This document shows, piece after piece, positions 1 to 33,293 of a DNA stretch of 33,293 bases. Source of the DNA: Bacteroidota bacterium (GTDB lineage: Bacteria; Bacteroidota; Bacteroidia; Chitinophagales; Chitinophagaceae); contig RDXK01000108.1 of the NCBI GenBank assembly GCA_004292605.1, positions 1-33,293 on the forward strand, in the 5' to 3' direction. Each line of letters starts with the position of its first letter. Positions within the stretch are counted from its first letter, which is position 1. The notes under the pieces are model-generated. The model had not been told where the DNA came from, made no database searches, and worked only from the letters and a program-made list of their open reading frames with translations. Position numbers and translations under genes: made by a program.

Positions 1-2410
1 TATTACCTGACGCAATTACCTCGGCTGCGGTACTAAACTGTGTACCGTTGGTACTAAACTCCACTTTATATTTCTCTATATTGGTTTCGCTAGCTACCTG
101 CCATTTTACCTGTACGGTATTGGCCTGCTGGTATTTGGCAAAAATGTTGGTAAAGTTTACTGGCAATGTTGCAGCACCTCTAAACACTAGGTAAAAACGC
201 TGTGTACCCACGGTAGCAGGGTCGGTAGTTACCGTAAAACTATAGCTATTATTTGCCTTTAAGTTGGTGCTAGTTTGGGTGTAGGTATCTACCAAAACTA
301 TACTTTCCGCAGCGGTAAAATTTACAAAATCGCTTGCCACCAATTGATAGTTACCCGCTGTAGCTGCACGAATTTCTAAAGGAACCGTATCGGCCACAAA
401 AGGAAGCGTACGTGTTTGAATAGCTATTCTACGGTTATTTTTTAGCGTGGCTATTGCAGTAGAAAAGTCGCTAATATTCACCGCATCTAAAGTGGTTAAG
501 TTACTATTGCTAATATTAGCATCAGCACCAAAACGTACTACTAATTCATCTAATAATTGCTGACTGGAGTTTTGCAAACCTAAACGCAGCATGCTACTCG
601 CCCAATCGTAATTACCCGTTTGTGTAGTTCTGAAATTACCGGAAGTACCTGCTACTTTATGCGATTCCTGGAAACTCACCGTTTGGTTATTAGCACCGAT
701 ATTTTGTACAAAAAAGGCTTGACCACTTGCTAACTTCTTAAGGGTAGTAGCAGTTTCACCACTAGGAGCATTGGTAACGGTGCTGCCATTTACCGTGGTG
801 TAATTGGAGTTAGCTACCTGTGGCGAGTACAGCCAAAAACCATCAAATATTGCTGCAGAATTGGTAGTTCTGAACAAATCAAAATCAATGGTACTTGGGT
901 AAGGATTGCCCAACAAAGTAAAATCGTTGTTGCCGCCATCGAGCGTTACCGTTACTGTACCAGCGTTTACGCCGGCCGTAACCGGACCGGTTGCAGCTAA
1001 TGTAACAGCATCTGGTGTATTGGGTGTACCGCTGTTTATGAGATTGGTGCAATTAGCATCGGATGCACCTCTACTACCGCGTATATTTATTCTGTATCCT
1101 CTACCTGGCACTAAATTAAACCCGGTAGAAGTAATGGGTTCCCATCTGCTGCCATTTACTGGAGCCACGCCATTATAAGTAAACACGGTACCAGCATTAG
1201 CTACTGTAGCATCAAAACCGTTGCTATTGTATCGGTCGTTTACACCGCCGTTACCCGTACCTGTACCACAAGGTGTGCCACCTGTACCAATACCCGTAAT
1301 AAAAGTTTGCTGCTGCCAGCTATCCCGTACAGTAGCTGCCACAGGCGATGCAAGAAAGTTCCATTTTCTGGTGGTTTTTGATGGAATAAAACGCTGAACA
1401 GTAAGGTTACCGATTATAGTACCAGCAATATTGCCCAGCGAACCAGTGGTATTGGCGTTCGAGGCTAATATTAAATTACTATTTGTGGTCAGCGTGTTAG
1501 TATTAGGTATTTCAACCGAACCCAATACGGATATAGGATTCGAAAGCGCTACATCGGAATATACATTTAAGTCCGTGTAGGTGTTTGTCGCCGGTGCAGA
1601 TGACCCATAAATACTAATTGACGGCGCCACGCAAGAGTTCCACCATTTAATATTATCTAAAAATATGTTAGAAAGGTTACTTGGAGAGTTTTCACCATAG
1701 AACCGAAACGCCAAAATGTTGGTATTCGCCGCTAACTGTGCTTTTGAAAGATTATCGCCTACAAGTACACCATTTACCCAAAGGTCAAATGTGTTCGAAT
1801 TTACGGACTGTCCACTGCCATAATTTACCGTCGAAGCACTATTGTTGGACACTACAGTAACAGTGTATTGAGTGCTACCTGCAAAAGTTCCTGCCGGCAG
1901 ATTTGTCCAATTATTTCCATTTCTGTAAGAAGTAGTTACCACCCCGCCCGATGCAACAGTCCAACGAACTCCGGCAAATACTTCACTTCCTGTAAAAGTA
2001 CCAGACTGAGCAGTACCAAAAGTATTTCCGGTCGCAGACGCATTACCACAAAAAAACAACCATGTGCCTGGAGAATTGTTAAGTAAAACTTCGAAGCTTA
2101 TGGTACTTGTGGTAGAAGGTGTTCCGTATTGATTTGATGTAATCCCCACGGAGTTTATGGAGCCAGTACTCGGTGCATTTCCGCGTAAACGAAAACCATC
2201 ACCGATAGAGGGACTCGTTGTATTGACCAATGACCACCCACCTCCCGCAGTGCCCGTTCTTATTCCACCAAAGCCAGTGTTAGCTAACGTAGCAACTTCA
2301 TTATTTGTGCTTCCCTGAGAGAAATTCAAATGCCCATTTTGTCCGCGGGTTACGATGATATTTGTAAATAAAACTACTAGAATTGCAAGAACATTAAAGA
2401 AGATACGCAT
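1..2410 (-). CDS. Large secreted T9SS-type surface protein, C-terminus outside window
   Basis: An open minus-strand frame runs without a stop from ATG at 2410 to the left edge, giving at least 803 residues. The N-terminus is a signal peptide (MRIFFNVLAILVVLF..., about 24 residues). Residues about 30-265 are Ser/Thr/Asn/Gly-rich and look like a LamG/concanavalin-type beta domain (FDLWVNG, LAFRFYGENS). Around residues 325-350 is the LTVQRFIPS...WNFLASPV stretch, and near residue 500 GNPYPSTIDFDLF; both kinds of motif recur in Bacteroidota T9SS cargo and adhesins. Near the left edge is a fibronectin-III-like module (VKWQVASETNIEKYKVE) that usually lies just before the T9SS sorting domain. That sorting domain would lie beyond position 1 and is not seen. 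The binding target is unknown. The gene lies 180 bases downstream of a small PID-CTERM-like gene on the same strand. Confidence 0.88.
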   Translation of the reverse strand, partial: MRIFFNVLAILVVLFTNIIVTRGQNGHLNFSQGSTNNEVATLANTGFGGIRTGTAGGGWSLVNTTSPSIGDGFRLRGNAPSTGSINSVGITSNQYGTPSTTSTISFEVLLNNSPGTWLFFCGNASATGNTFGTAQSGTFTGSEVFAGVRWTVASGGVVTTSYRNGNNWTNLPAGTFAGSTQYTVTVVSNNSASTVNYGSGQSVNSNTFDLWVNGVLVGDNLSKAQLAANTNILAFRFYGENSPSNLSNIFLDNIKWWNSCVAPSISIYGSSAPATNTYTDLNVYSDVALSNPISVLGSVEIPNTNTLTTNSNLILASNANTTGSLGNIAGTIIGNLTVQRFIPSKTTRKWNFLASPVAATVRDSWQQQTFITGIGTGGTPCGTGTGNGGVNDRYNSNGFDATVANAGTVFTYNGVAPVNGSRWEPITSTGFNLVPGRGYRINIRGSRGASDANCTNLINSGTPNTPDAVTLAATGPVTAGVNAGTVTVTLDGGNNDFTLLGNPYPSTIDFDLFRTTNSAAIFDGFWLYSPQVANSNYTTVNGSTVTNAPSGETATTLKKLASGQAFFVQNIGANNQTVSFQESHKVAGTSGNFRTTQTGNYDWASSMLRLGLQNSSQQLLDELVVRFGADANISNSNLTTLDAVNISDFSTAIATLKNNRRIAIQTRTLPFVADTVPLEIRAATAGNYQLVASDFVNFTAAESIVLVDTYTQTSTNLKANNSYSFTVTTDPATVGTQRFYLVFRGAATLPVNFTNIFAKYQQANTVQVKWQVASETNIEKYKVEFSTNGTQFSTAAEVIASGN

Positions 2411-2428
2411 ACAATACTTTTTCAGGTA

Positions 2429-2436
2429 CAAAAATA
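2429..2436 (-). promoter_or_regulatory. Possible -7 element of the secreted-protein gene
   Basis: On the minus strand this reads TATTTTTG, matching the Bacteroidota -7 consensus TAnnTTTG, about 18 bases before the ATG at 2410. No TTG lies at the usual distance upstream, so the support is weak. Confidence 0.28.
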
Positions 2437-2590
2437 ATTTAGCAAAGGTTGCTTTGTGTTAACGAATCATTAACAAAACAATATGAAACTGGGTTGGAAA
2501 AATTGGCTCAACAGCTGATAAATAAGTCAATTACTGGTAATATAGCTTAGCGTACTACTATCCACTGTTATCACCTTTATGAATAGATAT

Positions 2591-2773
2591 TTACTTACGG
2601 GTACTTTTTCTACGCTTGTTAGCACCATAAGCGGCACCAGCTACGGCCAAGGCCAATAATCCACCATCCAATGGCACATCGTTGGTAGCAGGGTCGGATC
2701 CAACACCTTCAGGCTGTGCATGTACTGTACAACAAAATATAAGGGCTACACAAAGGGTAAAGAGTTTACTCAT
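2591..2773 (-). CDS. Small secreted protein with PID-CTERM-like sorting tail
   Basis: This encodes 60 residues from the ATG at 2773 (MSKLFTLCVALIFCC...). An in-frame extension to 2842 exists but would put 23 unlikely residues before an obvious signal peptide. The signal peptide ends at about VHAQ, residue 19. A short acidic linker (PEGVGSDPATND) follows, then a C-terminal tripartite tail: VPLDGG, a hydrophobic stretch LLALAVAGAAYGAN, and the basic end KRRKSTRK. This resembles the tiny Bacteroidota proteins called PID-CTERM (P-x-DGG, transmembrane segment, basic tail), thought to be processed or sorted at the membrane; family assignment is from memory of the motif. It sits between the SusCD-A operon and the large secreted protein, with the latter 180 bases downstream. 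Function is unknown. Confidence 0.7.
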   Translation of the reverse strand: MSKLFTLCVALIFCCTVHAQPEGVGSDPATNDVPLDGGLLALAVAGAAYGANKRRKSTRK

Positions 2774-2790
2774 GTTAGTACTATTTGTGG

Positions 2791-2798
2791 CAAAATTA
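2791..2798 (-). promoter_or_regulatory. Possible -7 element of the PID-CTERM-like gene
   Basis: The minus strand reads TAATTTTG, a full match to TAnnTTTG, 17 bases before the ATG at 2773. A -33 TTG at the normal spacing is not evident, and the implied leader would be very short. Confidence 0.3.
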
Positions 2799-2868
2799 CA
2801 AGCTCTTACCCACTGCCATATTAACAATAGGTTAACAATCACTTTTCAAATGATACTACAACATATAA

Positions 2869-2903
2869 CGAAAAAAGCCCCACAGCTTATTGCTGTGAGG
2901 CTT
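2869..2903 (-). terminator. Intrinsic terminator of the SusCD-A operon
   Basis: The arms at 2875-2886 and 2892-2903 (AAGCCCCACAGC / GCTGTGAGGCTT, one mismatch, 5-base loop) are followed on the minus strand by a U-run (2871-2876 in plus coordinates). It lies 25 bases past the SusD-A stop codon. Confidence 0.82.
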
Positions 2904-2927
2904 CTTAATTTTTATTCCTGTACGGTA

Positions 2928-4355
2928 CTATTGGTTAGGAACCATAGCCGTATTGTACAATAATTCACTGGCTGGTATAGGCCAAACATAAGCCACCGCG
3001 GTGGGCTGTACTGCACCAACACTTCCTTTAGCAGGGAAGGCTATGTTTTGGCGTTGAATATCTTGGGTTCTTAAACCTTCGCCCAAAAATTCAATTCTAC
3101 GCTCGTTTAGAATGGCGGCAATTAACTCATCTCTAGTAGTGGGTGCTAAGGTTACACTAGCATCGCTACGTTGGCGGATGGCGTTTAATAAAGCTAGGGC
3201 TCTAGCATCCACACCTGTGGCCTGACGAGCCAATGCTTCCGCCAAGTTCAGCATAACTTCTGCATAGCGGATGATAGCCACATAGTTGTCGTTATCGCTA
3301 TTGTACTTTGTGTACCTGATAGGCTGTACCGTACCGCTTACCAATGCACGGCGTGCATCGGCAGCACCCCAGCCAGCATCGGCCAATATACCATTGGGGT
3401 TCAAGGCAAACTCAGCATTATGGTAGGTACCTAAACCATTTTGTGTACCGGGAGCATTTAACACCGTCATTGGTAGGCTGAAAATACTCTCAGGAGTAGT
3501 GTACGTGCGGAAAGTAGTTAAAAACGCTGGGTTTAACCTATGTGTTACACCACTGCTAGTTTGGAACGGAGCAGTAGCTGGCACTAACTTGTTAGCCTCT
3601 GTAATAACATCGGCCCAACGGTTCATGTGCATTAATACACGGGTTTTAAAGGCAATTGCACTATTGCGGTGGGCACGTACCACATTGCTATCACTGCTTC
3701 CCATATAGCTTAAGGGTAAATTGGTTTCCGCAAAGTTTAAATCGTCTAAAATAGCATTATAAACTTGGGCTACAGTAGCACGTGGCTGGCTAGCACCTGC
3801 ATTGCTAGTACTAGCTGTTAAACGTAATGGTATACCTAAACTAGCACCATTATCGGCATTGAACGGACGACGACCGTAAGCATTTACCAAATAAAAATTA
3901 GCTAGTGCACGGCAAAAACGTGCCTCCGCCTTGTAGCGATTAGCCAAACTAGCTGGCAATACACCTGGGTTGGCATCTATACCAGCTATCAACACATTAG
4001 CACGGTTGATGGTACTGTAACCCACGGCCCACTGGTTTTCTACCTGGTTATCTGTACTAATCAACGTAAAGTTCCACACGTTTACCGCTGTAACTACGTT
4101 ACCCGTTACGTTTACCCAATCTTCGCCACGTACATCGTTATAAACAATGGTTCTACCTCCTAAAAAGTTACCATTTTTTAGTTGACTGTACACACCAAAA
4201 ACTTGCTGTAATATACGGTCAGGCGTTTCAAAGGCACTAGCATCCGATATTACCGTTTGTGGTATGGGCTCTAAATATTGTTTGTTACATGCTGCAAAGC
4301 CCACCACCGCGGTAAAGGCTATAGCCGCTGTTTTCAGATTTTTTATATAATTCAT
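2928..4355 (-). CDS. SusD/RagB-family outer-membrane lipoprotein (SusD-A)
   Basis: 475 residues, within the usual SusD size range. The N-terminus is a lipoprotein signal with lipobox GFAAC, so Cys23 would carry the lipid. The body shows SusD/RagB features: the early LEPIPQTVISDASAF segment, the helical repeats around residues 130-260 (YKAEARFCRALANFYLVNAYG), and the C-terminal NAIRQRSDA...ILNERRIEFLGEGLR motif typical of the family. SusD proteins sit on the cell surface as a lid over a SusC barrel and capture oligosaccharides or other nutrients. The gene follows susC-A by 48 bases and ends at a strong terminator. No degradative enzyme lies nearby, so the substrate is unknown. Confidence 0.95.
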   Translation of the reverse strand: MNYIKNLKTAAIAFTAVVGFAACNKQYLEPIPQTVISDASAFETPDRILQQVFGVYSQLKNGNFLGGRTIVYNDVRGEDWVNVTGNVVTAVNVWNFTLISTDNQVENQWAVGYSTINRANVLIAGIDANPGVLPASLANRYKAEARFCRALANFYLVNAYGRRPFNADNGASLGIPLRLTASTSNAGASQPRATVAQVYNAILDDLNFAETNLPLSYMGSSDSNVVRAHRNSAIAFKTRVLMHMNRWADVITEANKLVPATAPFQTSSGVTHRLNPAFLTTFRTYTTPESIFSLPMTVLNAPGTQNGLGTYHNAEFALNPNGILADAGWGAADARRALVSGTVQPIRYTKYNSDNDNYVAIIRYAEVMLNLAEALARQATGVDARALALLNAIRQRSDASVTLAPTTRDELIAAILNERRIEFLGEGLRTQDIQRQNIAFPAKGSVGAVQPTAVAYVWPIPASELLYNTAMVPNQ

Positions 4356-4403
4356 ATTATACTTTTTTAATTGATTTTTTGGATGAATGTTTTAAAATGT
4401 CTT

Positions 4404-7400
4404 CTAAAAATTCAAGCTTAAACCAAAGTTGAAACTACGAGCCTGACCGATAGTATTTCTATCCACACCTGGTGTTAAAGCACTAGAACCGTTTACTGAA
4501 ATTTCAGGGTCGGCACCGGGGTAGCTAGTAATTATGAAAGGGTTAAAGGCTTGTGCATACACACGTAAACCAGTAATTTTTGCTTTAGCCAATAAATCGC
4601 GGTCAAACGTGTAGCCAAAGGTAATGGTACGGAAACGTACAAAATTACCATTGAATAAATTGGCAGTGATAGGAATACCAGAACCGTTAGAGATGTTATC
4701 GTTAAACACCACCCGTGGTATATCGGTTACATCGCCTGGGCGCTGCCATCTGTTCAATACTAATGTGCTGTTGTTCCAGAAACGCTGATCTAGTAAACCT
4801 GCTCTAGAACCAAAATATACATCGTTACCAAAGCTGTAGAAAATGTCTACACCCAAGTCGAACTGCTTATAGCTAAACGTATTGTTGAAACCACCGAACA
4901 CGGTAGGCAATGCACGACCGGCAACTACACCATCACGTGCAAGGTCGATAGCTGGTGCTTGTGTTCCATCGTCGCGGAAAGTCCAACGAGCGGCAGCCAC
5001 AGGGTTACTAAAGTCGAACAATACTTCTCTGCCTGCACCATTAACGAAGATACGGCGACCAGTAGCAGCATCTACACCATTGGTACGTACTAAGAAGAAA
5101 CTACCAATTTGCTGACCAACACGTGTAATATTGGTACGCTCTAGCTGTGTAGTACCAATAATTTCAGGTACACCCGGTGCTAGAGAAGTTACCTCGTTAT
5201 TTAAGGTAGCAATATTGAAGTTGGCATTCCAGTTAAAATCTTTCTTCTGGATGATGCTAGCGTTGATGGCTAATTCTATACCACGGTTACGCATACTAGC
5301 AGCGTTGGCAGCAATAGTATTACCCGGTATACCTAAACTTGGAGGTGTAGGCACATCAATAATCAAGTCTTTCAACTTCGTGTTGTAATAACCTAAATCT
5401 ACACTTACACGGCCTTTCAAAGTAGTGAAGGAAATACCAACATCTAACTTATCCGAGCTTTCCCAACGCAAATCACGGTTACCCGCTTGGTTGAAGAATA
5501 AGGTGGGGTTACCCAAACCATATTGGAACGAACCAAAAGTAGAAAGAGCGGCAAAATTACCTACGCTGCTTACACTACCTATTTGGCCGTAGCTAGCACG
5601 TAATTTTACATTATCTACTATGTTTTCAATTTTTAGGTTCTTCCAAAACTTCTCTTCAGAAATGTTATAACCTACGCTGGCTCCAGCAAAAGTTCCCCAT
5701 TTGTTACCAGGTGCAAAAGCACTGTAACCATCTCTACGGGCATTTACACTTACATAGTACTTGCTATCAAAATTATAGTTCACTCTACCAAAGAATGATA
5801 GAATGTAGTTTTCCGTAATCAAGTTACCTACGGGAGCATTGTTGGTAGTGAAATTACCTTGGAACTCATTAAAGAAATTATCTGCTAAACTTTGCCGGCT
5901 AGCACCCCAACGATCTGTTACACTGCGTTGCTCTTCATGGCCCGCCAACACATTAAAGTTGTGTTTTTGACCTACTTTAAAATCGTATGTCAAAGTGTTT
6001 TGGAAGTTGGTGATATTGTATTTACCTATTACATTGAAGGCTAAACCATCATCGGTAGTAGCACTAGTTTGTATACCATCGCCATGTAAAGCATTGTAAA
6101 AAGTTTTGTCCTCACCTATTTGGTAGTTAACACCATATTGGCTACGGAAATACAAACCTTTCATAAACTTAATCTCCGCATTGATGTTGGCCGCAATTTG
6201 ATCAATCTGAGAAGAGATGATGTTCAAATCACGTACCATAGCCGGGTTTACCAAACCACTGTTGGTTAAATTACGGTTTCTGCCTATTTGGTTAAAACTG
6301 TTACGCTGTGTAGGGTTATCTATACCAATGATATTGTATCTACCATCGGCCGCGTAGGGCGAAACGTTTGGTGCGGTAATGAATGCCAAACGACCACTAC
6401 CAGCGGTGTTAAACGGTGTTCCAGGAATAGAACCTGTACTTGGCGAAAAAGTAGTACCACGACTGTAGTTAAAATTACCACCTATTTTCAAGAAACTAGT
6501 GGCTTTATGCTCTATGTTCATACGCATTTGCTTACGCTCAAACGTATTGGTACGTAAAATACCTTCTTGTTTGTTCCAGTTAGTGCTAAAATAGTACTTG
6601 GTACTTTCGTTACCACCACTTACGCTAATGCTGTGGTTTTGCTGCTGACCGGTTTGGTAAATTTCATCGGCCCATTTGGTATCTACCAATCTTCCGTTAA
6701 TAGTATCTAAAAAGAACAGCGGTGCACCAGCTGGCTGACCAGAACTGTTTACGTTGGGCTGATTCAAATTACGCAAGGCCTCGTTTTTAACTTGCACGTA
6801 CTGCTGAGCGTTCAACACTTCAAAAATATTGAATGGACTGCTCCAACCCACGTTAGCATCGTAGGTTACTTTTGCTTTGCCGTTTTTACCCTTTTTGGTA
6901 GTAATTAGCATTACACCATTGGTAGCTCGGCTACCGTAGATAGCGGTGGCAGCAGCATCCTTCAAAATTTGAATATCCTCAATATCGGCAGGGTTTAAAG
7001 TACCCAAAGCGTTATTGGCAGAAAGGTTGGTACTAAAATCGCCCTGGAAAGTAGGCACACCATCTATAACTATTAGTGGCTGCGAACTACCTTGAATACT
7101 GTTTACACCACGTACACGTATTACAGCGGGGTTATTTAGTACACCGTTGGGCAAACTTACGTTTACACCTGCTGCTTTACCAGATAAGGCCTGATCGAAG
7201 CTCTGTACAGGTATATTTTTAATATTGTCGCCTTTTACGGTAGAAATACTGGCTGTAACATCTTTTTTACGTTGCACACCGTACCCTACTACCACTACAT
7301 CTTCCAAACTTTGATCCACAGCGGATAAAGAAACATCTACCGTGGTTTTGGAACCGATGTTTACTTCCTGCTTTTCAAAGTTTACACTACTAATTACCAA

Positions 7401-7604
7401 TGTTTTGCCAGTAGCAGGAACATTGATGGCGTAGCTACCATCGTCCAAAGTGGTAGTACCTACCGTGGTTCCTTTTACTACTACACTAGCACCGCCAACG
7501 GGTTTACCGTTGTTGTCGAGTACTTTACCTGTAACTCTTTTCGTTTGTGCCAGCAAACTCAAACTGAGGGCTAAACACACAACAAGTGCGAAAAATTTTC
7601 TCAT
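4404..7604 (-). CDS. SusC/RagA-family TonB-linked outer-membrane transporter (SusC-A)
   Basis: 1066 residues. The signal peptide ends near LLAQ (residue 20). Residues about 22-105 form the carboxypeptidase-regulatory-like domain (KRVTGKVLDNNGKPVGGASV). A TonB-interaction segment with LEDVVVVGYG follows, then the plug with the family signature IRVRGVNSIQGSSQPLIVIDG near residues 165-185, and the 22-strand barrel to a C-terminal Phe (SFNFGLSLNF). Together with SusD-A it forms an energised importer. The start at MRKFF is fixed by the signal peptide and by an 8-base spacing to a leader element shared with susC-B. It differs from SusC-B over most of the barrel, so the two pairs probably take different substrates. 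Confidence 0.96.
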   Translation of the reverse strand: MRKFFALVVCLALSLSLLAQTKRVTGKVLDNNGKPVGGASVVVKGTTVGTTTLDDGSYAINVPATGKTLVISSVNFEKQEVNIGSKTTVDVSLSAVDQSLEDVVVVGYGVQRKKDVTASISTVKGDNIKNIPVQSFDQALSGKAAGVNVSLPNGVLNNPAVIRVRGVNSIQGSSQPLIVIDGVPTFQGDFSTNLSANNALGTLNPADIEDIQILKDAAATAIYGSRATNGVMLITTKKGKNGKAKVTYDANVGWSSPFNIFEVLNAQQYVQVKNEALRNLNQPNVNSSGQPAGAPLFFLDTINGRLVDTKWADEIYQTGQQQNHSISVSGGNESTKYYFSTNWNKQEGILRTNTFERKQMRMNIEHKATSFLKIGGNFNYSRGTTFSPSTGSIPGTPFNTAGSGRLAFITAPNVSPYAADGRYNIIGIDNPTQRNSFNQIGRNRNLTNSGLVNPAMVRDLNIISSQIDQIAANINAEIKFMKGLYFRSQYGVNYQIGEDKTFYNALHGDGIQTSATTDDGLAFNVIGKYNITNFQNTLTYDFKVGQKHNFNVLAGHEEQRSVTDRWGASRQSLADNFFNEFQGNFTTNNAPVGNLITENYILSFFGRVNYNFDSKYYVSVNARRDGYSAFAPGNKWGTFAGASVGYNISEEKFWKNLKIENIVDNVKLRASYGQIGSVSSVGNFAALSTFGSFQYGLGNPTLFFNQAGNRDLRWESSDKLDVGISFTTLKGRVSVDLGYYNTKLKDLIIDVPTPPSLGIPGNTIAANAASMRNRGIELAINASIIQKKDFNWNANFNIATLNNEVTSLAPGVPEIIGTTQLERTNITRVGQQIGSFFLVRTNGVDAATGRRIFVNGAGREVLFDFSNPVAAARWTFRDDGTQAPAIDLARDGVVAGRALPTVFGGFNNTFSYKQFDLGVDIFYSFGNDVYFGSRAGLLDQRFWNNSTLVLNRWQRPGDVTDIPRVVFNDNISNGSGIPITANLFNGNFVRFRTITFGYTFDRDLLAKAKITGLRVYAQAFNPFIITSYPGADPEISVNGSSALTPGVDRNTIGQARSFNFGLSLNF

Positions 7605-7637
7605 ACGTACCTGAGGTTTAATGAATAAATGAGGTTT
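7605..7637 (-). promoter_or_regulatory. susC-A leader element, TTAAACCTC with tandem copy
   Basis: On the minus strand TTAAACCTC (7621-7613) lies exactly 8 bases before the susC-A ATG. The octamer AAACCTCA occurs twice here (7612-7619 and 7630-7637 in plus coordinates), 18 bases apart. The same 9-mer stands 8 bases before the susC-B ATG at 14948. It could be a translation-control site, a small-RNA target, or inherited paralogy. Confidence 0.45.
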
Positions 7638-7888
7638 GATAACGTTGGCTTAACATAGAACACAGGATTTTGTTATCGAAAAGTAAATGAAAATTAAACA
7701 CTCTATCATTTTAATAGATTGTTCAACGAATCATTCACTTATCTCTACAAACGCTAATATAGTTGCATAGACAACTTCCGAGGTGCAGTAGCTGCACAAA
7801 ATGTGAAAAAAGAGGAAAATTTTAACAATTTTATGTTAAGAACGGTGCAATAGTTTTGAAATGAAGCCTATGATTGCCACTAAACGAG
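7638..7888 (-). other. Long non-coding leader of susC-A
   Basis: There is no coding sequence between susC-A and the terminator at 7932. If transcription starts near 7884, the mRNA leader is about 280 bases. It contains a 6-bp hairpin (GTGCAG-TAG-CTGCAC, 7783-7797) and the motif AACGAATCATT (7725-7735) also found upstream of the secreted-protein gene at 2461-2471. No known riboswitch was recognised. Confidence 0.35.
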
Positions 7889-7916
7889 CAAAAATACACT
7901 GCCAACACCTAGGCAA
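7889..7916 (-). promoter_or_regulatory. Candidate promoter of the SusCD-A operon
   Basis: The minus strand has TATTTTTG (7896-7889), a full -7 match, preceded by TTG (7916-7914) with a 17-base spacer. It lies just after the terminator of the upstream remnant, as expected for a fresh start of transcription. Confidence 0.42.
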
Positions 7917-7931
7917 TGGTATCCAACGCAT

Positions 7932-7962
7932 AAAAAAAGCGGCTGTTGTTGCCAACAGCCGC
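7932..7962 (-). terminator. Intrinsic terminator downstream of the DUF4397 remnant
   Basis: A perfect 10-bp stem (GCGGCTGTTG 7939-7948 with CAACAGCCGC 7953-7962, 4-base loop) is followed on the minus strand by seven U (7938-7932). It lies 27 bases past the remnant's stop codon, and so marks the end of what was once a transcribed unit. Confidence 0.88.
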
Positions 7963-7988
7963 CTTAACAATTCTAGTTATTCTTTCTA

Positions 7989-8192
7989 CTATGGGTAATG
8001 ACGGAAGGCATTCGCAGTTAATGCTTGCCCTTGTGCTGTACCCGCTGCGTAGAAGGTAAAAATATTTTGGTTACCAATAGTAACCGTTGCTGGCGCCAAA
8101 GCCAATGTTTGGGTGCCGGCGACTTTCACTCGCAAACTGTATGTTCCTGCCGGAATAGCAGAAAAAGTAGCCGTTTGGGCGATAGCCACATT
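7989..8192 (-). pseudogene. Decayed 3' fragment of a DUF4397 lipoprotein gene
   Basis: About 66 residues are readable, ending TAQGQALTANAFRHYP and stop. They align end to end with the last 66 or so residues of the complete DUF4397 protein at 9643-10401 (TAQTRPLSLESFRHYP); shared landmarks are QTATF, AG/SG-x-Y, LAG/VAGT, GNQ and FAAGTAQ. Upstream the similarity stops abruptly near 8190 and an in-frame stop occurs at 8199-8201. The only available start is a GTG at 8189 with no signal peptide, so this is a truncated gene rather than a small intact one. It retains its own terminator. The two copies differ at many residues, so the duplication is not recent. Confidence 0.78.
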
Positions 8193-8415
8193 TACTTTCT
8201 ATTTCGAAATATTATACTTTTTACATTTCTGAAAACTAAAAAACTCAACAAACAAGTATTTTTCATAATTTGTTAAAAAATTGTTATAACTAATCTACTC
8301 AGTTAGTAACTTGAACCCTAACACATCACTTATGACAGCACCGAATAACAAGAGCCCTCCCTTGCGTCCCAACAGTTCTAAATACCAATTCTTTCAAAAT
8401 TTAAAAAAACACGCA

Positions 8416-9480
8416 ATGAGGACACTCATATCAATTAAAGCACTATTACTTTTTATAATATTATATTCTTGCAAAAAGCAAGACACTCCAATTGGGAACT
8501 ATGATAATGTAAAACATTACCTCCAGAAACAACAAGAAGGCATTTCAGCCAAACGCAAATTGAAAATAGCCCAAATCCTAGCAAGTGCTGAATGGAATAA
8601 AAGCTGGATAGAGGAAATGCCAGGAGATAAATACGTCGAATTAATACCCCTTGGTAAGAATTTAAATTTTGTTAACCAAGCGAGTCTTCCAGTTCAAAAC
8701 TATTTGGCGGTCTACATGGACAACAGAACGAAATCAATCGACAAAATTTTGGTTGTTCAATACGACGGAAAAGATCCTGACATTAAGAGGCTACAGGTTT
8801 TTAAAAATCTTTACTTCAATCGAAAAGTTACTGGGGACTATACTATCACCTTCCTCTCAATTTACGATCTTTTTCAATATCAGTTTGTTTACAAGGACGG
8901 CAAAAAAACGATGGGAGTAGTGGAGGGCAAACAGGTTAGCAACCAACGAGGAGGATGTATGGATTGGTTCTTAATCCATATAGCACCTGACGGAACAATA
9001 ACAATGACATTTCTATTTAGGACATGCAATCAATGCTATAGTGGAACTGCTACTACTATTGTATTTACTGACTGTGACGACCCAATTCCAGGTGGCGGAA
9101 CTACAGGGCCGAACACACCTTGGCCAGGTCCACCACAAACAGAAGAAGTGTACAGAAGATTTGAGTGGACCATCCCCTCAGCTGATTTAAGTTCGAGTAC
9201 TGTGGATATACGAGTAACCACTGATTTCTACGGTAATAGACAATCGGGAGTATTCACCGGCGGTAATTTTTCTGGCATTTATCATGTGAAATCTGAAGCC
9301 ATTTCGTACTTGCCACCGTCAACTCCCGTTACTTGGTCGGAACAAACAAATTCAATAACTACAAGCTATTCGGGAGGTTATGCTAGCTACGGAAATTTAA
9401 GTGGAAACCTGACTGTCGATCAAATCGAAACACCAATACAAACCGCAATGGGTTGGATGTTTTTTCAAGTGTTTCCATAG
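8416..9480 (+). CDS. Lipoprotein of unknown function with four central cysteines
   Basis: 354 residues from the ATG at 8416. In-frame TTG starts further upstream (from 8311) would place 35 residues before a clear lipoprotein signal, so they are rejected. Lipobox LYSC gives lipidated Cys19. Residues 20-175 are a mixed, charged domain with no motif I recognise. Residues 179-222 contain GGCMDWFLIHIAPDGTITM and cysteines at 181, 204, 207 and 220, probably disulfide-linked outside the cytoplasm. A flexible linker rich in Pro/Gly/Thr (PGGGTTGPNTPWPGPP) leads to a beta-rich C-terminal domain of about 100 residues. The layout of constant-looking front, linker and separate tail is modular. It is the only plus-strand gene in this part of the region, and by eye its codon choice differs from that of its neighbours, suggesting acquisition. 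I cannot assign a function. Confidence 0.85.
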   Translation: MRTLISIKALLLFIILYSCKKQDTPIGNYDNVKHYLQKQQEGISAKRKLKIAQILASAEWNKSWIEEMPGDKYVELIPLGKNLNFVNQASLPVQNYLAVYMDNRTKSIDKILVVQYDGKDPDIKRLQVFKNLYFNRKVTGDYTITFLSIYDLFQYQFVYKDGKKTMGVVEGKQVSNQRGGCMDWFLIHIAPDGTITMTFLFRTCNQCYSGTATTIVFTDCDDPIPGGGTTGPNTPWPGPPQTEEVYRRFEWTIPSADLSSSTVDIRVTTDFYGNRQSGVFTGGNFSGIYHVKSEAISYLPPSTPVTWSEQTNSITTSYSGGYASYGNLSGNLTVDQIETPIQTAMGWMFFQVFP

Positions 9481-9514
9481 ATGACGATTACCGATCTAAA
9501 TTGAACCAAAAATA

Positions 9515-9551
9515 AATAAGGCTGTCACGTACTTCCGTGACAGCCTTTATT
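9515..9551. terminator. Bidirectional intrinsic terminator
   Basis: The arms AATAAGGCTGTCACG (9515-9529) and CGTGACAGCCTTTATT (9536-9551) pair with one bulge around a 6-base loop. T-rich tracts lie on both outer sides. It separates the convergent plus-strand lipoprotein (stop 9480) from the minus-strand DUF4397 gene (stop 9643) and can serve both. Confidence 0.87.
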
Positions 9552-9642
9552 TTAATCTCCTTCTATAACCTTCTTCCAAATCCAGTAAACATCAAATACA
9601 GCCACAAAGCGATTTATCAATGCCCTGTAATAGACTATATGG

Positions 9643-10401
9643 TTATGGATAGTGACGGAAACTTTCTAACGAAAGAGGCCTAGTTTGTGCCGTTCCGGCA
9701 GCAAAAAATGTCCAAATCGATTGGTTTCCTAAAGTTAAACTAGTTGCAATCACCGCAGTACTTGTTCCGGCCAATCTTGCCGTAACTCGATATACCCCAG
9801 ATGGCAAACTAGTAAATGTTGCAGTTTGCCCTATCGTTGCCAAAGTTGGTGCAGCACCCAAATAGGCTCTATTTCTAACCGTTACACTGTCAGTATCAAC
9901 TCCGCCGACTACTCTCGTAAAAGTTACATCCACTGCCGGAGCGTTAATAGCTAAGTGGGCAAAACGCACTTTGGCCTGGCCTGTAGCAGGTAAATTCAAA
10001 TCGTCTACCAACTGCACACCACGGTAAGTAGAAGTAGCAGTAACTGGTATGGGTAATGTATCGTATATCAAATACGTGTAACCCTGACCATTGTTAATCT
10101 GTTGGTTGTTGGCCGTCCACAAAACTCGGTTGGTATTACCGGCTAACCGCAAGCTCAAGTTTCTAACACCTGGTGTTACTGCTTGGTAGCCAGTAGCACC
10201 CCGGTAAGTTAAAGCTGTATTGGCACGGATGGAGGTATCAACAAACAAAGTAAATGTGGGAAGCAACGGAGCAAACGCAGTACTTACTACCGGTGCAGCA
10301 TTGATAATATTTACACTTCCAAAATCGGTTGTAAACGTATTTTCCTTACCACAACTTGCTAAAACCGCTCCCAGTGCTAAAAATCCTATTATTTTTTTCA
10401 T
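9643..10401 (-). CDS. DUF4397-domain lipoprotein
   Basis: 252 residues with lipobox VLASC (lipidated Cys17). The body is two beta-rich repeats of the DUF4397 type. The first has NIINAAPVV...FTLFVDTSI (residues about 31-57); the second has AKVRFAHLAINAPAVDVTFTRV (about 142-163), matching the family core of VRFVHASPDAPAVDV type. The C-terminus is FRHYP. DUF4397 proteins are surface or periplasmic lipoproteins of unknown activity. It is the third gene of the SusCD-B operon, 36 bases after susD-B and before a shared terminator, so it may be an accessory surface-binding lipoprotein of that uptake system (inference). A decayed relative lies at 7989-8192. Confidence 0.9.
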   Translation of the reverse strand: MKKIIGFLALGAVLASCGKENTFTTDFGSVNIINAAPVVSTAFAPLLPTFTLFVDTSIRANTALTYRGATGYQAVTPGVRNLSLRLAGNTNRVLWTANNQQINNGQGYTYLIYDTLPIPVTATSTYRGVQLVDDLNLPATGQAKVRFAHLAINAPAVDVTFTRVVGGVDTDSVTVRNRAYLGAAPTLATIGQTATFTSLPSGVYRVTARLAGTSTAVIATSLTLGNQSIWTFFAAGTAQTRPLSLESFRHYP

Positions 10402-10437
10402 TATTTCAATTATTTAAGAGTAAACAATTCCCTACTA

Positions 10438-11898
10438 CTAGTAGTTAGGATTCTGTTGCATATTTGGGTTGGCAAATGTTTCCTGCTGAGGAATTGGTAA
10501 CACCATTCTAAAGTCGCTAGCAGGTAAATTTTGGATGGTAGTTAATCCACCAGCATCCCCTAAATCACGCTGAATACCCAATCCTTTACGCTTTAAATCG
10601 AAAAGGCGGAAACCTTCGTAACAAAGCTCTTTGTAACGCTCTTCCAAAATAGCTGCAATTAAAGCTGCTCTGTCAGAAATATTGGTGTGTGTGTAGCCAG
10701 TAATTCTATTGCTACGTAACAATGCTAAATCGGCATTGGCAGCAGCAATATTGTTCAACTCTGCATTGGCTTCGGCACGGCTTAATAACGACTCTGAGGT
10801 ACGTAATACTTTTACATCGTACTGGAAGTTTTCACCATTACCACCAAATACACTACCATACTTGTTAATCAAGTTTCTTGGACCCGCAGGGCCTGTAGCC
10901 GGACGGAAGAACAAGGAAGTTCTAACATCCGATGCACTAAATAAGTTGGTTAATTTAACGGCGGCACTTGCTTGTACTGCACCAGTTCCTACATCCTGAA
11001 ACAAAGAACCTACCGCAAAACCAAGGTTGGATAATTGGATATTGTATTTCCAAACTACCTCAGTGCTTTGGTTGGCTGTCAACGTACGAGTAGTCCAAAT
11101 AGCAGGGTAGTTGGCAATATTAGATATAGGCTGAGCCGTGATAATTTCATTAGCTCTTGTAATTACCTCATTCCAATTCCTAGTATGTTCAGCGGCACGT
11201 ACTTGCAAAGCTATTACAGCGTTTCTTGTAAGTCTACCATTATCAGTAAACGTAGCAGGAATCAAGGTTCTAGCTAAAGCAAGATCCAAGTTTACTTGGT
11301 TTATTACTTCTTGCTGTGTAGCACGTGTAGGGCGGAAACTGCCTGGCGTACGCACAAAAGTAGTTTGCACGGGTACACCTAAAGCATTGGGTGTGTACTG
11401 TGGCGTGCTAGCATACCAACGCAATAACTCTAAGTGGCAGAAAGCCCTGATGGCTATCATTTCACCACGAATTTGCTCTTTCAAAGCTACTTCGGCAGCG
11501 GTGGGCGTAGGTACGGGAACCATTAGTTCTACTAACCTATTGGCACGGTCGATAACAGTGTACAGGTTTGTCCATGCACCACCATTTTCGCCATCTCTCC
11601 AATCTTGGGTATCACTTACAAATTGCCAGTTGAACAATATATTACCCACGTTGCGGTACTCACCACCAACACCTAACCTAACCTCGTCAGTGATGTAGGC
11701 ACTCACATGCGATGCTCTTCTTACACCTAGCGAACCGTAAACACCATTTAAGCCGTTCACCACATCCTGCATATTTTGGATGGCCTGGGTGGCTGGTATT
11801 TGGTCGATGGGGGTTACCGCATCTACCGTGTCGCGGCGGCAGGCTACTAAAGAGGAACCCAACACAGCCGCTAATAAAAACTTCTTATATATTTTCAT
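10438..11898 (-). CDS. SusD/RagB-family outer-membrane lipoprotein (SusD-B)
   Basis: 486 residues with lipobox SLVAC (lipidated Cys20). Family features: the AIRAFCHLELLRWYAS helix near residues 145-165, the NAVIALQVRAAEHTRNWNEVI tetratricopeptide-like segment, and the C-terminal LRSNRITGYT...ILEERYKELCYEGFRLFDLKRKGLG motif, followed by a conserved RMVLPIPQQE ending. It begins 20 bases after susC-B stops and is followed by the DUF4397 gene, so it is the middle gene of a three-gene operon. Its role is surface capture of a nutrient for SusC-B; the substrate cannot be told. Confidence 0.95.
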   Translation of the reverse strand: MKIYKKFLLAAVLGSSLVACRRDTVDAVTPIDQIPATQAIQNMQDVVNGLNGVYGSLGVRRASHVSAYITDEVRLGVGGEYRNVGNILFNWQFVSDTQDWRDGENGGAWTNLYTVIDRANRLVELMVPVPTPTAAEVALKEQIRGEMIAIRAFCHLELLRWYASTPQYTPNALGVPVQTTFVRTPGSFRPTRATQQEVINQVNLDLALARTLIPATFTDNGRLTRNAVIALQVRAAEHTRNWNEVITRANEIITAQPISNIANYPAIWTTRTLTANQSTEVVWKYNIQLSNLGFAVGSLFQDVGTGAVQASAAVKLTNLFSASDVRTSLFFRPATGPAGPRNLINKYGSVFGGNGENFQYDVKVLRTSESLLSRAEANAELNNIAAANADLALLRSNRITGYTHTNISDRAALIAAILEERYKELCYEGFRLFDLKRKGLGIQRDLGDAGGLTTIQNLPASDFRMVLPIPQQETFANPNMQQNPNY

Positions 11899-11918
11899 AA
11901 AAATTCTGTCTGTTTAAA

Positions 11919-14900
11919 TTAGAAAGTAATGTCTAAACCTGCACTGTAGGTTCTTGGGTTTGGAAACTCGTACTGAGCAATGTTGTTGCTTTCTTCTGGG
12001 TCAAAACCTTGCCATTTAGTCCAAGTATACAAGTTTTGTGCTTGCATGTAAAAACGCACAGCTTTAATGGGCTTGCCTTTAGGTGTAGTGTAATTGTACG
12101 CTACAGTTACGTTACGTAAACGGATAAAGGAAGCATCCATGATATCTCTAGACGAGAACTGACGTTGAGAGCTAATTCTCTGGTAGTTGGTTCTGTCGCC
12201 TGGGCGCTGCCAAGTTTCTAACAATTCCACACGCTTGTTGAACGCCACGTTAGAGTTGGTAGTTTCATAAAAGAAGCTTTCGTTGTTAAAGCGCTTGATA
12301 CCCTGTGCTGTACTTAATAAGGCACTAAACGTAAAGCCTTTATAAGTAATATCTAAACTACTACCACCAGTAAAGCTTGGTAAAAATGTACCAAATGCAG
12401 CACGGTTATTGGCAGCCGAGTAGAAATTGGTAGGGTTACCATTGATATCTTGGTAAACTGGCTGACCAGAAACTGGATCAACACCTAACCAACCCACTGT
12501 GAAATGGCTACCCAATGGTAAACCTACACGGATGATACCGGTACCTTGAGGAATTTCACTTAATAAACCAAGGCTACGTATACGGTTTTTGTTAAAGTTA
12601 CCATTTAAGCCTACTGTTACCAATAGATCGCTGGTAGAAACTACATCCACGTTAAAGTTGAAGTCAACCCCGCTGTTACGCATTTGAGCAGCATTGGTAG
12701 AAAGTGCAGTAAAACCAGAAGTTCTTGACAAAGGCTGGTTAACAAATAGATTACGAGTATCTTTTACATAGTAATCCACTGTAACACGAGCACGCTTTTT
12801 CCAGAAACTCAAATCCAAACCAATGTTTGAAATAACTTGGCTCTCTAAACGGAAATCTTCGTTACCAGGCGATGTTGGCACAATACCCGCAACACCTGCA
12901 TAACCAGAAAATGCACCATAAGTAGAAATATATCCAAAATCTGATAGCAAACCGTTAGCATTAGCAGCCTCACCGCGGCTAGCACGGATACGAGCTTCGT
13001 CTAAGAAAGATTGCTTTTTAAAGAATTTCTCATTGGTAATATTCCAAGTGGCACCCGCAGTATAGAACACATTGTTTCTATTTTTCGCAGGTACTTGAGA
13101 AGGAGCATCTCTACGTACACTAGCCGATACAGAGAATCTGCGATCGTAGGTATAGTCTGCCATAAAAAACTCACTAAACAAACCATTCCAGGTACGGCCA
13201 CCACCAATAGCAGGAATCAAGCCATTAGCAGCAGTACCTGCTGTAATAGCGGCTGGTGTGTTAGGCAACCTTGGGTTTAAACCATAACCAGTAGCACCAA
13301 AGTTTCTGAAACGATTACGAATAGCTTCAATCATAGCCATGGCATTCACGGTATGCTTGTTAGCAAATGTTTTGTTATATACTAAACCAGTGGTGCTTAC
13401 CAACTGTAAGTTTTCAGCATTGCTTTCGTTATACAAACCTTGGTTACCAGGTACTACTAGGCTACCCGCAAATGAATTAGGGTCAATAAAACGGCTAGCG
13501 TTGTTATTTCTCCAGTCAACACCGTTGGTAGTTTTAAAACTTAACCCATCCCAGATATTGTATTGAACAGTTAAACCTAAATTACCTTTAAACTGGTTAG
13601 ATAAGCTGGTAGTTACAAATAAACGCTCATAAGCATTGGCACCCGTTAAACCGGCACCAGTAGCCAAGCTACCATCGGGGCGGCGTAAACGGCGGTACGG
13701 CAATTCAAGGAATGCAGCGGCAATAGGGTTTGCCAAAGCCACGGCATTTTCACTTTCGATATTACTCAAACCACTAAAACCAGCAAATGAACGTACACTT
13801 ACTGTTAAACGATCGCTTTTGAAATCGATGTTACCACGGAAAGTATAACGATCTAAATTAGAACGGAATATAGAACCTTGCTGCTTAAAGCGAGACAAAG
13901 AGGTGAAAAAACTCAATTTTTGATCACCACCGCTTACGCTCAATTCGTCCTGCACAAAAGTGGCATTACGGAAAAACTGATCGGGCCAGCGCTGATCGAT
14001 ACTTTTTGTAGAATCTAACAAACGAGCAAAATTTGCCTGCTGTGCAGGAGTAGCTGCTTGTACGGCTGGGTTACTAGGACTCCAATCCCACCCAGGAAAA
14101 CCGTTGGTAGTAGTATTGGCTAACAATCCCACGGGGCCACCCAACACTCTTGCTTCATATTCCAAACGTTGTTCAGAGTTCAACAAAGTGATGTTTGCCT
14201 GACGCGGAGCATTAGACACACCACGTTGGCTACGGAATGTAACTACCGGCTTACCACCTTTACCTTTTTTGGAAGTGATAACAATTACACCATTGGCACC
14301 ACGGCTTCCGTACTGACCAGCACCTGCTGCATCCTTCAAAACCTCTACGTTTTCAAAATCGTTCGGGTTTAAAGAACGGAAAACACCTGCTTCAATAGGA
14401 ATACCATCTAATACATACAACGGATCGTTACCGCCAGAAATACTACCTACACCACGGATGTTTACACGAGCTGAAGATCCTGGCTGACCAGAACCTGAGG
14501 CGATGTACAAACCGGGAACACGACCTTGTAAGATTTGTTCAAACGAAGCCATAGGCACTTGCTCAATAGCTTTAGCCTCAACTTTACTAGACGAACCTGT
14601 AAATTCAGTTCTCTTTTTTCTGGAGTAACCGGTAACCACTACATCGTCCAAACTTTGATCGGAACTAGCAAGGGTAACACTGATGGTATTTTTAGTACCT
14701 AAGGTTATTTCTTGCGTCTCAAAATTCACGGAACTAACTACTAAAGTTTTACCGTTTGCGGGCACATTCAGCACATAACTACCATCGTCGTTAGTTAAAG
14801 TACCCACTGTGGTACCTTTCACTAAGATGGACACACCTGATAGTGGCTTACCGTTTTTGTCGGTAATTTTACCACTAACACGCTTGGTTTGTGCAAACAG

Positions 14901-14948
14901 CTGCAAACTCAGCAAACACACACACAACAGTGTTAAGAGTTTTCTCAT
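11919..14948 (-). CDS. SusC/RagA-family TonB-linked outer-membrane transporter (SusC-B)
   Basis: 1009 residues from the ATG at 14948. A frame extension to 15017 would add 23 residues ahead of a clear signal peptide (MRKLLTLLCVCLLSLQLFAQ) and is rejected. The carboxypeptidase-regulatory-like domain (KRVSGKITDKNGKPLSGVSI) spans about 22-105, followed by LDDVVVTGYSRKKR, the plug signature VNIRGVGSISGGNDPLYVLDGIP and a long barrel ending in Phe (SAGLDITF). Its first 105 residues closely resemble those of SusC-A while the barrel diverges. It leads the susC-susD-DUF4397 operon. Upstream it shares TTAAACCTC-N8-ATG with susC-A. Confidence 0.96.
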   Translation of the reverse strand: MRKLLTLLCVCLLSLQLFAQTKRVSGKITDKNGKPLSGVSILVKGTTVGTLTNDDGSYVLNVPANGKTLVVSSVNFETQEITLGTKNTISVTLASSDQSLDDVVVTGYSRKKRTEFTGSSSKVEAKAIEQVPMASFEQILQGRVPGLYIASGSGQPGSSARVNIRGVGSISGGNDPLYVLDGIPIEAGVFRSLNPNDFENVEVLKDAAGAGQYGSRGANGVIVITSKKGKGGKPVVTFRSQRGVSNAPRQANITLLNSEQRLEYEARVLGGPVGLLANTTTNGFPGWDWSPSNPAVQAATPAQQANFARLLDSTKSIDQRWPDQFFRNATFVQDELSVSGGDQKLSFFTSLSRFKQQGSIFRSNLDRYTFRGNIDFKSDRLTVSVRSFAGFSGLSNIESENAVALANPIAAAFLELPYRRLRRPDGSLATGAGLTGANAYERLFVTTSLSNQFKGNLGLTVQYNIWDGLSFKTTNGVDWRNNNASRFIDPNSFAGSLVVPGNQGLYNESNAENLQLVSTTGLVYNKTFANKHTVNAMAMIEAIRNRFRNFGATGYGLNPRLPNTPAAITAGTAANGLIPAIGGGRTWNGLFSEFFMADYTYDRRFSVSASVRRDAPSQVPAKNRNNVFYTAGATWNITNEKFFKKQSFLDEARIRASRGEAANANGLLSDFGYISTYGAFSGYAGVAGIVPTSPGNEDFRLESQVISNIGLDLSFWKKRARVTVDYYVKDTRNLFVNQPLSRTSGFTALSTNAAQMRNSGVDFNFNVDVVSTSDLLVTVGLNGNFNKNRIRSLGLLSEIPQGTGIIRVGLPLGSHFTVGWLGVDPVSGQPVYQDINGNPTNFYSAANNRAAFGTFLPSFTGGSSLDITYKGFTFSALLSTAQGIKRFNNESFFYETTNSNVAFNKRVELLETWQRPGDRTNYQRISSQRQFSSRDIMDASFIRLRNVTVAYNYTTPKGKPIKAVRFYMQAQNLYTWTKWQGFDPEESNNIAQYEFPNPRTYSAGLDITF

Positions 14949-14956
14949 AATCAAAC

Positions 14957-14965
14957 GAGGTTTAA
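14957..14965 (-). promoter_or_regulatory. susC-B leader element TTAAACCTC
   Basis: The minus strand reads TTAAACCTC with exactly 8 bases to the ATG at 14948, the same 9-mer and spacing as upstream of susC-A. The intergenic stretch to 15177 is otherwise AT-rich; no complete consensus promoter was found in it for susC-B, only TACGTTTT near 15047-15054 preceded by a possible TTG. Confidence 0.45.
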
Positions 14966-15177
14966 CTTGATTTAAAAAAGTGAGGCAATTTAATGAACAA
15001 TTAACATACCTAGACAAATAATGTTAAAAGAAAGTTGCACCTGTGTTAGACAAAACGTAAATTTTTCGGTGAAATCAATTATATGTTGCTAGTTATACAT
15101 TTGATAATGAACGGTTTTTAACCAAATAACCGAATTATTAATTTTTTACCATACATGTTAACTTTATTTTTACAAAC

Positions 15178-15951
15178 ATGAAAAAGTACTGTTTGCTGGC
15201 TGCTATTTGCCTGCTAGGCCTACATTTCGCGGCATTTAGCCAGGCCAAAACTTGGCGTATTGGGGCCAAAGGCGGTTTTACCATACCTAATTTAGAAGCT
15301 ATTGGCGAACCCGATGGTACTTTAAGCAGTGGCTATAGTAGTATACGGGGCACATTTGCTGGCATTAAAGTGCAATACCAATTTACCAGTAGGCTGGGCA
15401 TTATTACCGAATTTAACTACGCCGAACTAGGTGGGAAAAAAGAAGGCGACCAAAAAATAAAAACTACAGGCTTGGGCAGTTTGTTTCCATTGCCGCCGGG
15501 TGTACCCTTACCTACCTATGTGTATGCACAATTCAATAATTATGTAAACCTCAACTATTTGGAACTGCCGGTAATGCTGCAATACCATTTGTGGTGGAAT
15601 AAAAAATGGCGACTAACCGCCTACGGTGGGTTATTTGCTGGCCATATGCTACAAGGTAAAAACATTGCGGAAGGCCGAAGTAAAATTTACTACGATGCTG
15701 CCTACACCCAACCCGTAATCAACAACGATATTATTTTTGATAGCAATACCGATTTAAAGAACGATTTAAACAGTTTTAACTGGGGTTTGCAGGGCGGCGG
15801 AAGCCTTTCCTACAGCTTTTTACCCAATTGGGAGGTAGAATTTAGCGGTGGCGGCAGCTATGGCTTACAACGTTTACAAAAAGATGCCACTTTTGGCAAC
15901 AACCGCACGGGTGCCTTGATGCTAACCTTGGGTGTGCAATACAAATGGTAA
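15178..15951 (+). CDS. Outer-membrane beta-barrel protein (PorT/OMP_b-brl_2 type)
   Basis: 257 residues with a cleavable signal peptide (MKKYCLLAAICLLGLHFAAFSQ, about 22 residues). The mature part starts with WRIGAKGGFTIPNL, typical of the small eight-stranded barrels called PorT-like or OMP_b-brl_2. Alternating strands follow, including YLELPVMLQYHLWWNKKWRLTAYGG in the middle (a near-diagnostic motif for this family) and a C-terminal TLGVQYKW ending in an aromatic residue. Such proteins are common in Bacteroidota; the exact role is not known. It diverges from susC-B (229 bases between starts). A TACATTTG at 15096-15103 could be its -7 element, but no paired -33 is visible. Confidence 0.88.
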   Translation: MKKYCLLAAICLLGLHFAAFSQAKTWRIGAKGGFTIPNLEAIGEPDGTLSSGYSSIRGTFAGIKVQYQFTSRLGIITEFNYAELGGKKEGDQKIKTTGLGSLFPLPPGVPLPTYVYAQFNNYVNLNYLELPVMLQYHLWWNKKWRLTAYGGLFAGHMLQGKNIAEGRSKIYYDAAYTQPVINNDIIFDSNTDLKNDLNSFNWGLQGGGSLSYSFLPNWEVEFSGGGSYGLQRLQKDATFGNNRTGALMLTLGVQYKW

Positions 15952-16107
15952 TTTTTTTCGGTGCAAGAAATATTGATAATCAATTATTTGCCTGCTTTAA
16001 CAATTCTTTTTGAAGATATTTTAAAACTTTTTTTCTGCTTTGCAGTTATTAATAGCACAAAAGCGAAATTATTTAAAGAGTCTCATAAGCAGTTAGTTTT
16101 GGTTGCG

Positions 16108-16138
16108 GCCCCCGTTTCTACGGGGGCTTACTTTTTTT
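16108..16138 (+). terminator. Plus-strand intrinsic terminator reaching the alaS stop
   Basis: A perfect 8-bp GC-rich stem (GCCCCCGT 16108-16115, ACGGGGGC 16120-16127, loop TTCT) is followed by TTACTTTTTTT on the plus strand. It lies about 155 bases past the beta-barrel gene's stop, and its T-run overlaps the end of the convergent alaS. On the minus strand no U-run follows, so it does not look like the alaS terminator. Confidence 0.75.
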
Positions 16139-18749
16139 ATAAGGTTTTGAAAGCCTGTATTACCGCCGCCAAATCATTGGTTTTTTGTCCGCCTGCCGTA
16201 GCCAAGTTTTTATTTCCACCGCCACCGCCTTGTATCAATGGTGTTACTTTTTGCTTAATAAACTGAACAGCATCTGTACTAGTAGCCTGTATAAAAGCAT
16301 CTGTAAAGGCAGCCACTACAGTAGCTTTTCCATCTATAGCAGCGGCCAATACCACACTGGCTTGGTGATGAGCAGCTTGTAAACCGGCAGCCACTTTTTT
16401 TACTGCATCGGCACTGTTAGCACTAATTACGGCAGCAATAATGGGCTGTTGGTGAAGCGTTTCTATAGCGGCACTTAATTGCTGTACCGTGGAATTGATT
16501 TCCTTTTGTTCAAAACCTTCTAGCTTACGCTTGGCCTGGGTTAGCTCATCTTGCAATTGTTCTATGGCTTTTACAGGCTGGTTATTTTTTACCAATTGCT
16601 TTACCTGACTTAATTCTGCCAGTTGCTGGTTTACAAAAGCTTGGGCCGCTTTACCCACCATGGCTTCTAAACGGCGTACGCCAGCCGCTACAGCTGTTTC
16701 ATGGGTTATTTTACAAAAACCTAACTGGCCTGTAAAACCTACATGGGTACCGCCACAAAGTTCTACACTATAGTTTTCATCGGCTATTACTACCCGTACT
16801 ACATCGCCATATTTTTCGCCAAACAAGGCCATGGCGCCAAGGGCAAGAGCATCTTCCTTACTCATTTCCTTAATTACTACAGGAATATTGGCTTGTATTT
16901 TTTCGTTTACTATATCTTCTACTTGTTGTATTTCCTCGGCGGAAACTTTGGCAAAATGCGAAAAATCGAACCGCAATTGCTCATCGTTCACCAAGCTACC
17001 TTTTTGTGCCACATGGCTGCCTAATACCTGGCGTAAAGCCGCATGTAATAAGTGCGTAGCCGTATGGTGCATGCTAGTGCTTAACCTACGTGTAGCATGT
17101 ACTTTAGCTACAACGGGTGCATGTATGCTTGTAGGCAACTGCTGGGTAAAATGAATAAATAAATTGTTTTCCTTTTTTGTATTCAGCACTTCTATTTGTT
17201 CCGTACCAAAATCTAACACACCGGTATCCCCTACTTGACCACCACTTTCGGCATAAAATGGTGTAGCGCCCAACACTAACTGATAACTATCCTTTCCCTT
17301 GGCGGTTACTTTACGGTATTTTACCACATGAGTATGGCTTTGTAGCTGTGTGTAGCCCACAAAACTATTGGCACCATCGGGCTGCAACACCACCCAATCC
17401 TCAGCATCTACGGTGGTAGCGGCACGACTTCTATTTTTTTGCTGCTGCATTTCGGTTTCAAAACCTGGTTCATCCACCACCAAATTATTTTCTGCGGCAA
17501 TGAGTTTGGTTAAATCTACCGGAAAGCCATAGGTATCAAATAATTCAAAGGCAGTTTTACCCGCCAAAACACCATCTTTTGCCTCGGCCATGGCATCGTC
17601 TATCCGCTTCAAACCTTTATCTAGCGTACGTAAAAAGGCATCTTCCTCTTCTTTTACCACCTTTTTAATAAAATCTACCTGTGCTAGCACTTCAGGAAAC
17701 ACGTTTTCAAATTGTGTAGCTAATAAAGGTAGTAATTGGTGTAGCAATGGCTGTTTATACTGCAGGTAGGAGTAGTAGTACCTAACGGCCCTGCGTAATA
17801 TACGGCGTACCACATAGCCTGCACCTGTATTGCTAGGTAGCTGACCATCTGCAATGGTAAATGCAATGGTACGGATATGATCGGCTATTACCCTAAACGC
17901 AATGTCGGCCTTGCTTTGGCTAAAACCATACACTACGCCCACTGCTTTTTCAATGGCGGCAATGGTGCCCGTAAATACATCAGTATCGTAATTGCTTTTT
18001 TTATTTTGTAGCACACGTACAAGGCGTTCAAAACCCATACCTGTATCTACATGTTTATTGGGTAATTCCTCCAAGGAACCGTCTTTTTTTCTATTGTATT
18101 GAATAAATACATTGTTCCAAACTTCTATTACTTCTGGGTGATCTTTGTTTACCAATGTTCGGCCGGGTATGGCGGCTCTATCTTCATCGCTTCTTAAATC
18201 TACATGTATTTCACTACATGGGCCACAAGGGCCAGTATCGCCCATTTCCCAAAAATTATCTTTTTTGTTACCGTACACTATATGCTCATCGACTACTAAT
18301 TTTTTCCATTCTGCCAGAGCAATGGTGCTAGCGGGGATACCTTCCTTAGCGTCGCCTTCAAAAACAGTTACGTACAATCTATCCTTTGGTATTTTGTACA
18401 CTTCGGTTAATAATTCCCAACTCCATGCTATAGCTTCTGCTTTAAAATAATCGCCAAAGCTCCAATTGCCCAGCATTTCAAACATGGTGTGGTGATAATG
18501 ATCTACCCCTACTTCCTCTAAATCGTTGTGCTTGCCGCTTACTCGCAAACATTTTTGGGTATCTGCAATACGTGGATACGGACTTTGCTTTTCGCCCAAA
18601 AAGTATTCCTTAAACTGGTTCATACCTGCATTGGTAAACAATAAGGTAGGATCGTTTTTTACTACAATGGGCGCCGATGGTACAATTTGATGTCCTTTAG
18701 ACGCAAAAAAATCTAAAAACTGTTGACGTATTTCAGCACTTGTAAGCAT
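16137..18749 (-). CDS. alaS: Alanyl-tRNA synthetase
   Basis: 870 residues, normal for bacterial AlaRS. It charges tRNA-Ala in the cytoplasm. The class II catalytic core is at the N-terminus (SAPIVVKNDPTLLFTNAGMNQF, RIADTQKCLRVSGKHNDLEEVG, FEMLGNWSFGDYFK). The editing domain carries its metal ligands: HHTATH with His562 and His566, and CGGTHV with Cys665 and His669. A coiled-coil linker (about residues 710-770) leads to the C-Ala domain, ending in the glycine-rich loop IQGGGGGNKNLATAGG. All key motifs are intact. The start at 18749 fits the family. The gene is divergent from an M23 peptidase gene, a pairing I recall as common in relatives. Confidence 0.98.
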   Translation of the reverse strand: MLTSAEIRQQFLDFFASKGHQIVPSAPIVVKNDPTLLFTNAGMNQFKEYFLGEKQSPYPRIADTQKCLRVSGKHNDLEEVGVDHYHHTMFEMLGNWSFGDYFKAEAIAWSWELLTEVYKIPKDRLYVTVFEGDAKEGIPASTIALAEWKKLVVDEHIVYGNKKDNFWEMGDTGPCGPCSEIHVDLRSDEDRAAIPGRTLVNKDHPEVIEVWNNVFIQYNRKKDGSLEELPNKHVDTGMGFERLVRVLQNKKSNYDTDVFTGTIAAIEKAVGVVYGFSQSKADIAFRVIADHIRTIAFTIADGQLPSNTGAGYVVRRILRRAVRYYYSYLQYKQPLLHQLLPLLATQFENVFPEVLAQVDFIKKVVKEEEDAFLRTLDKGLKRIDDAMAEAKDGVLAGKTAFELFDTYGFPVDLTKLIAAENNLVVDEPGFETEMQQQKNRSRAATTVDAEDWVVLQPDGANSFVGYTQLQSHTHVVKYRKVTAKGKDSYQLVLGATPFYAESGGQVGDTGVLDFGTEQIEVLNTKKENNLFIHFTQQLPTSIHAPVVAKVHATRRLSTSMHHTATHLLHAALRQVLGSHVAQKGSLVNDEQLRFDFSHFAKVSAEEIQQVEDIVNEKIQANIPVVIKEMSKEDALALGAMALFGEKYGDVVRVVIADENYSVELCGGTHVGFTGQLGFCKITHETAVAAGVRRLEAMVGKAAQAFVNQQLAELSQVKQLVKNNQPVKAIEQLQDELTQAKRKLEGFEQKEINSTVQQLSAAIETLHQQPIIAAVISANSADAVKKVAAGLQAAHHQASVVLAAAIDGKATVVAAFTDAFIQATSTDAVQFIKQKVTPLIQGGGGGNKNLATAGGQKTNDLAAVIQAFKTL

Positions 18750-18771
18750 ATAGTTTGCTCAATTTTAATCG

Positions 18772-18801
18772 TTTGTAATGTAGGCGGTACTGTTATCTTT
18801 G
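18772..18801 (+). promoter_or_regulatory. Promoter of the M23 peptidase gene
   Basis: TTTG (18772-18775), an 18-base spacer, then TATCTTTG (18794-18801): a near-ideal Bacteroidota housekeeping promoter. Transcription would start near 18806, giving a leader of about 68 bases. It points toward, and transcribes through, the alaS promoter. Confidence 0.65.
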
Positions 18802-18820
18802 TTTTTTCCGCTTTGGTGTG

Positions 18821-18848
18821 CAAAGGTAATAGGTTAGCTGAAACACAA
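18821..18848 (-). promoter_or_regulatory. Promoter of alaS
   Basis: On the minus strand TTG (18848-18846), a 17-base spacer, then TACCTTTG (18828-18821). Transcription would start near 18816, a leader of about 67 bases. It lies beyond the M23 promoter, so the two promoters face each other and the 5' ends of the two transcripts would overlap by roughly 10 bases. Confidence 0.6.
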
Positions 18849-18873
18849 CTTACCACAGCGAAAACGATTTGGC

Positions 18874-19845
18874 ATGAAGAAAATAAAATATTTCTACAAT
18901 ACACATACCCTACGATATGAGAAGCTGGTAACGCCCTTACGGGTAAAGCTTTTGCGTGTTTTTGGGTTTATAGCTGCTGCCTTGGTTACGGCGGTAGGAA
19001 TTGTGGCCATAGCGTTTCAATACATTGAAAGCCCCAAAGAAAAATTACTTACCCAGCAAAATGCCGATTATAAAAGAAACTACGATGTTTTAGAACGCCG
19101 ACTAACCGAGCTAGAACAGCAAATGGATGAACTGGAAAAGCGAGATAATGATGTATACCGCAGCATTTTTGAGGCGGACCCTGTGCCCGATAGTGCCCGA
19201 GTGAAAGCTATGGAACGCAACAAGGAATTGGCCATGATAAATACCCTAAGCGAAAACGAATTATTAACGGGTATGACTGCACAATTAAATACCCTTAGCA
19301 AACGCTTAGCCTACCAGCAAAAAAGCTATGGAGAACTAGCACAAATGGTAAAGGGAAAAGAAAAATTATTAGCGGCTATACCTGCTATACAACCCGTAAG
19401 CAACAAGGATTTAGATAGAATAGCTAGTGGCTTTGGTTACCGTATAGACCCTGTGTACAAAATTACCAAATTTCATGCGGGGCTCGATTTTACGGCACCA
19501 CAAGGCACACCTATTTATGCCACTGCCGATGGGCGGGTAACCACCGCAGGCAACCAAGGAAACGGCTACGGAAACCATGTGGTAATCAATCATGGCTATG
19601 GCTATGAAACCCTGTACGGCCATATGTACCGTATAAAAACTAGGGGCGGCCAAACGGTGAAACGTGGTGAGGTGATAGGCTATGTAGGTAGTACCGGAAA
19701 AAGTACAGGGCCCCACTGCCACTACGAGGTACATAAGAATGGTAAACCCGTGGATCCGATCTACTTTTTTTACAACGATTTATCGCCAGAGCAGTTTGAT
19801 AGATTGTTAAAACTTGCGGCCGCCGGCAACCAAAGTTTAGATTAA
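18874..19845 (+). CDS. Membrane-anchored M23-family peptidoglycan endopeptidase
   Basis: 323 residues. A short basic cytoplasmic N-terminus is followed by one membrane segment (about residues 30-50, VFGFIAAALVTAVGIVAIAF), then a coiled coil (about 60-95) and a C-terminal LytM/M23 domain (about 185-300). Zinc ligands are intact: His201 and Asp205 in HAGLD, His281 and His283 in HCHYEVHKNG. GYRIDPVYKITKFHAGLDF and YGHMYRI are typical family blocks. It should cleave peptide cross-links of the cell wall in the periplasm, or act as an activator-type LytM factor; intact ligands favour an enzyme. It is transcribed divergently from alaS, and is followed 82 bases later by a CAP-domain gene. Confidence 0.95.
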   Translation: MKKIKYFYNTHTLRYEKLVTPLRVKLLRVFGFIAAALVTAVGIVAIAFQYIESPKEKLLTQQNADYKRNYDVLERRLTELEQQMDELEKRDNDVYRSIFEADPVPDSARVKAMERNKELAMINTLSENELLTGMTAQLNTLSKRLAYQQKSYGELAQMVKGKEKLLAAIPAIQPVSNKDLDRIASGFGYRIDPVYKITKFHAGLDFTAPQGTPIYATADGRVTTAGNQGNGYGNHVVINHGYGYETLYGHMYRIKTRGGQTVKRGEVIGYVGSTGKSTGPHCHYEVHKNGKPVDPIYFFYNDLSPEQFDRLLKLAAAGNQSLD

Positions 19846-19927
19846 CAAAAAATAGAATTCACATTACATTAGCAAAGCCTAATATACCATTGGCAAGGTT
19901 TATGCGTTTAGCTAACAAAACAAAACT

Positions 19928-20422
19928 ATGCGGTGCAGTTTTTTTATAGTGATGATAGCCATTTGCTGTGGCATCAACAGCGCTAGTATGGCACAGCCGA
20001 GTGCCGCTGGTAATAATAAGTTGGTTACGGAAAAAAGCCAAGCCGAGGAAATAGAAGCTGCCATAGTACAATACACCAATGCCTACCGACAGCAGCGTGG
20101 CTTACCAGCGTTTATACAAATTACCTCACTAAACAAGTTTGCAAGAGAACATTCTGCTGCTATGGCTGCGGAAGAAAAAATTAGTCACGACGATTTTGAG
20201 AATCGTGTAAAAGCCGTGTATGCCTACGCCAACAAACCTATCAAAGGCGGTGCGGAAAATGTAGCAATGGGCTATTTAACCGCTGAAGAAGTAGTAAATG
20301 GATGGATAAAAAGTCCGGGGCACCATAAAAATTTACTATCCAATCATACTCATTTACTTGTGGGTGTACAGCTGGCGGATAATGGTAACTGGTATTTTAC
20401 ACAAATATTTATAACGTTGTAG
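19928..20422 (+). CDS. Secreted CAP-domain (SCP/YkwD-like) protein
   Basis: 164 residues with a signal peptide (cleavage near MAQ, residue 23). The CAP fold covers about residues 40-164. Conserved cavity residues are present: His75 in REHSAAMA, Glu110 in GAENVAMG, His132 in WIKSPGHHKNLL, and the final VGVQLADNGNWYFTQIF strand. Bacterial CAP proteins of this type (CAP/SCP-PR1, YkwD) are extracellular or periplasmic; their biochemical role is poorly known. It follows the M23 gene on the same strand and is closed by a strong terminator, so the two may be cotranscribed envelope genes. Confidence 0.93.
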   Translation: MRCSFFIVMIAICCGINSASMAQPSAAGNNKLVTEKSQAEEIEAAIVQYTNAYRQQRGLPAFIQITSLNKFAREHSAAMAAEEKISHDDFENRVKAVYAYANKPIKGGAENVAMGYLTAEEVVNGWIKSPGHHKNLLSNHTHLLVGVQLADNGNWYFTQIFITL

Positions 20423-20460
20423 ACTTGTATAAAATTTCAATGTTCGTAATGCTATAATAC

Positions 20461-20493
20461 AAAAAAGCTGCTCAGTATTGAGCAGCTTTTTTT
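20461..20493. terminator. Bidirectional intrinsic terminator
   Basis: A perfect 8-bp stem (GCTGCTCA 20467-20474, TGAGCAGC 20479-20486, loop GTAT) with A6 before and T7 after. It lies between the convergent CAP gene (stop 20422) and the permease gene (stop 20526) and works in both directions. Confidence 0.92.
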
Positions 20494-20525
20494 ACAGGAG
20501 ATGTTCTAGCAAGAGAACAACCCAC

Positions 20526-21986
20526 TTATTTTGAATTATTGAGTTTGCTGTGGTGGCGGCTGTAAGCAAAGTAAATAAGCACACCTATTACCAACCATGC
20601 ACCCGACAACTGAATGGCATGCAGATTTAATTTCGACATTAGGTAAATGTTTATTACTATACCCAAAGTAGCAATAAGTGGCAAAGCTGGAACTTTAAAA
20701 CTACGTGGTGTATTTGGTTCTCTTACGCGTAATAACCACACGGCTATACACACCATAGTAAATGCAAATAAAGTTCCAAAACTTGTCATATCGGCTAAGG
20801 TAGCTATGGGCGTAAACCCGGCCACTATAGCCACTATTACACCAATTAAAATATTGCTCTTATAAGGTGTTTTGTTTTTAGGGTGCAAATCGCTAAACAT
20901 TTTCGGAATCAATCCGTCTTTACTCATTCCCATAAAAATTCTCGACTGGCCCAAAAGCATTACCATCATTACCGATACCAAACCTACCGTAGCGGCCACG
21001 GTAATTATAAATACCGCCCAAGGCATACCTGCTAAATCGAAGGCAGCGGCCACGGGTGCTTTTATAGCGTCCGGATATTTTCCTGTAGGATTAAAATCGG
21101 CATAATTCATCATACCAGTTAATACCAAGGAAACTAATATGTAAAGAACTGTACAAACCAGTAACGATGCCACAATAGCAAACGGAACATCTTTTTTAGG
21201 ATTAATGGCTTCACCCGCTTGGGTAGAAACAGCATCAAAACCTACATAGGCAAAAAATATGGCAGCAGCACCAGATACTACGCCACCCCAACCGTAAGCG
21301 GTATGACTTTCACCGTTGTTTACCACGGTAGCTACTTCTGGAACAAATGGTGTCCAGTTAGCTACGTTTATGAAAAATGCACCAGCTATAATTACAAACA
21401 ATACCGCTGCCACTTTTAACAATACAATCAAGTTGTTAGCCTTTGCCGCTTCCTTGGTTCCTTTTACTAATAATGCCGTGATTAACAATACAATGATGGT
21501 GGCAGGTAAATTCATAGAAAAACCTTCGCCTGTATAACTTTTAGGATCCTGCGTTAAATAAGCAGGCAAATGCAAATTGAATAAATGAAGTAGCTTATTA
21601 AAATAACCACTCCAGCTTACGGCTACCGTCATGGAACCCATTGCATATTCTAATATTAACCCCCAACCAATGATCCAAGCAAAAACTTCACCAATGGTGC
21701 CATAAGCATAAGCGTAAGCTGAACCTTCCACAGGTATCATACTTGCAAACTCCGAATAGCAAAGGGCAGCAAATACACAAGCAATACCAGCTATTACAAA
21801 GGATAGTGCCAAAGCAGGCCCTGCATGAAAATACGCACCTGTACCGGTGAGTACAAAAATACCCCCTCCAATAATTGCCCCTATACCAATAGCTGTTAAA
21901 CTCCATTTGCCCAAAACACGTTTCATTTCGCTCTTCTTCATGTCTTCCTCGAAAGCACTGAGCGGCTTCTTGATAAATAAACTCAT
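20526..21986 (-). CDS. APC-superfamily amino-acid permease (CAT/YfnA type)
   Basis: 486 residues from the ATG at 21986. An in-frame extension to 22043 would add 19 residues of non-family sequence; MSLFIKKPLSAFEEDMKKSEMKRVLG is the usual start for these transporters. About 12 membrane segments. Signature blocks: GIGAIIGGGIFVLTGTGAY in segment 1 (the unwound substrate-binding helix), CYSEFASMIPVEGSAYAYAYGTIGE, and FFAYVGFDAVSTQAGEAINPKKDVP. This matches the cationic amino acid transporter subfamily; the substrate specificity is uncertain. It sits in the inner membrane. It is divergent from the symporter gene (128 bases between starts). Confidence 0.93.
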   Translation of the reverse strand: MSLFIKKPLSAFEEDMKKSEMKRVLGKWSLTAIGIGAIIGGGIFVLTGTGAYFHAGPALALSFVIAGIACVFAALCYSEFASMIPVEGSAYAYAYGTIGEVFAWIIGWGLILEYAMGSMTVAVSWSGYFNKLLHLFNLHLPAYLTQDPKSYTGEGFSMNLPATIIVLLITALLVKGTKEAAKANNLIVLLKVAAVLFVIIAGAFFINVANWTPFVPEVATVVNNGESHTAYGWGGVVSGAAAIFFAYVGFDAVSTQAGEAINPKKDVPFAIVASLLVCTVLYILVSLVLTGMMNYADFNPTGKYPDAIKAPVAAAFDLAGMPWAVFIITVAATVGLVSVMMVMLLGQSRIFMGMSKDGLIPKMFSDLHPKNKTPYKSNILIGVIVAIVAGFTPIATLADMTSFGTLFAFTMVCIAVWLLRVREPNTPRSFKVPALPLIATLGIVINIYLMSKLNLHAIQLSGAWLVIGVLIYFAYSRHHSKLNNSK

Positions 21987-22114
21987 ACTGTATGTTATGA
22001 AAATGTTAGGGGTGAAAATTACAAATAAAACGTTTGTGCCCACACAAAACTTTTAACCCGCCAAACACTAATGCGTAATGTGCTATATTGCAAACCTTAT
22101 ACGATATAGGTTAT

Positions 22115-23386
22115 ATGACAAGTACTACCAGCGCCACTGGCAAAAACAAACTTACTCTATACATTCTATTAGCTATGCTATTAGGGGTTATTGTAGGCTA
22201 TATTATTCACCTTCAAAGTGGTGCAGAACAAATACAAAAATTTGCTACTAACATAAAAGTATTAACCACCATTTTTCTAAGGTTGGTACAAATGATTATA
22301 GCACCGCTGGTATTTTGTACGCTGGTAGTAGGTATAGCCAAACTAGGCGATTTAAAAACCGTTGGTCGTGTGGGTGGTAAGGCTTTACTATGGTTTATGA
22401 GTGCCTCTTTATTCAGCTTAAGTTTAGGCCTTGTACTAGTAAATATTTTAAAACCAGGTGCCGGCATTAGTTTGCAAAATGCCGATGTAAATGGTGTGCA
22501 GGATATTATGGGTAAAACCCAAGGCTTTAGTTTTCAAAAATTTATAGAACACCTTTTTCCAAAAAGTGTGTTTGAAGCCATGGCCACTAATGAAATTTTA
22601 CAAATTGTAGTTTTCAGTATTTTCTTTGGTGTGGCTACCGCCGCCCTGGGCGATACTGGTAAGATAATTGTAAAAGCACTAGATGCTGCCGCCCATATTA
22701 TTTTAAAAATGGTAGGCTATGTAATGAACTTTGCACCGCTAGGTGTGTTCGGTGCCATTGCGGCCGTTATAGCCGTGAAAGGATTAGAAGTATTCAAATT
22801 TTACGGTGTTTATTTGGCGGAGTTTATAGCTGCCATTGCTGTATTATGGGTAATACTTTTAGGCGTAGGATATTTAATATTAGGCAATAGGTTGTTTGCT
22901 TTAATGAAAAGAATTGGTCAGCCCATACTCATTGCATTTAGTACCACTAGCAGTGAAGCCGTGTTCCCCAAACTATCGCAAGAATTAGAAAATTTTGGCT
23001 GTAAGGATAAAATTGTAAGCTTTATACTTCCACTGGGCTACAGCTTTAATTTAGATGGTAGTATGATGTATATGACCTTTGCTAGCCTAGCCATAGCACA
23101 GGCCTATGGTATACAGTTAGATGTGGGTACCCAAATAACCATGCTTTTAGTGTTAATGCTCACTAGTAAAGGTATAGCAGGTGTGCCACGTGCTAGCTTA
23201 GTAGTAGTAACCGCAACTTGTGCAATGTTTAACATTCCACCTGAAGGTATTGCCCTTATTTTGCCCATCGATCATTTTTGCGATATGTTTCGCAGTGCCA
23301 CCAATGTAGTGGGCAATGCCCTTGCCACCACCGTGGTAAGCAAGTGGGAAGGCGAACTGGCCGCAGAAAAAGTAGAACTCAATTAA
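22115..23386 (+). CDS. Dicarboxylate/amino acid:cation symporter (DAACS/SDF family)
   Basis: 423 residues from the ATG at 22115; an upstream in-frame TTG at 22088 is less likely. Family features: eight-helix layout, FLRLVQMIIAPLVFCTLVVGIAKLGD near the N-terminus, the serine-rich re-entrant loop STTSSEAVFPKLSQE, the LGYSFNLDGSMMYMTFASLAIAQ helix, and the last block PIDHFCDMFRSATNVVGNALA. These are the glutamate/aspartate/C4-dicarboxylate transporter hallmarks, so it should import an acidic amino acid or dicarboxylate with Na+ or H+. Just 12 bases separate it from the DedA gene, so the two are probably cotranscribed. Confidence 0.95.
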   Translation: MTSTTSATGKNKLTLYILLAMLLGVIVGYIIHLQSGAEQIQKFATNIKVLTTIFLRLVQMIIAPLVFCTLVVGIAKLGDLKTVGRVGGKALLWFMSASLFSLSLGLVLVNILKPGAGISLQNADVNGVQDIMGKTQGFSFQKFIEHLFPKSVFEAMATNEILQIVVFSIFFGVATAALGDTGKIIVKALDAAAHIILKMVGYVMNFAPLGVFGAIAAVIAVKGLEVFKFYGVYLAEFIAAIAVLWVILLGVGYLILGNRLFALMKRIGQPILIAFSTTSSEAVFPKLSQELENFGCKDKIVSFILPLGYSFNLDGSMMYMTFASLAIAQAYGIQLDVGTQITMLLVLMLTSKGIAGVPRASLVVVTATCAMFNIPPEGIALILPIDHFCDMFRSATNVVGNALATTVVSKWEGELAAEKVELN

Positions 23387-23398
23387 TTTCAAATAATT

Positions 23399-24106
23399 AT
23401 GCTTAGTAGCTTGTTGCTCGATTTTCAGTTTACGCAACTTTTAAATCCACAATTCTATATCGAAAATGGTGGATTATGGCTTTTGTTGTTGGTAGTTTTT
23501 GCCGAAACAGGTTTGTTTGTGGGTTTCTTTTTACCGGGTGATAGTTTGCTTTTTATAGCGGGTATTTATAGCAGCGAATTAATAGAAGCCTATATACCCA
23601 CAGGCAATGAATACCTTGATTTGCTACTGCTGATGATATTAATAACAGCCGCAGGTATTTTAGGTAACTGGGTGGGCTACACTTTTGGTCGTAAAATAGG
23701 ACCAACCATGTTTGGCTGGAACGACAATTTATTGTTCAAAAAGAAATACCTGATTCAAGCACAGGAATTTTATGAAAAACACGGTGCCGGTGCTATAGTA
23801 ATAGCCCGTTTTTTACCCATCATACGCACTTTTGCTCCTATCATTGCGGGCATCGTACAAATGAATCGTTCCCGGTTTGCGGTGTACAATATTGTAGGCT
23901 GTATAGCTTGGGTAAGTAGCATGCTAGTAGGTGGCCATTTTTTGCAAAAAGTAATTTTGGCACAGTTTGGATTCGATTTAAAATCGCATCTAGAAATTAT
24001 TGTTTTAGGTATCGTATTGGTTACTACCACACCCGTAGTACTACAAATAATTAAAGGCAATAGAAAACATAAAGATGCCCCCACTAACAACCCAACCCAA
24101 CCCTAA
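23399..24106 (+). CDS. DedA-family (SNARE-associated) membrane protein
   Basis: 235 residues, usual for DedA. Motifs: FAETGLFVGFFLPGDSLLFIAG near residues 35-57, GNWVGYTFGRKIG, and IARFLPIIRTFAPIIAG, the conserved amphipathic block with its two essential arginines. DedA proteins are inner-membrane proteins linked to undecaprenyl-phosphate or phospholipid recycling and proton-motive-force maintenance. The C-terminal tail is a hydrophilic Asn/Pro-rich end whose DNA overlaps the start of the MFS gene by 32 bases. It lies 12 bases after the symporter gene. Confidence 0.94.
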   Translation: MLSSLLLDFQFTQLLNPQFYIENGGLWLLLLVVFAETGLFVGFFLPGDSLLFIAGIYSSELIEAYIPTGNEYLDLLLLMILITAAGILGNWVGYTFGRKIGPTMFGWNDNLLFKKKYLIQAQEFYEKHGAGAIVIARFLPIIRTFAPIIAGIVQMNRSRFAVYNIVGCIAWVSSMLVGGHFLQKVILAQFGFDLKSHLEIIVLGIVLVTTTPVVLQIIKGNRKHKDAPTNNPTQP

Positions 24107-25328
24107 TACACGGTTATTTTCTATACCGTTATTGGTAGCTGCTTTAGGATACTTTGTAGATGTGTACGATTTGTTGCTTTTCAGCATCATACGCAAGCCA
24201 AGTTTAGAATCGCTTGGGCTCAATGCAGAGCAGGTACTTACACAAGGTGAGCATATTATTAGTTTGCAAATGATAGGCCTATTAATAGGCGGTGTTTTAT
24301 GGGGCGTAATTGGCGATAAAAAAGGCCGTTTAAGTGTGCTTTTTGGTTCCATATTATTATACTCATTGGCCAATATTGCCAATGGTTTTGTACAAACAGT
24401 AGAGCAATACGCTTGGATACGTTTTGTAGCAGGCATAGGGCTTGCCGGCGAATTAGGAGCAGGCATTACCCTTGTTAGCGAAATAGCCCCGAAGGAAAAA
24501 AGAGGTATCGCCACGAGTTTGGTGGCCGGCATAGGTTTATCGGGTGCTGTACTGGCCTACTTTTGTAAAGAATTTTTTGAAAGCTGGCGTACTTGCTACT
24601 TTATAGGTGGTGGTTTAGGACTAGCCTTGCTGTTTTTACGCATTCAAGTTTTTGAAAGTGCCTTGTACAAAAAAATGCAACATACTAATGTGGCCAAAGG
24701 CAATGTTTTTCAACTATTTAATACCCCTAAACGACTGAAAAAATACTTATTGAGCGTGGCCATTGGTTTACCTACTTGGTATGTAATAGGTGTATTGGTA
24801 ACCTTTAGTGCAGAATTTGCCGAACGCTTTGGCATTATAGATAAAGTAGATAGTGGACGTGCCGTAATGTTTGCTTATTTGGCTATTGCCATTGGCGATA
24901 TTGCTATTGGTTTTGTAAGTCAATCGCTCCGCAGCCGGCGTAAAGCACTGTTTGTTTTCTACGGAATTACTATCCTATTCATTGGTTTATTTTTTTCGCA
25001 GTTATATGGCGGTACCGCCGGGCAGCTATACGCTGTGTGTGCAGGTTTAGGCTTTGGAACAGGTTTTTGGGCCATATTTGTAACAATGGGGGCAGAGCAA
25101 TACGGTACCAATATTAGAGCCACCGCTGCTACCACAATACCCAATATGGTGAGGGGTTTATTAAGTGTATTTATATTGCCTTTGTTCCAGTTATTACGCG
25201 GTGCTAATAAGGAACATTTTGTACAAGGAGCCATCATTACTGGCGTAATAGTAATGGCTATTTCCTGTACAGCGGCCTACCTTATAGAGGAAACTTTTGG
25301 TAAGGATATGAATTTTATAGAAGAGTAG
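24075..25328 (+). CDS. Major facilitator superfamily transporter
   Basis: 417 residues with about 12 membrane segments. The loop between helices 2 and 3 carries the MFS signature GVIGDKKGRLSVLFG. LAGELGAGITLVSEIAPKEKRGIATS follows in helices 4-5, as in the sugar/organic-acid porter branch. Substrate unknown. The ATG at 24075 lies inside the end of the DedA gene (32-base overlap); the next in-frame Met is far inside the protein, and helix 1 begins at about residue 13, so this start is sound. The overlap suggests translational coupling to dedA, in an operon that begins with the symporter. Confidence 0.92.
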   Translation: MPPLTTQPNPNTRLFSIPLLVAALGYFVDVYDLLLFSIIRKPSLESLGLNAEQVLTQGEHIISLQMIGLLIGGVLWGVIGDKKGRLSVLFGSILLYSLANIANGFVQTVEQYAWIRFVAGIGLAGELGAGITLVSEIAPKEKRGIATSLVAGIGLSGAVLAYFCKEFFESWRTCYFIGGGLGLALLFLRIQVFESALYKKMQHTNVAKGNVFQLFNTPKRLKKYLLSVAIGLPTWYVIGVLVTFSAEFAERFGIIDKVDSGRAVMFAYLAIAIGDIAIGFVSQSLRSRRKALFVFYGITILFIGLFFSQLYGGTAGQLYAVCAGLGFGTGFWAIFVTMGAEQYGTNIRATAATTIPNMVRGLLSVFILPLFQLLRGANKEHFVQGAIITGVIVMAISCTAAYLIEETFGKDMNFIEE

Positions 25329-25429
25329 CTACCCACTACGCTTCCCACTTAAACGCTATACCACCCATTAGTACTTTTACCAAAGCAATACTTGTAAAAA
25401 CCAACTAACATTACAAAAAACAGTGCCAT

Positions 25430-26323
25430 ATGCAAACCGTATTGGAGGTAAATAACATTAGCAAGAATTACGGAAAAATTCAAGCTTTACAAAACGTACA
25501 ATTTGCGGTGCAGCCTAATTGTGTATTTGGTGTATTAGGCCCCAACGGAAGCGGCAAAACCACCTTACTAGGCATTATTACCAATGTATTACAAGCCACT
25601 AGCGGCAGCTATACTTTACTGGGCCAAGCACCATCGCACCTAGTGCGGCAGCAAATAGGCACGCTACTAGAAACACCTAATTTTTACCATTATTTATCTG
25701 CCGTACAAAACCTAAAAATTGTATGCGAAATAAAAAACCAACCCTATACAGAAATAGATAGGGTACTTAGCTTGGTAAATTTATTACACCGCAAAAACAG
25801 CAAGTTTAGCACCTACAGTTTGGGTATGAAACAGCGTTTAGCCATAGCATCGGCCCTGATAGGCAACCCCGATGTGCTTGTGTTAGATGAGCCTACCAAC
25901 GGACTAGACCCCGTAGGTATTGCAGAAATAAGAACACTTATTTTACAGCTGGCCGCCACCGGAAAAACCATTATTATGGCTAGCCATTTGCTAGATGAAG
26001 TGGAAAAAGTATGTACACATGTAGCCATATTAAAAAACGGTGTACTACTGGGTAGCGGTGCGGTAGACGATGTACTGGCCAACGAGGAAATGATAGAAAT
26101 AGCGGCAGACAATATGGATAAGCTTGCTAGTGTGGTGGATGGATTTGGAGGTTTTACCAAAAAAACTGCTACTGCCCAAAGCATAGTATTGTACTATAAA
26201 ACAGTAGAGCCTGGCATGCTTGCTAGCATTAACAAACATTGCTTTGAACAAGGTATTGTGTTACATACCCTAAGCAAACGCAAAAAAACCTTGGAAACTA
26301 AGTTTTTAGAGTTAACTAACTAG
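25430..26323 (+). CDS. ABC transporter ATP-binding protein (ABC-2/BcrA type), no permease adjacent
   Basis: 297 residues. Walker A GPNGSGKTT (residues 37-45), a Q-loop position with Glu as in many BcrA-type proteins (LLETPNFYHYLSAVQNL), signature YSLGMKQR (129-136), Walker B and catalytic Glu VLVLDEPTNGLDP (149-161), and the switch His in MASHLLDEVEK. A C-terminal domain of about 80 residues follows the core. This matches the ATPases of ABC-2 exporters such as bacitracin or lantibiotic resistance systems. The expected permease gene is not downstream: the next gene is on the opposite strand and unrelated. It lies 101 bases after the MFS gene with no clear promoter between. Confidence 0.94.
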   Translation: MQTVLEVNNISKNYGKIQALQNVQFAVQPNCVFGVLGPNGSGKTTLLGIITNVLQATSGSYTLLGQAPSHLVRQQIGTLLETPNFYHYLSAVQNLKIVCEIKNQPYTEIDRVLSLVNLLHRKNSKFSTYSLGMKQRLAIASALIGNPDVLVLDEPTNGLDPVGIAEIRTLILQLAATGKTIIMASHLLDEVEKVCTHVAILKNGVLLGSGAVDDVLANEEMIEIAADNMDKLASVVDGFGGFTKKTATAQSIVLYYKTVEPGMLASINKHCFEQGIVLHTLSKRKKTLETKFLELTN

Positions 26324-26420
26324 CAGGCCGGTATAAACGAAAAGAATAAAAGGTCTTTTGCTCACCAAACTTATCCTTTGGAAGGTCCTATTCCTTAATT
26401 CTGAGTTGCAATTGTCTTTG

Positions 26421-26453
26421 AAAAGAAAAGCCAGCATACTATTACGCTGGCTT
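26421..26453 (-). terminator. Intrinsic terminator of the two-gene secreted unit
   Basis: An 8-bp stem (AAGCCAGC 26428-26435, GCTGGCTT 26446-26453, 10-base loop) is followed on the minus strand by a T-rich tract. It lies 22 bases past the stop of the lipoprotein gene at 26475. Confidence 0.65.
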
Positions 26454-26474
26454 AAAACAATGCCTTTAAAACTG

Positions 26475-27215
26475 CTACTTTGTAACTACATACTTTCTAA
26501 TATTCTCTAAATCTACTGAATGCTCATTGTGCCGTTTTTTCAAAAAGTCAATTATATCCTGCCTAGTCTTGGCTGCATGAAAGTCGGCAACACCGTTTAC
26601 TTGAATATTACTTTCGTCTACCGCTTGCGATGAAGTTAATGCATCGGGTGTGCTCACTATATTGCTTGCCCATTCAGAAATTTTCGCTTTGTTGTACCCA
26701 GAGTTTTCCAGAGTACCGAGTAAGTAATTAAGTAAACCGTAACCGTTGTATTTTGCCTCAACTAATTCGTTGGTAAAATACGCAACATCGTTTGTTTTGT
26801 TTGTACTCAACAAATTAAGTCGGGTCAAAATCATCCAGCTACAGTACTGTCTAAAGCTTCTGAAATATTTGTTATCCTTACTTTCTTCCTTAAATGCCTT
26901 ATACCCAGTTATAGCATCGTCAAGTGTGTGGTTGCCAATCCAAACAACCATATTTTCAGCAGTAGGTAAACCTGAGCTCGCAATAAACTGCTTTTGTTCG
27001 TCTACTAATTGATACATTGTTTTTCCTGGTAGGTCAGCTGGTGTAAAAAATTTAACTGATGGTGCAAACTGTTGGTACGGCAAATCAGTTTTTGCAAATA
27101 ATTCAGCCGATTCTAACAAATTTTTCCGACCAACCTCTTGTGTTGATTGAATATCCTTTGATTGGCCACAAGAAAATGTAACTACTGATGTGGCGATAAT
27201 GAAATATTTTTTCAT
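26475..27215 (-). CDS. Lipoprotein of unknown function
   Basis: 246 residues with lipoprotein signal MKKYFIIATSVVTFSC (lipidated Cys16). The mature part is mostly helical and charged, with no cysteine cluster except Cys124 or thereabouts (FRQYCSWM). I recognise no domain; the central part (GYKAFKEESKDNKYFRSF, LVEAKYNGYGLLNYLL) reads like a helical-repeat protein. It follows the small secreted gene at 27234-27512 by 18 bases and is closed by a terminator, so the two form one transcription unit. Codon choice (many TTT/TCA/AAT-type codons) looks unlike the flanking genes by eye. Confidence 0.82.
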   Translation of the reverse strand: MKKYFIIATSVVTFSCGQSKDIQSTQEVGRKNLLESAELFAKTDLPYQQFAPSVKFFTPADLPGKTMYQLVDEQKQFIASSGLPTAENMVVWIGNHTLDDAITGYKAFKEESKDNKYFRSFRQYCSWMILTRLNLLSTNKTNDVAYFTNELVEAKYNGYGLLNYLLGTLENSGYNKAKISEWASNIVSTPDALTSSQAVDESNIQVNGVADFHAAKTRQDIIDFLKKRHNEHSVDLENIRKYVVTK

Positions 27216-27233
27216 GATTTTAAATTTAAATTG

Positions 27234-27512
27234 TTAAACGCTTGGGGTTGCACATGGTGCGGAAAAGCCCGTTGACATTACATTGTAAGATATAAGCACC
27301 CCATTATACCAAGTTTCCACAGTACCAAAATTGTACGAGGGGCCAGAACAATTGTTGCCGGCTGTTGTGTAGTGGTACACGTTAGTACCAAGCGTTAATG
27401 TTTCACCCACAATAATGTAAAATTCGCTCTCACATCGGCACAAAGCACGAGACCATGAGTAGTTAGAAACTCCGAGGCACAATAAAATGGCCATTAAAAT
27501 GTTTTTTTTCAT
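27234..27512 (-). CDS. Small secreted cysteine-containing protein, unknown function
   Basis: 92 residues. A signal peptide (MKKNILMAILLCLGVSNYSWS, about 21 residues) is followed by a 70-residue mature protein with four cysteines (25, 27, 55, 87) and many Tyr, Thr and Gly, consistent with a small beta-rich, disulfide-bonded extracytoplasmic protein. No known family recognised. It is the first gene of a two-gene unit with the lipoprotein at 26475-27215. The start is fixed by the signal peptide. Confidence 0.72.
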   Translation of the reverse strand: MKKNILMAILLCLGVSNYSWSRALCRCESEFYIIVGETLTLGTNVYHYTTAGNNCSGPSYNFGTVETWYNGVLISYNVMSTGFSAPCATPSV

Positions 27513-27541
27513 GATGAGTATTTTGTATAAAATTAACTATG

Positions 27542-27559
27542 CTTATATATATATATAAG
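27542..27559. repeat. 18-bp AT palindrome upstream of the secreted unit
   Basis: CTTATATATATATATAAG is a perfect palindrome centred about 38 bases before the ATG at 27512, where promoter elements would lie. It could be an operator or merely a dinucleotide run. The wider 27513-27781 stretch is AT-rich and holds no gene. Confidence 0.4.
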
Positions 27560-27715
27560 TTATCAAATTAAAAAACAATTAAAAAATGGCAATATATGAG
27601 TCTGGTACTTAATACTCTAACTACAATTAAAAAGGCTAATAATATTTAACGTGTACTTTTTCATTGGCACAAATAGAGCTAGACATAGATTACAGGCCCG
27701 CTTTTTTAATTTGGT

Positions 27716-27774
27716 GTCGCCCCTTGCAAAAAACTCTTTGTAAGCAATCGATTTTGTAACACACAAAGGGCGAC
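27716..27774. repeat. 11-bp inverted repeat with internal direct repeats, att-like
   Basis: The outer arms GTCGCCCCTTG (27716-27726) and CAAAGGGCGAC (27764-27774) pair with one mismatch across 37 bases. Inside are two direct copies of TTTGTAA (27737-27743 and 27753-27759), 16 bases apart. It ends 7 bases before the sigma-factor stop codon. No U-run follows on either strand, so it is not a standard terminator. It may be a recombination site, an RNA structure, or a transcript-end element. Confidence 0.45.
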
Positions 27775-27781
27775 GGTTTCT

Positions 27782-28369
27782 TTAGTGCCTTGCGGCCAAT
27801 GCTCGCTTTTCTGGCACTTGTAATTTTTTTCTTAGTCCACTTATAGCATACCGCATTCTGCCTAAAGCAGTATTCAGGCTACAGCCCGTTAACGCAGCTA
27901 TTTCATGAAACTTTAAGTTGCCATAAATTTTCAAAACTAGTACGGCTCGTTGGTCGTCGGGCAGTTCATTAATATAGTCTTCTATTTTACTAAAATTTTC
28001 CACCTTTTTAGGTAGCTCACGGTCGGTATCGGTGGCCCCTATCAGCTGCATAAAATCCATATTATCGCCTGTAAGTATGGTGGGCTTTCGCTTAATTTTT
28101 CTAAAATAATCCATACACATATTGTGTGCCACACAGGTAGCCCAGCTTAAAAACTTACCTTCTTCATTGTACTTTCCGGCGTGTATGGTATCTATAATCC
28201 GGCAAAAAACATCCTGCATTATATCCTCTGCAGCGTAGGTATCTTTTACCAAAAAACTGATGGTACTAAAAATTTTTTCTTGGTAGCGGTAGAACAAAGT
28301 CTCAAACGCTTGTGTATTACCTTTACGGTATAATTGTATTAGCTCAAGATCCGACGATAAACTATACAT
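27782..28369 (-). CDS. ECF-type RNA polymerase sigma factor
   Basis: 195 residues from the ATG at 28369. A longer frame to 28498 is open but adds 43 residues outside the sigma-2 domain. Sigma region 2 covers about residues 15-92 (AFETLFYRYQEKIFSTISF, AAEDIMQDVFCRII, FLSWATCVAHNMCMDYFRK). Region 4 covers about 133-185 (INELPDDQRAVLVLKIYGNLKFHEIAALTGCSLNTALGRMRYA), a clear helix-turn-helix. It directs RNA polymerase to a small set of promoters. No FecR-type or other anti-sigma gene is adjacent, and no susC gene follows, so it is not one of the usual sigma/anti-sigma/SusC loci. It is divergent from uvrA. Confidence 0.94.
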   Translation of the reverse strand: MYSLSSDLELIQLYRKGNTQAFETLFYRYQEKIFSTISFLVKDTYAAEDIMQDVFCRIIDTIHAGKYNEEGKFLSWATCVAHNMCMDYFRKIKRKPTILTGDNMDFMQLIGATDTDRELPKKVENFSKIEDYINELPDDQRAVLVLKIYGNLKFHEIAALTGCSLNTALGRMRYAISGLRKKLQVPEKRALAARH

Positions 28370-28487
28370 ATTCAAAACAGGTTTAGTAAAATAGAATGTG
28401 TACAGTTCAGATAATAGGCGAAATATTTTGCTGAAAATAGTATTATTGATTGAGTTACACAAGCCGCAAACGTTAAAATTTACAAAA

Positions 28488-31325
28488 TTGAGCATCAAAA
28501 AATCGAATCAGGCTACCGCTTCTGTAGCTAGTACAGCGCCAGCCAATGGTATAGAAGTGGTAGGTGCCCGTACCCATAATTTGCAAAATGTTACGGCTCA
28601 TTTCCCTCGTAATAAACTCATAGTAGTTACTGGTGTAAGCGGTAGTGGCAAAAGCTCCCTAACCATTGATACGCTTTTTGCTGAAGGCCAACGCCGCTAT
28701 GCGGAAAGCTTAAGCAGCTATGCCCGCCAGTTTATGGCCCGTATGAGCAAGCCAGATGTAGATTATATAAAAGGACTTTGCCCAGCTATAGCCATAGAAC
28801 AAAAAGTAACCACCCGTACGCCAAGAAGTACGGTGGGTAGCATGACGGAAATTTATGATTACCTGAAGCTACTTTTTGCCCGTATTGGTACTACTTACTC
28901 ACCCATTAGCGGCCAGGTAGTAACCAAACACGATGTTACGGATGTAGTAAAATTTATACAGCAGCTGCCCACCCACGCTAAGGTGTACATACTTACCAAT
29001 TTTAAAACACATAACAATCGCTCCGTAGCGGAGGAAGTAAATGTATTGATTCAAAAAGGTTTTAGTAGACTGTATACTAAACCCAACGCCGGTGGTGCTG
29101 GCACCCTAACCCGCTTGGAGGAAGTAGCGGAGATGGATGAAAAACAATTAAAACAATTGTTTAATAAACAGTACACTACCTATGTGCTGATAGATAGAAT
29201 TGTAGTACACGATGCCGATGAAGAAACGATACATAGAATTAGCGATAGCGTAGATACCGCCTTTTTTGAAGGTGATGGCGAAATGTATTTACATGTGAAC
29301 GATGAACAATGGCAAATTTTTAATAATAAGTTTGAGCTAGACGGACTCAGTTTTGAGGAGCCTGTGCCCAACCTTTTTTCCAATAACAATCCTTATGGCG
29401 CCTGCCCCACCTGCGAAGGCTTTGGCCACGTGTTAGGCATTGACCCAGAACTAGTAATACCTAATAAAACACTCAGTGTATTTGAATATGCAGTGGCCCC
29501 CTGGAAGGGCGATAAAATGGGCTGGTTTAGAGAGCAGTTTATAAAAGGTGCCGGCAAACTAAACTTCCCCATACACAAACCCATAGCCGATTTAACACCG
29601 GAACAATACCAACTTTTATGGAGCGGCGGCTTGGGTGTATATGGTATAAAAGAGTTTTTTGACGAAGTAGAAGCGAATTTATACAAAGTACAATACCGTG
29701 TATTATTGAGTAGGTACCGTGGCCGTACGGTATGCCCTACGTGTAATGGATATAAGCTACGCAAAGAAGCCCTGTACGTGCAAATAAATGAAAAGCATAT
29801 AGGCGAATTAAACAATATGCCTATTAAATATTTGGCCGAGTGGATGGCGAATATTAACCTAACACCACACCAGCACCAAGTAGCTAAACGTATATTGTTA
29901 GAAATTAATCAGCGACTAGAAACTATGCTGCAAGTGGGTTTGGGTTACCTAACCTTAAACCGCTTAGCCAATACGTTAAGTGGTGGCGAAAGCCAACGTA
30001 TACAGCTTACCCGTAGCCTTGGCAGCAACCTAACCAATAGCTTGTATATACTAGATGAACCAAGTATTGGACTACACTCCCGAGATACTGCCAACCTTAT
30101 CGTAGTACTAAAAAAATTACGAGACTTAGGCAATACAGTGGTGGTAGTAGAACATGATGCAATGATAATGGAACAGGCCGATTATATTATAGATATGGGG
30201 CCGTTAGCCAGCCATTTAGGTGGTAAAATAGTAGCAGCTGGTAACTATAAAGAATTAATAAAAAATGAAGCCAGTTTAACAGGCAAATATTTAAGCGGAA
30301 CGCTAGAAATACCCGTTCCTAAACAAGTACGAAAACCTACGGAATTTATAACGGTAATAGGTGCCCGAGAAAATAATTTAAAAAATATAGATGTAGCTTT
30401 TCCGCTACAATGCTTTTGTGTAGTTACCGGTGTAAGTGGAAGTGGAAAAACTACTTTAGTAAAACAGATATTGTACCCCGCTTTGCAAAAACTAAAGGGT
30501 GAACCTGCGGAAAAAGTAGGAGCACACAAAGCCCTAGAAGGTGCCGTACAAAATATTACCCAGATAGAACTGGTAGACCAAAACCCCATAGGCAAAAGCA
30601 GCAGAAGTAACCCTGTAACCTATGTAAAAGCCTGGGATAGTATACGAGATTTATTTGCCGATCAACCCTTAGCTAAAATAAGGGGCTTTCAACCCAAACA
30701 CTACTCCTTTAATGTGGATGGTGGCCGCTGCGATGCTTGTAAAGGCGAAGGCGTACAAGTAGTAGAAATGCAGTTTTTGGCCGATGTGCGTTTGGTATGC
30801 GATGTGTGTAATGGTAAACGATTTAAAGAGGAAGTGCTAGAGGTTTTATACAATGGTAAAAGTGTACACGATGTGTTAGAAATGAGTGTAGATGAAGCCA
30901 TTGAATTTTTTGCTAAAGAAAAAGCCATCATCAAAGCGTTACAACCCTTGCAGGATGTAGGTTTGGGCTATGTAAAACTTGGCCAAAGCAGCGATACACT
31001 CAGTGGTGGCGAAGCCCAGCGGGTAAAGCTTGCCAGCTTTTTAGGCAAAGGAAAGTCGGCCGGTAAAGTGCTTTTCATTTTTGATGAACCTACCACGGGC
31101 TTACATTTTCATGATATTAATAAACTACTAGCTAGCTTCAATGCACTTATTAACCAAGGCCATAGTTTACTAGTAATTGAACACAATACAGATGTAATAA
31201 AAACAGCCGATTGGGTGATAGATCTTGGTCCGGAAGCAGGTGATGGTGGCGGCCAACTAGTATTTGCAGGCACACCAAAAGATTTACAAAAAAGCAAAAA
31301 AAGTTTAACTGCCAAATGGCTTTAA
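28488..31325 (+). CDS. uvrA: Excinuclease ABC subunit A
   Basis: 945 residues from a TTG at 28488; no in-frame ATG exists before the conserved IEVVGARTHNLQNV, and a GTG at 28398 would add 30 unlikely residues. UvrA is the damage-recognition ATPase of nucleotide excision repair. Two ABC modules are complete: Walker A GVSGSGKSS (49-57) and GVSGSGKTT (near 648), signatures LSGGESQR (near 497) and LSGGEAQR (near 837), Walker B regions LDEPSIGLH and FDEPTTGLH. Zinc-binding CxxC pairs occur at CPTCEGFG (near 305), CPTCNGY (near 416), and CDACKGEG...CDVCNGKRF (near 748). The SRSNPVTYVKAWDSIRDLF block is typical. A VOC gene follows by 10 bases. Confidence 0.97.
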   Translation: MSIKKSNQATASVASTAPANGIEVVGARTHNLQNVTAHFPRNKLIVVTGVSGSGKSSLTIDTLFAEGQRRYAESLSSYARQFMARMSKPDVDYIKGLCPAIAIEQKVTTRTPRSTVGSMTEIYDYLKLLFARIGTTYSPISGQVVTKHDVTDVVKFIQQLPTHAKVYILTNFKTHNNRSVAEEVNVLIQKGFSRLYTKPNAGGAGTLTRLEEVAEMDEKQLKQLFNKQYTTYVLIDRIVVHDADEETIHRISDSVDTAFFEGDGEMYLHVNDEQWQIFNNKFELDGLSFEEPVPNLFSNNNPYGACPTCEGFGHVLGIDPELVIPNKTLSVFEYAVAPWKGDKMGWFREQFIKGAGKLNFPIHKPIADLTPEQYQLLWSGGLGVYGIKEFFDEVEANLYKVQYRVLLSRYRGRTVCPTCNGYKLRKEALYVQINEKHIGELNNMPIKYLAEWMANINLTPHQHQVAKRILLEINQRLETMLQVGLGYLTLNRLANTLSGGESQRIQLTRSLGSNLTNSLYILDEPSIGLHSRDTANLIVVLKKLRDLGNTVVVVEHDAMIMEQADYIIDMGPLASHLGGKIVAAGNYKELIKNEASLTGKYLSGTLEIPVPKQVRKPTEFITVIGARENNLKNIDVAFPLQCFCVVTGVSGSGKTTLVKQILYPALQKLKGEPAEKVGAHKALEGAVQNITQIELVDQNPIGKSSRSNPVTYVKAWDSIRDLFADQPLAKIRGFQPKHYSFNVDGGRCDACKGEGVQVVEMQFLADVRLVCDVCNGKRFKEEVLEVLYNGKSVHDVLEMSVDEAIEFFAKEKAIIKALQPLQDVGLGYVKLGQSSDTLSGGEAQRVKLASFLGKGKSAGKVLFIFDEPTTGLHFHDINKLLASFNALINQGHSLLVIEHNTDVIKTADWVIDLGPEAGDGGGQLVFAGTPKDLQKSKKSLTAKWL

Positions 31326-31335
31326 CCGCCCCCTT

Positions 31336-31734
31336 ATGGAAACTCTTTTTCAAATTACTGTGGTGGTGAACAACTATGATGAAGCCATAGCATGGTACCA
31401 AAAAAATCTATCGTTCCAGCTGGTGGAAGATACCGTACTTACCCCACAGAAGCGGTGGGTGGTAATGCAGCCATCCGGTGGCGGTTGCCAAATTTTACTA
31501 GCTAAAGCAGCCACACCGCTACAGCAAAATTTTATAGGTAACCAAACAGGTGGTAGGGTAGCTTTTTTTCTACATACCAATAGGCTACAAAACCTTTTAG
31601 TACAGCTACAAAACAATGGTGTAACTATAGTACGGCCACCCACGGTAGAGCCGTATGGAACCGTTTTTGTATTGGCCGATTTGTATGGAAATTTATGGGA
31701 TGTAATAGAACCTACCGCTGCCAACCCTTCCTAA
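31336..31734 (+). CDS. VOC-family (glyoxalase-like) protein
   Basis: 132 residues with the usual beta-alpha-beta-beta-beta pattern repeated twice: VVVNNYDEAIAWYQKNLSFQLVED at the start, and FFLHTNRLQNLLVQLQNNGVTIVRPPTVEPYGTVFVLADLYGNLWDVIEP at the end. The family includes glyoxalase I, dioxygenases and antibiotic-binding proteins; substrate unknown. A metal site may involve Glu near the end (DVIEP), but the N-terminal ligand is not obvious. It begins 10 bases after uvrA stops and is probably cotranscribed; there is no functional reason to link it to repair. Confidence 0.9.
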   Translation: METLFQITVVVNNYDEAIAWYQKNLSFQLVEDTVLTPQKRWVVMQPSGGGCQILLAKAATPLQQNFIGNQTGGRVAFFLHTNRLQNLLVQLQNNGVTIVRPPTVEPYGTVFVLADLYGNLWDVIEPTAANPS

Positions 31735-31836
31735 ATAATTAGAAAATACGCTACGCATGGGTATGCCTTAACCGTTTACATAAAACCATCATATTAGTGC
31801 TGTAACTAGTTCATTTACTATTACTTTTATACCATC

Positions 31837-32814
31837 ATGGCATGGCATACGATTCTCAATTTTTTGCACCAACCCTTTCCTACTTATAAGCAACACAAAA
31901 AGCAGGCATTGGTATGTACACTAGCAGCCATCACCGTGTTTGCTACCTTGTTTATTTTGGAGCCTTTTAATATCAATTTATTAAGCGGTACGCAAAAGCT
32001 GTATTATGCTATTACTTATGCCAGTATTACATGGGTGGTTTGCCTACTACTTACCGTAGTTTTTCCGTGGGCATATCCTAGGTTTTTTAGAGAGCAACAT
32101 TGGACTGTTTTAAAGGAAATGCTGTACATCATGGTAATACTCACCATCATCTCAGCCGTTAATTTATGGGCCCACAATATAACCGATCGTACTCCGTTTA
32201 CCGTAGTCACGTTTCTACTATCCATCACGTATACCTTGCCATTGGCCGCCTTCCCTGTTTCATTTTCTATTTTGGTAAAGCAGCGTTGGCTTCAAAAATA
32301 TTATAAAAATGAAGCAGCCGTTTGGAACCAATTGTTGGTGGAATATCAAAATAGTCAGGCTACTCCATCCATTCCCCATACTACTACACAAGCGGCGGAT
32401 GAGCCCATAATTACAGATACTATTGCCAATGATGCGGCCACAGAAAATAAAATTACCCTTACCGGCACTGGCGTAGGCGAAGCCATAGAACTATACACCC
32501 AACAGTTTATTTATGCTAGCGCTGCAGATAATTACACTTCTATCTACTACCTAGAAAATGGTGTGGTGCAATCAAAACTTTTACGGAATACTCTCAAAAA
32601 TGCGGTAGCAAAAACCCAGCATATTCCCCAGATAGCTAGGTGCCATAGAAGCTATATTATTAACGTGCAAAAGGTAGAACGCATTATGGGCGATGCACAA
32701 GGACTTAAATTGTTCCTCCACCGTACCAGCGAACCTATACCCGTGGGCAAAGCCTACTTGGAACCTATTAAGCAGTTACTAGAACAATTGCCGCCACAAG
32801 AACCAGCGTTGTAA
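31837..32814 (+). CDS. Membrane-anchored LytTR-family transcriptional regulator
   Basis: 325 residues. Four membrane segments (about 24-42, 56-78, 93-111, 122-148) are followed by a variable Thr/Ala-rich linker (about 170-205) and a C-terminal LytTR DNA-binding domain (about 208-315) with FIYASAADNYTSIYYLENG, the RCHRSYIINVQKV block and PIPVGKAY. It lacks a receiver domain, so it is a one-component membrane-bound regulator that would bind DNA from the inner membrane. The signal sensed is unknown. Three CCCCAAA repeats lie just after its stop codon, before the next gene. Confidence 0.92.
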   Translation: MAWHTILNFLHQPFPTYKQHKKQALVCTLAAITVFATLFILEPFNINLLSGTQKLYYAITYASITWVVCLLLTVVFPWAYPRFFREQHWTVLKEMLYIMVILTIISAVNLWAHNITDRTPFTVVTFLLSITYTLPLAAFPVSFSILVKQRWLQKYYKNEAAVWNQLLVEYQNSQATPSIPHTTTQAADEPIITDTIANDAATENKITLTGTGVGEAIELYTQQFIYASAADNYTSIYYLENGVVQSKLLRNTLKNAVAKTQHIPQIARCHRSYIINVQKVERIMGDAQGLKLFLHRTSEPIPVGKAYLEPIKQLLEQLPPQEPAL

Positions 32815-32842
32815 AACCGTGGGGTTATATTCCTAATTTCTA

Positions 32843-32879
32843 CCCCAAACGCAGCTATTCACCCCAAATTCGCCCCAAA
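32843..32879 (+). promoter_or_regulatory. Cluster of CCCCAAA direct repeats, candidate operator
   Basis: CCCCAAA occurs at 32843-32849, 32862-32868 and 32873-32879 (starts 19 and 11 bases apart), with GGGGTT at 32821-32826 as a partial reverse copy. It lies between the LytTR gene and the next gene (start 33034). Its position suggests a regulator site, possibly for the adjacent LytTR protein, which family-wide binds direct repeats. The rest of 32815-33033 holds nothing recognisable. Confidence 0.38.
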
Positions 32880-33033
32880 ACCGGGTGACATATTACTGAA
32901 CGGGTAGTTGCTACGTTAGCTTTACTCATCGGTTGGTAAGCATGATTTTCTGAACAGTTTGGTTGATCGCTTCAAACGTTTCGTATACACACCTTTTTTA
33001 TAAAAATTTCTCGCCTCTTTTAAGTCAACTATT

Positions 33034-33293
33034 ATGAGTATCAAAAACCTGTTATGGATGATTTTAATTGCCATCATCCTTTTTCTTGGCTTTGGATTTT
33101 ACCAAGCTAGTAAGTTAACCACCATAGAAATCATCAGCAATACTTCCATTGCCGCACCCAAGGAACGTGTTTTTGCCTTGGTGAGGAACTTAAAAGACTT
33201 CCCAAAATGGTCGCCTTTTTTAGTGCAGGACCCTACCCAACAATACCAAATAAAGGGTACCGACGGTGCCGTGGGGGCACAATACCACTGGGT
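33034..33293 (+). CDS. SRPBCC-family (polyketide cyclase/START-like) protein, truncated by window end
   Basis: 86 residues are visible from the ATG at 33034 and the frame is open to the right edge. One N-terminal membrane segment (about residues 5-23, LLWMILIAIILFLGFGF) is followed by the start of an SRPBCC domain: IAAPKERVFALVRNLKDFPKWSPFL and the GTDGAVGAQYHW strand, matching polyketide-cyclase/dehydrase-type members. Such proteins bind hydrophobic ligands; the exact role is unknown. It lies 219 bases downstream of the LytTR gene. Confidence 0.85.
   Translation, partial: MSIKNLLWMILIAIILFLGFGFYQASKLTTIEIISNTSIAAPKERVFALVRNLKDFPKWSPFLVQDPTQQYQIKGTDGAVGAQYHW

Follow-up and report, generated by a model that had tools for sequence, protein, structure and literature searches.

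Is the overlapping transcription of neighbouring genes selected, or is it merely tolerated? The region upstream of alaS bears on this question. In the window (the entire stretch of 33,293 nt that was analysed), alaS, encoding an alanyl-tRNA synthetase of 870 aa (positions 16137-18749, minus strand; an ORF with the Pfam matches PF01411, E 9.7e-196, and PF07973), and a gene for an M23-family peptidase of 323 aa (18874-19845, plus strand; an ORF with PF01551, E 3.5e-36) are in divergent orientation and are separated by 124 nt. An initial annotation of this DNA had placed two promoters between them which face each other, each lying downstream of the start site of the other.

Facing promoters between alaS and the M23 gene

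On re-check, the box coordinates of the annotation proved to be exact on both strands. The plus-strand box TATCTTTG at 18794-18801, which by its sequence, its conservation and a comparison of gene neighbourhoods is most likely the -7 box of the M23 promoter, is located within the alaS leader. The minus-strand box TACCTTTG at 18821-18828 (read 18828-18821), which by sequence and conservation is the -7 box of the alaS promoter, is located within the M23 leader. Both correspond to TAnnTTTG, the -7 box of the Bacteroidota primary sigma factor, and they face each other at a distance of 19 nt. A scan with a sigma-70 hexamer model, which does not extend to promoters of this type, gave no match at the site and one match at 18658-18686.

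According to passages of PMC9723704, the -7 box was mapped at -12 to -5 relative to the transcription start in Flavobacterium psychrophilum. With this distance the boxes predict starts at 18806 (plus strand) and 18816 (minus strand), reproducing those of the annotation. From the box positions we infer leaders of 67 nt for alaS and 68 nt for the M23 gene, and an overlap of 11 nt between the 5' ends of both transcripts (18806-18816).

Concerning the -33 elements, the annotation was right in part. It had proposed TTTG at 18772-18775 on the plus strand (spacer of 18 nt to the M23 box) and TTG at 18846-18848 on the minus strand (read 18848-18846; 17 nt from the alaS box). A TTG-like element is supported on the plus side, where TTG at a spacing of 17-23 nt was found in 22 of 47 representative loci (9.4 after shuffling); for the full TTTG there was no clear excess (5/47 vs 3.8), and the copy in the window is a candidate element. 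The minus-side TTG is not supported by conservation, as it occurred at the same spacing in 4/45 representatives, with 4.6 in shuffled sequences. In excerpts of PMC7366714, which contain no mention of alaS, a -33 motif is stated not to have been found in F. johnsoniae.

Conservation of the facing pair

We gathered 80 loci via the M23 protein, 30 via alaS in the family and 30 in the class (both alaS lists include the alaS of the window), and 80 further upstream stretches. Among the loci with a stated family, those closest to the window are assigned to the Chitinophagaceae. On the basis of similarity within their first 100 nt, 217 alaS loci were deduplicated to 185. The deduplicated set held 143 divergent alaS/M23 loci, which were divided at 55% M23 identity, a limit of our own choice, into a near, Chitinophagaceae-like group (106 loci) and a far group (37 loci). 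From 83 loci with facing boxes 55 representatives were retained, 48 of them belonging to the near group. An alaS match was present in 143 family genomes, 92 of which were analysed, together with 47 class loci outside the family. The strict facing pair was defined as TAnnTTTG followed by CAAAnnTA, and dinucleotide shuffles served as the null model (30 rounds for the count with gaps of up to 35 nt).

The facing arrangement is neither due to chance nor local. Within a gap of at most 35 nt, the strict pair was found in 76/106 near-group loci, with a mean of 0.4 and a maximum of 2/106 in the shuffled sets. A facing pair with one mismatch was present in 19 of the remaining 30 loci (shuffled, 3.6). 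When gaps of up to 80 nt were allowed, 84/106 loci had the facing pair, and two more had boxes in the back-to-back orientation only. Taken singly, the -7 words were present in 102/106 (plus; shuffled, 18.8) and 96/106 (minus; shuffled, 15.6) near-group intergenic regions. The median gap between the boxes is 20 nt; the predicted 5' overlap has a median of 12 nt in the 48 near-group representatives, and box positions predict such an overlap in 46 of these 48, a set preselected for facing pairs. Thus the conservation of both -7 elements in relatives that share this gene pair, which had been suggested as a check, was confirmed, and box positions and conservation give good support to facing, interpenetrating promoters whose transcripts are predicted to overlap at their 5' ends.

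In the family sample, which was drawn evenly, 48/61 M23-adjacent loci had facing and 3/61 back-to-back boxes (shuffled, 0.13 and 0.1). Outside the family, the numbers were 7/36 and 6/36 in the class sample (shuffled, 0.16 and 0.14), and in the far group 7/37 and 7/37. Among other divergent gene pairs in four genomes, 2/57 had facing boxes within 40 nt, but this background rate is only rough because the gene caller was crude: it placed the M23 start at 18951 and yielded only 58 divergent pairs.

The layout does not result from cramped space, since the pair was kept in 17/26 loci where the genes are 250-500 nt apart; in 8 of these 17 the whole pair lies 126-287 nt from alaS. At more than 500 nt, it was kept in just 1/6 loci.

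Two variants of the layout were seen. Outside the near group there are seven strict back-to-back cases, and in five of them (the class loci L136, L153, L156, L238 and L247) the distance from CAAAnnTA to TAnnTTTG is exactly 11 nt. Each -33 region would therefore overlie the opposite -7 box, which is another interlocked layout. In L044, L060, L070, L078, L090 and L098 the boxes are 39-83 nt apart, and the inserted sequence is partly self-complementary.

Assignment of the plus-strand box

A distance of 33-57 nt separates the plus-strand box from the start codon of alaS in most loci (median 43 nt, with a tail up to 287 nt). To which of the two genes it belongs was judged by comparing alaS genes with and without an M23 neighbour, the latter meaning that no divergent M23 gene was detected within approximately 2 kb or up to the contig end. 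One such locus, L200, is a contig end of 289 nt which itself has a facing pair; it is included in counts of 31 loci and excluded from counts of 30. The median distance between the alaS box and the start codon is 21 nt without a detected M23 neighbour vs 71 nt with M23 (51/61 of the latter have the box). Without M23, the CAAAnnTA box was found in 23/30 loci, at 4-32 nt from the start codon in 20 of these 23. In the family genomes TAnnTTTG was present within 100 nt of alaS in 3/30 loci without and in 52/61 loci with M23. According to this neighbour comparison, the plus-strand box most likely belongs to the M23 gene and is nested in an alaS leader which is lengthened by about 50 nt.

When family genomes without the M23 neighbour were searched with the M23 protein (29 of the 31, with G079 and G144 omitted), 13/29 had a match at E <= 1e-30. 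Of these 13 detached genes, five (L272, L273, L276, L278 and L280) have a strict TAnnTTTG no more than 60 nt from their approximate start, and eight lack it. Thus, when the genes are apart, alaS and some M23 genes have near promoters; when they are together, the promoters are interlocked and the alaS leader is longer. A different arrangement was observed in G078 (L269; G078:C95 6180-9771), where both genes are in tandem on the same strand with a spacing of about 25 nt, as in an operon, and not divergent.

Probable competition for initiation and its alternatives

We consider it probable that the locus contains interlocked promoters of the Bacteroidota primary-sigma type, each nested in the leader of the opposite gene, which give rise to RNAs overlapping by about 11 nt, and that initiation is subject to competition between the two genes. 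Both boxes are retained as a unit in the relatives, about 20 nt apart. The footprint of RNA polymerase in E. coli extends from approximately -50 to +20. A polymerase bound to either promoter would extend over the opposite one, so that the region could be occupied only once at a time, and a polymerase leaving either promoter would sweep the opposing one; with single occupancy and sweeping, alaS and the M23 gene would therefore compete. Mutual exclusion is the mode of action that this geometry, together with its conservation, makes most likely. The coupling of tRNA-Ala charging to wall remodelling proposed in the annotation, by inverse regulation of alaS and the M23 gene through transcriptional interference, is plausible.

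An alternative, which we regard as less probable, is that the interlocked promoters are real but represent an inherited layout without regulatory effect, firing too rarely to interfere. Short leaders are the norm in the phylum (medians of 24 and 32 nt in two species, according to passages of PMC9723704), and an ancestor could therefore have locked in an odd layout; the occurrence of back-to-back forms outside the family (6/36) is in line with this. It is harder to reconcile with the retention of the pair where there is room to part (17/26 loci at 250-500 nt) and with an alaS leader that is short again when M23 is absent.

Even less probable is the idea that the plus-strand box is no promoter at all but the loop motif of an RNA element in the alaS leader, the M23 gene being read from elsewhere. 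An RNA motif of alaS was indeed our first idea, based on the clustering of the box at 33-57 nt from the alaS start; this clustering persists even when the M23 gene is further off, and the flanks of the box can pair (see below). We dropped it because the box is nearly absent beside alaS without M23 (3/30). Moreover, the box conforms to the usual promoter consensus and is preceded by a TTG-like element, and in three of the six loci where the genes are more than 500 nt apart (L053, L058 and L065) TAnnTTTG is found near the M23 gene and not near alaS.

Pairing around the plus-strand box

In many loci, the sequences to the left of the plus-strand box and between the two boxes are complementary to each other, and the arms differ between loci. 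This inverted repeat does not appear in the initial annotation. For the 55 representatives the mean best stem score was 11.36, vs 9.72 (sd 0.26) after swapping of the inner stretches, and none of 500 swaps reached the observed value. No clear pairing excess was detected for three other region pairs (z -0.1, 0.6 and 1.0), and none for 48 other TAnnTTTG boxes upstream of ORFs (z -1.8). Perfect stems with a score of at least 13 were present in 14 of 48 representatives (mean 6.0 and maximum 13 in 500 swaps); they have 14 different arm strings, a few of which share a core.

Both arms would be present only in the alaS transcript. In the 48 near-group representatives duplex energies favoured the alaS strand (z -6.9 vs -4.2; the asymmetry was reached by 4/200 swaps), as would be expected if G-U pairing in an RNA were tolerated. 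Of the control region pairs, one leans mildly in the same direction (z -1.5, 8/200 swaps) and another does not (z 1.4). The minimum-energy fold encloses the box with at least four pairs in 30/48 sequences, and the folding z-scores average -1.3 over the 55 representatives. In the window itself, the minus-strand stem-loop (18784-18811) has only four pairs (z -1.5), between the arms 18784-18787 (GCGG) and 18808-18811 (CCGC), which enclose the complement of the plus-strand box.

For consensus folding, subsets were picked by eye from 52 stretches. In the first one (A2, 12 sequences) covariation was modest, with 81.3% paired cells vs 76.5% in shuffled alignments (5/500), and RNAalifold reported one compensatory pair; the second one (A3, 15 sequences) gave no consensus fold. 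We read these data as selection for pairing of the flanks without a fixed place.

Known types of leader were also considered. A search of 18600-18950 against Rfam at a permissive threshold gave only four matches of 15.6-18.4 bits, far below the gathering scores, and no T-box or other leader. A terminator or attenuator was rejected, as the terminator scan was empty in this region of the window and no T-run was seen by eye 3' of the stem in the 52 stretches. The G3:U70 pair is characteristic of tRNA-Ala; a tRNA-Ala mimic with this pair was dropped after inspection of the same stretches by eye, because the stems vary freely.

AlaRS autorepression has been described for E. coli. A protein-bound DNA operator, for instance in such autorepression, is a very improbable role for the inverted repeat that in many loci flanks the -7 box and the start, because the arms differ between loci: a single protein would hardly read the 14 arm strings of the 14 perfect stems (score of at least 13, 48 representatives). 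In addition, the alaS strand gives the better pairing, in line with the G-U pairs that an RNA can form.

In addition to competition between the interlocked promoters, the RNA may contribute. In many relatives a 5' stem-loop could form in the alaS leader RNA, its arms enclosing the complement of the M23 -7 box. Such a structure may protect the longer leader or make it more stable, or it may keep the 5' end of the alaS RNA from annealing to the M23 RNA. It is tempting to speculate, though we hold this to be rather doubtful, that TATCTTTG has a dual role, as the M23 -7 box in the DNA and, by its complement, as the loop of a stem that co-evolves in the alaS leader RNA; that both RNAs could compete for one arm of this stem, which is within the stretch complementary to the 5' end of the M23 RNA; and that alaS and the wall peptidase gene form a conserved mutual switch acting at the promoter and RNA levels without a regulator protein.

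Relation to known systems

The closest known kind of arrangement is a minimal divergent excludon. Overlapping 5'-UTRs of divergent genes are an established idea, as outlined in parts of PMC9239193, and the present locus resembles the excludon described there in its divergent protein-coding genes, predicted overlapping 5' ends and possible mutual hindrance. It differs in the interpenetration of the promoters themselves and in the predicted overlap of about 11 nt; furthermore, the arrangement is conserved in relatives and includes an RNA stem-loop around one box, the mutual regulation being putative. In the symmetric bidirectional promoters of E. coli reported by Warman and colleagues, the starts flank or fall within a shared -10 element, according to passages of PMC12825309. 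These too have two opposed promoters in one short stretch, where polymerases can exclude each other, but the alaS/M23 region has two separate facing boxes 19 nt apart and no shared -10 element in the sense of those passages. For Flavobacteriaceae, structured 5' elements without an Rfam match, alaS among them, are described in parts of PMC9723704; our structured alaS leader, which has no Rfam match either, is likened to that one by description only. Among the top 10-15 matches per search in open-licence PMC articles, no paper described the alaS/M23 promoter layout.

With respect to the question raised at the beginning, one interlocked geometry recurs through the family, and in sister genomes with a split pair the alaS leader lacks the interlock. 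Split and joined genomes thus offer a ready test, by comparison and by experiment, of whether selection maintains the interference of a housekeeping gene with the gene next to it.

A conserved stretch upstream of the plus-strand box

In the alignment of the 15 loci of A3, the last ten columns, located upstream of the plus-strand box, read CAAAAATCA (TGATTTTTG on the M23 strand) and are nearly invariant. This invariance exceeds what an ordinary -33 element would need and possibly marks a second regulatory site.
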